From positions 3,410,001 through 3,474,000 of the forward strand of contig NZ_CP084032.1 in the NCBI RefSeq assembly GCF_020181655.1: a DNA stretch of 64,000 bases, given 5' to 3'. Positions 1 through 64,000 of this stretch are shown here, piece by piece. The stretch's first letter is position 1; the number at the start of each line of letters is the position of its first letter. Source of the stretch: Pectobacterium colocasium (GTDB lineage Bacteria > Pseudomonadota > Gammaproteobacteria > Enterobacterales > Enterobacteriaceae). The notes beneath the pieces are model-generated. The model was given only the letters and a program-made list of their open reading frames with translations, had not been told where the DNA came from and searched no databases. Made by a program: the position numbers and the translations under genes.

Positions 1-219
1 CGCATTGAAGTCGCCGTGGAAATTCTTGACCCCACGTTGAAAACTCGCGTGCTGGAAACGCTGGATATCCTGTTCAGCGATACGGTGAAAGCCCGTATCG
101 TTGATAAAGAATCGAGCAACCGCTATGTATCCCGCGGTAACAAGCGTAAAGTACGCGCGCAAAATGCCATTTACGACTACATCAAGGCGTTGGAGCAACC
201 TGGAGATAAGCCTGAATAA
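1..219 (+). CDS. ppk1: Polyphosphate kinase, C-terminal end (partial)
   Basis: The window opens inside this gene; the frame runs from base 1 to a TAA at 217-219. The visible 72 residues end in a basic segment ([17 protein letters not shown]) that matches the C-terminus of enterobacterial polyphosphate kinase, which makes long polyphosphate chains from ATP. The assignment rests mainly on this tail and on the next gene being ppx: its TAA overlaps the ppx ATG by one base (TAATG), which indicates translational coupling as in the E. coli ppk-ppx operon. Catalytic residues lie upstream of the window and cannot be assessed. Confidence 0.88.
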
Positions 220-1754
220 TGCCGTTAACGAACAATGAAAAAACCGAGATGAAGCCGCAAGAATTCGCGGCCATCGACCTGGGTTCCAATAGTTTTCACA
301 TGGTGATCGCACGCGTGGTAAACGGTGCGCTTCAGGTATTGGGGCGTTTAAAACAGCGGGTACATCTGGCCGATGGGCTGGACAACAAAAATGTACTCAG
401 CGAAGAGGCCATTCAACGCGGCCTGAGCTGTCTCGCGCTGTTTGCTGAACGCCTGCAAGGCTTCCCCGCCATGAACGTGTCCATCGTCGGCACGCACGCG
501 CTGCGTCAGGCGGTCAACGCGCAGGAATTTTTGCGCCGCGCGGCGGACATCATCCCCTACCCAATAGAGATCATTTCCGGCCACGAAGAAGCCCGTCTGA
601 TCTTTATGGGCGTGGAGCATACGCAGCCGGAAAAAGGCCGTAAGCTGGTCATCGATATCGGCGGCGGTTCTACCGAGCTGGTTATCGGTGAAGATTTCGA
701 GCCGATGCTGGTGGAAAGCCGTCGTATGGGTTGCGTCAGCTTTGCACAGCAATTTTTCCCGAACGGTGAAATCAGCGAAGCCAACTTTAAGCGCGCCCGA
801 CTGGCTGCGGCGCAAAAGCTGGAGACACTGTCTTGGGAATACCGTATATACGGCTGGAAATTCGCCCTCGGCGCGTCTGGAACGATCAAAGCCACGCACG
901 AAATTCTGGTGGAGATGGGAGAGAAAGACGGCCTGATTACCCCCGAACGGCTGGAAATGCTACGCACGCAGATCTTGCAGTTTAAGCATTTCAAATCACT
1001 GAGCCTACCGGGTCTGTCCGAAGATCGTCAGTCGGTGCTGGTGCCCGGTCTGGCTATTCTGTGTGGTATTTTCGATGCGCTGGCGATCAAAGAGCTACGC
1101 CTGTCCGATGGCGCGCTGCGTGAAGGCGTGCTGTACGAAATGGAAGGGCGTTTCCGCCATCAGGATATTCGCATCCGTACCGCGCAGAGTCTGGCGACCC
1201 ATTACAATATCGACCGCGAGCAGGCGCGACGCGTGCGGGAAACCACGCAGCAGCTTTACGCGCAATGGGCACAGCAGAATCCTAATCTGGTACATCCCCA
1301 GTTGGAAGCGATCTTAAACTGGGCTTCCATGCTGCATGAGGTCGGGTTGGGCATTAACCATAGCGGTATGCACCGCCATTCCGCCTACATTCTGCAAAAT
1401 ACCAACCTGCCCGGTTTTAATCAGGAACAGCAGCTTGTGCTGTCGATGATCGTGCGGCTGCACCGTAAGGCGATCAAGCTGGAAGAGTTGCCGCGGCTGA
1501 ACTTGTTCAAAAAGAAACAATATTTGCCGCTGGTACAGCTCCTGCGTCTGGCCACGCTGTTGAACAACCAGCGCCAGGCAACGACAACGCCGGAATCGTT
1601 ACAGCTGCATACCGATGACAACAACTGGACACTGACGTTCCCACACGATTTCTTTAGCAACAACACGCTGGTACAACTGGATTTGGAACGGGAACAGGAA
1701 TATTGGCAGGACGTCACCGGCTGGAAGCTGATGATCGAGGAAGAAAAAGCCTGA
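219..1754 (+). CDS. ppx: Exopolyphosphatase
   Basis: A 511-residue member of the Ppx/GppA phosphatase family of the ASKHA fold, which removes terminal phosphates from polyphosphate. Residues about 15-30 hold the phosphate-1 loop ([14 protein letters not shown]) and residues about 143-157 the phosphate-2 loop ([15 protein letters not shown]); the C-terminal third is helical and HD-like ([20 protein letters not shown]). Length matches the E. coli enzyme (513). The ATG overlaps the ppk1 stop by one base, so kinase and phosphatase are co-expressed. The family also includes GppA, but the ppk1 context favours Ppx. Confidence 0.96.
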
Positions 1755-1849
1755 TGACTGAAAATGTTGTCGGGTAATACGCGCATACGCCAAACCGCAG
1801 CGTGACGAAAAATTGTGCAATCGGGCTGTCTGATGAAGCCTGGTTAACG

Positions 1850-1876
1850 TAAAGTTTATAGGGATAGGGCCGATAC
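1850..1876 (+). promoter_or_regulatory. Sigma-28 (FliA) promoter of the yjfB-like gene
   Basis: TAAAGTTT (1850-1857), then exactly 11 bases, then GCCGATAC (1869-1876). The enterobacterial flagellar sigma-28 consensus is TAAAGTTT-N11-GCCGATAA, so 15 of 16 positions match at the ideal spacing. Transcription would begin near 1883, giving a leader of about 100 bases to the start codon at 1985. The leader contains a perfect 8-bp hairpin (1924-1931 with 1939-1946). Confidence 0.85.
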
Positions 1877-1984
1877 CAAATTGATGGCTGGCGAGAATTT
1901 TCGCTACCATCATACAACCTCGGCGAAAAGGTGTACTTCCTTTTCGTCGGATAGGGCTCCCCACTCAGCTATGAGGAGAGTAAA

Positions 1985-2173
1985 ATGGATGTATCACAGA
2001 TTGCATCATTCGCCAGTGACCTCAGCACCATGCGTACCAGCAGTGAGGCCAGCGCGCTTATGACGAAAAAAGCGATCGATAATCAAGAAGCTGTCGTTTC
2101 CGGTATTCTGAAGGCATTACCACCTCTGCCAGCAAATCCGGCGATTGGGCGTAACGTCAATACCACGGCGTAA
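1985..2173 (+). CDS. YjfB-type putative motility protein
   Basis: A 62-residue protein beginning MDVSQIASFASDLSTMRTS and ending in a Pro/Asn/Thr-rich tail. It fits the small YjfB family (putative motility protein), which has no known biochemical activity and is co-expressed with flagellar genes in other bacteria. The ATG follows a GAGGAG ribosome site at 1970-1975. A sigma-28 promoter stands upstream, which supports a role in late flagellar or chemotaxis gene expression. A stem-loop terminator follows closely, so it is monocistronic. No signal peptide or membrane segment is visible. Confidence 0.8.
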   Translation: MDVSQIASFASDLSTMRTSSEASALMTKKAIDNQEAVVSGILKALPPLPANPAIGRNVNTTA

Positions 2174-2189
2174 TTCCCTTGCACTACTC

Positions 2190-2224
2190 AACCCGCTTAC
2201 CCGCTGTGGTTTGAGCGGGTTTCT
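2190..2224 (+). terminator. Stem-loop terminator after the yjfB-like gene
   Basis: AACCCGCT (2190-2197) pairs with AGCGGGTT (2214-2221) 17 bases downstream of the yjfB-like stop codon. The T tract is short (TTTCT), so it is a moderate intrinsic terminator. Confidence 0.6.
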
Positions 2225-2406
2225 GGTGTATCTTTCATTTCCCTCAGGCTCCCGCCTCTTCGTGCTTACCCCCCTCTTTCTTTGTACCGAACGTGCGAAA
2301 ACCAAATCAGCCATCATCTTTTTCACTTCGGCAGATTGACCTCTCCTACTGCTTGTGCCTAAATAAACAACAGCGAATGTTCGCTTTCACAGAGGATTCA
2401 CTGATA

Positions 2407-2622
2407 ATGTCCACACTTATCCACAAACGGCGATTATCGATACGCCCACGACGAAGTGGTTCTCGTATTGCTCGTGCCGTCTTACTCATCAGCTTCATTA
2501 TTCTTTTAGGCCGTTTTGCTTACTCCACCATCACCGCGTTTGGTCATCATCAAGACAAACAGCAGCAGCGTGCTGAACAATTACTGCTTCCTGCCAACGT
2601 ACTCGTCAATCAGAAAGAGTAG
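2407..2622 (+). CDS. yfgG: YfgG-like small membrane protein (DUF2633)
   Basis: A 71-residue protein with a very basic N-terminus (HKRRLSIRPRRSGSRIAR) followed by one membrane helix (AVLLISFIILLGRFAYS) and a short soluble tail. The arrangement and the helix sequence match E. coli YfgG, a small inner-membrane protein near ppx that has been linked to metal tolerance. The start ATG at 2407 follows a GAGG-like site; a longer in-frame extension upstream has no family support. In E. coli yfgF lies between ppx and yfgG; here the yjfB-like gene takes that place. Confidence 0.78.
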   Translation: MSTLIHKRRLSIRPRRSGSRIARAVLLISFIILLGRFAYSTITAFGHHQDKQQQRAEQLLLPANVLVNQKE

Positions 2623-2747
2623 CGCTTAACCCATCCGCACCTCACATTTTTCCTTTTCCTCATCGGGCTTATTGCTTACGTATTCTTGTGCTCGCTATTT
2701 ACGTTTACGTCCGCTCCCGTTGCCTATTCAGACGACACCGTACAAAT

Positions 2748-2783
2748 AAAAAAACGGCAGTGCGAATCTTCGCAGCCACCGTT
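2748..2783 (-). terminator. Rho-independent terminator of ohr
   Basis: Read on the minus strand: ACGG, a small internal loop, TGCGAA-GA-TTCGCA, CCGT, then a T-rich run (TTTTTTTA). It lies about 55 bases past the ohr stop codon. Confidence 0.75.
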
Positions 2784-2836
2784 TTCATCAATTAATCGTG
2801 TTCATCAATCAATAATAGACTGACGTCAAGCCGGGC

Positions 2837-3262
2837 TTAGACGATAGTCAGCGTCACGTCGATGTTGCCACGCGTTGCATTGGAGTATGGGCAAACGATA
2901 TGGGCTTTCTGCACCAGATCTTCAGCCACCGCGCGATCCAAGCCCGGCAGGGAAATTTTCAGTTCGACTTCGATACCAAATCCGGTTGGGATGGCACCGA
3001 TGCCTACGCTGCCATTTACTGTGGTATCAGCAGGTACGGCGATTTTCTCACGTGCGCCAACAAACTTCATCGCGCCCAGGAAGCAGGCAGAGTAACCCGC
3101 GGCAAACAGCTGTTCTGGGTTCGTGCCTTCACCGCCAGCGCCACCCAACTCACGTGGGGTCGTCAATTTAATATCAACCGCGTTATCGGAAGATACTGCA
3201 CGACCATCACGACCACCCGTGGCCTGAGCATGAGCAACGTATAATACTTTTTCAATAGACAT
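2837..3262 (-). CDS. ohr: Organic hydroperoxide resistance protein
   Basis: A 141-residue OsmC/Ohr-family thiol peroxidase that reduces organic and fatty-acid hydroperoxides. Both redox cysteines are present: Cys60 in GYSACFLGA and Cys124 in [11 protein letters not shown], the signature that separates Ohr from OsmC. The length is typical of Ohr. It lies downstream of ohrR on the same strand, separated by 184 bases that hold a candidate OhrR operator, the standard ohrR-ohr arrangement in which oxidised OhrR releases the operator and ohr is induced. A T-rich terminator follows. Confidence 0.96.
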
Positions 3263-3338
3263 AATGTGACTCCAGATAGTTAGGAATGGCCTAAGAGAGT
3301 GTCGATAGAACTCAGGCGTTATTTATATAGTGAAAAAT

Positions 3339-3356
3339 TAAATCGCAAACTACTTA
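3339..3356. promoter_or_regulatory. Candidate OhrR operator upstream of ohr
   Basis: TAAATCGCAAACTACTTA, identical at 15 of 18 positions to the more symmetric site at 3942-3959 in front of ohrR. It lies about 80 bases upstream of the ohr start codon, near the expected promoter. Confidence 0.65.
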
Positions 3357-3446
3357 TTTACTTAAAAAAAGCGACGCCAACAAGATGCTGCAAGCTAACT
3401 GACTGACTGACTGACTTCGCGGTGTACAAACCAACCGCTAACATCG

Positions 3447-3896
3447 TCAAAGATGTCCGATCAGGCTCTTACGCAGCGTTTCCAAATCTTTTTTGATCGT
3501 CTGTAATTGTTCGAGATGACATTCCGTCGCACAAAACACGCTTTCAGGAATCTCTCGCGCCTGTTGCTGAAGTGCTCGACCTGCTTCAGTTAAGCCAACC
3601 AGCACCTGGCGTTCATCTTCTGTTCCCCGGTTACGCACCACTAAACCGGCGCTCTGTAAACGTTTGAGCAGCGGTGTCAACGTAGCGGAATCCAGATACA
3701 GGCGTTCACCCAACTCAGACACCGTCAAACCATCACGCTCCCACAGCACCAGCATCACCAGATATTGGGGATAGGTCAGGTTCAAGTCAGACAGCAAACG
3801 ACGATACAGTTTATTCATCGCCAGATTGGCTGAATACAGCGCAAAGCACAGCTGTCCATCCAGTTTGTAAGCGTTGTCATTCATCGTCTCTGCCAT
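3447..3896 (-). CDS. ohrR: MarR-family organic peroxide sensor OhrR
   Basis: A 149-residue MarR-type winged-helix repressor. Cys17 in [16 protein letters not shown] matches the reactive cysteine of OhrR, and the recognition region ([24 protein letters not shown]) and wing ([16 protein letters not shown]) are typical. Two more cysteines near the C-terminus (CATEC) could resolve the oxidised Cys17, as in the two-Cys OhrR class. An alternative start at Met5 (3884) is possible; neither ATG has a strong ribosome site. It precedes ohr on the same strand, and a near-palindromic operator lies just upstream of its start, so autorepression is likely. Confidence 0.93.
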
Positions 3897-3941
3897 CGGT
3901 GTTGGTTACGTTTCTTGCACTGACTATATATCGCTAAAAAC

Positions 3942-3959
3942 TAAATAGCAAACGATTTA
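3942..3959. promoter_or_regulatory. Candidate OhrR operator upstream of ohrR
   Basis: TAAATAGCAAACGATTTA: the arms TAAAT and ATTTA, plus the flanking G and C, are symmetric about the centre. The site lies about 45 bases before the ohrR start and recurs, less symmetric, upstream of ohr. Confidence 0.68.
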
Positions 3960-4116
3960 ATAACTCATTAGACGAAGACCACAATAAAAAAACGCCTCAG
4001 GACACCATCACCCTGCTTTTCAGACTGCGATTCGCCAGTAATCCTATTCTTAATCCACTGATTTTGCGCTACGTTTAATAAAATACGGACAAAAAACAGA
4101 TCGAGCATAAAACATT

Positions 4117-5595
4117 ATGTCGAGTGTAAAAAAACTTACCGACCTCCGGCGCCGCATCTCCCTTCTGCTGTTGGAAAACAAGGAACTGGTTGAAGACATT
4201 ATCAACCGGCAGCCGCGCGTGACAGAGCGCGATGGCGCACCGTTAAGCGACAGCGACGTATTAAGTAACAACATCGGGCTGCGTGAAAAAAGCATTCTGC
4301 TCGACCAAACCGCAGAAATCAGCGAGCTTATCATCGGGCTGCATGCCGCTGACCTTGCCGATTTACTGGAGTCTTTACCGCAGGATGAACGTCTGGCGCT
4401 CTGGCGACTGATCCCCATAGAGAAGCGCGGTCGCGTGTTGATTGAGGCCTCAGACAGCATTTCCGACGACCTGATCGGCGATATGCAGGATAAAGAAATA
4501 CTGAGAGCCGTTCGAATACTGGATGTCGATGAACAGGCCCAGCTCTCTCGCCTCGTTCCTCGTCACCTGTTGGGCAGAATACTGACCTCGCTTGAGCCGA
4601 AGCAGCGTGCGCAGCTACGCGCCGCCATCAATTATGATGAAGACTGCCTCGGGCACATGATGGATTTCAAACTCATCACCGTGCGCGCCGACGTCACGCT
4701 CGCAGCCGTACAGCGCTACCTGCGCTACCGCAAAGCCATCCCCGAATCGACCGACAAACTGTTCGTTACCGATCGCAAGAACACGCTGATCGGTGAGCTG
4801 TCGCTGGCCAGTATTCTGCTTCACGCACCTCAGACAAGGGTTAATGACGTCATGGACGATCAGCCATTGAGGTTTCAGCCTGAAGATAAAGTCGAAGAAG
4901 CCGCGGGGGCGTTTGAACGTTACGATTTAATTTCCAGCGCCGTGGTCGATAGCAAAGGAAAACTCATGGGACGCCTGACGATTGAGGATATCCTCGACGT
5001 CGTGAACCGGGAAAGCGACAGCAATCTGCGGCGTTCAGGGGGGTTGACGCCCTCTGAAGATGTTTATGCTCCCGTGTATAAATCGTTCCGCAATCGCTGG
5101 GCATGGCTGGCCGTCAATCTTTGTACGGCGCTCATCGCCTCGCGGGTCATTGGCCTGTTTGAGCACACATTATCTCATTTGGTGGCGCTGGCGACGCTGA
5201 TGCCGATTGTCGCGGGAATTGGCGGGAATACCGGCAACCAGACGATCACCATGATTGTGCGTGCACTGGCGCTGCATCAGCTTGAACATGGTAAAAAATC
5301 GTACCTGCTGCTCAAAGAGCTCGGCGTCGCACTGGTTAACGGGGTGATATGGGGCACGATTATGGGCGTGGTGACCTTCCTGCTCTACGGCAGCGCCGCT
5401 ATGGGTGGCGTAATGATGCTGGCGATTCTGCTAAATTTATTGCTCGCCGCGCTAATGGGCGTTGCGATCCCACTGATCATGATGAAACTCGGCCGCGATC
5501 CGGCCATCGGCTCCAGCGTAATGATTACCGCCATTACCGATACCGGCGGTTTCTTTATCTTTCTTGGGCTGGCAACCCTGTTTCTGCTGCCTTGA
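4117..5595 (+). CDS. mgtE: MgtE-family magnesium transporter
   Basis: A 492-residue protein with the full MgtE order: an N-terminal helical MgtE_N domain (residues about 30-140), a pair of CBS domains (about 140-265, including MMDFKLITVRADVTLA and VNDVMDDQPLRFQPEDKV), and a C-terminal five-helix channel domain (about 320-492). The channel part has PIVAGIGGNTGNQTITMIVRAL and ends AITDTGGFFIFLGLATLFLLP, which includes the pore region and the conserved Asp of the Mg2+ site. It probably imports Mg2+ with gating by Mg2+ binding to the CBS/N domains. It stands alone; the 157 bases upstream show no recognised leader or Mg2+ riboswitch. Confidence 0.93.
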   Translation: MSSVKKLTDLRRRISLLLLENKELVEDIINRQPRVTERDGAPLSDSDVLSNNIGLREKSILLDQTAEISELIIGLHAADLADLLESLPQDERLALWRLIPIEKRGRVLIEASDSISDDLIGDMQDKEILRAVRILDVDEQAQLSRLVPRHLLGRILTSLEPKQRAQLRAAINYDEDCLGHMMDFKLITVRADVTLAAVQRYLRYRKAIPESTDKLFVTDRKNTLIGELSLASILLHAPQTRVNDVMDDQPLRFQPEDKVEEAAGAFERYDLISSAVVDSKGKLMGRLTIEDILDVVNRESDSNLRRSGGLTPSEDVYAPVYKSFRNRWAWLAVNLCTALIASRVIGLFEHTLSHLVALATLMPIVAGIGGNTGNQTITMIVRALALHQLEHGKKSYLLLKELGVALVNGVIWGTIMGVVTFLLYGSAAMGGVMMLAILLNLLLAALMGVAIPLIMMKLGRDPAIGSSVMITAITDTGGFFIFLGLATLFLLP

Positions 5596-5710
5596 TAAAA
5601 GCACTTAAGTTAACACCTGTGTTTCATTAAGAAACATATAAGTTGTCATTTTATACAAATAAGTTAATGTAGCTATAGGGTGAAAACTGAGCAACATGGC
5701 GGGATGCCAA

Positions 5711-5893
5711 ATGAAATACTCTGAATTCAGACGCTGGCTTCTGCAACAAGGAGCAGAATTGACTAAAGCATCAGGAGGTGGGAGCCACCTTAAAGTTAAA
5801 TTAAACGGAAAAGCATCCGTTCTGCCTTTTCATGGCGCAAAAGAAATACCTGAGCCTCTTCGTAAGAAAATCATGAAAGATTTGGGACTATGA
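5711..5893 (+). CDS. hicA: HicA-type mRNA interferase toxin
   Basis: A 60-residue protein from the ATG at 5711 (MKYSEFRRWLLQQGAELTKA). It has the double-stranded-RNA-binding-like HicA fold signature, with the conserved catalytic His in GGGSHLKVKLNGKASVLPFHG. HicA cleaves mRNA and is neutralised by HicB. An ATG five codons upstream (5696) is in frame but adds a segment outside the family. The cognate hicB begins 165 bases downstream, whereas classical hicAB genes abut. A small stem with a T run follows the stop codon. Confidence 0.88.
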   Translation: MKYSEFRRWLLQQGAELTKASGGGSHLKVKLNGKASVLPFHGAKEIPEPLRKKIMKDLGL

Positions 5894-5908
5894 TACTTAA
5901 GGCTTACC

Positions 5909-5926
5909 AGCCAATTTGGCTTTTTT
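5909..5926 (+). terminator. Short terminator between hicA and hicB
   Basis: AGCCA-ATT-TGGCT followed by TTTTTT, 15 bases after the hicA stop. The stem is only 5 bp, so termination may be partial. Confidence 0.5.
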
Positions 5927-5996
5927 ATATACCAAAATTTCTGTAAATTCAGCGAATTGGTTAGAAGAACCACTAATATGATTAAGTTGATACCAC

Positions 5997-6030
5997 TATA
6001 ATCTATGTAAGTGCGATTCTCGTTACATAG
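5997..6030 (+). promoter_or_regulatory. hicB promoter -10 and putative autorepression operator
   Basis: A perfect TATAAT (5997-6002) is followed at once by the inverted repeat CTATGTAA (6003-6010), 12 bases, TTACATAG (6023-6030). The repeat would cover the transcription start, as expected for antitoxin autorepression. No good -35 hexamer is visible. A second small palindrome (GGGG-AAA-CCCC, 6031-6041) and an AGAGG ribosome site lead to the hicB ATG. Confidence 0.62.
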
Positions 6031-6057
6031 GGGGAAACCCCATTTAGAGGTAAAAGT

Positions 6058-6495
6058 ATGTTCAACTATCCCGTAAAACTGGAACTCGACGAAGTAACCG
6101 GACAATACGTGGTTTCTTGCCGCGATTTGCCATTAATGAATTCGGTTGGTGACTCCGTTGACTCAGCCCTTCTGGAATCTGTTGACGGAATTGTTACCGC
6201 CATAGCCATCGAAATTGAAGAACGCCGCCCTGTTCCTTACGCTAGCGCGCCAATAGCAGGAGAGCACGTTGTCACGATCCCAGTATTAGTGACGATGAAG
6301 GCAGCATTACATAATGCAATGATTGAAACAGGAACGCGCAAAGCTGAACTTGCCAGACGGTTAGGCCAAAAAGGTCCGCAAATCGATCGCCTTTTGGACG
6401 TTGAACATTCATCAAAAGTTGAAACGATAGAGCTAGCTCTGCGCCAGCTTAACCGTGATGTTAATGTCTCTATTTCCCCACAAGTTCGACAATAA
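6058..6495 (+). CDS. hicB: HicB-type antitoxin with HTH domain
   Basis: A 145-residue HicB antitoxin. The N-terminal partial RNase-H-like fold covers residues 1-60 (MFNYPVKLELDEVTGQYVVSCRDLP), and the C-terminal XRE-type helix-turn-helix residues about 85-140 (MIETGTRKAELARRLGQKGPQIDRLLD). The first domain should bind and block HicA, and the second bind the operator. It has its own -10 box and an inverted repeat upstream, so it can be expressed independently of hicA, in line with HicAB systems whose antitoxin has a separate promoter. Confidence 0.92.
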   Translation: MFNYPVKLELDEVTGQYVVSCRDLPLMNSVGDSVDSALLESVDGIVTAIAIEIEERRPVPYASAPIAGEHVVTIPVLVTMKAALHNAMIETGTRKAELARRLGQKGPQIDRLLDVEHSSKVETIELALRQLNRDVNVSISPQVRQ

Positions 6496-6500
6496 ACTGA

Positions 6501-6524
6501 AAAGGTGAGGTTCCCCTCACCTTT
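6501..6524. terminator. Hairpin between convergent hicB and galK
   Basis: AAAGGTGAGG (6501-6510), loop TTCC, CCTCACCTTT (6515-6524): a perfect 10-bp stem 5 bases after the hicB stop and 14 bases past the galK stop. There is no long T tract on either side, but the position suggests a shared terminator. Confidence 0.7.
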
Positions 6525-6537
6525 CCCCAGCCAGAAC

Positions 6538-7701
6538 TTAGCTTACGCGCCTGGCACCGCCGGATGCCTGACACAGATAGATGGACGGCTGAAGCCCGGT
6601 GCGCGCCGGATATTCACGTTCAATCACCTGTTTGACTTCGTCAGTCAGCGCTGAAGGGATAAGGGCGACAATGCAGCCGCCGAAACCACCGCCAGTCATG
6701 CGCACACCGCCCCGCTCGCCGACATAATCCTGAATCAGCGCGACCAGTGTATCGATCGGCGGCACGGTGATTTCAAAATCCTCGCGCATGGAGACATGGG
6801 ATTCCGCCATCAGCGTAAACAAACGGTGAGCATCCTGACGCGCCAGCGCATCAGCCGCTTCCAGCGTACGGCGGTTCTCGGTAATAACATGTCGCGCACG
6901 GCGTACCGCTACCGGATCCAGCCCCTCGATTCCCGCTTCAAACTGCGACAGTGAAACATCACGCAGCGCTTTAACGTTAAAGTGACGCGCTGCCGCTTCA
7001 CACTGCTGGCGACGCGTGTTGTATTCGCTGTCCACCAACCCACGACGCACGTTAGAGTTCACGATCAGAACATCAACGCCGTCGAGCATACGCACCGCGC
7101 GTCCCTCCAGAGAGCGGCAGTCGATCAACATCGCCTGCCCCGCACGCCCTTGAGCGGAAATAAACTGATCCATAATGCCGCAGCTACAGCCGACAAAATC
7201 GTTTTCCGCCTGCTGCCCGTTTAACGCAATATCCAACTGGCTGATGTCCAGATTATTCAGCTCTTTGAACGTCTGCCCGATCGCCACTTCCAGCGAGGCT
7301 GATGAGCTTAGCCCTGCGCCAGAAGGCACATTGCCGGAAACCACCATATCCATGCCGCTGAGCGGCAGGCCGCGCGCCAGCAAAAATTTCACCGTGCCGC
7401 GGATATAGTTAGCCCAGATATATTCTGGATGAGGCACGATCGCGTTGGCGAGATCGAATTCATCCTGCTGGTTGTCAAAATCCACCGCCACCACCCGTAC
7501 GATACCATCCTGACGTACCGCCGCGCTGACTACCGTTTGGTAATCGATAGCACAAGGCAAGACAAAACCATCGTTATAGTCGGTGTGCTCACCAATCAGG
7601 TTGACCCGGCCGGGAGCCTGAATAGCCGCGTGCGGCGCATAGCCAAATAATCGGACAAAAACAGACTCGGTTAACTGACGTAGAGAATCAATACGGCTCA
7701 T
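6538..7701 (-). CDS. galK: Galactokinase
   Basis: A 387-residue GHMP-family kinase that phosphorylates galactose at C1 with ATP, the entry step of the Leloir pathway. The galactokinase signature [15 protein letters not shown] lies near residues 31-45, the ATP-binding GHMP motif ([18 protein letters not shown]) near 123-140, and the C-terminal GGGFGGC motif near 345. Length is the family norm (E. coli 382). It follows galT by 9 bases in one transcript; galE and galM are not adjacent. Two GalR-type operators lie upstream of galT, so galTK is probably induced by galactose together with the gan genes. Confidence 0.98.
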
Positions 7702-7710
7702 AAAATGACC

Positions 7711-8751
7711 TCAAATTTGCTCACGAAAATGGATATCACTCACGCTGCGTAAACGTTCAGCGGCCTGCTCTGCCGTCAGATCACGCTGTGCTTCGGCCAG
7801 CATTTCATAGCCAACCATAAATTTGCGCACGCTGGCGGAACGTAATAGCGGAGGATAAAAATGGGCATGCAGTTGCCAGTGCGCAATGTCGCCATCTTTA
7901 AATGGCGCGCCATGCCACCCCATCGAGTAGGGAAATGAACACTGGAACAGGTTGTCGTAACGGCTGGTCAGCTTTTTCAGGAGCAGCGCCAGATCGTCAC
8001 GCTGAACGTCATTCAACTGTGGCAACCGCTGTACGGCGAACTTGGGCAGGACCAGCGTTTCAAACGGCCACGACGCCCAATAAGGGACAACCGCTAGCCA
8101 ATGATCTGTTTCCACCACGATGCGCGAGCCGTCAGCCTGTTCGCGGCGAACGTAGTCCAGCAGTAACGGCGAACCATGACGTAAGAAATAGACGCGCTGC
8201 TGATCATCTTCACGCTGTACTTCATTCGGCAGGAAGTCATTAGCCCAAACCTGCCCGTGCGGATGGGGATTCGAGCACCCCATCATCGTTCCTTTATTCT
8301 CAAAAACCTGAACCCACGGATACCGCTTGCCCAGTTCCTCGGTTTGATCGCTCCACGTATCAATCACCACTTTCAGCGCTGGCAGCGAAAGTTGCGGCAG
8401 GCTTTTACTGTGATCGGGAGAAAAACAAATGACGCGGCCGATACCACGGGCCTGCTGAACGCGGAAAAGCTCGTCGTCACCCGACGGTGCATCCGGCGTC
8501 TCTTCCATCAGTGCCGAGAAGTCATTCGTAAAAACAAAGGTGCCCTGATAGTGCGGGTTGATATCGCCAGTAATGCGTTTGTTGCCCGCACACAGGTAGC
8601 AGGTCGGATCGTAAGACGGCGGCGTGGAACGATCCGGTTCATCCTGCTGTCCCTGCCAGGGGCGCTTCGCGCGATGTGGCGAAACCAGAATCCACTCACC
8701 TTTCAGCGGATTGAAACGACGATGCGGATGTTCAGTTGGCTCAAACTGCAT
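7711..8751 (-). CDS. galT: Galactose-1-phosphate uridylyltransferase
   Basis: A 346-residue enzyme that exchanges UMP between UDP-glucose and galactose-1-phosphate. The catalytic HPH motif is in [11 protein letters not shown] (residues about 160-170), and the zinc-binding elements CYLCAGNKR and the C-terminal [10 protein letters not shown] are present. It is the first gene of a galTK transcript. The 450 bases upstream carry two operators matching the GalR/GalS consensus, shared with the neighbouring gan locus. The E. coli operon starts with galE, which is absent here. Confidence 0.98.
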
Positions 8752-8889
8752 AAGCTATTCCTCAATACAAAACACAAATTCGGTACAACGGCGTCACCAT
8801 CCGCGGCCAATTGTATGGCGCTAACAGCCCGTCAGCGGCCTGGAAGAGGCATCCGGCCAGCCGGTAAACACAGCCAGAAAAACCCCTAA

Positions 8890-8905
8890 ATGTAATCAGT
8901 TTCAC
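8890..8905. promoter_or_regulatory. GalR-type operator O1 of galTK
   Basis: ATGTAATCAGTTTCAC matches the GalR/GalS consensus GTGTAANCGNTTNCAC at all but two fixed positions. It lies 139 bases upstream of the galT start, and a second site is centred 88 bases further out, a spacing compatible with repression by looping. Confidence 0.68.
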
Positions 8906-8977
8906 TATATATTATGGATAAAATAGCTGTAAAAAAGCCGAATACCGATAGTTCGCTATCGTTTAGCCATCACATAA

Positions 8978-8993
8978 GTGTAATCGGTTACCC
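8978..8993. promoter_or_regulatory. GalR-type operator O2 of galTK/ganR
   Basis: GTGTAATCGGTTACCC: the left half is a perfect GalR half-site, and the right half resembles the ganE-proximal operator at 13919. It lies between divergent galT and ganR and could serve both. Confidence 0.7.
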
Positions 8994-9044
8994 TAAATTT
9001 AAACCTCAGAATGGTATTTTGGAAGAGAGAAATGACCGATGATT

Positions 9045-9060
9045 GTTGATAGCGATCACA
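9045..9060. promoter_or_regulatory. Weak CRP-like site between galT and ganR
   Basis: GTTGA-TAGCGA-TCACA: the right half is a perfect CRP half-site, the left half matches 3 of 5. Part of it (TAGC-ATCACATAAGT with one variable base) recurs 86 bases away at 8964-8979. Confidence 0.35.
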
Positions 9061-9188
9061 TAAGTACGGTCTGGATCAAAAAGGCAAGGAGGTCGGATAG
9101 GTAACATCACCCAAAAACCTGTACATTTATAAATATTAAGTAATCGATTTTTTCTTTTAACTTGTGCACTAGGCGACGACTCGCCTTA

Positions 9189-9252
9189 ATACCCTAAATA
9201 ATTCGGCTTGCTGGAAGGCCTAAAGATATGCAGCTTGAAGTATGGCGGGGAT
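9189..9252. repeat. Small dispersed palindromic repeat upstream of ganR
   Basis: The left arm ATACCCTAAATAATTCGG (from 9189) and the right arm CAGCTTGAAGTATGGCGGGG (9231-9250) form imperfect inverted repeats. From memory, this pair resembles the ends of an intergenic repeat common in Pectobacterium, Dickeya, Serratia and Photorhabdus, here with the middle deleted. A second right arm lies at 24478-24499, upstream of mdtA. The repeat abuts the ganR ribosome site. Confidence 0.6.
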
Positions 9253-9279
9253 AACACATTTGACCGTTCAGGAATGCCA

Positions 9280-10290
9280 ATGGCCACAATAAAGGATGTC
9301 GCTCGTCTATCAGGTGTATCAGTCGCTACGGTTTCGCGCGTAATTAATAATTCGCCCAAAGCCAGTACCGCCTCAAGGGAAGCCGTACACAAGGCCATGG
9401 CGGAACTACAGTATCATCCGAACGCCAATGCCAGAGCGCTCGCGCACCAGAGTGCAGAAACTATGGGGCTGGTTGTTGCAGATGTCTCCGATCCCTTTTT
9501 TGGGACGATGGTTAAATCTGTCGAACAAATTGCCCAGGCAACCGGCAATTTCCTGTTGATTGGCAACGGCTATCACAATGCCGAGCAGGAAAAGAAAGCC
9601 ATTGAGCAGTTGATTCGTCACCGCTGTGCGGGGCTTATCGTGCATGCAAAAATGCTCTCAGATGAAGAACTGGCTGCCTTGATGAGTCACATTCCTGATA
9701 TGGTGCTGATCAACCGTACTTTGCCCGGCTATGAAAACCGCTGTGTTGCGCTCGATGATCGCTATGGTTCCTGGCTGGCAACGCGTCATTTAATTCAGGA
9801 AGGGCACCAGAAGATCGGGTTCCTCTGTTCGAATCACCAAATTTCCGACTCCACCGATCGCCTGCAAGGTTATATGGATGCGCTGCAAGAGCATGGCATC
9901 CCACGGGATGAACGGCTCATTGCGCGCGCCTCACCGGACGAAGTGGGCGGCGAAGCCGCCATGATGGAACTGCTGAGCCGAGGCGGCAATATGACGGCGG
10001 TGGTGTGCTATAACGATTCTATGGCCGCGGGCGCCCTTTCAGTCCTGAGCGACAACAGCATCAGTGTACCGCAGGATATGTCGGTAGTGGGATTTGATGA
10101 CGTATTGATCGCCCGTTACCTTCGTCCTCGCCTGACAACCGTGCACTATCCGGTTTCCGCCATGGCCATTCAGGCGGCAGAACTTGCCATCGCGTTATCC
10201 CACGGTAAAGAGCTTAGCGAAACCACGAACATGTTTAGCCCGACGCTGGTACGCCGCCATTCCGTCAGCCCCCCAACCCGTAAGAAGTAA
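9280..10290 (+). CDS. ganR: LacI/GalR-family repressor of the galactan locus
   Basis: A 336-residue regulator. The N-terminal LacI-type helix-turn-helix is MATIKDVARLSGVSVATVSR, with hinge NARALAHQSAETMGLVVAD; the rest is a periplasmic-binding-like sugar domain, ending in the GFDDVLIARYLRPRLTTV segment typical of GalR/GalS. ATG 9280 is chosen because AGGA sits 6 bases upstream and the family starts MATIKDVA; an in-frame extension to 9208 only translates repeat DNA. It is divergent from galTK and next to the gan genes, and GalR-type operators occur upstream of galT, ganL, ganK and ganE. It is probably released by galactose or a galacto-oligomer. Confidence 0.9.
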   Translation: MATIKDVARLSGVSVATVSRVINNSPKASTASREAVHKAMAELQYHPNANARALAHQSAETMGLVVADVSDPFFGTMVKSVEQIAQATGNFLLIGNGYHNAEQEKKAIEQLIRHRCAGLIVHAKMLSDEELAALMSHIPDMVLINRTLPGYENRCVALDDRYGSWLATRHLIQEGHQKIGFLCSNHQISDSTDRLQGYMDALQEHGIPRDERLIARASPDEVGGEAAMMELLSRGGNMTAVVCYNDSMAAGALSVLSDNSISVPQDMSVVGFDDVLIARYLRPRLTTVHYPVSAMAIQAAELAIALSHGKELSETTNMFSPTLVRRHSVSPPTRKK

Positions 10291-10304
10291 CCACCGTTTA
10301 TCGA

Positions 10305-10349
10305 CACCACTTGCCTGATACCGAACGTCCTCGCATCAGACAAGTGGTG
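10305..10349 (+). terminator. Stem-loop after ganR
   Basis: CACCACTTG-C-CTGAT pairs with ATCAG-A-CAAGTGGTG (10335-10349), 14 bp with one mismatch, starting 15 bases after the ganR stop. No T tract follows, so it may protect the 3' end rather than terminate by itself. Confidence 0.5.
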
Positions 10350-10507
10350 CTTCTGAACCCTCTTGTTTTCTGTTTCCCTTCATCAGATATCTTTCTCTAT
10401 TTTCCAGAAACGTTTCCTATTCGGCATCGCGCCACACTTTTTATGCAACGTTTCCGACTCTGCTATAAAAAAATTTTATGCTGTATTTGAAGTATACAGA
10501 CAAAATT

Positions 10508-10521
10508 TGTAACCAGTTACA
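10508..10521. promoter_or_regulatory. GalR-type operator upstream of ganL
   Basis: TGTAAC-CA-GTTACA, a perfect 6-bp inverted repeat with a 2-base centre. Two more half-sites (GTGTAA and GTGTAAC) lie at about 10597-10616. The ganL start is 240 bases downstream. Confidence 0.65.
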
Positions 10522-10627
10522 CAGCATTACCTAGCGAATAACATCACAATAAGACTAACAAATATGCAAAACGTAGCCTGTAACATCGTTAATTCAGTGT
10601 AAATTTTGGTGTAACTCTTTTGTATTT

Positions 10628-10643
10628 TGTGAGAACAATCATG
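10628..10643. promoter_or_regulatory. CRP-like site upstream of ganL
   Basis: TGTGA-GAACAA-TCATG: a perfect left half, with the first three bases of the right half matching TCACA. It is a plausible activator site for the porin gene, but weaker than the one at 13846. Confidence 0.45.
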
Positions 10644-10760
10644 TCACGCACCGTTTTATTCCCCCATAATCCCTCGCCATGAGTGGAAGCGTTTTACCTC
10701 CGTTCACGTCATGTTATTTGGAACATCCACATTCTTACCCGAATAAGCGAAAGGTATATT

Positions 10761-12068
10761 ATGAAAAGAAAACTGCTGACAACGTCCATTGCGCTGAGTT
10801 TGGCAATGCTGGCAACTCCTTCTTATTCTGTTGATTTTTCAGGGTACTTCCGTTCTGGCGTGGGTGTATCAAACCACGGGAAACAACAAACTGCCGATAA
10901 AAATTATGTGGGAAGATTAGGTAACGAAGATGACACCTACGGCGAAATCCAATTAGGGCAGCAGCTGTATAACGAAAATGGGAAAACGTTTTACTTCGAC
11001 AGTATGATTTCCATGTTCTCAAATGGCTCGAACGATAATGAAACGACAAAGGATGACGATGCCGAGTTTGGTTTACGCCAGTTGAATCTTCAGGCGAAAG
11101 GCTTTGTACCTGGACTGCCGGATGCCACGGTCTGGGCGGGGAAACGTTACTACCAGCGCCATGACTTGCACATCATTGATACCAAATATTGGAATATCTC
11201 CGGTGCAGGTGCGGGGATCGAAAACGTCAAAGCCGGTGAAGGCGCGTTCTCGTTTGCCTGGATCCGCGCCGATGCAGAAAACATGAACGTCGACTGTAGC
11301 AACAGCCAGAACAGTCAGGAATGTACATCCAGAAGAGACACCTATGACGATCTGAATATCAACTATCTGGATGCACGCTATGCAGGCTGGAAGCCGTGGG
11401 ACGGCGCGTGGACAGAGTTCGGTATCTCCTACGCGATGCCGAATGAAGCGGACACTCAGAAAAATATCTTCCTCGCAGAAGGCCAAAAATTCGATCCTAA
11501 AAACTCGATGATGATCACGGGTGAACTCAGCCACTACTTCTCTGGCCTCAAATCCAGCCAGAAACTGGTGCTGCAATATGCCGACAAAGGGCTGGCGCAC
11601 AACATGGTCGATCAGGGCGGCGGCTGGTATGACGTCTGGAGCATCAACGACAACGCCAAAGGCTACCGCGTCATTCAGGCCGGTGACCTGCCGATCACCG
11701 ATGCTATTTCTCTTAGCCATGTTCTGACCTACGGCAAAGCGGATGAAATCAGCCTTTGGCGCGACAGCACAGAATTATTGTCAGCGGTAGGTCGCGGCCA
11801 ATATGCCTGGACCAAGAACCAGAAAACCTATCTGGAAGCGGGTGCCTATCAGAAAAAAGATAGCTGGACGAGCGGTACGGAAAGCAAATATAGCGGCCAA
11901 AAATACACGCTGGCCCACGCCTTCAGCGCCGATATTCCGATGCTGACCCGCCCGGAACTGCGCTTCTTTGTTTCTTACCTGAACGGCGGGAACGAAAACA
12001 AAAACCGCTTCAACGACGATCGCAGCAATGCAGTGAACTTCGGTATTCAGGCAGAAGCCTGGTGGTAA
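10761..12068 (+). CDS. ganL: LamB-type galactan porin
   Basis: A 435-residue maltoporin-family outer-membrane channel. A signal peptide ([23 protein letters not shown]) precedes [20 protein letters not shown], the start typical of LamB trimers, and it ends in the aromatic C-terminus required for outer-membrane insertion ([10 protein letters not shown]). Motifs such as [22 protein letters not shown] match maltoporin. ATG 10761 is chosen for its AAAGG site and the signal peptide that follows. Its place in the gan locus indicates a path for galactan oligomers; Dickeya GanL has this genetically supported role. Two hairpins follow the gene. Confidence 0.93.
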
Positions 12069-12085
12069 TACGGCTCTAACCCTCA

Positions 12086-12114
12086 GCCCGGCGGGCTCAT
12101 CATTCCCGCCGGGC
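12086..12114 (+). terminator. GC-rich hairpin after ganL
   Basis: GCCCGGCGGG (12086-12095), 9-base loop, CCCGCCGGGC (12105-12114): a perfect 10-bp stem 17 bases after the ganL stop. It lacks a T tract and stands just before a classical terminator. Confidence 0.65.
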
Positions 12115-12121
12115 ATTTCCC

Positions 12122-12148
12122 AAAAGGCCTTCGGTAGAAGGCCTTTTT
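12122..12148 (+). terminator. Rho-independent terminator of ganL
   Basis: AAAAGGCCTT, loop CGGTAG, AAGGCCTTTTT: a 10-bp stem with a T run, in tandem with the preceding GC-rich hairpin. Confidence 0.85.
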
Positions 12149-12188
12149 CCGTTTCCGATATCTACGCACTCGCTGTTTTTCTTATATC

Positions 12189-12390
12189 GGCGTAAAAAGT
12201 CGCGCTGAGGTGTACATGGCCGTCGGATGAGCGGCATGGACGCCGCGAAAGCCTGCGCCGTGCCGGGAGCACGTCGCAGGCGGTCCGAGCAGCGGACATG
12301 AACACCGAAGGAACCGCATAGCGGCGCGAATCACGCCGAAAAGCCAGTGGTCAAGGCGCTGCGGCGATTGAGCGCGCCTTGTCGGGCGTG
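12189..12390 (+). repeat. Structured repeat, copy A (core only, no terminal repeats)
   Basis: This copy shares a core of about 200 bp with the copies at 21534-21831 (inverted) and 32157-32444: GGCGTAAA, GAGCGGCATGGACGCCGCG, ACCGCATAGCGGC, AAAAGCCAG and GTCGGGCGTG occur in the same order. Its stems are GGCGT/ACGCC with TCGCGC/GCGCGA, GGTGT-CATG/CATG-ACACC, GCCTGCG/CGCAGGC with CGTGC/GCACG, and CAAGGCGC/GCGCCTTG. Many differ in sequence from the other copies but keep pairing. It lacks the terminal TTTCGTGCGC repeats and lies between ganL and convergent ganK. No protein-coding frame is supported. Confidence 0.85.
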
Positions 12391-12413
12391 TAACGATGTT
12401 ACAGAGAAATAAG

Positions 12414-12512
12414 ATGCCTAACACGCCCGAAACACTTACACCGCATCAGCATAAAGAAAAACAGTTTCTACAAGAGGCCGTAGACAGCGGAAGCAAAGCC
12501 AGCACCCGCTAA
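12414..12512 (+). CDS. Possible 32-residue peptide of unknown function
   Basis: ATG at 12414 opens a 32-codon frame (MPNTPETLTPHQHKEKQF...) ending TAA at 12510-12512. No strong ribosome site precedes it. A terminator-like hairpin (CAGC-CCC / GGG-GCTG with one mismatch) overlaps its end. It lies just outside repeat copy A, and I do not recognise the peptide. It could be a gene remnant or chance; the polar composition and the terminator are the only support. Confidence 0.25.
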   Translation: MPNTPETLTPHQHKEKQFLQEAVDSGSKASTR

Positions 12513-12570
12513 GGGCGCTGTTTATGTTTAGTAGGGATTTGGGCTGAGATTCAGCGATGCCGCTGCTTAA

Positions 12571-13653
12571 CTAGGCGCTGATACGCAAACCATCGGCGTT
12601 GAACACCAGACAGTTATTCGGGGAGAAGAACACCTCAATATGCTCATAAGGCTTGAAGGCACTGTCGCCCGCCAGCAGCAGTTTGAAGTTATCAATCCCG
12701 CAGCATTGGCCGAACAGGTAGGTACTGTTACCTAAACGCTCGACAACCTCACAGCCGAATGACAAGCGAATGCCCTCGCCTTCCGGTGACACATGTTCCG
12801 GCCGCAGCCCCAGCGTTACCGTGCTGCCAACGCGCAATTCGCCAGTACGAACCGGCAGTTCAAGCTGTAGCTGTTCGGCAATATTCACCGTCAGGCATTC
12901 CGGCGTCCAGTCGATCACCTGCGCAGGCAGGAAGTTCATTTTCGGCGAACCGATAAAACCCGCTACAAACTGATTAACCGGATGATAATAAAGCGCCATC
13001 GGCGATCCAACCTGCTCAACTTTGCCGTAATTCATGACCACGATTTTATCCGCCAGCGTCATGGCCTCGACCTGATCGTGCGTCACGTAGATCATCGTCG
13101 TTTTCAATTCCTGATGCAGCTTGGCAATATGTAACCGCATATCCACACGCAGCTCAGCATCCAGGTTCGACAGCGGTTCATCAAACAGGAACACTTTCGG
13201 ATTACGCACGATGGCGCGCCCGATCGCCACACGTTGGCGCTGGCCGCCGGACAGCTCTTTCGGCTTGCGCTCAAGCAGATGAGACAGTTGCAGTGTCTTC
13301 GCCACCATCTCGATCTGGTGCTTAATCTGGTCTTTCGGTACGCCATTCACGCGCAGGCCATAGCCCATATTCTCAGCGACGGTCATGTGCGGATACAGCG
13401 CATAAGATTGAAACACCATCGCAACGCCACGGTGAGCGGGGGCGACATCATTGACCACCGCATCATCAATCATGATTTCACCGCCCGTGACATCTTCCAG
13501 CCCGGCAATCATTCTCAGCAACGTCGACTTACCACAGCCAGAGGGCCCGACAAAAACAGCGAACTCACCATCTGCAATCGTCAGATTCACATCGTGAAGC
13601 GTAATCGTTTTGCCAAAATGCTTACTCACTTTATCCAACTGGATAGACGCCAT
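12571..13653 (-). CDS. ganK: ABC transporter ATPase for galacto-oligosaccharides
   Basis: A 360-residue MalK/UgpC/MsmX-type ATPase. Walker A is GPSGCGKST (residues about 37-45), the signature LSGGQRQRVAIGR about 134-146, and Walker B VFLFDEPLSNLD about 153-164. A C-terminal OB-fold regulatory region follows (TLGLRPEHVS). Such ATPases form a homodimer beneath two membrane subunits, here GanF and GanG. It is divergent from ganEFGAB across a 491-base control region. The Dickeya gan locus describes the transporter as GanFGK2 with GanE as binding protein. Confidence 0.93.
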   Translation of the reverse strand: MASIQLDKVSKHFGKTITLHDVNLTIADGEFAVFVGPSGCGKSTLLRMIAGLEDVTGGEIMIDDAVVNDVAPAHRGVAMVFQSYALYPHMTVAENMGYGLRVNGVPKDQIKHQIEMVAKTLQLSHLLERKPKELSGGQRQRVAIGRAIVRNPKVFLFDEPLSNLDAELRVDMRLHIAKLHQELKTTMIYVTHDQVEAMTLADKIVVMNYGKVEQVGSPMALYYHPVNQFVAGFIGSPKMNFLPAQVIDWTPECLTVNIAEQLQLELPVRTGELRVGSTVTLGLRPEHVSPEGEGIRLSFGCEVVERLGNSTYLFGQCCGIDNFKLLLAGDSAFKPYEHIEVFFSPNNCLVFNADGLRISA

Positions 13654-13812
13654 AACGGTAACCTCTTGATAATTTTACTTTTCAGTATATAAGCGTTGAG
13701 TCGAGATAGCCTGATGCTCACCCACTCAAAATGGCTCGACAGCCCTTCCAGACGCGTCAACATCTGGTCAGGCTGGCCTGTACGCTGGTCATAATCTCAA
13801 TATAACAGCATG

Positions 13813-13828
13813 GTGTAACCGTTTGCAC
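13813..13828. promoter_or_regulatory. GalR-type operator proximal to ganK
   Basis: GTGTAACCGTTTGCAC is an exact match to the GalR/GalS consensus GTGTAANCGNTTNCAC. It lies 160 bases upstream of the ganK start and 18 bases from a strong CRP site. Confidence 0.82.
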
Positions 13829-13845
13829 AAACAGGGGGTTACTTT

Positions 13846-13861
13846 TGTGCATGAGATCACA
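13846..13861. promoter_or_regulatory. CRP site between ganK and ganE
   Basis: TGTGC-ATGAGA-TCACA matches the CRP consensus TGTGA-N6-TCACA at 9 of 10 fixed positions, with flanking TTT. It can serve both divergent gan transcripts. Confidence 0.72.
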
Positions 13862-13918
13862 GCCTTTACATGTTTCGCTGGCAGACGTGGCGCACTCTGC
13901 TTAATGTAATCGCAACTG

Positions 13919-13934
13919 GTGTAACCGTTACCCT
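13919..13934. promoter_or_regulatory. Central GalR-type operator of ganK/ganE
   Basis: GTGTAACCGTTACCCT: perfect left half, altered right half, similar to the galT-ganR site at 8978. Its centre is 106 bases from the ganK-proximal operator. Confidence 0.7.
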
Positions 13935-14037
13935 ACATTGTGGCAAACGCGCAATAAAGCGCCAGCCGCCATACAGAGACGATGACCAGAAAACACGTAC
14001 CGTCAGATGCTTCATTTCCTGCTTTGTCGTGCCGTGC

Positions 14038-14053
14038 GGTGTAACGTTACACC
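14038..14053. promoter_or_regulatory. Palindromic GalR-type operator proximal to ganE
   Basis: GGTGTAAC-GTTACACC is a perfect 16-bp palindrome, about 110 bases upstream of ganE. Compared with the canonical operator, the half-sites are closer by two bases. Confidence 0.68.
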
Positions 14054-14144
14054 AACACCGCACAGAGGCCGCAAAAAGGGCAAAAGAGAACAGAGTACGC
14101 GACGATTTCCGACCATGATGGGCCCACCAGGGCTTTGAGGATTA

Positions 14145-15380
14145 ATGATGAAAATGAAAACACTGACCACCGTCATTATGATTTCACTGGGTATCACTGG
14201 CGTACTCAGCAAATCAGCGCTGGCAGCCGATAAAACGCTTCTGGTATGGGAAGATATCAAGAAATCCGACGGCATCGCCGATGCGATCAAAGCCTTTGAA
14301 AAACAGAATAATGTCAAAATCACTGTGCTGGAAACGCCTTATGCTCAGCAGATTGAGAAACTCCGTCTGGACGGCCCGGCGGGTATCGGCCCGGATGTGA
14401 TTGTCATGCCGCACGATCAGGTGGGCACCGCCGTCGTTCAGGGGTTGATTAGCGAACTGAAACTGGATCAGACGTTCCTGTCGAGCTTCACCAAACCGGC
14501 TCTGGAAGCCCAGACCTATAACGGGAAGCTGTACGGCGTGCCGAAAGCCGTTGAAACCACCGTGCTGGTGTACAACAAAGACCTGATGCCGCAGCCGCCG
14601 GAAAAATTCGACGACCTGTTCACCTTCTCCAAACAGCAACGAGCGGAAGGCCGCTACGGCCTGCTGGCAAAATTTGACGAAATTTATTACGCCTATGGCG
14701 TCATCGCCGGAATGGGCGGCTACATTTTCGGACAGAACAGCAACGGTTCACCGAATGTAAAAGATATCGGTCTGGATAAGCCAGCCACCATCGATGCGGT
14801 GAACTACATCAAGAAATTCTATGCCGATGGCCTGTTCCCACCAGGCATCGTCGGTGAAACCGGCGCTAACGCCATCGATTCTCTGTTTACCGAGAAAAAG
14901 GCCGCCGCCGTCATTACCGGCCCGTGGGCGTTCCAGCCGTACAAGAACGCCGGCGTAAACTATGGCGTGGCGCCACTGCCGCTGCTGCCAAACGGTGAGC
15001 ATCCACGTTCGCTGCTGGGCGTGAAAGGCTACAGCATTTCTACCTACTCCAAAAACAAAGCGTTAGCGCAGAAATTCATTGAGTTCATCAATCAGCCTGA
15101 ATACGCCAAAGTTCGCTTCCAGTTAACTGGTGAAATCCCACCGATCGCCGCGCTGATTGACGATCCGCTGATTAAGGATGACGAAAAATCCCGTGCTGTC
15201 GCGATCCAGTCTGGCTATGCCGTTCCTATGCCGAGCGTACCGGAAATGCAGGAAGTCTGGACGCCAGCGAACAGCGCGCTGCAACTGAGCGTGACCAGCA
15301 AGCAGGACACCAAAGCGGCGCTGGAATCCGCCGTGAAAGTCATAAAAATGCAGATCGAAGCTAACCACAGTAACCAGTAA
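14145..15380 (+). CDS. ganE: Periplasmic galacto-oligosaccharide-binding protein
   Basis: A 411-residue MalE-type solute-binding protein. The signal peptide (MKMKTLTTVIMISLGITGVLSKSALA) ends before ADKTLLVWED. The mature part has the two-lobe cluster-1 pattern (GIGPDVIVMPHDQVGTAVVQGL, ITGPWAFQPYKNAGVNYGVAPLPLLPNG). Tandem ATGs occur at 14145 and 14148; the GAGG site at 14137 is better spaced for the second. It begins a ganEFGAB transcript behind three GalR-type operators and a CRP site. A long stem-loop after the gene may raise its expression relative to the membrane subunits, as in malEFG. Confidence 0.92.
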   Translation: MMKMKTLTTVIMISLGITGVLSKSALAADKTLLVWEDIKKSDGIADAIKAFEKQNNVKITVLETPYAQQIEKLRLDGPAGIGPDVIVMPHDQVGTAVVQGLISELKLDQTFLSSFTKPALEAQTYNGKLYGVPKAVETTVLVYNKDLMPQPPEKFDDLFTFSKQQRAEGRYGLLAKFDEIYYAYGVIAGMGGYIFGQNSNGSPNVKDIGLDKPATIDAVNYIKKFYADGLFPPGIVGETGANAIDSLFTEKKAAAVITGPWAFQPYKNAGVNYGVAPLPLLPNGEHPRSLLGVKGYSISTYSKNKALAQKFIEFINQPEYAKVRFQLTGEIPPIAALIDDPLIKDDEKSRAVAIQSGYAVPMPSVPEMQEVWTPANSALQLSVTSKQDTKAALESAVKVIKMQIEANHSNQ

Positions 15381-15402
15381 TCCCCTGCTCCACCGTGGGT
15401 CA

Positions 15403-15462
15403 ACATGGGTTTCCTCCTTTTCCCCCAATAAATTTCGGGGTGTGGGGATACCCATGTTTTTA
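15403..15462 (+). other. Long stem-loop in the ganE-ganF gap
   Basis: ACATGGGT (15403-15410) pairs with ACCCATGT (15450-15457), with further complementarity inside (CCCC with GGGG at 15437-15440), followed by TTTT. It looks like a partial terminator or 3' stabiliser that would give more GanE than GanF/G, comparable to the palindromes between malE and malF of E. coli. Confidence 0.6.
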
Positions 15463-15479
15463 AGAAAATGGAGGTAGAT

Positions 15480-16784
15480 GTGACCGTCAACGCCAGCGGC
15501 CTTGCGCCACAAGAGAGAGGACGTCGCCATGCCAGAACAGCGGTATTATTGGCGCTCGTCCCCGGCCTTGGGCAGATTTATAACCGTCAGATCGTCAAAG
15601 GCGCGTTTTTCTTTATCGTCATGGTCTGCTTCATCAGCATATTCCATGATTTCCTGCGAAACGGCGCGTGGGGGCTGATTACGCTGGGCACCGAGCTACC
15701 GCGCGATCACTCTATTTTTCTGCTGGCAAAAGGCATTATCAGCCTGATCGTCGCTGCTTTTGGCGTCGGTGTTTACTATTGCAGCCTGCGCGATGCCTAT
15801 GTGTGCGGCACCCGACGCGATAAAGGTCTGCCGTTGAACAGCGTGAAGAAGCAATATCAGATGCTGCTGAGCGAAGGCTTCCCTTATCTGATGATCACGC
15901 CCGGCTTCATCCTGCTGGTATTTGTCGTGGTTTTCCCGATTATTTTCGGTTTTTCCATCGCCTTTACCAATTACGACCTCTACCACACGCCACCCGCCAA
16001 GCTGGTCGACTGGGTCGGGATGAAGAACTTTATCAACATCTTCCGGCTCGATCTCTGGCGATCGACGTTCTTTGACGTGCTGCAATGGACGGTTATTTGG
16101 ACGCTGATTGCGACCACGCTTCAGTGCGCCGTGGGCATCCTATTGGCGATTCTGGTGAACCAAAAAGGCCTGCGTTTCAAACCACTCATCCGCACCATCC
16201 TGATCCTGCCGTGGGCAGTACCGGGTTTCGTCACCATTCTGGTCTTCGCGGGGATGTTTAACGAAACCTTTGGCGTAATTAATAACGGCATTCTGGCTGC
16301 GCTGGGGATTGAACCCAAGGCGTGGATGACCGATCCGTTCTGGACCAAGACCGCACTGATTTTGATGCAAACGTGGTTAGGTTTCCCGTTTGTGTTCGCC
16401 ATGACCACCGGCGTCTTGCAGGCGATTCCTGACGACTTGTACGAGGCCGCGACGATTGACGGCGCCAGCAGTTGGTACAAGCTGACCACCATCACGCTTC
16501 CGCTGGTGCTCTACTCCATTGCGCCGATCATCATCACGCAGTACACGTTCAACTTTAATAATTTCAACATCATCTATCTGTTCAACAACGGTGGACCGGC
16601 AGTAATCGGTTCCAACGCTGGCGGAACGGATATTCTGGTGTCCTGGATTTATAAGCTGACCATGTCTTCTTCCCAATATGCGATCGCAGCCAGCATCACC
16701 ATTCTGCTGTCGATCTTTGTCGTGGGAATCGCGCTGTGGCAGTTCCGCGCCACCAATTCCTTCAAACAAGACAACATGGCATAG
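15480..16784 (+). CDS. ganF: ABC transporter permease, MalF type
   Basis: About 434 residues with an extended N-terminus: two or three early membrane segments (LLALVPGLGQIYNRQIVKGAFFF) precede the usual MalF-like six-helix core. The cytoplasmic EAA loop, which docks the ATPase, reads EAATIDGASSWYKLTTITLP. The GTG at 15480 is preferred because GGAGG lies 5 bases upstream; an ATG at 15468 is in frame but poorly placed. It pairs with GanG to form the membrane channel fed by GanE and powered by GanK. The ganG start lies 12 bases after its stop codon. Confidence 0.92.
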   Translation: MTVNASGLAPQERGRRHARTAVLLALVPGLGQIYNRQIVKGAFFFIVMVCFISIFHDFLRNGAWGLITLGTELPRDHSIFLLAKGIISLIVAAFGVGVYYCSLRDAYVCGTRRDKGLPLNSVKKQYQMLLSEGFPYLMITPGFILLVFVVVFPIIFGFSIAFTNYDLYHTPPAKLVDWVGMKNFINIFRLDLWRSTFFDVLQWTVIWTLIATTLQCAVGILLAILVNQKGLRFKPLIRTILILPWAVPGFVTILVFAGMFNETFGVINNGILAALGIEPKAWMTDPFWTKTALILMQTWLGFPFVFAMTTGVLQAIPDDLYEAATIDGASSWYKLTTITLPLVLYSIAPIIITQYTFNFNNFNIIYLFNNGGPAVIGSNAGGTDILVSWIYKLTMSSSQYAIAASITILLSIFVVGIALWQFRATNSFKQDNMA

Positions 16785-16796
16785 GAAAGCGCGCAG

Positions 16797-17645
16797 ATGA
16801 AAAAACACAGCGTTAAACGCCAGAATTTTATCAAACTCGGCCTGACCTACCTGCTGCTGACGATAGTCGCCATCATCATTATCTATCCACTGATCTGGAC
16901 GGTAGGCGCGTCGTTGAATCCCGGCAGCAGCCTGCTCAATACGTCAATCATCCCGGATAACTTCTCCTTCATTCACTATGAGGAGCTGTTTAACGGCCAG
17001 ATTGACTACGCCGCCTGGTACTGGAACTCGATGAAAATCAGTTTCCTGACCATGATTCTGACGCTCGTCAGCGTCAGTTTCACCGCGTATTCCTTCTCCC
17101 GTTTCCGCTTTCGCGGTCGCCAGAACGGGCTGATGCTGTTTCTGCTATTGCAGATGATCCCGCAGTTCTCGGCACTGATTGCCATCTTCGTGCTGGCGCA
17201 GATGTTAGGGCTGGTGAACAGTCATATTGCGCTGGTACTGGTTTACGTCGGCGGGATGATCCCGATGAATACCTATCTGATGAAAGGCTATCTGGATGCC
17301 ATTCCGAAAGATCTGGATGAGTCCGCACGGATGGACGGCGCAGGCAACTTCCGCATCTTTATTGAGATCATTATGCCGCTGTCCAAGCCGATCATCGCGG
17401 TGATTGCCCTGTTCTCATTTACCGGTCCGCTGGGCGACTTCATTCTCTCCAGCACCATTCTGCGTACGCCGGATCAGTACACGCTCCCCATCGGGCTGTA
17501 CAACCTGGTCGCACAGAAAATGGGGGCGAGCTACACCACCTACGCCGCGGGAGCCGTGCTGATCGCGGTGCCGGTCGCCATTCTTTATCTTTCCTTGCAA
17601 AAGTACTTTGTCTCCGGCCTGACCTCAGGCGGGACCAAAGGGTAA
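16797..17645 (+). CDS. ganG: ABC transporter permease, MalG type
   Basis: A 282-residue six-helix permease with the N-terminal anchor LGLTYLLLTIVAIIIIYPLI and the EAA loop ESARMDGAGNFRIFIEIIMP (residues about 175-194). It ends SGLTSGGTKG, a C-terminus typical of MalG-type subunits. Together with GanF it forms the translocation path for galacto-oligosaccharides. It sits between ganF and ganA in one transcription unit, with 34 bases to ganA. Confidence 0.94.
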   Translation: MKKHSVKRQNFIKLGLTYLLLTIVAIIIIYPLIWTVGASLNPGSSLLNTSIIPDNFSFIHYEELFNGQIDYAAWYWNSMKISFLTMILTLVSVSFTAYSFSRFRFRGRQNGLMLFLLLQMIPQFSALIAIFVLAQMLGLVNSHIALVLVYVGGMIPMNTYLMKGYLDAIPKDLDESARMDGAGNFRIFIEIIMPLSKPIIAVIALFSFTGPLGDFILSSTILRTPDQYTLPIGLYNLVAQKMGASYTTYAAGAVLIAVPVAILYLSLQKYFVSGLTSGGTKG

Positions 17646-17679
17646 TTATTCAACATCTGTACAACTCCAGGAACGTAAA

Positions 17680-18897
17680 ATGAAAATGAAAAAACGCGTA
17701 CTGATGGCTGCCATGCTCGCAACGGGCCTGCTGACCTTCTCCCTGCCGCAAGCCCTGTATGCTGCTGAGAATGTGACAATCAATAAATTGACGAACGTCC
17801 CTGCCGACTTCATTAAGGGCGCGGATATTTCCATGCTGAACGAGGTGGAAAAGCACGGCGGAAAATTTTATGACGAGCACGGCAAACAGAAAGACGCCAT
17901 GCTGATTCTGAAAGAGAACGGGATTAACTACATCCGACTGCGTATCTGGAACGATCCGAAAGATGCGGCGGGCAACGCCTACGGCGGCGGTAACAACGAT
18001 CTGGCGACCACGCTGGCGCTGGCTAAGCGCGCCAAAGCGAACGGTATGAAAGTGCTGCTGGATTTCCACTACAGCGATTTCTGGACCGATCCGGCTCACC
18101 AAAACAAGCCTAAAGCCTGGTCTGGCCTGAACATAACGCAGCTCACAACGGCCGTACATGACTACACCAAAGCCACCATTAGCGAATTCCAGAAAGCAGG
18201 CGTCATGCCGGATATGGTGCAGATCGGTAACGAACTAAACGGCGGGATGCTGTGGCCGGAAGGAAAAAGCTGGGGTCAGGGCGGTGGCGAATTCGATCGT
18301 CTCGCGGCACTGCTGAAAGCCGGTATTCAGGGCGTTAAGGACGTACAGGGCGCGAATAACGTTAAGATCATGCTGCATCTGGCAGAAGGCACCAAAAACG
18401 ACACCTTTATCTGGTGGTTCGATGAAATCGTCAAACGCAATGTGCCATTCGATGTCATCGGTGCCTCGTTCTACACCTACTGGAACGGCCCTATCAGCGC
18501 GTTGCAGTACAACATGAACGACGTCACCAAACGCTACAATAAAGACATCATCGTGGTGGAAGCCGCCTACGCCTATACGCTGGAAAACTGCGATAACGCG
18601 GAGAACAGCTTCCAGCAAAAAGAGCAGGATGCGGGTGGCTATCCGGCTTCCGTACAGGGTCAGGCCAACTACCTGCACGATCTGATGCAAAGCATCATCA
18701 ACGTCCCCAATCAACGCGGCAAAGGCATCTTCTATTGGGAGCCGATCTGGCTGCCGACTCCCGGCGCAACCTGGGCGACGAAAGCCGGTATGAAATACAA
18801 CAACGACGAATGGAAAGAAGGCAACGCGCGAGAAAATCAGGCGCTGTTCGACTGCAAAGGCAACGTCCTGCCTTCCATCAAAGCGTTTAAGCCGTAA
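17680..18897 (+). CDS. ganA: Periplasmic endo-beta-1,4-galactanase (GH53)
   Basis: A 405-residue glycoside hydrolase of family 53. The signal peptide (MKMKKRVLMAAMLATGLLTFSLPQALYA) is followed by a TIM-barrel enzyme. The acid/base Glu is near residue 185 in VQIGNELNGG and the nucleophile Glu near residue 294 in IIVVEAAYAY, both at canonical family positions. Other GH53 marks are GADISMLNEVE and YIRLRIWNDP. It cuts beta-1,4-galactan side chains of pectin into short oligomers for the GanEFGK importer. In Dickeya, mutants lacking GanA cannot grow on galactan. Confidence 0.96.
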   Translation: MKMKKRVLMAAMLATGLLTFSLPQALYAAENVTINKLTNVPADFIKGADISMLNEVEKHGGKFYDEHGKQKDAMLILKENGINYIRLRIWNDPKDAAGNAYGGGNNDLATTLALAKRAKANGMKVLLDFHYSDFWTDPAHQNKPKAWSGLNITQLTTAVHDYTKATISEFQKAGVMPDMVQIGNELNGGMLWPEGKSWGQGGGEFDRLAALLKAGIQGVKDVQGANNVKIMLHLAEGTKNDTFIWWFDEIVKRNVPFDVIGASFYTYWNGPISALQYNMNDVTKRYNKDIIVVEAAYAYTLENCDNAENSFQQKEQDAGGYPASVQGQANYLHDLMQSIINVPNQRGKGIFYWEPIWLPTPGATWATKAGMKYNNDEWKEGNARENQALFDCKGNVLPSIKAFKP

Positions 18898-18937
18898 ACC
18901 GAATTCAACACGTTGACAACCCGTTTAGGAGAGAACG

Positions 18938-20998
18938 ATGTTCAAATTCCCCCCGCTAAGCAGCAAAGTCCCTGTTCTGCTACACGGTGCTGACTATAAC
19001 CCTGACCAATGGCTGGATAACCCGGAAGTGCTGGAAAAAGACATTGAAATGATGAAGCAGACCCAGTGCAACGTCATGTCCGTGGGGATTTTCAGCTGGT
19101 CCGGGCTTGAACCGGAAGAAGGTCGCTACGAATTTGGCTGGCTGGACAGCATCCTCGACACGCTGTATGCCAACGGTATTTTCGTTTTTCTGGCCACGCC
19201 CAGCGGGGCGCGCCCTGCCTGGCTGTCGCAGAAATACCCCGACGTGCTGCGCGTAGGTAGCAACCGCGTACGGGCACTGCACGGCGGTCGCCACAATCAC
19301 TGCCTGAGCTCGCCGAACTATCGCGAAAAAGTGAAACAAATCAACACCCAGCTGGCAAAACGTTATTCACATCATCCTGCGGTGATCGGCTGGCATATTT
19401 CCAACGAATACGGCGGCGAATGCCACTGTGATACCTGCCGCAGTACCTTCCAGAACTGGCTAAAAGCCCGCTACGGCACGATAGACGCGCTGAATAAAGC
19501 GTGGTGGAGCAGCTTCTGGAGCCATACCTACACCGATTGGTCACAGCTAGAACCGCCGTCGCCCATTGGTGAAGTCTCCATTCACGGCCTGAATCTGGAC
19601 TGGAAACGCTTTAACACCTCACAGGTCAGCGATTTCTGTGCCGCAGAAATTGCCCCGCTCAAGGCCGAAAATCCGTCTCTGCCAACCACGACGAACTTCA
19701 TGGAATACTTCTATGATTACGACTACTGGCAGTTGGCGAAGGTAATCGACTTCATCTCCTGGGACAGCTATCCGCTGTGGCATAACGCGGAAGATGATTG
19801 CACGCTGGGTGCCTATACCGCGATGTATCACGACCTGATGCGTACGCTGAAAGGCGGGAAGCCTTTCTACCTGATGGAGTCAACGCCGAGCCTGACCAAC
19901 TGGCAGCCGATCAGCAAACTGAAAAAGCCGGGAATGCACATCCTGTCTTCGCTTCAGGCTGTCGCGCACGGGTCAGACTCCGTACAGTATTTCCAGTGGC
20001 GTAAGAGCCGCGGTTCCGTTGAGAAATTCCACGGTGCCGTCGTCGATCATGTCGGACATATCGACACCCGCGTCGGGCGTGAAGTACAGGAATTGGGTGA
20101 CATACTCAACAAACTCGCACCGGTGGCAGGCAGCCGGGTTGACGCCAAAGTCGCCATCATTTTCGACTGGGAAAGCCGCTGGGCGATGGACAACGCTCAA
20201 GGGCCGCGTAACGCGGGGTTGTTCTATGAAAAAACCGTCACCGAGCATTATCGTACGTTCTGGGAACAGGGCGTGGCGGTGGATATCATCAACGCCGATG
20301 TCGATCTCAGCGGCTATCAGCTTGTGATTGCACCGATGCTCTACATGGTACGCGATGGCTTTGCCGAACGCGTCGATGCATTCGTCAAACAGGGCGGCCG
20401 CTTCGTTACCACCTACTGGTCTGGCGTCGTCAACGAAACCGATCTGTGCCATCTGAACGGTTTCCCTGGGCCGCTTCGTCCTATCATGGGCATTTGGGCG
20501 GAAGAAATTGACGGGCTGTACGATCATGAAAGCAACAGCATCAGCGGCCTGAGCGGTAACGAGCAGCGTCTGGTCGGTCCGTATCAGGTCACGCACCTGT
20601 GCGAGCTGATTCACCTTGAGGGTGCGCGAGCGCTGGCGACCTATGACAGCGATTTCTATGCCGGGCGTCCCGCCGTTACAGTCAATGATTACGGCGAGGG
20701 TAAGGCCTATTACATCGCCTCACGCAACGACCTCGCCTTCCAGCGGGATTTCTTCACCACGCTGATACAGGCGCTGGATTTACCGCGTGCGCTGCCGACC
20801 GATCTGCCTTACGGGATTGTCGCCCATCGTCGCGATGACGGGGAAAGTGAATTTATCTTCGTACAGAACTACACGGCAACGCCGCAGCAGGTCACGCTGC
20901 CTGCCACCTACGAAGAAATGACCACCGGTAGCACGCTTTCAGGGTCTATCGACCTGTCAGGCTACGGCTGTCGGATCCTACGCCGCGCGTTGCAGTAA
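18938..20998 (+). CDS. ganB: Cytoplasmic beta-galactosidase / exogalactanase (GH42)
   Basis: A 686-residue GH42 beta-galactosidase with no signal peptide. The start of the barrel is LLHGADYNPDQW; the acid/base Glu is near residue 157 in ISNEYGGECHCDTCR, which also includes the Cys cluster that binds zinc in many GH42 enzymes, and the nucleophile Glu is near residue 314 in YLMESTPSLTNW. It releases galactose from imported galacto-oligosaccharides, which GalK and GalT then process. It starts 41 bases after ganA behind AGGAGA, in the same operon. Confidence 0.96.
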   Translation: MFKFPPLSSKVPVLLHGADYNPDQWLDNPEVLEKDIEMMKQTQCNVMSVGIFSWSGLEPEEGRYEFGWLDSILDTLYANGIFVFLATPSGARPAWLSQKYPDVLRVGSNRVRALHGGRHNHCLSSPNYREKVKQINTQLAKRYSHHPAVIGWHISNEYGGECHCDTCRSTFQNWLKARYGTIDALNKAWWSSFWSHTYTDWSQLEPPSPIGEVSIHGLNLDWKRFNTSQVSDFCAAEIAPLKAENPSLPTTTNFMEYFYDYDYWQLAKVIDFISWDSYPLWHNAEDDCTLGAYTAMYHDLMRTLKGGKPFYLMESTPSLTNWQPISKLKKPGMHILSSLQAVAHGSDSVQYFQWRKSRGSVEKFHGAVVDHVGHIDTRVGREVQELGDILNKLAPVAGSRVDAKVAIIFDWESRWAMDNAQGPRNAGLFYEKTVTEHYRTFWEQGVAVDIINADVDLSGYQLVIAPMLYMVRDGFAERVDAFVKQGGRFVTTYWSGVVNETDLCHLNGFPGPLRPIMGIWAEEIDGLYDHESNSISGLSGNEQRLVGPYQVTHLCELIHLEGARALATYDSDFYAGRPAVTVNDYGEGKAYYIASRNDLAFQRDFFTTLIQALDLPRALPTDLPYGIVAHRRDDGESEFIFVQNYTATPQQVTLPATYEEMTTGSTLSGSIDLSGYGCRILRRALQ

Positions 20999-21032
20999 AA
21001 ATACGCCTGCTTGCCGGTTAAGCACGGGCGGT

Positions 21033-21070
21033 CACGGTGATAGGTATTCCGACGAAACCTCATCACCGTG
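21033..21070 (+). terminator. Stem-loop between ganB and the EIIB-like gene
   Basis: CACGGTGAT-AGGT pairs with ACCT-C-ATCACCGTG, 13 bp with one bulge. It lacks a T tract, so it may attenuate transcription or stabilise the ganB mRNA instead of ending it. Confidence 0.5.
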
Positions 21071-21144
21071 TGTCGCCTAACAGTAATGTTACGTGAACCG
21101 CATTATCATACGCACGCTGATAAACAAACGAAGAGGTGACTACG

Positions 21145-21486
21145 ATGGGCAAGATTCACAATTTTCGGAAATTGTTCGCGTCAATGTTGGGTAAGCAAAT
21201 TACCGAGATTGAAATCGCTTCACCGCTAGACAAAGAAAACTTGCAGCAGTTGGTAACCGCCTTTGGCGGCAAAGAAAATATCGTCAGTCTGGATGCCTGC
21301 ATCACCCGCCTGCGCGTCGAGGTTCACAGCCTGCGGCTGGTTAACAGCGACAGTCTGCAAAAACTGGGCGCTATCGGCGTGATCATCGTCGGTCATCAGG
21401 TACAGGCTATTTTCGGCACACAGTCGGATAACCTGCGCCGCGAACTGGCCGCCTGGTTTGAGGATGATGGCGCAGAAGCGCGGTAG
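21145..21486 (+). CDS. Orphan PTS EIIB-like (glucose family) single-domain protein
   Basis: A 113-residue protein that looks like a free-standing IIB domain of the glucose/N-acetylglucosamine PTS family. The phosphorylatable Cys is in SLDACITRLRVEV, the conserved IIB-Glc signature, and LQKLGAIGVIIVGHQVQAIFG matches the following strand and helix. No IIC or IIA gene is nearby. The ATG at 21145 with AGAGG 8 bases upstream is preferred over a GTG at 21136. It follows ganB by 146 bases, beyond a stem-loop, so co-regulation with gan is possible. A regulatory or phosphate-relay role is inferred from the isolated domain only. Confidence 0.75.
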   Translation: MGKIHNFRKLFASMLGKQITEIEIASPLDKENLQQLVTAFGGKENIVSLDACITRLRVEVHSLRLVNSDSLQKLGAIGVIIVGHQVQAIFGTQSDNLRRELAAWFEDDGAEAR

Positions 21487-21533
21487 CGGTTTTAAACCTG
21501 CTTGGTCGCTGTTTCTATGCCACTATTGGGGCA

Positions 21534-21831
21534 GTTTCGTGCGCGATAATACCGTCATTTTCATGCTACCTCCTAGCACGCGCCCGACACGGGGCGGCTC
21601 AAACGCCACTCGCCCCGTGACCCCTAGGCTTTTGGCGGAAATTATGCCGCTACGCGGTCCCATCGGTATTCATGCCCGCTAATCGAGCCGCCAGTGACGC
21701 GTTCCAGACGCGGCACTGGCTTTCGCGGCGTCCATGCCGCTCACTCGGCGGTCAAGCCTACCGATGCATAATTTTTTACGCCGGATAACAACAAGGTCAT
21801 CATAAGTCACGACATTTGTGGCGCACGAAAC
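21534..21831 (-). repeat. Structured MITE-like repeat, copy D (full length, inverted)
   Basis: A 298-bp element bounded by perfect 11-bp inverted repeats, GTTTCGTGCGC (21534-21544) and GCGCACGAAAC (21821-21831). Read on the minus strand, the core aligns with copies A and C. Its stems, in plus coordinates, are 21588-21596/21611-21619, 21634-21637 plus 21639-21647/21766-21774 plus 21779-21782, 21661-21668/21759-21766, and 21690-21696/21714-21720 with 21698-21702/21708-21712. They pair perfectly or nearly so although the sequences differ from the other copies. No coding capacity is evident. It sits between the EIIB-like gene and the convergent aldo/keto reductase. Confidence 0.88.
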
Positions 21832-21873
21832 CATTTCCAAGCCTGCATAAAATGTGACGAAGAAAGCCGCTTC

Positions 21874-22839
21874 CTAATAACGACTCGCGCGATTCAGCAA
21901 CTCAATATCTTCTGCCGGCAGCACCAGTCGCGTGGCGCTCGCCAGTTCAGCTACCTGCTCCAGCGATGTCGCGCTGGCGATCGGGGCGGTAATACTCGGA
22001 CGTGCAATCAACCAGGCCAGCGCCACCTGCGACGGCGTCGTCTGGTGTGCATTCGCCACGCTATCCAATGCCTCCAAAATGGTGCGGCCGCGCTCGTTGA
22101 GGTATTTCTCTACCACGCCCTGTCCGCGCGCACTTTTCGAGGCATCCTTCGGCTGACGATACTTGCCAGACAAGAACCCACTCGCCAGCGAATAATAGTT
22201 AATGACCCCGATCCCTTGTTCGCGCACCAGCGGTTCCAGCGCGGCTTCATAGCCTTGTCGATCGTACAAGTTGTATTCCGGTTGCAGCGTTTCATAACGT
22301 GCCAGATGGTTGGCTTTACTAATTTTCAGCGCCTCAGCCAGACGTGTCGCGCTGTAGTTAGACGCGCCAATCGCGCGCACTTTTCCCTCTTTAATCAGCG
22401 CATCAAACGTGGCCAGCGTTTCTTCCAGTGGCGTATCTTTGTCGTCCGTGTGTGCCTGATAGAGATCGATATAGTCCGTTTGCAAACGCTGTAATGAAGC
22501 CTCGACCGCCTGACGAATATAGCGAGGAGACAGCCCTTTCTTGCCGTCCCCCAAGTCCATCCCCACCTTGGTCGCGATAATGACCTTGTCACGCTGGCCG
22601 CTTTTTTTCAGCCAGTTACCGATGATCGTTTCAGATTCCCCCCCCTGATTACCGGGTGCCCAGCGCGAATAAACATCGGCGGTATCAATAAAATTCAGCC
22701 GATGCGCCAGCAACGCATCCAGCAGACTGAATGATGTCGGCTGGTCAACCGTCCAGCCAAAGACATTACCGCCGAACGAGAAAGGTGGAACCACGATCCC
22801 AGAACGTCCAAGCTCACGTGTGGTATTTGATACTGACAT
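21874..22839 (-). CDS. Aldo/keto reductase
   Basis: A 321-residue AKR-family NADPH-dependent oxidoreductase. The catalytic tetrad is visible: Asp and Tyr in FIDTADVYSRW, Lys in VIIATKVG, and the histidine in DLYQAHTDD. The C-terminal NADPH pocket is present (IASATSLEQVAELASATRLVL). The ATG at 22839 is chosen because AAGGAG lies 7 bases upstream; a GTG two codons earlier is in frame. It resembles general-purpose reductases of the AKR11/12 groups; the natural carbonyl substrate cannot be deduced. It is monocistronic, facing repeat copy D. Confidence 0.9.
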   Translation of the reverse strand: MSVSNTTRELGRSGIVVPPFSFGGNVFGWTVDQPTSFSLLDALLAHRLNFIDTADVYSRWAPGNQGGESETIIGNWLKKSGQRDKVIIATKVGMDLGDGKKGLSPRYIRQAVEASLQRLQTDYIDLYQAHTDDKDTPLEETLATFDALIKEGKVRAIGASNYSATRLAEALKISKANHLARYETLQPEYNLYDRQGYEAALEPLVREQGIGVINYYSLASGFLSGKYRQPKDASKSARGQGVVEKYLNERGRTILEALDSVANAHQTTPSQVALAWLIARPSITAPIASATSLEQVAELASATRLVLPAEDIELLNRASRY

Positions 22840-23096
22840 AATCACTCTCCTTTTGAATCATGCAGAAAACATCATAAAAATACTCGCCAACCTGCAACCT
22901 AAAGCAGGGCAATGCCACTTTCCGTTTGGGATAAGAATAATGAATGACCAGAAAAGTGCGAATAACGAGACGTAGCATTTAGTTTAGATAAAATCCCAAG
23001 GTATAATTGTTTTTTTGCGTTCTTCCTCTCATTTTTAATGCACGCGTTACATAAAATGACGTGGAAAATTTGGCCTGCCTCATATTTGGAGCACAC

Positions 23097-24293
23097 ATGT
23101 CCCTGTCCCATATCGCGCAATTTATTCTGGCGCTGGTTGTTGTTACGGCGCTGGCGCTGCTTGTCTGCCGCGATCGTAAAAGCATTCGTATTCGTTTTAT
23201 TATTCAGCTACTCGTCATCGAAATTCTGCTTGCTTACTTCTTCCTGTACTCAAACATTGGGTTAGGTGTCGTCAAAGGATTCGCAGCGGTATTCGACAAA
23301 TTACTCGGATTTGCAGGCCAGGGGACGGACTTCGTATTCGGTGACATGGTGAATAGTGAGAAGAACCTGATTTCCTTCTTCTTCAAAGTGCTCTGCCCTA
23401 TCGTCTTCATTTCCGCGCTGATCGGTATCCTGCAACACATTAGAGTGCTGCCGATCATCATCCGCGCCATTGGTACGCTCCTGTCCAAAGTGAACGGCAT
23501 GGGTAAACTGGAATCCTTTAACGCCGTCAGTTCACTGATTCTCGGCCAGTCCGAAAACTTCATTGCCTATAAAGATATTCTGGGCAAGATGTCTGAAAAG
23601 CGCATGTACACCATGTCCGCAACTGCCATGTCGACCGTGTCGATGTCTATCGTCGGGGCGTACATGTCTATGCTGGATGCCAAATTCGTCGTTGCTGCGC
23701 TGATTCTGAACATGTTCAGTACCTTCATCGTGCTGTCGCTGATTAACCCCTACAAAGTCGGTGAAGAGCCGGAATTGCAGTTGGGTAATCTGCATGAAAA
23801 TCAGAGCTTCTTTGAAATGCTGGGCGAATACATTCTGGCGGGCTTTAAAGTCGCCGTTATCGTGGCAGCCATGCTGATCGGTTTCATCGCACTGATTGCC
23901 GCGGTCAACGCGATTTTCAGTGCCATTTTTGGCATCAGCTTCCAGGAAGTCCTCGGATACGCGTTCTACCCGTTTGCCTGGATCATGGGTATCCCCTCTA
24001 ATGAAGCCCTGCAGGTGGGTAGCATCATGGCGACCAAACTGGTTTCTAACGAGTTTGTTGCGATGCTGGAACTGCAAAAAGTGGCAGGCGAACTGTCTCC
24101 ACGCAGCGTGGGCATTCTGTCCGTGTTCCTGGTCTCCTTCGCCAACTTCTCGTCCATCGGGATTATTGCTGGCGCGATTAAAGGCCTGAACGAGCAACAG
24201 GGCAACGTGGTTTCCCGTTTCGGTCTGAAACTGGTTTACGGTTCCACGCTGGTGAGCATCCTTTCCGCCGCTATCGCCGGTCTGGTGCTGTAA
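23097..24293 (+). CDS. nupC: Concentrative nucleoside transporter NupC
   Basis: A 398-residue proton-nucleoside symporter of the CNT family. The sequence follows E. coli NupC closely, including [44 protein letters not shown] and the C-terminal [25 protein letters not shown], which carries nucleoside-binding residues. The ATG at 23097 has GGAG upstream; an earlier in-frame start at 23061 adds a non-conserved stretch. It is monocistronic, with a strong terminator downstream. CytR/CRP control is known for E. coli nupC, but I do not see a convincing site here. Confidence 0.96.
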
Positions 24294-24326
24294 CCCTTCA
24301 TCGTGTTATAGAATTTTTATCTCTAT

Positions 24327-24355
24327 CCGGCAGCCTCGCGCTGCCGGTTTTTTTT
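24327..24355 (+). terminator. Rho-independent terminator of nupC
   Basis: CCGGCAGC, loop CTCGC, GCTGCCGG, then eight T residues; 33 bases after the nupC stop. Confidence 0.93.
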
Positions 24356-24465
24356 CCCTACAAACCCTGACATATCTTCCATATTTCCTTCATTTTTGTC
24401 CGGCATCTCCTGTTTAAACTAGTAAAATAAGGCCATGGTCCCATAACCTGCTTGCTAAAGTGACA

Positions 24466-24501
24466 ACGCACGCACGTGCAGCTTGAAGTATGACGGGTAC
24501 A
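24466..24501. repeat. Single right arm of the small dispersed repeat, upstream of mdtA
   Basis: ACGCACGCACGTGCAGC and the following CTTGAAGTATGACGGGTA match the right arm of the element at 9189-9252 (TGCAGCTTGAAGTATG is identical). No left arm is found here. It lies about 40 bases before the mdtA start. Confidence 0.55.
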
Positions 24502-24541
24502 CCGTGCTTCCCGCGCAACCTGGAGAGAGTAATCCATCACT

Positions 24542-25777
24542 ATGAATGCCAAACGTATCCGAGGCCTGCTGGTACTTGCCGCCGTTATCGCTATTGCCGT
24601 GCTGATCTGGCGCCATTTTACCCAGACGTCGCCTGCCGCTTCTGGTGCAGGTGAACAGCATGCCGCCCGTACATCACATTCGGGAAATAGTACCAGTGGC
24701 GGTGGACGCCGCGCCGCTATGCGCACGCTGGCCCCAGTGCAGGCGGCGATGACGCAATCCGCTTCCGTGCCCTATTATCTGTCCGGCTTAGGCACCGTGA
24801 CAGCGGCCAGCACCGTGACGCTGCGCAGCAGGGTGAACGGTCAACTGATGGCGCTCCACTTTCAGGAAGGGCAACAGGTTAAGGCTGGTGACCTGCTGGC
24901 AGAAATCGATCCTCGTCCTTTTCAGGTTGAACTGACGCAAGCACAAGGGCAGTTGGCAAAAGATCGGGCCGTGCTGGCTAATGCTCAACAGGATTTGGCA
25001 CGCTACCAGCAACTGGTGAAAACCAATCTGATCTCCCGTCAGGAGCTGGATGCCCAGACCGCCGCCGTTCGTCAGGCGGAAGGCACGCTAAAAGCCGATG
25101 AAGGTGCCGTCGCCAGCGCACAGCTCCAGTTGGATTACAGCAAGATCACTGCGCCTATCAGCGGTCGGATCGGCTTAAAGCAGGTCGATGTCGGGAATTA
25201 TATCACCAGCAGCGACACCAATGGCCTTGTCGTGATCACACAGACCTACCCGATTGATGTCGTCTTTACCGTACCGGAAGCGGAAATTTCCACCATTCTG
25301 AGCGCGCAGAAATCAGGCCAGCCGCCCGTGGTAGAAGCCTGGGATCGCGCCAATCAAACGAAACTCTCGCAGGGCATCCTGCTGAGCATGGACAACCAAA
25401 TCGACGCCACCACGGGCACGATCAAACTCAAGGCGCGTTTTGACAATCTGGACGATGCTCTGTTCCCGAACCAGTTCGTGAATATCCGCATGAAGGTCGA
25501 TACGCTGAAAAACGCCGTCGTCGCCCCTTCCGCCGCCGTGCAAATGGGGAATGAAGGCCGTTTCGTCTGGATTCTGAATGATAAAAACGAAGTCAGTAAG
25601 CGTCAGGTTACCACCAGTATTCAGTACGGCCAGTTGGTTGTGGTGACGGCCGGATTAGACGCCGATGTGAAAGTTGTCACTGACGGTATCGACCGCCTGA
25701 CCGAAGGGGCGAAAGTGGAAGTCGTGCCCTCAACGCTGACGGAGAAAACGCCTGCCATCACCGGGGAGAAATCCTGA
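24542..25777 (+). CDS. mdtA: Multidrug efflux periplasmic adaptor MdtA
   Basis: A 411-residue membrane-fusion protein. An N-terminal membrane anchor/signal ([19 protein letters not shown]) is followed by the lipoyl halves ([36 protein letters not shown] in part), the alpha-hairpin, and beta-barrel segments. It joins the MdtBC pump to TolC. It heads the mdtABC transcript and its TGA overlaps the mdtB ATG. In E. coli the operon is induced by BaeSR during envelope stress. I could not find a convincing BaeR box in the 250 bases upstream, which include a dispersed-repeat arm. Confidence 0.96.
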
Positions 25778-28700
25778 TGCAGGATACCGTTCCAGCCAGC
25801 GGCGGCGGGCCGTCACGCCTGTTCATTCTGCGCCCGGTCGCCACGACGCTGCTGATGATCGCCATTCTGCTGGCCGGTATTATCGGCTATCGGGCGCTGC
25901 CGGTATCCGCGTTGCCCGAAGTCGATTACCCAACGATTCAGGTCATTACCCTGTATCCCGGTGCCAGCCCCGATGTGGTGACGTCTGCGATTACCGCGCC
26001 GTTGGAGCGCCAGTTCGGCCAGATGTCCGGGCTAAAACAGATGTCGACGCAAAGCGCCGGCGGCGCATCCGTCATCACGCTTCAATTCCAGCTTGAACTG
26101 TCGCTGGACGTCGCCGAACAGGATGTGCAGGCCGCCATCAATGCGGCCAGCAACCTGCTGCCTAACGACCTGCCCTACCCGCCGACCTACAGCAAAGTGA
26201 ATCCGGCCGATCCGCCGATTATGACGCTGGCCGTCACCTCCAGCGCCATGTCGATGACGCAGGTGCAGGACATGGTGGACAACCGCATCGCGCAGAAAAT
26301 CTCGCAGGTGGCGGGCGTCGGTCTGGTGTCGTTAGCAGGTGGGCAGCGTCCGGCTGTGCGGGTCAGGCTGAACGCCCCCGCGCTGGCGGCATACGGCTTG
26401 ACCAGCGAAACAATCCGCACCGCGATTACCGCCGCCAACGTGAATTCGGCCAAGGGGAGTCTGGACGGCCCAACGCGCTCGGTCACGCTCTCCGCCAACG
26501 ATCAGATGAAAACCGTTGATGATTACCGCAAGCTGATTGTCGCGTGGAAGAATGGCGCGCCAGTGCGGCTTCAGGATGTCGCTACCATCGAGCAGGCCGC
26601 CGAGAATATTCATCTTGGAGCTTGGGCGAATCGGCAGCAGGCGATCATTATCAACGTTCAGCGTCAGCCGGGTGCCAACGTCATCACGACCACGGACAGC
26701 ATTAGCAAGATGCTGCCCGCGTTAAAAGCCAGCCTGCCAAACTCTGTCGAAGTCACCACGCTGACTGACCGCACCACCAGCATTCGCGCCTCAGTGAAAG
26801 ACGTCCAGTTCGAGCTGCTGCTGGCTATCGCGCTGGTCGTGATGGTGATTTACCTGTTCTTGCGTAACGCCGTCGCCACGCTGATCCCCAGCATTGCCGT
26901 GCCGCTGTCGCTGATTGGCACCTTTGCCGCGATGTATTTTCTCGGTTTCTCCATCAACAACCTGACGCTGATGGCGCTGACCATTGCCACCGGTTTCGTG
27001 GTGGATGATGCCATCGTGGTGATTGAAAACATCGCCCGCTATATCGAAAAAGGGGAAAAGCCGCTTAACGCGGCGCTGAAAGGCGCGGGGGAAATCGGCT
27101 TCACCATTATCTCTCTGACCTTCTCGCTCATCGCGGTGCTGATCCCGCTGCTGTTTATGGGCGATATCGTCGGACGCCTGTTCCGCGAATTCGCCGTCAC
27201 GCTGGCGGTATCCATCCTGATTTCCGCCGTCGTGTCGCTCACGCTGACGCCCATGATGTGCGCTCGAATGCTGAGCCATCAGTCGCTGCGTAAACAGAAC
27301 CGCTTTACCCGCGCCAGCGAACGTTTCTTCACTCGCCTGATTGATGCCTACGGCGTCTGGCTGCGCAAGGTGCTGAATCATCCGTGGCTGACGCTCAGCG
27401 TCGCACTCGGTACGCTGCTGCTAACGGTTCTGCTCTATATCTGGATCCCGAAAGGCTTCTTCCCGATACAGGATAACGGCATCATTCAGGGTACCGTGCA
27501 GGCTCCACAGACGGTCTCCTTCAGCAATATGGCCGACCGCCAGCAGCGCGTCGCCTCCATCATCATGAAAGATCCGACGGTGGAAAGCGTGTCCTCGTTC
27601 ATCGGCGTTGACGGCACCAATGCCGCGCTGAACAGCGGCCGACTGCAAATCAACCTGAAACCGCTCAGTGAACGCAGCGAACGTATTCCAGAGATCATCA
27701 GCCGCTTGCAACAGCAAACGGCACAAATTCCCGGTATTCAGCTGTATTTGCAACCGGTGCAGGATCTCACCATCGACACCCAGATTAGCCGCACGCAGTA
27801 CCAGTTTACGTTACAAGCTATGTCGCTGGACGAGCTGAGCGAGTGGGTGCCAAAGCTGATGACCGAGTTGAAAACGCTGCCGCAGCTAGAGGATGTCAGC
27901 AGCGACTGGCAAGACGGCGCCGCCGTTGCCTACGTCAACGTAAATCGCGACAGCGCTAGCCGTCTGGGCATCACGATGTCGCAGGTCGATAGCGCGCTGT
28001 ACAACGCTTTTGGCCAGCGTCTGGTCTCTACCATCTATACGCAGGCCAGTCAGTACCGCGTGGTGCTGGAACACGATACGACCAACAACACGGGTCTGGA
28101 CGCGCTGAACGATGTGCGGCTGATCAGCAGCGACGGCGGTACGATCCCGCTCAGCAGTATTGCCACGATTGAAGAGCGTCAGGGGCCGCTGGCGATCAAC
28201 CATATCGACCAGTTCCCATCGACGACGATCTCCTTCAACGTCGCCAGCGGCTATGCGCTGGGGGCAGCGGTGGATGCCATTACCCAGACCGAACAGCAGA
28301 TGAACCTGCCTGCGGATATCACCACTCGTTTTCAGGGAAGTACGCTGGCGTTCCAGTCAGCGCTGAGCAGCACCGTGTGGCTGATCGTGGCAGCGATTGT
28401 CGCGATGTACATTGTGCTTGGCGTGCTGTACGAGAGCTTTATTCACCCGATCACCATCTTGTCTACGCTGCCAACGGCGGGCGTCGGCGCACTGCTGGCG
28501 CTCATGATGGCGGGGAATGAGCTGGATGTGATCGCCATTATCGGGATCATTTTGCTCATCGGGATCGTGAAGAAGAACGCCATCATGATGATCGACTTCG
28601 CGCTGGCGGCAGAGCGAGAACAGGGCATGAAACCGTATGACGCGATTTATCAGGCCTGTCTGCTGCGTTTCCGGCCGATTTTGATGACCACTATGGCGGC

Positions 28701-28899
28701 GCTGCTGAGTGCGCTGCCGCTGATGCTGAGCACCGGCGTCGGCGCGGAACTGCGCCAGCCGCTGGGGATCTGTATGGTCGGCGGCCTGATCATGAGCCAA
28801 GTCCTGACGCTGTTTACCACACCGGTGATCTACCTGCTGTTTGACCGTCTGGCGACGCGTTTCCGCCGGACGCCGCGTCAGGAGGAAGAAACCGAGTGA
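25777..28899 (+). CDS. mdtB: RND multidrug efflux pump subunit MdtB
   Basis: A 1040-residue RND transporter with the twelve-helix, two-porter-loop layout. The first membrane helix ([32 protein letters not shown] in part) and the TM4 motif [22 protein letters not shown], which holds the proton-relay Asp residues, are present. MdtB and MdtC assemble as a heterotrimer. ATG overlaps the mdtA stop (TGATG) and its end overlaps mdtC by 4 bases, so translation of all three is coupled. E. coli MdtB has the same length. Confidence 0.97.
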
Positions 28900-31800
28900 A
28901 GTTCTTCGCCCTGTTCATCCACCGCCCCGTCGCCACCCTGCTGCTGACGCTGGCCATCGCGCTCTGTGGCGTATTGGGTTTCCGCCTGTTGCCGGTGTCG
29001 CCGCTGCCGCAGGTGGATTTCCCGGTGATCTCGGTCAGCGCCTCGCTGCCCGGTGCCTCGCCGGAAACCATGGCCTCTGCGGTCGCGACGCCGTTGGAAC
29101 GGGCACTCGGCCGGATCGCGGGCGTCAGCGAAATGACCTCTACCAGTTCGCTCGGCAGCACGCGCGTCATTCTGGTGTTTAACCTCGACAGGGATATCAA
29201 CGGCGCAGCGCGCGATGTGCAGGCGGCCATCAACGCGGCACAGAACCTTCTGCCGTCCGGAATGTCCAGCCGCCCGACCTACCGCAAGGTCAACCCGTCC
29301 GACGCACCCGTCATGATCCTGACGCTGACCTCGGACACCTACAGTCAGGGACAGCTGTACGACTTTGCCTCTACCCAGCTGTCGCAGAAAATTTCGCAGA
29401 TGGAAGGCGTTGGCGATGTCTCCATCGGCGGGAGTTCACTGCCCGCCGTGCGCGTCGCGCTGAATCCAGTGGCGCTGTTTAATCAGGGTATTTCCCTCGA
29501 TGAGGTACGGCAGGCCATCGCGCAGGCGAACGTGCGCCAGCCGCTGGGGAACGTGGAAAACAGCCAGAAAAGCTGGCAGATAAAAACCAACGATGAGCTA
29601 AAAACCGCCGATGCCTACGCGCCGCTGATTATCCACTACAACAACGGGGCCGCCGTCCGCCTGAGCGACGTCGCCACGGTAGAAGATTCAGTCCAGAACT
29701 CACGTAACGCAGGGATGGCGAACTCGAAGCCTGCAATTCTGGTGATGATTCGCCGCGCGCCGGATGCCAACATTATCACCACGGTAGACAATATCCGCGC
29801 CGCGATGCCGGAACTGCGCGCTAGCCTGCCTGCCGAAATACAGCTTGATGTTGCACAGGACCGTTCTCCCACCATCCGCGCCTCACTGGCGGAAGTGGAA
29901 CGATCGCTGGTGATTGCCGTCGCGCTGGTGATTCTGGTCGTCTTCCTGTTCCTGCGTTCCGGCCGTGCGACCGCCATTCCGGCGTTGGCCGTACCGGTAT
30001 CGCTTATCGGCACCTTCGCGGCCATGTACCTGTGCGGTTTTAGTCTGAACAACCTGTCGCTAATGGCGCTTACTATTGCCACCGGTTTCGTGGTGGATGA
30101 CGCCATCGTGGTGCTGGAGAATATTTCCCGCCACATCGAAGCTGGCATGAAGCCGGTACAAGCATCGCTTCAGGGCGTGCGCGAAGTGGGGTTTACCGTC
30201 TTATCAATGAGTCTGTCGCTGGTGGCGGTGTTCATCCCGCTCCTGCTGATGGATGGCTTGCCGGGGCGGTTATTCCGCGAATTCGCCGTCACGCTGTCGG
30301 TGGCGATCATGATTTCGCTGCTGATCTCGCTGACGCTGACGCCGATGCTGTGCGCCCGCCTGCTGCGTGCTGTTCCCAAGCGTAGCCAGCCGCGCACCCG
30401 TGGCTTTAATCGTGTCTTGCTCGCCATGCAGCAAGGCTACGGGCAATCGCTAAAGTGGGTGCTCAACCATGCACGTTGGGTGTTGCTGCTCCTGCTGGGC
30501 ACCATTGCGCTCAACGTCTGGCTGTATATCAGCATCCCGAAGACCTTCTTCCCGGAACAAGATACGGGCCGATTGATGGGCTTCATTCAGGCCGACCAGA
30601 GCATTTCTTTTCAGGCCATGACGGTGAAACTCCAGAACTTCATGACCATTGTCAGCAGCGATCCGGCGGTGGATAACGTGAACGGGTTTACTGGCGGATC
30701 GCGCACTAACAGTGGCTCGATGTTTATCTCACTTAAGCCGCTGTCCGAACGTGATGTATCGGCACAGCAGGTGATCAGCCGCCTGCGCGTCAAGCTGGCA
30801 AAAGAACCCGGTGCCAACCTGTTTTTAATGCCGGTGCAGGATATTCGTATCGGCGGGCGGGAAGCGAACGCTGGGTATCAGTACACGCTGCTGTCTGACG
30901 ATCTAAGCGAGCTGCGCACCTGGGAACCCAAGATTCGTGCTGCTTTCAGCAAACTCCCTGAGCTGGCCGACGTGAACTCCGATCAGCAGGATAAGGGCGC
31001 GGAAATGGCGCTCACTTACGATCGCGATGCGATGGCGCAGCTCGGCATCAGCGTTTCTGCCGCTAACGCGCTGCTCAATAACGCCTTCGGACAGCGCCAG
31101 ATTTCGACCATTTACCAGCCGTTAAACCAATACAAGGTGGTGATGGAAGTGGACGACGCCTACACGCAGGATGTCAGTTCACTGAACAAGATGTTCGTGA
31201 TCAATAACGAAGGTAAGCCTATCCCGCTCTCTTATTTCGCCAGTTGGAAGCCGATCAATGCACCGCTATCGGTGAACCATCAGGGGTTGTCTGCCGCATC
31301 AACAATTTCTTTCAACCTGCCGGAAGGCACCGATCTGTCGAGCGCCACGGCAGCGATAGAAAGAACCATGACGTCGCTGGGCGTGCCGTCAGCAGTGCGC
31401 GGTCAGTTCTCCGGTACCGCACAGGCGTTCCAGCAGTCGCAGTCTTCCCAACTGTTGCTGATTCTGGCGGCGATTATCACCGTGTATATCGTGCTGGGCG
31501 TGCTGTATGAGAGCTATGTGCACCCGCTGACGATTCTGTCGACCCTGCCCTCGGCGGGCGTGGGGGCGCTGCTGGCGCTGGAGTGGTTTGGCGCACCGTT
31601 TAGTCTGGTGGCACTGATTGGTATCATGTTGCTGATTGGGATCGTGAAGAAGAACGCAATCATGATGGTAGATTTTGCGCTGGTGGCACAGCGCAGCGGC
31701 AAGCTGAGCGCACAGGATGCGATTTTCCAGGCCTGTCTGCTGCGTTTCCGCCCGATTATGATGACCACATTAGCCGCGCTGTTTGGGGCTCTGCCGCTGG

Positions 31801-31976
31801 TGCTGACCAGCGGCGACGGTGCAGAACTGCGACAGCCGCTCGGCATCACGATTGTCGGCGGGCTAGTGATGAGCCAAATCCTCACGCTGTATACCACACC
31901 GGTGGTGTATCTGTTTTTCGACAAACTGAGGCATATTCGGCGCAAAGCCCCGGAGAAGGATTTGTCACTGTCGTGA
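28896..31976 (+). CDS. mdtC: RND multidrug efflux pump subunit MdtC
   Basis: A 1026-residue RND transporter paralogous to MdtB, with the same N-terminal helix and TM4 motif ([22 protein letters not shown] in part). It begins at a GTG that overlaps the mdtB TGA (GTGA). In the E. coli MdtB2C heterotrimer, MdtC is thought to bind substrate while MdtB handles protons. In E. coli mdtD follows directly; here the next 547 bases are repeat DNA, so the transcript continues through, or ends within, that stretch. Confidence 0.97.
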
Positions 31977-31987
31977 TAATAATCAAT

Positions 31988-32084
31988 ATGTTATTTCAGG
32001 GGAGGTTTCGTGCGCTTAACTCGCAACGTACTCCCACCTTGGCGTAAATTATGCTGAGGAGAAGATGCTCTCTCGGATGAGCGG
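31988..32084 (+). repeat. Structured repeat, copy B (truncated left part)
   Basis: About 95 bp that repeat the start of copy C 155 bases downstream almost exactly, including GAGGTTTCGTGCGCTTAACT, GGCGTAAATTATGCTGAGG and CTCGGATGAGCGG, and then diverge. It has only the left arm, so none of the long-range stems can form within it. It starts 12 bases after the mdtC stop. Confidence 0.85.
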
Positions 32085-32156
32085 AGCGACAAGATGTGTC
32101 ACTATCATGACTGAACATGAACAACGATAACGATCTAATAACATGCTATTTCTGGG

Positions 32157-32444
32157 GAGGTTTCGTGCGCTTAACTCGCAACGTACTCCCACCTTGGCGT
32201 AAATTATGCTGAGGGAAAAGCATACTCTCGGATAAGCGGCATGGATGCCGCGCAAGCCGATGCCGCGTAGGGAACGCGTCAGCGGCGGTCCGCAAAGAGG
32301 ATGCTTTTCCCGAAGGCACCGCATAGCGGCATAATTTCCCGCCAAAAGCCAGGGTTCCAAGGGCGACGGCAATTGAGCCGCCCTTGGTCGGGCGCGTTCG
32401 GAACGCTACTAGAAAAACGGTGATGCTTGAGCGCACGAAACCTC
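32157..32444 (+). repeat. Structured MITE-like repeat, copy C (full length)
   Basis: A 288-bp element with perfect 15-bp inverted ends, GAGGTTTCGTGCGCT (32157-32171) and AGCGCACGAAACCTC (32430-32444). Internal stems are 32196-32199 plus 32201-32209 with 32328-32336 plus CGCC near 32340; 32213-32223/32301-32311 (11 bp perfect); 32236-32241/32246-32251; 32256-32268/32274-32286 with two mismatches; and 32357-32365/32379-32387 (9 bp perfect). Core and order match copies A and D. It lies between mdtC and mdtD, with no frame resembling a transposase. No clear target-site duplication is seen. Confidence 0.9.
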
Positions 32445-32523
32445 GCCGAGATAAAAATATTCACAATGTGAGGACACCACCGACTATGCCCAATGTATTC
32501 AACAATCAAGAAGGTCATGAAAG

Positions 32524-33924
32524 ATGACCCAACCAGCTTCCGTCCGCTGGCAACTCTGGATTGTTGCCTTTGGCTTTTTTATGCAGACGCTGGATACCAC
32601 CATCGTGAATACCGCGCTGCCTTCAATGGCCGCGAGTCTGAATGAAAGCCCGCTGCATATGCATTCGGTGATTGTTTCCTATGTGCTGACGGTCGCGGTG
32701 ATGCTGCCTGCCAGCGGCTGGCTGGCGGATCGCATCGGTGTGAAGAACATCTTTTTCACCGCGATTTTGCTGTTTACGCTCGGCTCACTGCTGTGCGCCC
32801 GTTCGGAAACGCTGAATGAACTGCTGGCCTCACGCGTTATTCAGGGCGTCGGCGGCGCAATGATGGTGCCGGTAGGACGGCTGACGGTGATGAAGATCGT
32901 CCCGCGCGATCAGTATATGGCGGCAATGACATTCGTAACGCTACCCGGCCAGATTGGCCCATTGATGGGGCCCGCGCTCGGCGGCTTTCTGGTGGAATAT
33001 GCCAGCTGGCACTGGATTTTCCTTATCAACCTGCCCGTCGGCATTATCGGCGCGCTGGCAACCTGGTTCCTGATGCCCAATTACACTATGCGAACGCAGC
33101 GCTTTGACATCAGCGGCTTCCTCTGGCTTGCGGTTGGCATGGCCACCTTAACACTGGCGCTGGACGGCAACCGCAGTCTGGGCATTCCACCGATTGCCAT
33201 TTTCGCGTTAATCGCTATCGGACTGATCGCCCTGTTAAGCTATTGGCTGCACGCTCGCCACAACAAACGCGCGCTGTTTAATCTGCATCTATTCGATACC
33301 CACACCTTCTCTATCGGCCTGACTGGCGGGCTATTGGCGCGCATCGGCAGCGGTATGCTACCGTTTATGACGCCGCTATTTTTGCAGTTGGGAATGGGGT
33401 TTTCTCCCTTCCACGCCGGGCTGATGATGGTGCCGATGGTATTAGGCAGTATGGGCATGAAGCGGATCGTGGTACAGGTCGTTAATCGGCTCGGTTACCG
33501 ACACGTACTGATTGTCTCCACGCTGCTGCTGGCACTGGTCACGGCACTGTTCGCGCTGGTCGCGCTGATGCAATGGATCTGGATGATCCCGATTGTCTTG
33601 TTCTTCCTTGGCATGGTGAACGCCATTCGTTTTTCCACCATGAATACACTGACGCTGAAAGATCTGCCGGATACGTTGGCCAGCGGCGGCAATAGCCTGC
33701 TGTCGATGACGATGCAGCTGTCCACCAGTCTCGGCGTCAGCATCGCAGGCATTCTGCTGGGCATGTTTTCCCAACCGCATATGGCGGCGGGGAGCGGAGA
33801 AACCCACATGGTGTTTATTTACACCTACCTGAGCATGATCGTGATCATCGCCCTGCCAGTGCTAATTTTTAACCGCGTTCCACCGGACAGCGTCAAGCAG
33901 TCCGTGCTGCCGAGTAAATCGTGA
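32524..33924 (+). CDS. mdtD: MFS transporter MdtD
   Basis: A 466-residue major facilitator of the 14-helix DHA2 group. It begins [36 protein letters not shown], where [10 protein letters not shown] is the family motif D1; the motif-A loop is DRIGVKN. It is the conserved fourth gene of mdtABCD-baeSR, although in E. coli it is not needed for the MdtABC resistance phenotype. Its ATG overlaps a TGA (AAGATGACC), and baeS starts 7 bases after its stop, so mdtD, baeS and baeR remain linked even though repeat DNA separates them from mdtC. Confidence 0.94.
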
Positions 33925-33931
33925 GGTCGTT

Positions 33932-35299
33932 ATGAAATTCGGAATCACCGCCAAACTGTTTCTCGCGATTTTCGCCACCTGCATGCTGGTACTGATTACC
34001 ATGCATTGGGGTGTGCGCGTCAGCTTCGAACGCGGCTTTATCGACTACATTAAGCGCGGCAACGAACAGCGGGTCACGCAATTGCGCGATGCGCTGGCGG
34101 AACAATATCAGCAGCACGGCGACTGGTCATTCCTGCGCAACAATGACCGGCTGGTGTTCAAAATGCTGCACTCGTTGGATCAGAACAACGACACCGACAA
34201 CAATATGCAGGGGCTACGCGTGCGCCTGTGGGTGCTCGATACCGGCAAGCGCAAGCTGTTCGGCTCTCCGGCACCGATACCGAACGAAGGCACCTGGCAG
34301 CCGATTCAGGTGCAAAACCAGACGGTCGGCTGGATTGTTGCCTCGCCCGTTGAACGCCTGACCCGCAACGCCGATATCAGTTTCGATCAACAGCAGCAGC
34401 GCACCAGTTGGCTGATTGTCGCGCTCTCGACACTGCTCGCGATCATCGCCACCTGGCTGACCGCGCGTGGCCTGCTCGCGCCCGTCAAACGGCTGGTCAA
34501 CGGCATGCACAGTTTGGCCTCAGGAGATTTCAGCACCCGCGTGACGGCAAGCTCACACGATGAACTGGGCAGGCTGGCGCAGGATTTCAACCAGCTTGCC
34601 AGCACGTTGGAAAAAAACGAGCAGTCGCGTCGTGCGTTTATGGCCGATGTCTCCCACGAATTACGCACGCCGCTGGCGGTGCTGCGCGGTGAGCTGGAAG
34701 CCTTGCAGGATGGCGTACGCAAGCCTGACGCGCATTCGCTGCATTCGCTCCAGTCTGAGGTGACGACGCTCACTAAACTGGTGGATGACCTGCATCAGCT
34801 TACGCTGTCCGATCGCGGGGCGCTGGCCTACCGCAAAACGGCGGTGGACGTGGTGCAACTTCTGCATATTGCTATCGCCGCGTTTCATGAACGCTTCCAG
34901 AAAAAACAGATTACGATCACCACGGATCTACCCGCTCAGGCTGGCGTCTTTGGTGACCCTGATCGGTTAAGCCAGTTATTTAACAATCTGCTGGAAAATA
35001 GCCTGCGCTACACTGACGAGCAGGGACAGTTGATCATTACCCTCATGCAGCAGCATAAACACTGGGCTATTATCTGGCAGGACAGCGCCCCCGGCGTGAC
35101 CGACGAGCAACTCACGCTGATTTTCGAGCGCTTTTACCGTGCGGAAAGTTCGCGCAACCGCGCCAGCGGCGGCTCCGGGCTGGGGTTGGCTATCTGTAAT
35201 AATATCGTTGAGGCGCATAGCGGACGACTGTATGCTGAACATTCGCCGCTAGGGGGAGTGATGATTACTATTGAGCTTCCCTTGCACGAATCTGATTAA
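33932..35299 (+). CDS. baeS: Envelope-stress sensor histidine kinase BaeS
   Basis: A 455-residue membrane sensor kinase with an N-terminal helix (LFLAIFATCMLVLITMHW), a periplasmic domain to about residue 150, a second helix (LIVALSTLLAIIATWLTARGLL), and a HAMP linker. The H box is DVSHELRTPL, with N (LLENSLRY), G1 and G2 boxes (SGGSGLGLAICNNIVEAH) following. It autophosphorylates on His in response to indole, flavonoids and metals in E. coli. It is co-transcribed with mdtD and baeR. Confidence 0.96.
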   Translation: MKFGITAKLFLAIFATCMLVLITMHWGVRVSFERGFIDYIKRGNEQRVTQLRDALAEQYQQHGDWSFLRNNDRLVFKMLHSLDQNNDTDNNMQGLRVRLWVLDTGKRKLFGSPAPIPNEGTWQPIQVQNQTVGWIVASPVERLTRNADISFDQQQQRTSWLIVALSTLLAIIATWLTARGLLAPVKRLVNGMHSLASGDFSTRVTASSHDELGRLAQDFNQLASTLEKNEQSRRAFMADVSHELRTPLAVLRGELEALQDGVRKPDAHSLHSLQSEVTTLTKLVDDLHQLTLSDRGALAYRKTAVDVVQLLHIAIAAFHERFQKKQITITTDLPAQAGVFGDPDRLSQLFNNLLENSLRYTDEQGQLIITLMQQHKHWAIIWQDSAPGVTDEQLTLIFERFYRAESSRNRASGGSGLGLAICNNIVEAHSGRLYAEHSPLGGVMITIELPLHESD

Positions 35300-35324
35300 G
35301 ATCCACACCTAAATAAGCAGAGCT

Positions 35325-36053
35325 ATGACAACCGCATCCGATTTCGCTATGGCATCACCTATTCTGATTGTCGAAGATGAGCCCAAGCTGGGGCAACTGC
35401 TGGTGGATTATCTTCAGGCAGCGGACTACGCCACGCACTGGCTGTCCGACGGTAACGATGTCGTCGAGTGGGTGCGGCTGCATTCCCCTTCACTCATTTT
35501 GCTGGATTTAATGCTGCCGGGCTGCGACGGCCTGACGCTCTGCCGCACCATCCGCCAGTTCTCCAACGTGCCGATTATTATGGTCACCGCCCGTAGCGAG
35601 GAGATCGATCGCCTGCTGGGGCTGGAAATTGGTGCCGATGACTATATTTGTAAGCCCTTCAGCCCACGCGAAGTCGTCGTGCGCGTCAGAACGCTGCTGC
35701 GTCGCTGCGGCTGGCAGAACGAGGGTATGAAAGCCATCGAGAAAACCGAAACGGCTCTGCTGATTGATAAAAGCGGCTTTCAGGCCAGCTATCTGGGGCA
35801 GAACCTTGACCTGACGCCAGCCGAGTTTCGCCTGCTCAAGACGCTTTCTACCGAGCCGGGGAAGGTGTTTTCCCGCGAGGCGCTGCTGGATAAGCTCTAC
35901 GACGATTATCGCGTCGTGACCGACCGCACCATCGACAGCCACATCAAAAACCTGCGTCGTAAGTTAGAGCAGTTGGACGAAGAGACCTCATTTATCCGCA
36001 CGGTATACGGCATAGGCTATCGCTGGGAAGCCGCCCCCTGCAATGAGGTATAA
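35325..36053 (+). CDS. baeR: OmpR-type response regulator BaeR
   Basis: A 242-residue response regulator. The receiver domain ([18 protein letters not shown]) has the phosphoacceptor Asp in [13 protein letters not shown], and the C-terminal OmpR-type winged helix ends in [33 protein letters not shown] in part. It is the partner of BaeS and activates mdtABCD, acrD and spy in E. coli. It starts 25 bases after baeS. The E. coli neighbour yegP is missing; acetyltransferase genes follow here. Confidence 0.96.
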
Positions 36054-36104
36054 CACCAATCGCGCGATGCTGTTATTGGATATTATGCTGCTACGGAGGC
36101 CATT

Positions 36105-36746
36105 TTGAACGGACCCGATCCGGATAACCGCTACCCCATGGCCGGTTTTCCCCAAGTGTGTTTCATCAAGAATATTGCCACCAACCCGAATATCGAAATT
36201 GGCGACTACACCTATTATGACGATCCCGACGGCGCGGAAAATTTCGAGCAAAATGTGCTCTACCACTATCCGTTTCTCGGCGATAAATTAATCATCGGTA
36301 AATTTTGCGCCATCGCGCGCGGGGCAAAATTTATCATGAACGGCGCAAATCATCGGCTTTCCGGCCTGTCGACGTATCCCTTCCAGATTTTTGGCAACGG
36401 CTGGGAAAAAGTGACGCCGAAGCCAGAGGAACTGCCTTATAAAGGTGACACGTTCATCGGCAATGATGTCTGGATTGGCTATGATGCACTGATCATGCCC
36501 GGCATCCGCATCGGAAATGGCGCCATCATTGCGTCACGCGCCGTGGTCACCGCCGATGTGCCCGCTTATACGATCGTCGGCGGCAATCCGGCAAAAATCC
36601 TGAAATCCCGTTTTACGCCAGACGTCATCAATACGCTTGAAGCGCTGTGCTGGTGGGACTGGCCGATAGAAAAAATCACGCGTCATCTGGACATCATCGC
36701 CGCGGGTGATATTGCGGCACTACAAGCGTGCCATCTGTCAGAGTAA
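36105..36746 (+). CDS. Vat/CatB-type xenobiotic O-acetyltransferase
   Basis: A 213-residue left-handed beta-helix acetyltransferase of the streptogramin A (Vat)/CatB group. The family signatures are strong: [20 protein letters not shown], the catalytic His in [19 protein letters not shown], and [20 protein letters not shown] start at 36105 is favoured since the N-terminus [10 protein letters not shown] matches Vat proteins and GGAGG lies 6 bases upstream; an ATG at 36138 would remove it. The likely reaction is acetyl-CoA-dependent acetylation of a hydroxyl on an antibiotic or other small molecule. It lies directly downstream of baeR and may be read from that transcript. Confidence 0.88.
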
Positions 36747-36798
36747 CCGTCTTCCATTCCATACGAATCCGTACCACACAGAAGAGGCTTTCGCGATA

Positions 36799-37350
36799 AT
36801 GACCAGGCTATTTTCCGAAACGACCAAAATCGAGACACCTCGCCTGCTGCTGCGCCCACTCTATCGTGATGATGCGTCTGCGCTGTTCGTTTTTATGTCC
36901 GATCCCGTCGTGATGCGTTTCTGGAATCATCCGCCCTGGCAGCACCTCGAACAGGCGCATGATGCGATTGACGAATACTGGAGCGCACTGTGCGCCGGGC
37001 AATACATGAAGCTAGGTCTGGAAGTAAAAGCGAGCGGCGAACTGATCGGTACCTGTGTGCTGTTCAACCTTGAGATTGACTCTAAACGCGCCGAGATCGG
37101 CTACTGTCTGGCGGCAAGTGCGCAAGGGAAAGGTTATATGGCGGAAGCGCTCTCTGCACTGCGGGATTTTGCCTTTGAAACGGCGGGACTAAGCCGACTG
37201 GAAGCGGAAATCGATCCCCGCAATGTGGCCTCAGCCCGATCGCTGGAGCGGCTGGGGTTCACGCAGGAAGGGCTGTTAAAGCAGCGTTGGATTGTGGACG
37301 GCGAGGTGTCAGATTCCGCGCTGTACGGCCTGCTGGCAGCCAAACGCTAG
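36799..37350 (+). CDS. GNAT family N-acetyltransferase
   Basis: A 183-residue RimJ/RimL-like GNAT. It opens with IETPRLLLRPLYRDDASALF and carries the acetyl-CoA loop EIGYCLAASAQGKGYMAEALSAL (Q-x-x-G-x-G/A type) and the C-terminal NVASARSLERLGFTQEGLL. ATG 36799 is used; it lies 53 bases after the Vat-like gene. Substrates of this group are protein N-termini or small amines and cannot be predicted. The pairing with an O-acetyltransferase behind an efflux regulator suggests a detoxification context, which is inference. Confidence 0.88.
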   Translation: MTRLFSETTKIETPRLLLRPLYRDDASALFVFMSDPVVMRFWNHPPWQHLEQAHDAIDEYWSALCAGQYMKLGLEVKASGELIGTCVLFNLEIDSKRAEIGYCLAASAQGKGYMAEALSALRDFAFETAGLSRLEAEIDPRNVASARSLERLGFTQEGLLKQRWIVDGEVSDSALYGLLAAKR

Positions 37351-37521
37351 CGACCTCATTCCCAGACTGGTCAAAAATACTGTCTGACTTAATGAAAATT
37401 TTGTCATTTTCTCTTTTCCCAAGGCTGTTACTCTTTTAAGCCTACAATAATAACGGGTATCACCTCGCACGCAGTGCGGGAGATGGGTCACCTGCAACAG
37501 CACAGATAAGGGAAAAAGCAT

Positions 37522-38481
37522 ATGTCAGGTTTAGTGAACGGCAAATGGGTTAACGGCGATGTCGCGGCGGAAGAGATCAAAAACGGCGCGTTCCACCGTG
37601 AAGAAACCAAATTTCGGCAAACCGAGCTGGTGCCAGAAGCGGGTCGTTACCAGCTTTTTGTCTCCTATCTCTGCCCGTGGGCGTCGCGCACGCTGATTTT
37701 CCGCAAGCTGAAAGGGCTGGAGAACATCATCTCGCTTTCCGTTGCTAACCCACGCATCGCCGATAACGGCTGGGAGTTTGCCACCCCGCAGGATGCTGGC
37801 GAGCACGTGGGCGAGATTCACTACCTGCACCAGTTGTACACCGCCAGCGTGCCCGACTATACCGGAAAGGTGTCGGTGCCTGTGCTGTGGGATCGGGTGG
37901 AAGGCCGCATCGTGAATAACGAATCGGCGGACATCATCCGCATGCTGAATAGCGAATTTAACGACCTGACTGGTAATCACCTCGATTTCTACCCGTCAGA
38001 ACTGCACGCTGAGATCGATCGCTGGAACGAAACCGTGTATCACAACGTCAATAATGGCGTGTATAAAACCGGCTTCGCCAAAACACAGGAACACTATAAC
38101 GCTGCCGTCACGACGCTCTTCACTACGCTGGACGAGTTGGACGAACATCTGGGCAACCATCGCTATATGCTCGGTGACACGCTGACCGAAGCCGACTGGC
38201 GTCTGTTTGTGACGCTGGTACGTTTTGACGTGGCCTACCACGGCGCGTTCAAATGCAACCTGAAGCGTATTGCCGACTACCCGAACCTGTCGAATTATCT
38301 GCGCGAGCTGTACCAGTGGCCGGGCGTCGCAGAGACGGTCAATATCGACCACATCAAAGCGGGCTATTACGGCATTGCCTGGCTGAACCCGACGCAAATT
38401 GTGCCGGTTGGCCCATTCGTCGATTTATCTCAGCCCCATAACCGTGAAGCGTTCGGAAAATCCCGTATCGCCACGCGTTAA
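37522..38481 (+). CDS. Glutathionyl-hydroquinone reductase (Xi-class GST)
   Basis: A 319-residue protein of the YqjG/PcpF/ECM4 family, which removes glutathione from glutathionyl-hydroquinones. The catalytic Cys is in FVSYLCPWASRTLIFRKLKG (family C-P-W-A motif), and the second half has the helical GST domain with LTEADWRLFVTLVRFDVAY. Length agrees with E. coli YqjG (328). It starts with ATG at 37522 after AAGGGAAAAAG. A short inverted repeat (CTCGCAC-GCA-GTGCGGGAG) lies about 50 bases upstream. It likely recycles plant or respiratory quinone conjugates. Confidence 0.92.
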   Translation: MSGLVNGKWVNGDVAAEEIKNGAFHREETKFRQTELVPEAGRYQLFVSYLCPWASRTLIFRKLKGLENIISLSVANPRIADNGWEFATPQDAGEHVGEIHYLHQLYTASVPDYTGKVSVPVLWDRVEGRIVNNESADIIRMLNSEFNDLTGNHLDFYPSELHAEIDRWNETVYHNVNNGVYKTGFAKTQEHYNAAVTTLFTTLDELDEHLGNHRYMLGDTLTEADWRLFVTLVRFDVAYHGAFKCNLKRIADYPNLSNYLRELYQWPGVAETVNIDHIKAGYYGIAWLNPTQIVPVGPFVDLSQPHNREAFGKSRIATR

Positions 38482-38540
38482 TACGGCTTTATCTGGCCTG
38501 CTCGATTAATGGCAGGCCATTCTTTATTTAGGTCAAAAAA

Positions 38541-38572
38541 TTGATTTGCATCAAACGATTGATTTATGTCAA
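38541..38572. promoter_or_regulatory. Tandem FNR boxes upstream of trhP
   Basis: TTGATTTGCATCAA (38541-38554) is a perfect FNR site (TTGAT-N4-ATCAA), and TTGATTTATGTCAA (38559-38572) differs at one position; their centres are 18 bases apart. With a possible -10 TAGAAT at 38626-38631 the second site would sit near -72, a class I position. The following gene is trhP. Confidence 0.75.
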
Positions 38573-38693
38573 ACAAAGGCCCCACTTTTCGTGTGTCGTC
38601 TACTGCAATTTTCCCCTATTAGCGCTAGAATCCTCCGCCTTTACTGCTCCCGCCGCGGAGCAGCCTGACTTGTGATCAGAATCGAGAGATACC

Positions 38694-40055
38694 ATGTTTA
38701 AACCGGAACTGCTTTCTCCGGCCGGTACGCTGAAAAATATGCGCTACGCCTTTGCCTATGGCGCGGACGCGATTTATGCCGGTCAACCCCGCTACAGCCT
38801 GCGCGTGCGTAATAACGAATTCAACCATCAGACGCTGGCGCAAGCCATTAACGAAGCGCATGAACTGGGCAAGAAATTCTACGTGGTCGTTAACATCGCA
38901 CCGCACAATGCCAAACTGAAAACCTTCCTGCGTGACCTGCAACCCGTCATCGAAATGGGGCCGGATGCGCTGATCATGTCCGATCCGGGTTTGATTATGC
39001 TGGTGCGGGAAAACTTCCCACAGATAGATATTCACCTTTCCGTTCAGGCCAACGCGGTAAACTGGGCGACGGTGAAATTCTGGCAGCAAATGGGGCTGAC
39101 ACGTGTCATTCTGTCCCGCGAACTGTCGCTGGAAGAAATTGCAGAAATCCGCCAGAACGTGCCGGATATGGAACTGGAGATCTTCGTTCACGGCGCACTG
39201 TGCATGGCCTACTCTGGCCGCTGCCTGCTGTCCGGTTACATCAATAAACGCGATCCGAATCAGGGTACCTGCACTAACGCCTGCCGCTGGGAATATAAGG
39301 TTCAGGAAGGTAAAGAAGACGACATCGGCAATATCGTCCATCAGCACGAACCTATCGCGGTGAAGAATGTTGAGCCCGCGCTGGGCATCGGCGAACCGAC
39401 TGACAAAGTCTTTATGCTGGAAGAAAGCATGCGCCCCGGCGAGTACATGAGCGCCTTTGAAGACGAACACGGCACCTACATCATGAACTCCCGCGATCTG
39501 CGTGCCATCCAGCACGTTGAACGCCTGACGCAGATGCAGGTGCACTCGCTGAAAATCGAAGGCCGCACCAAGTCATTCTATTACTGTGCCCGTACTGCAC
39601 AGGTTTATCGCCGTGCCATCGACGATGCCGTGGCGGGTAAACCGTTCGATCCAACCTTGCTGGAAACGCTGGAAGGGCTGGCGCACCGTGGCTACACCGA
39701 AGGCTTCCTGCGTCGCCACGTGCATGAAGATTACCAGAACTACGATTACGGCTATTCTGTCTCCGATCGTCAGCAGTTTGTCGGTGAATTCACCGGCATG
39801 CGTCGCGATGGGCTGGCGGAAGTCGAGGTGAAGAACAAATTTTCCTGCGGCGACAGCGTGGAGATGATGACGCCAAACGGCAATATTCAATTCACCATCG
39901 ACTCCATGCAGAACGCCAAAGGGCAACCCGCCGATGTGGCGCCGGGTAACGGCCATATCGTTTACCTGCCCGTGCCGGACGATATCTCGCTGGACTATGC
40001 GCTCTTGCTTCGCAATCTGCCGGGCACTACCACGCGTAACCCTAACGCGGAATAA
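38694..40055 (+). CDS. trhP: tRNA hydroxylation protein TrhP (U32 family, YegQ)
   Basis: A 453-residue U32-family protein that, with prephenate, supports 5-hydroxylation of wobble uridine in tRNA (ho5U34). It begins MFKPELLSPAGTLKNMRYAFAYGADAIYAG. The U32 signature EIFVHGALCMAYSGRCLLSGY is present, followed by a Cys cluster (GTCTNACRW) that likely binds Fe-S. Length matches E. coli YegQ (453). The order baeR - trhP - cyaR - yegS is the E. coli order apart from inserted genes. The prephenate-dependent TrhP route works without O2, which agrees with the FNR boxes upstream. Confidence 0.95.
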   Translation: MFKPELLSPAGTLKNMRYAFAYGADAIYAGQPRYSLRVRNNEFNHQTLAQAINEAHELGKKFYVVVNIAPHNAKLKTFLRDLQPVIEMGPDALIMSDPGLIMLVRENFPQIDIHLSVQANAVNWATVKFWQQMGLTRVILSRELSLEEIAEIRQNVPDMELEIFVHGALCMAYSGRCLLSGYINKRDPNQGTCTNACRWEYKVQEGKEDDIGNIVHQHEPIAVKNVEPALGIGEPTDKVFMLEESMRPGEYMSAFEDEHGTYIMNSRDLRAIQHVERLTQMQVHSLKIEGRTKSFYYCARTAQVYRRAIDDAVAGKPFDPTLLETLEGLAHRGYTEGFLRRHVHEDYQNYDYGYSVSDRQQFVGEFTGMRRDGLAEVEVKNKFSCGDSVEMMTPNGNIQFTIDSMQNAKGQPADVAPGNGHIVYLPVPDDISLDYALLLRNLPGTTTRNPNAE

Positions 40056-40067
40056 ACCGGTCATACC

Positions 40068-40090
40068 GCCGGATGTCCCGTACATCCGGC
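40068..40090 (+). terminator. Hairpin after trhP
   Basis: GCCGGATGT, loop CCCGT, ACATCCGGC: a perfect 9-bp stem 12 bases after the trhP stop. No T tract follows. Confidence 0.55.
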
Positions 40091-40214
40091 AATGCCTCCC
40101 ACAAGCGATCCCTTCCTTCTCGTATGCCCCCCTATTCTCGACCGTTCTCAACCGCGACTCAGTACGTCAATCGCTCGACGGTATCGTTACAAAGCTCAGG
40201 GTTTTTAACGAATA

Positions 40215-40230
40215 TTAGAAACAGATCACA
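40215..40230 (+). promoter_or_regulatory. Class II CRP site of cyaR
   Basis: TTAGA-AACAGA-TCACA: 8 of 10 fixed positions of the CRP consensus. Its centre (40222.5) lies 41.5 bases upstream of the predicted cyaR start at 40264, the exact class II position; a -10 (TAGTAT, 40252-40257) is well placed. CRP activates cyaR in E. coli. Confidence 0.78.
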
Positions 40231-40263
40231 TCAATTCACCGGTCTTGTGGTTAGTATTGCGTC

Positions 40264-40356
40264 GCTGAGAAAACATAGAACGAAAAATAAGCGTAGTGAT
40301 ACTACTAGGAACCACCTCCTTGGCCAGCTCAATCTCCCTTGAGCTGGCTTTTCTTT
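40264..40356 (+). ncRNA. cyaR: CyaR small regulatory RNA
   Basis: A Hfq-dependent sRNA between trhP (yegQ) and yegS, the E. coli location. The diagnostic core AGGAACCACCTCCTT (40307-40321), which base-pairs with ribosome sites of targets such as ompX, luxS and nadE in E. coli, is identical. It is followed by a terminator stem GCCAGCTCAA (40323-40332), loop TCTCCC, TTGAGCTGGC (40339-40348) and TTTTCTTTTT. The loop AATCTCCCTT is also conserved. The 5' end GCTGAGAAAACAT resembles E. coli GCTGAAAAACAT. A class II CRP site lies upstream. Confidence 0.92.
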
Positions 40357-40466
40357 TTCTCCCGCCCGCGCATTTTCCCCACCGCACATTCACCGACTCT
40401 TCTGATGTCTACCTATCGATTTAGTGACTATTATTAATCCCACGATCCTGCTTAGGAGAAATGGCC

Positions 40467-41366
40467 ATGGAAAAAAATCCAATCACACTGCTAATTCTGA
40501 ATGGGAAGAGTGCGGGTAATGAAGAACTCCGCGAGGCCATTGATACGCTGCGACAGGACGGCTATACGCTGCATGTCCGCGTGACCTGGGAATATGGCGA
40601 TGCCAAACGCTATGTAGAAGAGGCGATTCAGCTCAGCGCGGATAACGTGATCGCCGCCGGTGGCGACGGCACCGTCAATGAAGTCGCCGCCGCATTAGCG
40701 GTACAGCCGGAAGCGGTGCGCCCGTGTTTGGGGATTGTCCCGCTGGGTACGGCCAACGATTTCGCCACCAGTTGTCAGATTCCGATGGAGATGCACAACG
40801 CGCTAACGCTGGCGATCAAAGGCCGCGTCACCGCCATTGATGTCGCCAACGTGAACGACAGTCACTATTTCATCAACATGGCAACGGGCGGCTTCGCCAC
40901 GCGCATTACCACCGAGACACCCGCCAAGATGAAGGCCGCACTGGGAAGTGCGTCTTACGTGCTGCACGCGCTATTTCGCATGGACATGCTGCAAGCCGAG
41001 CGCTGTGAGATTCGCGGGCCGGATTTTCACTGGTCAGGCGATACGCTGGTCATTGCGGTGGGGAATGGTCGTCAGGCAGGCGGCGGACAACAGCTTTGCC
41101 CTGAAGCGCTGGTCAATGATGGGCTGCTGGAACTGAGCGTACTATCGGCAACCGAGCTGCTGCCGAATATGCTTCAGGCCTGGTTTACCGGCAGCGAAAA
41201 TCAGAACATGATTTCCGCTACCCTGCCCTGGCTGGAGATCACCGCGCCGGATGATATGACATTTAATCTGGACGGCGAGCCGCTCACCGCCAAACGCTTC
41301 CGTATCGAGGTGCTTCCCGCCGCGATTCGCTGCCGGCTGCCGCCCCAGTGCTCTCTGCTGGAATAG
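40467..41366 (+). CDS. yegS: Lipid kinase YegS
   Basis: A 299-residue diacylglycerol-kinase-like enzyme. The nucleotide-binding [17 protein letters not shown] (residues about 60-76) and [15 protein letters not shown] are the kinase signature, and the C-terminal lobe contains [25 protein letters not shown]. coli YegS has the same length and phosphorylates phosphatidylglycerol in vitro; its physiological role is unclear. The second of two close ATGs (40467) is chosen because AGGAG is 9 bases upstream. It is monocistronic and follows cyaR. Confidence 0.95.
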
Positions 41367-41394
41367 CGGTGCGTTTCGACGATTCCTGTTTCTC

Positions 41395-41802
41395 CTATTC
41401 CCGTTTCAGGCGATTACTGTTTGCCAGGTACAGCGTCACGACTAGCAGCAGGATCGCCGCAGAATACACCAGCGTATCCGACGGGCTTTTGTGATCGACA
41501 ATAATCAGGCGAATGATGGCCGTAATGCCGATGTAGATAAAATAGCGCAGCGGGAAGTGATAGCCGGACTGGAAATACTTCACGATCAGCGCAATAAACT
41601 CAAAATACAGGAAATAAATTACAATGCCTTCTATCAGCTGATAGGAGGAATCTTTCTCATTGGAGATCAGCAGCACCTTCGCCAGATGAAACGTTTCTTT
41701 GACTAAAAAAATCACCAGAATAGTCGCCAGCACCAGCAGGCCGATATTGAGTATCGTCTGAAGCGCTTTGGCAGCCATCGCACTGCGAGCAGAACCTGCC
41801 AT
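41395..41802 (-). CDS. psiE: Phosphate-starvation-inducible membrane protein PsiE
   Basis: A 135-residue protein with about four membrane helices ([77 protein letters not shown]; rough borders). It matches the PsiE family, induced by phosphate starvation in E. coli and of unknown biochemical role. It lies convergent to yegS with 28 bases between stops. I cannot see a clear Pho box upstream. Confidence 0.9.
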
Positions 41803-41954
41803 ATGTTATCCCCACACCCTGTTTCACATTAACGCCAAGATTTCACAGCAAAGTAACCGGATGCCCCCACACTGTCACGCCAAAATACGCTTAATTTAGT
41901 TTGAAATTACTGGCAAAGATGTCACGCAAAGTACAAGTCAATTTACTTATGGTT

Positions 41955-42758
41955 TTACCACCAGCGATGGAAATGGTGAACGGGGCCGATGCCGTGCCCG
42001 ACCTCCAGCGTGTCGGCCTGTTGTAATGCCTGCTGCAAATAATCCTTCGCGGCGTAGACCGTTTCGCTCCAGCTATCGTGGCGCGGTCGCAACGCGGCCA
42101 GTGCGGCAGACAGCGTGCAGCCGGTGCCATGCGTATGACGGGTATTCACTCGCGGGGAACTAAAGCGCTGCGGTTCGGCCTGTCGGCTGAACAGCCAGTC
42201 CGGGCTTTCCGCTTCACTCAAGTGACCGCCTTTCATCAGCACCGCCTGACAGCCCATTGCCAGCAGCGCCTCCCCCTGCTCACGCATTTCCCGTTCGTTG
42301 GTGGCCGGTGACGTATTCAGCAGCGCCGCAGCCTCGGGCAAGTTGGGCGTAATCAGGGACACCAGCGGCAGCAGTTCACGGCGGATCGATTCCACCGCCT
42401 CGGGTGCGAGTAGCGGATCGCCACTTTTCGCCAGCATCACGGTGTCCAGCACCACAAAAGGCACCGCGTAGTGACGCAGGCGCTCGGCAACCGCGTCAAC
42501 AATATCGGTCTGCGCCAGCATCCCAATCTTGGCGCTGTCGATGCGTACATCGCTCAGCACGGAATCCAACTGCGCCGCGACAAAATCCGGCTCAATTCGG
42601 TAGACGGACTGCACGCCGCGCGTATTTTGCGCCACCAGCGCGGTAATGACTGACGTCCCATAAGCCCCCAGCGCGGAAAAAGCTTTTAGATCCGCCTGAA
42701 TACCCGCCCCGCCGCTCGGATCGGTGCCTGCAATCGTCAACGCATTGATACGTTTCAT
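41955..42758 (-). CDS. thiD: Hydroxymethylpyrimidine (phosphate) kinase
   Basis: A 267-residue ribokinase-fold enzyme that phosphorylates HMP and then HMP-P in thiamine synthesis. The N-terminal signature [23 protein letters not shown] in part binds substrate, and the C-terminal [19 protein letters not shown] contains the anion-hole/catalytic Asp-replacing Cys region typical of ThiD (GTGC). ATG overlaps the thiM TGA by 4 bases (ATGA), so translation is coupled. A TPP riboswitch controls the thiMD transcript. Confidence 0.96.
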
Positions 42759-43549
42759 GCCAGATCCTCCGCGCGCAGGGTATAGAGCCTGTCGAGAAAG
42801 TTGGGGATAAAACTGCCTGTACCTTGAGACACCGAAGCCGCCTGCTGCCCCGCGAAAGCCATGACATAGCACGCCGCCGCTACGTGGGATAAGCGTTCCC
42901 CCTCCAGAGCACAGAAACCCGCGACGACTGCCGACAGCGCACAGCCCGCACCAACCACGCGCGTCATCATGCTATCGCCACCAGTCACCGCGATATCACG
43001 TACGCCGTCCGTGACATAATCCACCACGCCGGTCACCGCGACGATCGTCCCCACTTGCCGCGCCAGTTCGCGTGCAGCAGGAAGCGCTGCCAGCGAGTCA
43101 TCGGTGCTATCCACACCCCGCCCCTGTGCGGCTAAGCCCGCCAGCGCCATGATTTCAGACGCATTGCCGCGAATCGCCGCGGGCTTCCACGCCAGCAATT
43201 CCCGACAGAATTCACGCCGAAAGGTCAACCCGCCTACGGCAACCGGATCGAGCACCCACGGCGTCCCCGCCTGATGCGCGCGGTTTACCGCCGCTCGCAT
43301 CGCCTCGGCGCGCGAGCGCTCCAGCGTCCCGACATTAATCAGCAGCGCATCGGCCACCGCGCTGAACTGCGCAGCTTCTTCAGGATCGACCACCATTGCC
43401 GGCGACGCATTCAGCGCCAGCAGCACATTAGCGGTAAAAGATTGCACCACGTCGTTGGTCAGGCAGTGCACCAGCGGCGAGGCAGAACGGAATTGGGTGA
43501 GTGAGGTTGCTGCCTGAGCGGCAGAAAGGTCGGTGGGTCGCGTGTTCAT
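42755..43549 (-). CDS. thiM: Hydroxyethylthiazole kinase
   Basis: A 264-residue ribokinase-like enzyme that salvages the thiazole moiety of thiamine. Features are [30 protein letters not shown] in part (substrate site), [22 protein letters not shown] and the catalytic [13 protein letters not shown]. The start at 43549 (MNTRPTDLS) has GGGAG just upstream, and an in-frame GTG/ATG 11 codons earlier lies in the riboswitch expression platform. It is the first gene of thiMD. Confidence 0.96.
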
Positions 43550-43598
43550 AGGTCTCCCAACCGGCGTGGAAGAAGGCGGCAACCGGTGGGCATACCGT

Positions 43599-43678
43599 GA
43601 CTTCCCTACGCTGGCATTATCCAGATCAGGTGGTACGGGTATTTCTCAGCCTTCACAAAGAAGGGCACCCCGAGTCAT
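43599..43678 (-). promoter_or_regulatory. TPP riboswitch of thiMD
   Basis: Read on the minus strand: CGGGGTGCCC, then CTGAGA and ATACCC, then CCTGATCTGG and ATAATGCCAGCGTAGGGAAG, the full THI-box core in order. It lies 50 bases upstream of thiM. The intervening leader has ACCGG and CCGGT elements that could form the switching helix near the GGGAG ribosome site. Confidence 0.96.
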
Positions 43679-43843
43679 GTACTACGCTTTGCAGCATAAG
43701 TAAGTGGGTAACGTAAAGCAAGCGCTCCCCCGCTTCTCTTGCCCACCCGACACCCAATGAAAAACCACAGGCACGTTGTGACATAGAGAAAAACGCCATA
43801 ACCCTTTAGACTGGTTAATCAAACCCATACTGAGGAGATTGTG

Positions 43844-44863
43844 ATGACGATGATAAAGAGTTATGCCGCACCGGAAGCAGGCGCAGCGCTGGAGTTGTAT
43901 GAGTTTGATGCGGGTGAACTACAGGCGGAAGACGTAGAAGTTGTGGTGGATTACTGCGGCGTGTGCCATTCCGATCTCTCGATGATCGATAACGAATGGG
44001 GCATATCGAGCTATCCGCTGGTTGCCGGGCATGAAGTAATTGGCCGTGTGCACGCCCTGGGCAACGCGGCGAAGAACAAAGGATTAAAGGTTGGTCAGCG
44101 CGTCGGTATTGGCTGGACGGCACGTAGCTGTGGGCACTGCGATGCCTGTATCAGCGGCAGCCAAACCAACTGCCAGCAAGGCAGCGTGCCGACCATCCTG
44201 AATAAAGGCGGTTTTGCCAATAAGATCCGTGCGAACTGGCAGTGGGCTATCCCGCTTCCTGATTCCATCGATATCGAATCTGCAGGCCCGTTGCTGTGCG
44301 GCGGCATCACCGTTTTCAAACCGCTGTTAATGCACCATGTCACCGCAACCAGCCGCGTCGGCGTGATCGGCATCGGCGGTCTGGGGCATATCGCGATTAA
44401 GCTCCTGCACGCAATGGGTTGTGAAGTCACGGCGTTCAGCTCAAACCCAGCCAAAGAGCAGGAAGTGCTGGCGATGGGTGCCGATAAGGTCGTCAACAGC
44501 CGCGATCCTCAAGCGCTGACGGCATTAGCGGGTCAGTTCGATCTCATCATCAACACCGTGAGCGTCGATCTGGAATGGCAACCCTACTTCAACGCACTCG
44601 CCTATAACGGGAAATTCCATACCGTCGGCGCGGTGATGAAGCCATTTAGCGTGCCGGCCTTTACGCTCATCGCAGGTGACCGCAGCGTTTCCGGCTCTTC
44701 TACCGGCTCACCGCATGAACTGCGTTCTCTGATGAAGCTCGCCGCGCGTGCCAACGTGAAGCCGCAGACAGAGCTGTTCCCGATGTCAAAAATCAACGAG
44801 GCCATCCAGCACGTACGCGACGGCAAAGCCCGCTACCGAGTCGTACTGAAAGCCGATTTCTAA
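43844..44863 (+). CDS. Zinc-dependent NAD(P) alcohol dehydrogenase (CAD/YahK type)
   Basis: A 339-residue medium-chain dehydrogenase. Catalytic zinc ligands are in [12 protein letters not shown] and the GHE motif VAGHEVIG; the structural-zinc cysteines are C-x2-C-x2-C in [16 protein letters not shown]. The Rossmann glycine motif is [12 protein letters not shown]. The cinnamyl-alcohol-like subgroup acts broadly on aldehydes, often with NADPH. ATG 43844 has GAGGAG 6 bases upstream; a GTG one codon before and an ATG two codons later are less well placed. Divergent from thiMD; a terminator follows. Confidence 0.93.
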
Positions 44864-44870
44864 TCGGTAA

Positions 44871-44900
44871 AGACGCCTGAGCAATCGGGCGTCTGCTTTT
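44871..44900 (+). terminator. Terminator of the CAD-type dehydrogenase
   Basis: AGACGCC (44871-44877) pairs with GGCGTCT (44888-44894), followed by GCTTTTT. Confidence 0.78.
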
Positions 44901-45016
44901 TGCACATCAGCTCAGCCAACGCCATTCTCTGGACTACACCGCCCCGTACAACGATGCTGAATGTATTCAATCGGTTTCATGATAGGATTGAAAGGTGATG
45001 CAAGAGGAGAGCCGCA

Positions 45017-45940
45017 ATGCCTTTTAAAGAATATGACCACGATTTTATTGATAGAAATAAGAAAGCCTCCTCGTCTGTAAGGCTCGCCCTGCTATTGTCT
45101 GCATTGGTCATTATATTCAACCTTGTATTCTTCAAGCACCGTGACTTTCAAGAACAGTTGCACAATAATCCAGGGTCTTATACCGATTCGATTGCGCTGG
45201 TTTTGCTTTTTTTTATCCTGTCCTGTACCAGTAAAATATCACTGAACCATACCTCCGCGTTATCCATTCGCCTCGGGCTGCACGTCTGGATATGCGCCGC
45301 CACGTTTGATTTTATGGATGAGTTCATCTATCAGCCCAGACTGGTTGGGTATTATGTTGAAGATCTGCTGAGAATCATTGGGATGTTTGGCGTCGGATTT
45401 GGTGTCTATACCCTGATACAGCAAATCAATAATAAATATGTCGAAGCCAGAATACAGTCATTCAGCGACGAACTCACACAGCTCCCTAATCGTCGGTTTT
45501 TTATTAACGAATTAAAAAAACTCGAAGCGAAAACACCCTATTTATTTATTATCGACATCGATAATTTCAAAGTCATTAATGATAAATATGGCCATGCAAA
45601 AGGCGATGAAATATTAAGTAAGTTCGGCCATATTCTTTCCCGTTTCGATAACAGTGAGATCGTAGCAACCCGAATCGGGGGCGAAGAGTTCGCGATTATT
45701 CTGTATGCCGGAACGCAAGAGCGGGCAGAAACGCTGGCAAGGTCGGTATTAAAAAACGCGAACAAAATCATTATCAAGAATATGCACCACCTTTCTGTCA
45801 GCATTGGCGCGGGTAAAAAACAGCCGCAGGAACCCACTGAACACTTTATGAAACGCGTGGATGTCGCACTTTACCAGGCTAAAAACACCGGTAAAGGCAA
45901 AGTGGAATGGGCTCCTGAGCCGAAAGAAAAAACCCAGTAG
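45017..45940 (+). CDS. Membrane-bound diguanylate cyclase (GGDEF)
   Basis: A 307-residue protein. The first half has about four hydrophobic helices (LALLLSALVIIFNLVFF, IALVLLFFILSC, IRLGLHVWICAATFDFM, LLRIIGMFGVGFGVYTL), and the second half a GGDEF domain with DELTQLPNRRFF, the metal-binding FIIDIDNFKVINDKYGHAKGD, and the active-site loop RIGGEEFAIIL. The intact GGEEF supports c-di-GMP synthesis; I see no RxxD inhibitory site directly before it. Monocistronic, with an AGAGGAGA-type site. It probably tunes motility or attachment. Confidence 0.92.
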   Translation: MPFKEYDHDFIDRNKKASSSVRLALLLSALVIIFNLVFFKHRDFQEQLHNNPGSYTDSIALVLLFFILSCTSKISLNHTSALSIRLGLHVWICAATFDFMDEFIYQPRLVGYYVEDLLRIIGMFGVGFGVYTLIQQINNKYVEARIQSFSDELTQLPNRRFFINELKKLEAKTPYLFIIDIDNFKVINDKYGHAKGDEILSKFGHILSRFDNSEIVATRIGGEEFAIILYAGTQERAETLARSVLKNANKIIIKNMHHLSVSIGAGKKQPQEPTEHFMKRVDVALYQAKNTGKGKVEWAPEPKEKTQ

Positions 45941-46189
45941 CCCGACGTAGTTTCATTCCCACAATACGGCCGCACGGACGCGCCACTCAGCTAATCATCA
46001 TAAAAACTACTGAAAACGATATTCCCCTCGCCTTTACTCGCTCCTCCGCCAGCTATCATTTTGTAACAAAATTAAATACTTCCTGATTAATCAACTTTTC
46101 GGCCAGCGTGTACCCTTTTATAGGTAGAACCCAATACATTACCTCTACAACACATTCCCCCCACAACACATTCAGTAAAAGGAAGACGA

Positions 46190-47200
46190 ATGAAAGCAGC
46201 CATCGTAACGAAAGACCATTCCGTTGAGATTCAGGACAAAAAACTGCGCCCCCTCCAGCACGGAGAAGCCCTGCTGAAAATGGAATGCTGCGGCGTGTGC
46301 CATACCGATCTACATGTCAAAGACGGGGATTTTGGCGATGTTACCGGCATCACGCTCGGCCATGAGGGTATCGGTATCGTCAAAGAAGTGGGACCCGGCG
46401 TAACCTCACTGAAACCCGGCGATCGCGCCAGCGTCGCCTGGTTCTATCAGGGCTGTGGCCACTGTGAGTATTGTAATAGCGGTAACGAAACCCTGTGCCG
46501 CGAAGTAAAAAACGCGGGCTACTCCGTTGATGGCGGGATGGCTGAAGAGTGCATCGTCGTTGCCGATTACGCGGTAAAAGTACCGGAGGGTCTGGATTCT
46601 GCCGCCGCCAGCAGCATTACCTGCGCGGGCGTGACAACCTACAAAGCGGTGAAGGTCTCGCAAATCAAACCAGGACAGTGGATCGCCATTTATGGTCTAG
46701 GCGGATTGGGCAATCTGGCGCTGCAATATGCCAAGAACGTCTTTAACGCGAAGGTCATCGCGATTGATGTCAACGATGCACAGCTGGCCTTTGCTAAAGA
46801 GATGGGCGCAGATCTGGTCATCAACCCGGCTAAAGACGATGCCGCCAGAATCATTCAGGAAAAAGTAGGTGGAGCACATGCGGCCGTGGTCACTGCCGTG
46901 GCGCGTGCAGCATTTAACTCCGCGGTCGATGCCGTTCGCGCCGGCGGGCGTATTGTCGCCGTCGGCCTGCCGCCGGAATCCATGGATCTGAATATTCCGC
47001 GTCTGGTGCTGGACGGCATTCAGGTATTGGGATCGCTGGTCGGCACGCGTGAAGATCTGAAAGAAGCGTTCCAGTTTGCAGCCGAAGGGAAAGTGAAACC
47101 GAAAGTGACGCGTCGCCCGCTGAAAGACATCAACGCCATTTTTGCGGAAATGAAAGGCGGAAAAATCACCGGTCGCATGGTGATTGATCTGTCAATGTAA
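46190..47200 (+). CDS. adhP: Zinc alcohol dehydrogenase AdhP
   Basis: A 336-residue medium-chain NAD-dependent alcohol dehydrogenase. Catalytic zinc ligands are in [19 protein letters not shown] and LGHEGIGIV, and the structural zinc cysteines in [16 protein letters not shown]; the NAD site is [16 protein letters not shown]. Length and sequence agree with E. coli AdhP, an ethanol/propanol-preferring enzyme. It begins [15 protein letters not shown] after an AAAAGGAAG site, and a clean terminator follows. Confidence 0.95.
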
Positions 47201-47220
47201 ACGGCGTTTTTTATATAAAC

Positions 47221-47249
47221 GGGATAGCACCGCGCTATCCCATTTTTTA
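47221..47249. terminator. Terminator between adhP and the convergent flavin-type gene
   Basis: GGGATAGC, loop ACCGC, GCTATCCC, then ATTTTTTAT. On the opposite strand it is preceded by a T-rich stretch, so it can act both ways. Confidence 0.88.
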
Positions 47250-47253
47250 TATT

Positions 47254-47757
47254 TTAGCCAAACGCTTGGGTATTACCGGGGCATACGAGCTGCTTACTTT
47301 TAATATGGTAAACCTCGACGTCAGGGCGCGTGAAAAAGGCGATTTCCCACGGATTCTTGGTGACGAATTCATGGCGCACTTTTTCGTAGAGCGGATTGTC
47401 CTGTGCGATAATAAACGCTTCCCCTTCAATAAGGGTGTAATTCCATTCAATTGCCCGCTCGAAGGTATAATGGCTGCGCTCATCCATCGCAAAAAAGCAG
47501 TGCGGATTGCGTTTCAGCAGTTGAGATTTAAAGGTTTCAGGGAACGTAATCAGGAAGATATCGTTATCCACAGAGGACAGGAACGCCAGTACCGTAGTAT
47601 GTGGCTGCTCTTCCGCCATCGTAATAAGCACGCCGACCTTATTAGTGAAATCTTGCTTTTCCGTTGGAGGAAAATCGACCATCGGCGTCAGTGGTACCGG
47701 CTTTGACGGGCGATTATCTTGTGGAAACTGGTAGCCCGGCTCGCGGATATCCTGCAC
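47254..47757 (-). CDS. Pyridoxamine 5'-phosphate oxidase-like protein
   Basis: A 167-residue protein of the FMN-binding split-barrel (PNPOx-like) superfamily, judged from the pattern FTNKVGVLITMAEEQPHTTVLAF followed by IFLITFPETFKSQLLKRNPHCFFAM. It starts with GTG at 47757 (no ATG lies upstream in frame). Members reduce or bind flavin, F420 or haem; the exact substrate is unknown. It is alone on its strand, with the adhP terminator behind it. The family call is by pattern only. Confidence 0.7.
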   Translation of the reverse strand: MQDIREPGYQFPQDNRPSKPVPLTPMVDFPPTEKQDFTNKVGVLITMAEEQPHTTVLAFLSSVDNDIFLITFPETFKSQLLKRNPHCFFAMDERSHYTFERAIEWNYTLIEGEAFIIAQDNPLYEKVRHEFVTKNPWEIAFFTRPDVEVYHIKSKQLVCPGNTQAFG

Positions 47758-47842
47758 AGGGGTGAAACCGTGTAAAAGCTGGCACTCTCTATTTAAAGGA
47801 ATAAATAGGAATTAAGAGCGATAACGATGATGTTTCACACCA

Positions 47843-48634
47843 TTATTTCAGCACCAACATCGTGATACCCACGCCGACCAGCATGAGACAAAACGCGCCG
47901 CGCAAATAAGCGACCGGAAGTTTGTGAGCAACAGCGACACCCCAGGACACACTGATGATCCCTCCCAGCGCCAGTGGTAAACCGATACTCCAGTCAACAT
48001 TACCCGCCTGCGAATAAGACAGTAGTGCCGCCAGCGCCCCCGGAACCACGAGAATCAACGCCATTCCCTGCGCCTGCGTTTGCGCAAAGGCAAACAGCGT
48101 GACCAGCGCGGGAACCACCACCAAACCGCCGCCAACGGTAAAAATGCCCGACATAAACCCGCTCGCGACACCAAGCAGCGGCAGATATTTGGTCGACAGT
48201 ACCTTCTCCGGCGTTTGGCTGCGTTTTTTGTTATACCACTGCCACATATAGTACGCGGCCAGCACCAGCAAGAAAGTGGCGAACGCACGCTGTAGGTGGT
48301 GAACATCAATCGATGACGCAATGTGAGCGGCAAGGTAGGCAGATCCCGTCGCAAAAGCACACAGGGTTAACGCGACTCGCGTATCAATACGGTTACGTTG
48401 ACGATAGCGTAGAAAACCAATCAGCACGTTAGGCGTAATCATCACTAACGCGGTTCCCTGTGCCATATGCTGATCCATCCCGAAGAGCACACCCAGAATA
48501 GGAATCGCAATAAGCCCACCGCCGATCCCCAACATACCTCCGCAAAACCCCAGCCCAATCCCCAAAAGCAAACACAACAAGATATCGCTGAACATCATTA
48601 AGCTAAACATAGAAAATGCAGACCTATATATCAT
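47843..48634 (-). CDS. TauE/SafE-family sulfite/sulfonate exporter
   Basis: A 260-residue membrane protein with about eight helices arranged as two TauE/SafE repeats: LLLGIGLGFCGGMLGIGGGLIAIPIL near the N-terminus and VASGFMSGIFTVGGGLVVVPALV in the middle, both with the GxxGGG signature. The family exports sulfite, sulfoacetate or other organic anions. The start is uncertain: in-frame ATGs at 48634, 48610 and 48598 are all weakly supported; the longest ATG form is given. The VOC gene lies upstream on the same strand. Confidence 0.86.
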   Translation of the reverse strand: MIYRSAFSMFSLMMFSDILLCLLLGIGLGFCGGMLGIGGGLIAIPILGVLFGMDQHMAQGTALVMITPNVLIGFLRYRQRNRIDTRVALTLCAFATGSAYLAAHIASSIDVHHLQRAFATFLLVLAAYYMWQWYNKKRSQTPEKVLSTKYLPLLGVASGFMSGIFTVGGGLVVVPALVTLFAFAQTQAQGMALILVVPGALAALLSYSQAGNVDWSIGLPLALGGIISVSWGVAVAHKLPVAYLRGAFCLMLVGVGITMLVLK

Positions 48635-48682
48635 AAGACTATCTGGAGAACTGCGTTTCAAGCAGGTAGGCAGACAATGTAT

Positions 48683-49069
48683 TTAGGGTAAATATTCCGC
48701 GATTTCGATCAAATTCAGATCGGGATCGCGCAGATAGAGAGAACGGATTGGCTGCGTTGCACCGGTTCGCATCACCGGCCCTTCGCTAATTGGCCAACGG
48801 CAGTGCGCCAAATGCGCCATAACCTGCTCTAGCGGTACCGATGCAATAAAACACAGATCGAGCGCTCCCGGGACGGGCAGGTGCGCTTTCGGTTCATGCT
48901 CCGCTCCGCGCAGGTGCACATTGATTTTCTGATGACCAAAATGAAAAGCAATGCGCCCGTTTGCAAACGTTTCCTCCCGCATTTGCAACACATCAACATA
49001 GAAATGTCGGGTCGCCGCAAGATCAACACAGGTCAATACAAGGTGATCGATATGATCGATAAGTGACAT
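48683..49069 (-). CDS. VOC-family (glyoxalase/dioxygenase-like) protein
   Basis: A 128-residue vicinal-oxygen-chelate protein. It begins IDHIDHLVLTCVDLAATRHFYVDVLQM, with candidate metal-binding His in HLVL, and ends with LYLRDPDLNLIEIAEYLP, whose Glu is the usual third ligand. The two beta-alpha-beta-beta-beta units are clear. The substrate is unknown; members include glyoxalase I, fosfomycin resistance proteins and dioxygenases. It is divergent from the LysR regulator, which may control it and the downstream TauE-like exporter (inference). Confidence 0.88.
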   Translation of the reverse strand: MSLIDHIDHLVLTCVDLAATRHFYVDVLQMREETFANGRIAFHFGHQKINVHLRGAEHEPKAHLPVPGALDLCFIASVPLEQVMAHLAHCRWPISEGPVMRTGATQPIRSLYLRDPDLNLIEIAEYLP

Positions 49070-49282
49070 TGATAAGCCCTATCCTTAATGATATTCCCCA
49101 CATCCTAGGAGTAACGCGGTCTTTTGATAATCCCTGAATAGTCAATGACCCTTTCCTGTCAGGAAAACCTCCAGCTGTGTTAACGTATAGATTGACATAA
49201 ACCATGTGACGACATGCTGCGCGGAATCAAACTGCCAGCTATTGTGCTGGTTTCCAGTTCTGCTGAGGGCTCTCAATACATC

Positions 49283-50185
49283 ATGATTAATCCTGCGCAT
49301 TTTGACCTTCAGTCGCTCCGCATCTTTTTGCAGGTTGCCCAGACGGGAAGCCTGACGAAAGCCGCAGAGAAGTTTCACATCACGCTTTCAGCCCTGAGCA
49401 AGCGAATCGCCGAACTGGAGCGTACCGTGGACTGTGCGCTATTTGTCCGCATGCCGCGCGGCCTGGCGCTAACCCCAGCAGGCAAAGAATTGGTGAATCT
49501 TGCAAGCAATGTGTTGAGCAACGTCGAGCGCATGGCGAGCGAAATGAACGACTACGCCGTTGGCGTGCGCGGCCACGTGCATATGTGGGCAAATACCTCG
49601 GCGGTTATTCAGTTTCTTCCACAGGATCTGGCGTCATTCCTTCAGACTCGCCCACTCATCCGTATTAACCTGGAGGAAAAGCTCAGTAAAACCGTGGTGA
49701 CCGCGCTGGCGATGGGGGAAGCGGATATCGGCATCTTCGCGGACAATGTCGGCTCACAGGGCGTCGAGAAAATTCCTTACCGTCAGGACAAGCTGGTTGT
49801 TCTCGTTCCTCCTCAACATCCGCTTTCCGCACGGTCAGAAGTGAGCTTTAACGACACATTGCACTACGATTATGTCGGCCTCAATAGCGGCAGCTCTCTG
49901 CTGAAACAGCTGAGAGATGCGTCGGATGAACTAGGGAGAGTGCTGCGCCTGCGGGTGCAGCTCAGCAGCTTTGACGGTATTTGCCGGATGATAGAAGCGG
50001 GACTGGGTATCAGCGTCTTGCCGGAAGGCGCGATTCGCCCGGAAGTGCTGGGGACCGGGTTACGTGCCATCAACCTCACCGATGAGTGGGCTTCACGCCA
50101 GCTCTGGCTGGGCGTGAAATCCGGCGCGATTCTGCAACCCGAAGTCGCCAATCTGCTGACACACCTGCGACAATGCGGAACGTAA
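49283..50185 (+). CDS. LysR-family transcriptional regulator
   Basis: A 300-residue LysR regulator. The helix-turn-helix is FDLQSLRIFLQVAQTGSLTKAAEKFHITLSALSKRIAELE in part, and the effector domain shows VHMWANTSAVIQFLPQDLASFL and SFDGICRMIEAGLGISVLPEGA. ATG 49283 is chosen since the family begins 5-8 residues before the first helix; a longer form from 49214 is unlikely. It is divergent from the VOC gene and convergent with the DUF3750 gene. The inducer is unknown. Confidence 0.92.
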   Translation: MINPAHFDLQSLRIFLQVAQTGSLTKAAEKFHITLSALSKRIAELERTVDCALFVRMPRGLALTPAGKELVNLASNVLSNVERMASEMNDYAVGVRGHVHMWANTSAVIQFLPQDLASFLQTRPLIRINLEEKLSKTVVTALAMGEADIGIFADNVGSQGVEKIPYRQDKLVVLVPPQHPLSARSEVSFNDTLHYDYVGLNSGSSLLKQLRDASDELGRVLRLRVQLSSFDGICRMIEAGLGISVLPEGAIRPEVLGTGLRAINLTDEWASRQLWLGVKSGAILQPEVANLLTHLRQCGT

Positions 50186-50201
50186 GGAAGAGATGCTACG
50201 C

Positions 50202-50975
50202 TTAGCCTTCTTCGCGGCCCGTTTTCTCATAGCCGAGACGGCCAACAAAAGGCAAGCGCAGCGCTGGCGGGTTCATATCCACGCCCATGTTCAGCCCCAG
50301 AATATTGGCTTCGATGCCCTCTTCAACCCCCATCGTGATCCCCAGCACGCCTAACAGCGAGATCTGCACGCCGCTTCCCGATGGCGATAACCCAACCGGA
50401 CGCGTGATCGGGCGGTAATCCTTACCAATAGCGTTAGCGGGCATGTCCAGTTTGAGCGCAGGCACTTCGCGGCCAATGTGTGCGAGAAACGTATTGCTAT
50501 TCGGCCCCGGCCAGGCGTGGTAAGTCTTTGGCCACGGATAGCTTTTAATCGCAGCCTCAATCTGCGGGATCATGGCTTGCGCCTTGTCGCCACGGTGCTC
50601 CACCAACAGCTTCGGCATCGCCCCGTACCAATACGCATCCGCCACCGAACGGTTCAGGCGGACAACGTTATCGCTCCCCCAGCTCACCACCTCATAGCGG
50701 CGATATTGCGTTTCCCCCGCCTTCTTGAAAATGATCCACGGATGTACGGCCACCAGCCCGCGCCAGCCGTAGGTCGGTGCAGCATAAACCTGCACGATCG
50801 CCGTTTGGCGAAATTGCACAGGATTCGGCGCTAAGCCGGAAGAATCGCGCTTGGCAGACCACCAACTTTGCCCGCTAAACGTTTCACCGTTACGCGTTGA
50901 CTGCGCCCAGCTTTGCCAAAAAGACAGCAACAGCACACAAATAAACCCAATCCCCAAGAATTTGAGGTACGTCAT
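50202..50975 (-). CDS. DUF3750 membrane-anchored protein
   Basis: A 257-residue protein with one N-terminal helix (FLGIGFICVLLLSFWQSWA), then an extracytoplasmic domain with TAIVQVYAAPTYGWRGLVAVHPWIIFK and YHAWPGPNSNTFLAHIGREVPAL. These features match DUF3750, whose function is unknown. The N-C-P-G-like segment PGPNSNTFLAH and the conserved His are suggestive of a hydrolytic or transfer site, but that is speculation. It is convergent with the LysR gene. Confidence 0.8.
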   Translation of the reverse strand: MTYLKFLGIGFICVLLLSFWQSWAQSTRNGETFSGQSWWSAKRDSSGLAPNPVQFRQTAIVQVYAAPTYGWRGLVAVHPWIIFKKAGETQYRRYEVVSWGSDNVVRLNRSVADAYWYGAMPKLLVEHRGDKAQAMIPQIEAAIKSYPWPKTYHAWPGPNSNTFLAHIGREVPALKLDMPANAIGKDYRPITRPVGLSPSGSGVQISLLGVLGITMGVEEGIEANILGLNMGVDMNPPALRLPFVGRLGYEKTGREEG

Positions 50976-51457
50976 AGGCCAGATAGCTCACAGAAAAGAG
51001 ATGGAACGGAATCGATACGCCCGCGGGCGAGCGCCCACAGTGAAGATCGGTCAAAAAAAGCATTTCACCAGTTTACTGCCTGTTGTCGGTAAGGTTAAGA
51101 CATTGGGTGAAATATTGACCTATTTTTACGTTGCGTGGGGACTATAGGCGAGAGCCTTCCTTATTCAGACCGCATACCACATTCTATCCCCGATGTTCCG
51201 CATGAAACCAATTGCGCTCGGGGATCCGCATGATTTTTATCGAACGCTGAAAAATTTCATCTCAGCAAGCAATATCATGGCGTGTAAAATAACTTACTAT
51301 GAAAATAATATATTCAAAAAACATATTCATTAAATAATCAATCAACATTCCTCTATCTATTTTACGATTTTTAACGTCATTAAATAATCGCTGACTATAA
51401 TCAATGGGCGAGTTCTATTAACGACACACCTCTGGAAATAGAGAATGGAGTAATTAA
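50976..51457. other. Gene-free AT-rich interval before the amidase gene
   Basis: I see no gene. An 8-bp inverted repeat (ATCCCCGA at 51186-51193, TCGGGGAT at 51218-51225) with two nearby TCCGCATGA copies is the only structure. The last 200 bases are very AT-rich, as expected for an H-NS-silenced or strongly regulated promoter. Confidence 0.5.
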
Positions 51458-52588
51458 ATGAAAAAAAATAATAAGCAGATTAAGTCTACGGTATGTGCAC
51501 TATCATTAGTCGCATTAACGCTAGGCTCAGCGGTTTCGCTTGCCTGTACACGGCTCGTTTATAAAGATATCAATAATCCTGATTACCCTATTACCGCCCG
51601 ATCAATGGACTGGGCCGAAGATACGCATACTAATCTCTGGATTTTCCCACGAGAACTAAAACGTTCTGGTGCCGCTGGTCAGTATTCTCTGAAATGGACA
51701 TCAAAATACGGCAGTGTTATTGCCTCTGCTTTTGATGGCAACGAAAAAATGGCTTCCACAACCGATGGCCTGAATGAGAAAGGGTTGGCGGCTAACGTGC
51801 TCTGGCTGGCGGAGTCTGAATACCCTAAAACCAAGCCGACCGCGAAAAAACCGGGCTTAAGCGTCGCCGCATGGGCACAGTATGTGCTGGATAATTTTGC
51901 TACGGTCGATGAAGCCGTGAAATCGCTACAACAGGAAAAATTTATACTGGTAACCAAAGACGTACCAGGACAGGATCGCATGGCAACGCTCCATCTGTCC
52001 TTGTCAGATTCGTCTGGCGATAGTGCCATTATTGAATACATCGACGGCAAACAGGTTATTCACCACAATAAGGATTATCAGGTAATGACCAATTCTCCAA
52101 CCTTCGATCAACAGTTGGCGCTGACTGCCTACTGGGATCAGATTGGGGGGAATGTGATGCTACCGGGAACGAATCGCGCGGCCGACCGCTTTGTTCGTGC
52201 CTCATTCTATGTGAAAAGTGTTGCTCCCAATAAACTCATTCCCGGGGTAGCAGAAAAAAGTAAAATAGAAAAAGATAAAGCGGACTTAGCCACCGCATTC
52301 AGTATTATACGTAATGCATCGGTTCCTTATGGTTATTCCTTACCGGGTATGCCAAACATTGCCTCAACACGCTGGCGCACGGTCATCGATCATAAATCGC
52401 TACAGTACTTTTTTGAATCTGCCGTCTCCCCCAATATTTTTTGGGTTGATTTGAAAAAAATCGACTTTGCTCCGCGTGGAGATAACGCCAGCAAATTAGA
52501 TTTAGGGCCAAACCAAAGCACCATTTATTCTGGTCAGGCTTCGGCACACTTTAAGCCCGCTACGCCATTTAAATTTGCTGGGCTGTAA
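51458..52588 (+). CDS. Periplasmic penicillin V acylase / linear amide C-N hydrolase
   Basis: A 376-residue Ntn-hydrolase of the choloylglycine hydrolase family. A signal peptide ends at SLA, directly exposing Cys30 (CTRLVYKD) as the catalytic N-terminal nucleophile. Arg32 follows, and the conserved Asp is in ARSMDWAED. It resembles the characterised Pectobacterium atrosepticum penicillin V acylase, a Gram-negative cluster that also hydrolyses acyl-homoserine lactones. ATG 51458 follows GGAG by 9 bases. Its AT-rich upstream DNA and the adjoining IS region suggest an accessory locus. A perfect hairpin follows. Confidence 0.92.
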   Translation: MKKNNKQIKSTVCALSLVALTLGSAVSLACTRLVYKDINNPDYPITARSMDWAEDTHTNLWIFPRELKRSGAAGQYSLKWTSKYGSVIASAFDGNEKMASTTDGLNEKGLAANVLWLAESEYPKTKPTAKKPGLSVAAWAQYVLDNFATVDEAVKSLQQEKFILVTKDVPGQDRMATLHLSLSDSSGDSAIIEYIDGKQVIHHNKDYQVMTNSPTFDQQLALTAYWDQIGGNVMLPGTNRAADRFVRASFYVKSVAPNKLIPGVAEKSKIEKDKADLATAFSIIRNASVPYGYSLPGMPNIASTRWRTVIDHKSLQYFFESAVSPNIFWVDLKKIDFAPRGDNASKLDLGPNQSTIYSGQASAHFKPATPFKFAGL

Positions 52589-52633
52589 ATAATAAGATTA
52601 TTTACGATATTATTTTTATTCCACGATAATGTT

Positions 52634-52659
52634 AAAGCGCCATGCTCGCATGGCGCTTT
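52634..52659 (+). terminator. Hairpin after the amidase gene
   Basis: AAAGCGCCATG, loop CTCG, CATGGCGCTTT: perfect 11-bp stem with T residues on one side, 46 bases after the stop codon. Confidence 0.82.
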
Positions 52660-52696
52660 CGCACAATTATAATAAATAAGGATATCGATAGGCTAT

Positions 52697-52860
52697 TTAC
52701 AGCACCTTCGCATTCCCTACCCATTCGGCATAGAAATGGCTCGAACAGATTCCAGGTTCGATTGCCTTTATCTCTGTCTTAACTAATCCCAGATTGATGA
52801 ATGGATCGTCCGCCAGAATGTCTTCCATGTCAGCACTATCTAACCCGTAGGCTAAAATAA
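52697..52860 (-). pseudogene. 3' remnant of a YciI-like gene cut by the IS
   Basis: On the minus strand an open frame enters from the IS end and runs to a TAA at 52697-52699, reading LILAYGLDSADMEDILADDP followed by FINLGLVKTEIKAI and a short tail. The DDPF and following strand look like the C-terminal half of a YciI/dimeric alpha-beta barrel protein. The N-terminal half is missing; the IS lies exactly at the break, and the other side of the IS holds a different gene. Family assignment is tentative. Confidence 0.65.
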
Positions 52861-52893
52861 GGTTCATCGCGCTTAAGCGTGAACCAATAGAAA

Positions 52894-52955
52894 ACGGCGG
52901 TAAAAGTGGTTAGTTTTGTATTCGCCAAAACACTAACCGACCACTCAACCGCCGT
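52894..52955 (+). other. Long imperfect hairpin upstream of the transposase
   Basis: ACGGCGGT (52894-52901) pairs with ACCGCCGT (52948-52955), AGTGGT (52905-52910) with ACCACT (52940-52945), and TAGT/TTTTG with CAAAAC/ACTA further in. It ends 5 bases before the transposase ATG and could hide the start from read-through transcripts. Confidence 0.68.
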
Positions 52956-52960
52956 CTGCC

Positions 52961-54166
52961 ATGAATGCTAACCTCTCTTCCCTTTTCTGGGAAGGCTTTA
53001 CCGTTGACTCCTTTTCCCATTCCTCATCTGATACGCTGCTTATTACGCTTCGCCCAGCCCCCCGTTTTGCACCCCAGTGCCGCCGATGTGGCCGAAGAGA
53101 CTGTGCCGTTCATGATGTCTCTGTACGTCAGGTTCGTGAGCGGGATTTGCTGCACTGGCGCGTCACCCTTCTGGTTCCTGTTCGTCGTCTTCGCTGCGCC
53201 TGCTGCGGTGTTGCCACCGAACGTATCTCCTGGTTGCCTGAGAGGCAGCGTTACACCTCTACATTATCCGTCTGGGTTGAGTCTCTTAGCCGTCTACTCC
53301 CCGTGAAGCACGTAGCACAGCTGACAGGCCTGCACTGGCACACCATCAAGAATATCGACCTCCGCCGTTTGCGTCGGGAATTGCAGGAGCCAGAGCGACA
53401 TACACTTCGCCGCCTGATAATGGATGAGTTCGCCCTGTTTAAAGGCCATCGCTATGCCACTGTGGTCGTGGACGCTGATACGCAGCAGGTGCTGTGGGTC
53501 GGGGAAGGTCGCAGCCGCGCGGCCTTCCGCCCGTTCTTCACCTGGCTGGGACCGGAAGGCTGCGCGGCTATCGAGTCTGTCGCAATGGACATGAACACGG
53601 CGCTGGACCTTGAAGTCAGGGAGCAATGCCCACAGGCGGAAGTGGTCTATGATTTGTTCCACGTGGTGGCGAAGTTCGGTCGCGAGGTCATCGACAGGGT
53701 GCGGGTTGACCAGGCGAATCAGCTACGTGACAACGCGAAAGCCCGGAAGGTTATCAAGCGCAGCCGCTGGCTGTTGCTGCGTAACGCTGAAAATCTGCCA
53801 GCAGGTCATGATGTAAAGCTGGCAGAGTTGCTGGAGGCCAACCAGCCGCTGAACACCGTGTACGTGATGAAAACTGCGCTGAAAGAGCTGTGGTATGCGC
53901 CGGATAAGGAGGTGGCCCGGCATCGCTGGGATGAATGGTACAGGCAGTCTCAGGAGAGCGATATAAAAGCGCTGCAGCAGTTCGCAGATAAGCTCAAGGG
54001 CTACGTGAGCGGGATAATCGCCAGTGCTGAACATCGTCTGAATACGAGTGTGCTGGAGGGGATGAATAACAAAATCAAGGTACTAAAGCGAATGGCTTAT
54101 GGATACCGGGATAACGACTACTTCTTCCTGAAAATTAAAGCAGCGTTCCCCGGTAAAGCGCGATGA
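52961..54166 (+). CDS. ISL3-family transposase
   Basis: A 401-residue DDE transposase. The N-terminal zinc finger has CRRCGRRDC and LRCACCGV; the catalytic part has the first Asp in LIMDEFALFKGHRYATVVVD, the second in ESVAMDMN, and the Glu in NTSVLEGMNNKIKVLKRMAYG, all normal for ISL3. It ends NDYFFLKIKAAFPGKAR, the usual full-length C-terminus, so the gene appears intact. Its stop codon lies within the right inverted repeat. Confidence 0.95.
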   Translation: MNANLSSLFWEGFTVDSFSHSSSDTLLITLRPAPRFAPQCRRCGRRDCAVHDVSVRQVRERDLLHWRVTLLVPVRRLRCACCGVATERISWLPERQRYTSTLSVWVESLSRLLPVKHVAQLTGLHWHTIKNIDLRRLRRELQEPERHTLRRLIMDEFALFKGHRYATVVVDADTQQVLWVGEGRSRAAFRPFFTWLGPEGCAAIESVAMDMNTALDLEVREQCPQAEVVYDLFHVVAKFGREVIDRVRVDQANQLRDNAKARKVIKRSRWLLLRNAENLPAGHDVKLAELLEANQPLNTVYVMKTALKELWYAPDKEVARHRWDEWYRQSQESDIKALQQFADKLKGYVSGIIASAEHRLNTSVLEGMNNKIKVLKRMAYGYRDNDYFFLKIKAAFPGKAR

Positions 54167-54169
54167 ACC

Positions 54170-54543
54170 TTATTAATACCGTACACCCCTTGCTGCTGCG
54201 TGCTGAACAACTCATCCGCTATGAGAACCCGGCAATTACCGCAGAAGAATTAGCCAGCGCCCTGAATTTCAGCGACCGGACGCTGCATAGAAAACTGAAA
54301 GACCTCACGACAGAAAGCCCGAAAAACTTTATTACCCGCGTCAGGATCGAAATGGCCTGCCGGCTGCTTGAAAACCCGATGACCAATATCAAGCAGGTCG
54401 CCGCCGAATGTGGTTACAGTGAAGACACCGCCTTCCGGCGCGCCTTTTCCCAGCAGATGGAGATGACGCCAACCCAGTTCAGGAAATGGGCGCTGTTGAG
54501 GAATAATCAGCAGACAGCGCTGGATCATGAGGATGATGATTAA
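54170..54543 (+). pseudogene. AraC-family regulator, C-terminal fragment fused to the IS end
   Basis: About 120 residues forming the double helix-turn-helix of an AraC/XylS regulator: EELASALNFSDRTLHRKLKDL is the first, and KQVAAECGYSEDTAFRRAFSQQ the second, ending TPTQFRKW. The ligand domain is absent. An ATG in the IS inverted repeat (54163) opens the frame as MNLINTV, so a short DNA-binding protein could be made. Stop at 54541-54543. Confidence 0.85.
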
Positions 54544-54648
54544 GGCGATGACTCTGAAAGACACGACTTACGGTAAACCACCGTCTTGATTGGCGCCTTT
54601 GGTACACATTGCTATTCACTCAGGGAATGTATTAAGGACATAAAATCG

Positions 54649-56106
54649 ATGATAAGGAAAACCGTTATTGCCACGCTGATCGGCCTATCGGCAGTATCCA
54701 TCAGCCAGGCAAATGACAAGATAGATACGCTCTACGAACGCCTCACGCAGCAGGATGCGACTGCATTAACCGCGTTGACGGCGCTAGCAAAAGACAACGA
54801 CCCGCAGGCATTGAGCACGCTGGGGTTCATCTATGAATACGGCATCACCGTCCCGCAAAATACGATGCAAGCGCGCCAGTATTATCAGCAGGCCTGTGAA
54901 ATAGACGGCAATTTTGGCTGCTACAACGTCTGGTATTTTTATCAATACGGCAAAGGTGTCGAACAGGATAAGGCACGTGCCAAACAGTTCGCAGAAAAAA
55001 TGAACCGAACCGACATAAAAATACCCGTTGATGTGATGGATAAGGTTGTCGACTACATTTATTCCGCGAAAGCCGATGCCGACAGTGATATATCCTATCG
55101 TCCTAAATTGATTCGAGCAGTGAGACGATATTTGACGAGCGGTGATGCCGATACTCAACGCTTCTTCACCCATATTGGTTTTAGCAAGCAGGATATTCTG
55201 CGACTCGCGACATTCTGGGCAAAGGATGGCGATCCAAAAATTAATTTCCATGTCGGTCATTTCTATAATTTTGGCTATGCCGATATCAAAAATGAGAATA
55301 TTGAGGCGTTAAAGTGGTTCCGTGTCGCCGCTGAAGGTGGCCATCGAGAAGCACAGAATATACTTGGGTTCGTCTACGAAAAAGGGCGTTGGGGTGTTTT
55401 CCCTGATGGGGTAGAAGCTGAAAAATGGTATGAGCGTGCAGCAAAGCAAGGCGATGATGATGCATTAATGAATCTGGGAAAAATGTATTATAACAGTGTG
55501 CTTATCAAGGCCAATTACAGTAAGGCCTATACCTTACTTGAACAAGCCTATAAGCGTGACCTGACTGGTGCCAGCCGCTATTTATCTCAGATGTATTACA
55601 GTGGGCAATACGTTGACGTAGATTGCCATCAGGCTCAAAAATACGCAGGGAGCACAGATAATAATTATCTTCGCCAGTGTGAAAAAGATAAACGCGAGAG
55701 AATAGCGACCCGCGACGTATTACCGTTTTTAACGTTAAAACATGAATCTAGCCCATACGGTGGGAATAATAATCCCTATAAATGCGAGCTTAATTTCTCT
55801 ATCAATACGAATAAATTAGGCGAAGTCGCCAATTTTCGCGCCACGCTGCGACTCAAAAATAGTGAAGGTGCTTCGGCCGAACAAACACTCGCCTTCCCGC
55901 CTTTTGGGTTGAGTAGCCTTGATGCCGGAATGATCGGAGAAAAATTCATTTTTTCCCAGGAATCAACCCTGCTCCCGCAGTACCAATCCGATTTTTGCCA
56001 GTTCCACGCTTTGGAATATCAGGTCACCGCAGCTACCGCTACGATCAACGGCGAGGAGGTCGATGTGCTTAAGGCGGGGATTTTGAAGCAACTGGAAAAG
56101 CGTTAG
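54649..56106 (+). CDS. Periplasmic Sel1-repeat (TPR-like) protein
   Basis: A 485-residue protein. A signal peptide (MIRKTVIATLIGLSAVSISQA) precedes several Sel1-like repeats: ALSTLGFIYEYGITVPQNTMQARQYY in part near residue 40, INFHVGHFYNFGYADIKNENIEALKWF in part near 200, AQNILGFVYEKGRWGVFPDG near 235 and DALMNLGKMYYNSVL near 270. The last 130 residues form a beta-rich region with no recognised domain. Such proteins act as scaffolds. ATG 54649 has AAGGA upstream; an in-frame start at 54586 has no signal peptide. Function unknown. Confidence 0.8.
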   Translation: MIRKTVIATLIGLSAVSISQANDKIDTLYERLTQQDATALTALTALAKDNDPQALSTLGFIYEYGITVPQNTMQARQYYQQACEIDGNFGCYNVWYFYQYGKGVEQDKARAKQFAEKMNRTDIKIPVDVMDKVVDYIYSAKADADSDISYRPKLIRAVRRYLTSGDADTQRFFTHIGFSKQDILRLATFWAKDGDPKINFHVGHFYNFGYADIKNENIEALKWFRVAAEGGHREAQNILGFVYEKGRWGVFPDGVEAEKWYERAAKQGDDDALMNLGKMYYNSVLIKANYSKAYTLLEQAYKRDLTGASRYLSQMYYSGQYVDVDCHQAQKYAGSTDNNYLRQCEKDKRERIATRDVLPFLTLKHESSPYGGNNNPYKCELNFSINTNKLGEVANFRATLRLKNSEGASAEQTLAFPPFGLSSLDAGMIGEKFIFSQESTLLPQYQSDFCQFHALEYQVTAATATINGEEVDVLKAGILKQLEKR

Positions 56107-56296
56107 CGCTCACGATGAATGCTTGATTCTCCCTACTGATAGCCCAGAGATCTGGGCTATTTAACCTTTCAGCGCATTCGCCGACGTGGCTACAGTTAGT
56201 TCTCACGAACAGAGAGGAAATTAGACAGAAAAATCCTCTACATCTCATGCACGATGTGAATATAATATTGTATGGATAACAGAGATCGTAAAGAAA

Positions 56297-56860
56297 ATGG
56301 AAACAGACAATAAAGAATTCATTATTCATCGGACGTTAACACAAAACGACTATGAAAAGAGTATTAAATCGATATCTAGCTGGAATGAAAAGAGACAGAG
56401 TTATAAGCACAGAATAATTAATTCCCTGTCAATGCTTTCATTTGTTTTTTTACTTTTTTCGCTCTTTATATTACTGGCGATCATTTTCTTATCCAGCGAA
56501 CATGAAGCCCACCCAATCATAAAATTATTTTCTTACCTTACGGCTTCACTAGTCGTACTTTATATTTTACTTTCATTACTCACCAGAAAAATAAAAAGCT
56601 ATCCTTCAGGGGTATTTCCAACAAAGGTAAAAATAACGATAAACAATGATGGTATCTACGGAGAAACGGAAAGCTCATACAGTCTCTATAAATGGCATGC
56701 GATTTCTCACCTTAATAAAATCGATAATGATTTATTTTTATTCGTTGATAATATAATTGCTATCCCTATTTCGCTTCGTAATTTTTCTGATGAAAAAGAA
56801 GCTGAGTCACTCATTCTTTTTATTGAAGAAAGAATGCGGAACCCAGAAGCAACGCCATAG
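56297..56860 (+). CDS. YcxB-like membrane protein
   Basis: A 187-residue protein, very AT-rich compared with the housekeeping genes. A charged N-terminus of about 40 residues is followed by two membrane helices (MLSFVFLLFSLFILLAIIFL and LTASLVVLYILLSLL), then a C-terminal domain with ITINNDGIYGETESSYSLYKW and DNIIAIPISLRNF, the pattern of YcxB-like proteins. No biochemical role is known. Codon use and position in the accessory patch suggest acquisition. Confidence 0.65.
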   Translation: METDNKEFIIHRTLTQNDYEKSIKSISSWNEKRQSYKHRIINSLSMLSFVFLLFSLFILLAIIFLSSEHEAHPIIKLFSYLTASLVVLYILLSLLTRKIKSYPSGVFPTKVKITINNDGIYGETESSYSLYKWHAISHLNKIDNDLFLFVDNIIAIPISLRNFSDEKEAESLILFIEERMRNPEATP

Positions 56861-56873
56861 CGGTGGTCTCTGC

Positions 56874-56899
56874 ATGACTCAGTCATGTGGCTGAGTCAT
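56874..56899. repeat. 9-bp inverted repeat after the YcxB-like gene
   Basis: ATGACTCAG (56874-56882), 8 bases, CTGAGTCAT (56891-56899). A second hairpin built on AAAGCG/CGCTTT (56906-56931) follows directly, and the pair probably ends transcription. Confidence 0.65.
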
Positions 56900-56957
56900 T
56901 TAAACAAAGCGCCGCCATTCGATGGCGCTTTCTCGCTTATTTCCCCTACTCCCGCCC

Positions 56958-57173
56958 TCACTTCACGCCTGAATAACGCGACGGCCAAATCTCTTCCGGC
57001 CTTTTCCCCATCGCTTCGGCAATCAGCCGTTCGCCTTTCGGCCAGTGTCTGGTGAGCGCATTCGCCAGCGTAGATGACGCCAACCCCGCCGCTCTGGAAA
57101 CCGCCGCCAGCGTCGTCCCTTTCTTCCGTAATCCCGCGATGATATCCGCCGGGTGCCAGTCAGTGTGATTCAT
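56958..57173 (-). CDS. Ner/Nlp-type DNA-binding protein
   Basis: A 71-residue winged-helix/lambda-repressor-like protein resembling phage Mu Ner and the enterobacterial Nlp (SfsB). The core is DWHPADIIAGLRKKGTTLAAVSRAAGLASSTLANAL in part, ending GKRPEEIWPSRY, a motif found through this family. ATG 57173 is preceded by GGAGGG, better than the upstream alternative at 57194. In E. coli Nlp affects maltose and nitrogen genes; here the target is unknown. It may be a domesticated prophage gene. Confidence 0.88.
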   Translation of the reverse strand: MNHTDWHPADIIAGLRKKGTTLAAVSRAAGLASSTLANALTRHWPKGERLIAEAMGKRPEEIWPSRYSGVK

Positions 57174-57327
57174 TCCATTCCCTCCACCTATCAAAAGCCC
57201 TTTTTGATTTCCGAGTGGGTAGGATCGCGTGTTGTAATGCGTAAGACCACGGACGATGAGTCACAATTTTAAGGCGTTAGACGAGTGTTATGATTCTGAC
57301 TATCTATTTATGCGAGTAGATACAAAA

Positions 57328-57428
57328 GTTTCGTGCGTACTAACCGCCGTATTTTTCTGTCATTTCATCACACGCCCGACAAGGCGCGTTTGTGCAACAA
57401 AGCAATTCATTATCTATCACGCACGAAG
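57328..57428 (-). repeat. Structured repeat, copy E (short internally deleted form)
   Basis: About 100 bp bounded by TTTCGTGCGT (57329-57338) and ACGCACGAA (57419-57427), the same terminal motif as copies C and D. Inside, only CACACGCCCGACAAGGCGCG (57370-57389) is recognisable as the core (the 3' arm of the last stem plus GTCGGGCGTG in copy A). It lies between the Ner-like and toxin genes. Confidence 0.68.
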
Positions 57429-57558
57429 CCTTCCCTGTTCGTAAATAAAAAACTTAGTTCCAAAACCTAATGCACCAATACGCTCGAAGGCATCCTTGCA
57501 AGATTGTCGTTTTTAAGTTACAAACATTAAAGGACTAAGGACTTGCGAGGACGCTATC

Positions 57559-57882
57559 TTGTATGCAGTAAAACGTTACAAATGCAGTGACGGTAAAGTC
57601 CCTTACACTGAATGGATACAGAAACTACGCAAGAAAGATCCTCGCGCTGCTTCAAAAGTAGATATCCGAATAGACCGCGCAGAAAAGGGAAATTTCGGCG
57701 ACCATAAATTTGAAAGAGACGGTGTTTGGGAGCTCAGAGTTGATTATGGTCCAGGCTATCGAGTGTATTACGCGATAGAAGGCGATAAGATGATTTTGCT
57801 CTTCACCGGTGGCGATAAATCAAGCCAAAGCAAAGATTTAGATAAAGCGGTGCAATACTGGCGGGATTATCAAAAGAGGTAA
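57559..57882 (+). CDS. RelE/HigB-type addiction module toxin
   Basis: A 107-residue killer protein of the phage-derived Gp49-like/HigB group: YAVKRYKCSDGKVPYTEWIQKL, IRIDRAEKGNFGDHKFERDGVWELRV and YGPGYRVYYAIEGDKMILLF carry the usual basic and aromatic residues of ribosome-dependent RNases. The start is a TTG with GAGG 8 bases upstream; the next in-frame Met is internal. The antitoxin begins 4 bases after its stop, so the order is toxin then antitoxin, as in higBA. Confidence 0.9.
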   Translation: MYAVKRYKCSDGKVPYTEWIQKLRKKDPRAASKVDIRIDRAEKGNFGDHKFERDGVWELRVDYGPGYRVYYAIEGDKMILLFTGGDKSSQSKDLDKAVQYWRDYQKR

Positions 57883-57886
57883 TATC

Positions 57887-58225
57887 ATGGCAATCATCAC
57901 CCAATCCACTACATTCGAAAAAGCCATTAGCCACGATGATGCAATGGTTGCGGAATTACGAGAAAATCCTGAATACGCAGAAACATACCTCCAGACAGCA
58001 CTAGAGGATATTTATGAGGAAGGTGGCATCGCGGCATTCCTGACAGCATTACGCCGCGTTGTTGAAGCGCGTGGCGGAGTGGGCGAGATAGCCAAAAAAT
58101 CGGGTCTGTCTCGCCAACAGCTATACAGAACATTGTCTGAAAATGGCAACCCGACGCTGACGACGCTCACCGAAATCACCAGAGCCGCAGGCGTTCGACT
58201 GATTCCCTATACTCACAATAACTAA
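57887..58225 (+). CDS. HigA-like addiction module antitoxin
   Basis: A 112-residue antidote of the putative addiction-module family with an XRE-like HTH (GVGEIAKKSGLSRQQLYRTLSENGNPTLTTLTEITRAAGVRL in part). It should neutralise the preceding toxin and repress the pair. The N-terminal half is acidic (DDAMVAELRENPEYAETYLQ), typical of toxin-binding regions. It ends 36 bases before a bidirectional terminator shared with guaA. Confidence 0.92.
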   Translation: MAIITQSTTFEKAISHDDAMVAELRENPEYAETYLQTALEDIYEEGGIAAFLTALRRVVEARGGVGEIAKKSGLSRQQLYRTLSENGNPTLTTLTEITRAAGVRLIPYTHNN

Positions 58226-58261
58226 AAATATCAGTCACTCAAGAGCGCAAAAAAGACGTAA

Positions 58262-58287
58262 AAAAACCCGCAGTCACGCGGGTTTTT
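58262..58287. terminator. Bidirectional terminator between the TA module and guaA
   Basis: AAAAACCCGC, loop AGTCAC, GCGGGTTTTT: perfect 10-bp stem with A and T tracts on the two sides, between convergent genes. Confidence 0.93.
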
Positions 58288-58320
58288 GCTGTTTAGCACA
58301 ACGCTATTTCAGATACAGGC

Positions 58321-59898
58321 TTATTCCCACTCGATCGTCGCCGGTGGCTTGCCCGATACGTCGTAAACCACGCGGGAGATGCCGTCGACTTCGTTGATGA
58401 TGCGGTTGGAGACGCGGCCTAAGAAGTCGTATGGCAGGTGTGCCCAGTGCGCGGTCATAAAGTCGATGGTTTCTACCGCACGCAGCGAGACAACCCAATC
58501 GTATTTACGGCCATCGCCCATCACGCCCACGGAACGGACTGGCAGGAAGACGGTGAATGCCTGGCTAACCTTGTTGTACAGGTCGGCTTTGTGCAGTTCT
58601 TCGATGAAGATCGCATCCGCACGACGCAGCAGGTCACAGTATTCTTTCTTCACTTCACCCAACACGCGCACGCCCAGACCTGGACCTGGGAACGGGTGAC
58701 GGTACAGCATGTTGTACGGCAGACCCAGTTCCAGACCGATCTTACGCACTTCGTCTTTGAACAGCTCTTTCAGCGGCTCAACCAGACCCAGCTTCATCTC
58801 TTTCGGCAAGCCACCCACGTTGTGGTGGGACTTGATGACGTGTGCTTTGCCCGTCGCAGAGGCTGCGGATTCGATCACGTCAGGATAGATGGTGCCTTGC
58901 GCCAGCCATTTCACGTCTACTTGCTTGCTGGCTTCTTCATCGAACACTTCAACGAACACGCGACCGATGATTTTACGCTTGGCTTCTGGATCATTTTCGC
59001 CAGCAAGTTCGCCTAAGAAGCGATCTTCCGCCGCCACATGCACAATGTTCAGACCGAAATGATCGCCGAACATTTCCAGTACCTGATCGGCTTCGTTCAG
59101 GCGCAGCAGGCCGTTATCGACAAACACGCAGGTCAGGCGGTCACCAATCGCACGATGCAGCAGCATCGCGGTCACAGAAGAATCCACGCCGCCAGACAGG
59201 CCCAAAATCACCTTGTCGTTGCCGACCTGCTCACGAATACGGGCTACCGCATCGTCGATAATCTTGGCGGGCGTCCACAGTGCTTCACACTGGCAGATGT
59301 CACGGACGAAACGCTCTAACATGCGCTGGCCCTGACGGGTGTGCGTCACTTCTGGGTGGAACTGCACGCCGTAAAAACGCTTCTCTTCGTTCGCCATGAT
59401 GGCAAACGGACAGGTATCGGTGCTGGCTACAGTGGTAAACCCTTCAGGGATTGCCGTCACTTTGTCGCCGTGGCTCATCCAGACATCCAGCAGCGGTGCA
59501 CCTGCGGCGCTCAACGCATCCTGAATATCACGCACCAGCGCGCTCTCGGTCTTCACTTCTACCTGCGCATAACCAAACTCACGCTCGTTGGAACCTTCAA
59601 CGTGGCCGCCCAGCTGCATCGCCATCGTCTGCATGCCGTAACACACGCCTAATACCGGTACGCCAGCGTTGAACACGTATTCTGGCGCACGCGGGCTGCC
59701 AAACTCCGTGGTGCTTTCCGGGCCGCCGGACAGGATGATCCCGTTCGGATTAAACCCGCGAATCTGCGCTTCCGTGACATCCCATGCCCACAGTTCACAG
59801 TAAACGCCCAGTTCACGCACGCGACGTGCCACCAGTTGCGTGTACTGCGAGCCGAAATCCAGAATAAGAATGCGGTGTTGATGAATGTTTTGAGTCAT
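58321..59898 (-). CDS. guaA: GMP synthase (glutamine-hydrolysing)
   Basis: A 525-residue enzyme that aminates XMP to GMP. The class I glutaminase domain (residues 1-205) has the nucleophile Cys in [10 protein letters not shown] and the His/Glu pair in [10 protein letters not shown]; the ATP-pyrophosphatase P-loop is [15 protein letters not shown] (about 229-243), and the C-terminal dimerisation domain ends [10 protein letters not shown]. Start at 59898 ([20 protein letters not shown]) equals the E. coli start and length; an upstream in-frame extension is not conserved. It follows guaB on the same strand. Confidence 0.98.
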
Positions 59899-60023
59899 GA
59901 GGAGCATGTTCCAAAAAGCAAAAGACAAAAGCGAAAGAAAAAAAGTAAACCCATCTGGCCGCTCGGCCTTACACAAAGGCAGAGCGGCGCAAAATAGTAC
60001 AGGGTTTATCGCGTTAAATCACC

Positions 60024-61490
60024 TTATGAACCCATACGGTAGTTCGGTGACTCTTTAGTAATGGTAACGTCGTGAACGTGGCTTTCCTGAATGCCCGCGC
60101 CGCTGATACGTACAAACTCAGCCTGCGTGCGGAGTACGTCGATAGTCGCGCAACCGGTCAGCCCCATACAGGAGCGCAAACCGCCCATCTGCTGGTGAAC
60201 GATCTCTTTCAGGCGGCCTTTATAGGCTACGCGGCCTTCGATACCTTCCGGCACCAGTTTGTCGGCTGCGTTATCGGTCTGGAAGTAACGGTCTGATGAG
60301 CCTTTAGACATCGCGCCCAGTGAACCCATGCCGCGATAAGATTTGAATGAACGACCTTGATACAGTTCGATTTCACCCGGAGATTCTTCCGTACCCGCCA
60401 GCATAGAACCGACCATGACGCAGGCTGCGCCTGCGGCGATAGCTTTAGCGATGTCGCCAGAGAAACGGATACCGCCGTCGGCGATGACCGGAATGCCCGT
60501 GCCTTCCAGCGCTTCAACCGCATCGGAGATCGCCGTAATTTGTGGTACGCCGACGCCCGTTACGATACGCGTCGTACAGATAGAGCCAGGGCCGATACCC
60601 ACTTTCACCGCGCTAACGCCCGCTTCAACCAGCGCTTTCGCACCTGCGCCCGTCGCGACGTTACCGCCGATAATTTCGAGGTTCGGGTATTTCGCACGCG
60701 TTTCACGAATACGCTGCAATACGCCTTCGGAATGGCCGTGTGAGGAGTCGATCAGCAGAACATCAACGCCCGCGGCAACCAGCGCATCAACACGCTCTTC
60801 GTTACCTGCGCCCGCACCCACCGCCGCGCCTACACGCAGACGACCGTGCTCGTCTTTACAGGCGTTAGGTTTGCGTTCTGCTTTCTGGAAATCTTTTACC
60901 GTGATCATGCCGATCAGGTGGAATTTGTCGTCAACAACCAGCGCTTTCTCGACGCGTTTTTCGTGCATCTTTTGCAGCACGACGTCACGCGCTTCGCCTT
61001 CTTTAACGGTGACCAGACGCTCTTTTGGCGTCATGAACGCGCTAACCGGTTTTTCCAAATCGGTCACAAAACGCACGTCACGACCGGTGATGATACCGAC
61101 CAGTTCGTTGTCTTTCGCGACAACCGGGTAACCCGCGAAGCCGTTGCGCTCGGTCAGCTCTTTCATTTCACGCAGCGTCGTTTCTGGAGTAACGGTCTGT
61201 GGATCAACCACCACGCCGCTTTCATGTTTTTTCACGCGGCTCACTTCTTCAGCCTGACGCTCAATTGACATGTTTTTGTGAATAAAGCCCAGACCGCCTT
61301 CCTGCGCCAGCGCAATAGCCAGGCCGGATTCGGTAACGGTATCCATCGCTGCGGACAGCATAGGAATATTCAGGCGAATGTTTTTCGTCAACTGCGTGGA
61401 CAGATCGGCAGTGTTAGGCAGAACGGTAGAATGAGCGGGAACCAGGAGGACGTCGTCAAACGTCAGTGCTTCTTTAGCGATACGTAGCAT
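60024..61490 (-). CDS. guaB: IMP dehydrogenase
   Basis: A 488-residue enzyme that oxidises IMP to XMP, the first step to GMP. The barrel starts [23 protein letters not shown] domains lie at about 95-205 ([20 protein letters not shown]), and the catalytic Cys is in the loop [18 protein letters not shown]. The flap has [19 protein letters not shown]. Start and length equal E. coli GuaB. It heads the guaBA operon, separated from guaA by 125 bases, and is divergent from xseA with a PurR-like site in between. Confidence 0.98.
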
Positions 61491-61542
61491 GGGCAATATC
61501 TCACCAAGGTGGATGTAAGAATAGATAAAATATTGCCGTGGC

Positions 61543-61568
61543 ATTATACAGAGCGTAATCGGTTGCCT
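61543..61568 (-). promoter_or_regulatory. guaB -10 and PurR-like operator
   Basis: On the minus strand TATAAT occurs at 61543-61548. The adjacent plus-strand GCGTAATCGGTTGCCT (61553-61568) matches the PurR consensus ACGCAAACGTTTGCGT at 11 of 16 positions, including the central CG. PurR repression of guaBA is known in E. coli; the fit here is moderate. Confidence 0.5.
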
Positions 61569-61661
61569 CCAGCATTATTTTACTAAAATGCTTGATTACC
61601 TGTTTCAGGTAGGTAGTATCGATCAATTAAGTGACTGTTTTAAAATTTGATCTGGCTCACA

Positions 61662-63056
61662 ATGTCTCAATTTCCCTCCTCTGCAATTTTTACCGTTAGC
61701 CGACTGAATCAGACGGTTAGACAACTGTTGGAAATGGAAATGGGCCAGATTTGGCTCTCCGGCGAAATCTCCAACCTCTCTCAGCCCTCATCCGGCCACT
61801 GGTATTTCACGCTGAAAGACGAGCGTGCGCAGGTGCGCTGCGCGATGTTCCGCACCAGCAACCGCAGGGTGACGTTCCGTCCGCAAAACGGCCAACAGGT
61901 ACTGATTCGCGCCACCATTACGCTGTATGAACCGCGTGGCGACTATCAGTTGCTGGCAGAAAGTATGCAGCCTGCCGGCGACGGTCTGTTGCAGCAGCAG
62001 TTTGAACAGCTCAAGCAGAAACTTGCTGCCGAAGGGCTGTTCGACCAGCAATTTAAACAAGTGCTTCCCTCTCCCGCCAGACAGGTCGGCGTGATTACGT
62101 CCGCCAGCGGTGCCGCCCTGCACGATATCTTGCAGGTATTGCAGCGCCGCGATCCGTCGCTGCCGGTGATCGTGTATCCCACCTCGGTGCAAGGCGCGGA
62201 CGCGCCGCTACAGATTGTTCGCGCTATTGAACTGGCTAACCAGAGAGATGAGTGTGACGTGTTAATCGTCGGGCGCGGCGGCGGTTCTCTGGAAGATCTG
62301 TGGAGCTTTAATGATGAACGGGTCGCACGTGCCATCTTCGCCAGCCACATTCCTATCGTCAGCGCCGTCGGCCATGAAACCGATGTCACCATCGCCGATT
62401 TCGTCGGTGACCTGCGCGCGCCCACACCGTCCGCTGCTGCCGAGTTAGTGAGTCGTAACCAACTGGAGCTATTGCGCCAGATACAGTCCCAGCGCCAGCG
62501 TCTGGAAATGGCAATGGATTATTACCTTGCCCAGCGCAACCGAGACTTCACCCGTCTGCACCACCGTTTACAGCAGCAGCACCCGCAGCTGCGGCTGGCA
62601 CGTCAGCAGGCACAGTTGGTCAAACTGCGTCAACGGCTGGATGATGCTATGCAGCAGCAGCTACGGCAGACGTCACGCCGGAGTGAACGCTTACAACAGC
62701 GTTTGATGCAACAACAGCCGCAGGCCCGTATTCATCGTGCACAGCAGCGTTTGCAGCAGTTGAGCTATCAGATGCAAAGCGCGGTGGAGCGCCAGTTAAA
62801 TCAGAACAAACAAAAACTGGGCATCGCCTGTTCGCGACTGGAAGGTGTAAGCCCGCTGGCAACGCTGGCGCGCGGCTACAACGTCACCACAGCCCCGGAC
62901 GGTAAAGTGCTGAAAAACGTCACGCAGATTACCCCCGGTGAAACGCTGAAAACCCGTTTGCAGGACGGCTGGATAGAAAGTCAGGTCACGACGCTAATGC
63001 CGAATCCAGATTCCGTGAAAAAGCAGCGAAAACCCTCATCCCGGACGCCAAAATAA
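61662..63056 (+). CDS. xseA: Exodeoxyribonuclease VII large subunit
   Basis: A 464-residue nuclease subunit that degrades single-stranded DNA from both ends. The N-terminal OB domain ([29 protein letters not shown] in part) binds DNA; the catalytic core contains [16 protein letters not shown] and [24 protein letters not shown], with the conserved Asp. The second half is a Gln/Arg-rich coiled coil (residues about 260-400) that binds XseB copies. ATG 61662 matches the MSQFPSS start of enterobacterial XseA. Divergent from guaB, as in E. coli. Confidence 0.97.
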
Positions 63057-63078
63057 CGCGATCGGCATAAAATGCATG

Positions 63079-63116
63079 AATGGGGATTTGTCCTAAAACA
63101 ACGGCGATCCCCCATT
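63079..63116 (+). terminator. Stem-loop after xseA
   Basis: AATGGGGAT (63079-63087) pairs with ATC-C-CCCATT (63107-63116) with one bulged base. It lies 22 bases after the stop; the T run is weak. Confidence 0.55.
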
Positions 63117-63283
63117 CTTGACCCCGCCATCTGAACTATACTCATTTCCAGTTCACTAATTCATATTAACCGTTTTCACCACACGGGCTCCGGCCTCTGC
63201 GCGGTGACACGGATAGGATAAAAATAGTGAGCTTTATTGATCGTCTGTGTTACCCCAATGGTTGCCTTTCAAGGAGATGAGGT

Positions 63284-64000
63284 ATGAAGTCCAGACCGAT
63301 TTGTAGCGTAATTCCCCCTTATATTTTGCATCGTATTATTGCAAACGGCACAGATGAGCAGCGTCACTGCGCGCAACAGACGTTGATGCACGTTCAGTCA
63401 TTAATGGTCAGCCACAATCCACGCCCGGAACCCCATGAGAAATTCCCCGCAGGACAGGCTAAGCGCAGCATCCACGATGCCGAACAGCAGCAACAGTTAC
63501 CCGGCAAGCTAGTCCGTGCAGAAGGCCAGCCCGGCAACGGCGATATCGCCGTCGATGAAGCCTACAGCTACCTGGGCGTGACCTATGATTTCTTCTGGAA
63601 GATTTTCCAACGAAACTCGCTGGACGCCGAGGGACTGCCGCTGACTGGCACGGTGCATTACGGTCAGGATTACCAGAATGCCTTCTGGAACGGGCAGCAG
63701 ATGGTATTCGGGGATGGCGACGGCAAAATCTTTAATCGTTTCACGATTGCGCTTGATGTGGTCGCGCATGAGCTCGCTCACGGCATTACCGAACATGAGG
63801 CAGGACTGATTTATTTTCGTCAGTCCGGCGCGCTGAACGAATCACTATCCGATGTCTTTGGCTCCATGGTCAAACAGTACCATTTAGGGCAAACCGCTGA
63901 GCAGGCGGACTGGTTTATCGGTGCCGATCTGCTGGCAGACGGTATTCACGGGATGGGGCTGCGGTCTATGTCTCACCCAGGCACCGCATATGATGATGAA
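63284..64000 (+). CDS. prt1: M4 metalloprotease, protealysin/Prt1-like (partial)
   Basis: The first 239 residues of a thermolysin-family zinc protease; the window ends before the C-terminus. There is no signal peptide. A short propeptide starts MKSRPICSVIPPYILHRIIANG, and the PPYIL segment fits the PPL motif that marks protealysin-like proteases. The zinc site is DVVAHELAHGITEHEAGL (HExxH), with the third ligand Glu in ALNESLSDVFGSM. It resembles Erwinia carotovora Prt1 and Serratia protealysin, which cleaves actin. ATG 63284 has AAGGAG upstream. Confidence 0.93.
   Translation, partial: MKSRPICSVIPPYILHRIIANGTDEQRHCAQQTLMHVQSLMVSHNPRPEPHEKFPAGQAKRSIHDAEQQQQLPGKLVRAEGQPGNGDIAVDEAYSYLGVTYDFFWKIFQRNSLDAEGLPLTGTVHYGQDYQNAFWNGQQMVFGDGDGKIFNRFTIALDVVAHELAHGITEHEAGLIYFRQSGALNESLSDVFGSMVKQYHLGQTAEQADWFIGADLLADGIHGMGLRSMSHPGTAYDDE

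What the first reader, a model, noticed from the sequence alone, without database searches (positions are those of the whole stretch)
21534..21831. Repeat family folds into one multi-stem structure with compensatory changes
Copies A (12189-12390), C (32157-32444) and D (21534-21831, inverted) share short conserved blocks in fixed order, but the paired arms differ between copies while staying complementary. Examples: the stem GCCTGCG/CGCAGGC in A is GCCAGTG/CACTGGC in D; GGTGT-CATG/CATG-ACACC in A is GGGAAAAGCAT/ATGCTTTTCCC in C and CATCGGTA/TACCGATG in D; CAAGGCGC/GCGCCTTG in A is CCAAGGGCG/CGCCCTTGG in C and CACGGGGCG/CGCCCCGTG in D; the outer closing stem changes AATTATGC to TCGCGC with its partner. 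Several independent covarying stems argue that a folded RNA or DNA form is maintained. I do not recognise this as a named family.
Basis: seen in the sequence. Interest (0 to 1): 0.88.

Follow-up and report, generated by a model that had tools for sequence, protein, structure and literature searches.

The report
Dispersed RNA repeats with RsmA-like sites
A soft-rot bacterium carries 39 scattered copies of a long folded RNA element whose two loops look like docking sites for the regulator RsmA/CsrA; copies sit beside the ends of genes and, at the same sites in sister species, often face the other way, so a mobile-like repeat may act as a regulatory sponge.

Summary
The own genome holds 39 copies by covariance model. 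On 35 of them (four insert-bearing copies left out) 24 of 48 pairs show double-sided compensatory change, 98.6% of cells pair, and 0 of 500 shuffles reach the covariation score. Wobble counts favour the A/C strand (53 G·U against 3 A·C), so one strand is selected, most simply as RNA. The copies are divergent relatives of Rfam TwoAYGGAY (RF01731, same clan as CsrB): below its cut-off in this genome, linked through relatives that pass it. Both central hairpin loops keep GGA in 164 of 165 copies, the first as A(N)GGA, the CsrA/RsmA recognition loop. New here: 36 of 37 classed copies lie within 140 bp of a gene's 3' end, none between divergent genes; at 13 chosen sites, 10 of 37 occupied site-genomes in four sister species hold the element inverted, often with another core; in distant Gammaproteobacteria 14 of 18 loci with a nearby second copy have a 5'-to-5' pair. 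Transcription and RsmA binding are inferred. No transposase or convincing target duplication was found.

The parts
21534..21782 (-). Copy D core, sense on the minus strand: domain 1 (21782-21634) plus 3' domain (21633-21534)
21725..21740 (-). D hairpin 1 (GCGGC/GCCGC), hexaloop AUGGAC (ANGGAN), GGA at 21733-21731
21690..21720 (-). D hairpin 2 (GCCAGTG.../...CACTGGC), GGA in the loop at 21705-21703
21640..21773 (-). D outer closing stem: AATTATGC (21773-21766) with GCATAATT (21647-21640)
21537..21619 (-). D 3' domain: hairpin CACGGGGCG/CGCCCCGTG and terminal stem TCGGGCGC/GCGCACGA
21487..21544 (+). Outer end of D on the left: degenerate terminal sequence running into GTTTCGTGCGC (21534-21544)
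21821..21873 (-). Outer end of D on the right: a second GTTTCGTGCGC-type end (21831-21821 on minus); remnant of a lost inverted partner is inferred
12189..12433 (+). Copy A core; GGA loops at 12238-12240 and 12266-12268
32196..32441 (+). Copy C core, between ORFs 28896-31976 and 32524-33924 (named mdtC and mdtD from recall, not from a call); GGA loops at 32243-32245 and 32271-32273
31996..32100 (+). Truncated copy B: 5' end and start of domain 1, followed by a duplicated stretch and then copy C

Best explanation
Each repeat encodes a roughly 245-nt structured RNA, transcribed mainly as part of the 3' tail of a neighbouring gene's mRNA. Its core is a three-way junction with two hairpins whose loops present GGA, a TwoAYGGAY-like module that would clamp one dimer of the CsrA homologue RsmA. 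The units have spread as a non-autonomous, mobile-like repeat that sits at 3' ends of genes, exchanges cores between copies and is found in either orientation at one and the same site. Shown: the fold, the strand, the GGA loops, homology to TwoAYGGAY, 3'-end placement, opposite orientations at orthologous sites, core replacement. Inferred: transcription, RsmA binding, the way orientation changes (flip in place or replacement), and the net effect (a dispersed RsmA sponge, or a change in the fate of the host transcript's 3' end).
For: Covariation. G·U 53 against A·C 3 on 35 own copies, 20 against 3 without one column pair; 52 against 19 on 44 broader sequences. GGA in hairpin 1 in 165 of 165 and in hairpin 2 in 164 of 165 copies, with other loop positions 54-79% conserved apart from hairpin 1's invariant A; in relatives outside the genus group both loops have GGA in 33 of 36, in the class-level set 25 of 28. 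Hairpin 1 is C-ANGGAN-G in 26 of 35 own copies, U-ANGGAN-A in 1 and C-AGGAC-G in 8; the CsrA SELEX consensus RUACARGGAUGU and the RsmE ANGGAN loop are given in PMC7652899 (passages). RF01731's top four hits listed in the 4.9-Mb genome are all copies of this family; 2 of 20 loci of relatives pass its cut-off (L127 48.1, L126 45.9 against 43); CsrB shares its Rfam clan and is present here. Placement: 20 convergent, 17 tandem, 0 divergent of 37 classed.
Against: No transcript or binding data. Nine of 17 copies in tandem settings are antisense to those genes, and orientation differs freely between species, which weakens a cis role in the mRNA. Hairpin 2 in this genome reads NNGGAA or similar: its loop lacks the ACA of the CsrA consensus, and 0 of 35 fit AYGGAY. 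Very stable stems may disfavour CsrA binding (PMC7652899 passage). Other junction bases are as invariant as GGA, so GGA may serve the fold. Gene tails beside own copies gave no recognised match to the 15 published 3'-UTR sRNAs of P. atrosepticum (read by eye).
Confidence: 0.55

Rival explanations
1. The fold serves DNA mobility: single-stranded DNA of the sense strand folds and is the substrate of an unseen recombinase or transposase that moves and inverts the unit. The RNA, if made, has no role.
For: Opposite orientations and core replacement at orthologous sites; 5'-to-5' pairs in distant genera; degenerate shared ends: TAAGAGACAG-like in 27 of 108 right flanks against 3.6 expected, CTGTCTCTTA-like in 22 of 109 left flanks against 6.0. 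G·T is also tolerated better than A·C in ssDNA (general knowledge).
Against: No transposase found: Tn5 dimer domain in 0 of 25 genomes, but the control was silent. Only 6 of 149 copies had both ends legible; one of these (L051) had 7 of 9 flanking bases alike (0.18 such expected by shuffling), the others 0 to 4 of 9. It does not predict A(N)GGA loops like the CsrA consensus.
Confidence: 0.25
2. A 3'-end RNA structure that only stabilises or terminates neighbouring transcripts, without RsmA.
For: 36 of 37 classed copies within 140 bp of a gene's 3' end, none between divergent genes; sequences that look like terminator hairpins (by eye) occupy two of the sites in species lacking the element.
Against: Orientation is free; a plain stabiliser does not need invariant loop GGAs or complex junctions.
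Confidence: 0.15
3. No selection on structure: arms stay complementary through copying within hairpins (quasi-palindrome correction) and gene conversion between copies.
For: Core replacement between loci; one copy carries hairpin 2 reversed (L104).
Against: The outer stem and P2, whose arms lie about 80-120 nt apart around other helices, also covary; loops and junctions are invariant; wobble is strand-asymmetric; the fold persists in other families with unrelated stem sequences.
Confidence: 0.05

Closest known systems
TwoAYGGAY RNA (Rfam RF01731, clan CL00106)
   Same: Three-way junction, two hairpins with GGA loops, shared AAG and CGG linkers (alignment); its top four listed hits in the own genome are copies of this family; relatives of this family pass its cut-off
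   Different: Own-genome copies seen score at most 35.3 against 43; hairpin 2 loop does not fit AYGGAY (0 of 35); an added 3' domain; 39 dispersed copies at gene 3' ends
CsrB/RsmB and the other CsrA-titrating sRNAs (RsmY, RsmZ)
   Same: GGA motifs in hairpin loops (PMC7652899, PMC4383904, passages); CsrB is in the same Rfam clan
   Different: Those are single genes with many GGA sites (from these passages and general knowledge); here two sites per unit in many units with a conserved junction
Correia repeat enclosed elements of Neisseria
   Same: Small dispersed repeats reported to undergo inversion (review PMC10969869, passages)
   Different: The review places Correia mostly upstream of genes; here none of 37 copies lies between divergent genes. 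Sequence relation not tested
ERIC, YPAL and RU repeats of enterobacteria
   Same: Intergenic dispersed repeats, some palindromic (passages and listings)
   Different: Not compared sequence by sequence; none was named by the Rfam scans of the copies

Membership tests
TwoAYGGAY (RF01731) | Score at or above the gathering cut-off (43 bits) | tested here: not met
   Best score seen in the own genome 35.3 (D itself 33.3 and absent's list, so that list is incomplete). Relatives: 2 of 20 loci pass, L126 45.9 and L127 48.1
TwoAYGGAY (RF01731) | Two hairpins on a three-way junction, loops AYGGAY | tested here: inconclusive
   Topology met. AYGGAY: hairpin 1 19 of 35, hairpin 2 0 of 35 own copies (counted); GGA in both loops 164 of 165
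CsrA/RsmA-binding RNA | GGA in a hairpin loop, ideally ANGGAN | tested here: met
   Hairpin 1: 27 of 35 ANGGAN hexaloops (26 closed by C-G), 8 of 35 AGGAC pentaloops; hairpin 2 GGA 35 of 35
CsrA/RsmA-binding RNA | Physical binding and effect on RsmA | not testable with these tools
   Needs protein and RNA
MITE | Short and present in many dispersed copies | tested here: met
   39 copies of about 245 nt plus ends
MITE | Terminal inverted repeats | tested here: inconclusive
   Degenerate ends in excess of shuffles; both ends legible in 6 of 149 copies
MITE | Target-site duplication | tested here: inconclusive
   6 copies testable, one with 7 of 9 bases alike; no clean empty site
MITE | Related autonomous element | tested here: inconclusive
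   Only the Tn5 dimer domain was sought: 0 of 25 genomes, control silent

The most novel reading that the evidence does not exclude
A mobile repeat has turned CsrA/RsmA docking RNAs into a genome-wide, invertible regulatory network: 39 two-site modules appended to transcripts' 3' ends, each switched between sense and antisense by inversion, together setting the pool of free RsmA; the 5'-to-5' paired form seen across Gammaproteobacteria would be the ancestral transposing unit.
Probability: 0.2. Interest if true: 0.9.

Novelty: new variant of a known kind. Interest (0 to 1): 0.72.

Why it matters
TwoAYGGAY is an orphan RNA for which a CsrA link was proposed from a motif match (PMC4333381, passages); I saw no test of it in what I read. 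A genus with dozens of copies per genome and a known RsmA/rsmB virulence circuit (PMC4710047, passage) makes that link directly testable, and would join two subjects: dispersed bacterial repeats and CsrA titration. If it holds, repeats easily taken for junk carry a selected RNA function that could rewire a global regulator.

Tried and rejected
Rfam at gathering threshold: no match over the copies in the window. Near DNA relatives of D among plasmids and of A among E. coli genomes: no match. Tn5-type transposase as mover: nothing found, control silent. The likeness of some left ends to the Tn5 mosaic end is recalled, from no call; a 17-base pattern of it, one mismatch allowed, occurs at 3 places in 12 genomes, so I do not rely on it. 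Target duplications. Sites first read as empty: L007 in two species keeps a 5' remnant and L012 in one keeps an end, so these are deletions; L010 in one species and L015 in three lack the element, the third with a Ysr224-like repeat there, by eye. Two 'none' calls at L003 had only one flank in the stretch and are uninformative. Cargo: two distant inverted pairs enclose ORFs, one with SNase and SH3 domains, one without a Pfam or PADLOC match; too few to build on. Another own pair 5.7 kb apart encloses ordinary-looking ORFs, not studied further. 3'-UTR sRNAs of P. atrosepticum: no match recognised. Literature: eight answered searches; no listed title or abstract start described this family; the library is open-licence only. 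Seven papers hold the word TwoAYGGAY, five were listed. Papers seen as passages only: PMC11701678, PMC2864571, PMC4333381, PMC7652899, PMC2267715, PMC4383904, PMC10969869; PMC4710047 as passages plus sections 5 and 6. All others as listings.

Full report
WHAT IS THERE. Blastn with D gives 43 matches in the window's 4.91-Mb genome. A covariance model of 35 copies (R1) gives 39 matches there at E up to 0.01, the weakest at 90.2 bits; 150 of 2134 first-look candidates were scored. All 25 genomes of the genus examined, own included, have matches.

THE FOLD IS REAL. The counts use 35 of the 39 own copies; the four with an insert in hairpin 2 were left out. The consensus has 48 pairs; 24 show changes on both sides with the pair kept, 98.6% of cells pair (shuffled 88.5%), 195 cells are changed on both sides (shuffled 56.2), covariation score 0.344 (shuffled 0.145, 0 of 500); further pair types 49 (shuffled 44.4, 8 of 500). 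Sliding partners by 1-3 columns gives at most 46.6% and 0.085. The fifth helix and five of seven pairs of the terminal stem never vary and say nothing. Related sequences can exceed such shuffles without structure, so the slid control and the spread of helices matter more. A mutual-information scan over 165 distinct copies from the genus and close genera (insert-bearing and short copies left out) puts 15 of the top 20 column pairs on the structure; one pair shows AU 93, GC 30, CG 24, UA 18. The same scan supports P2 (columns 35-38 with 117-120), which the 35-copy consensus leaves out, and a three-base association, U with A-U and G with G-C, that looks like a base triple. Wobble pairs are strand-biased: 53 G·U against 3 A·C; without the one nearly constant U-G column pair, 20 against 3; on 44 broader sequences 52 against 19. 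A cruciform, in which both strands fold, would not predict that.

RELATIVES. R1 over 394 genomes of the order hit 30, in 13 of 114 genera, own genus included; a broader model R2 over 369 genomes of the class hit 25, in 23 of 272 genera. Both searches used stricter filters and scored 7 or 8 candidates per genome, so these are lower bounds. Stem sequences differ while the fold holds: on 28 class-level matches 91.8% of cells pair against 59.6% shuffled (that alignment was fitted to the model and leans towards it). Rfam finds no match over the copies at gathering threshold, but RF01731 TwoAYGGAY matches D at 33.3 bits, and its four best listed hits in the whole genome are all copies of this family (29.1-35.3 bits, next hit 22.8; D is missing from that list, so its first look lost some). 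Of 20 distant loci, 11 have RF01731 matches at E up to 1 on or beside the R1 match, in two of them above the 43-bit cut-off. So these repeats are homologous to TwoAYGGAY, by my reading, but not members by its cut-off. Its clan, CL00106, also holds CsrB. TwoAYGGAY was reported from human gut, Gammaproteobacteria and Clostridiales (PMC2864571, passage), and a motif study proposed that it binds CsrA (PMC4333381, passages).

THE LOOPS. Hairpin 1 carries A(N)GGA in 165 of 165 copies, hairpin 2 GGA in 164 of 165; in the exception the hairpin lies reversed. GGA and hairpin 1's A are 99-100% conserved, the other loop positions 54-79%. In 36 matches outside the genus group both loops have GGA in 33, in the 28 class-level matches in 25; some read ACAGGGAUGU or ACAUGGAUGU. 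The CsrA SELEX consensus is RUACARGGAUGU and RsmE binds an ANGGAN hexaloop (PMC7652899, passages). Two such loops 28 nt apart could take both faces of one dimer; this is inference. Hairpin 2 in this genome lacks the ACA, a point against equal affinity.

PLACE AND BEHAVIOUR. With mechanical gene calls (ORFs of at least 110 aa), 37 of 39 copies could be classed: 20 between convergent genes, 17 between tandem genes, 0 between divergent genes; 36 of 37 cores lie within 140 bp of a neighbouring gene's 3' end, the exception being one member of a close pair. In tandem settings 8 are sense and 9 antisense. Four cores were also overlapped by an ORF call. I chose 13 of the 39 own sites and four sister species; 46 of 52 site-genomes were fetched, the other six having flanks far apart or not in the capped list. 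The element is in the same orientation in 27, inverted in 10 (at six of the 13 sites), without a core in 9, two of these uninformative. At the L012 site a sister species has the unit reversed between collinear flanks, at the same position to within a few bases, though the own copy's 5' end is truncated. Core identity at orthologous sites, for 36 of the 37 occupied, is 93.3% where orientation agrees (26) and 88.6% where inverted (10), flanks 93%; against other own copies it is about 83%. The orthologue is the closest of 13 own cores in 19 of 26 and only 4 of 10, and at the L002 site three species have 82-83% cores with 93.5-95.9% flanks. So cores are replaced, and opposite orientation may arise by replacement rather than by a simple flip. 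Between the ORFs read as mdtC and mdtD all 24 genomes hold cores or fragments: 5 plus only, 9 minus only, 10 both. At the D site 16 of 24 genomes had both flanks in the stretch, 3 in D's orientation (own included) and 13 opposite.

PAIRS. In 46 loci fetched around distant matches (27 order-level, 19 class-level), 28 show no second copy within about 1.5 kb; 14 contain one in 5'-to-5' orientation (13 by covariance model, one by RF01731), 4 have same-strand neighbours, none 3'-to-3'. One 3'-to-3' pair appears elsewhere in the class-level list (G762). Copies C and D, with a GTTTCGTGCGC end at both sides, fit pairs that lost most of one arm; this is inference.

HOW IT PROBABLY WORKS. Shown: a single-strand fold under selection, GGA loops, likeness to TwoAYGGAY, 3'-end placement, opposite orientations and core replacement. 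Inferred: read-through from the upstream gene makes the RNA; RsmA binds; together the copies buffer RsmA, or bound RsmA shapes the host transcript's end. The antisense half of tandem sites and free orientation argue against a fixed cis role and fit either a sponge acting in trans or selfish spread. The folded-DNA mobility rival cannot be excluded without transcripts and binding.

LIMITS. No expression or binding data; no transposase; no convincing target duplication; E-values of R1 and R2 from short calibration; genome handles unnamed; the 13 sites were chosen, not drawn at random; gene names mdtC and mdtD are recalled.

Noticed in passing
L020:1226-1332; many places in G010, G011, G019, G021: Rfam sRNA Ysr224 (RF02770) matches beside one copy, and the flank holding it matched many places in each of four genomes, so it behaves as another dispersed repeat family.
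   Followed up: partly
L034-L037, L071, L073, L079, L090, L106: An optional insert of about 75 nt with several small hairpins sits in the loop of hairpin 2; part of it also appears, by eye, inside a Ysr224-like repeat at the L015 site in one species. The four insert-bearing loci scanned gave no Rfam match of its own.
   Followed up: partly
L104, minus-strand copy: Hairpin 2 is reversed within an otherwise normal copy, as if the palindromic arm itself had flipped.
   Followed up: no
L266:1677-2390 and L267:1698-2651: Two distant inverted pairs enclose an ORF: one without Pfam or PADLOC match, one with SH3 and SNase domains.
   Followed up: partly
window 40270-40354 (+) and 43586-43682 (-): CyaR sRNA and a TPP riboswitch, both above Rfam cut-off.
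   Followed up: no
165-copy alignment, columns 169, 174, 198: U with A-U and G with G-C with almost no exceptions: a possible base triple in the 3' domain.
   Followed up: no
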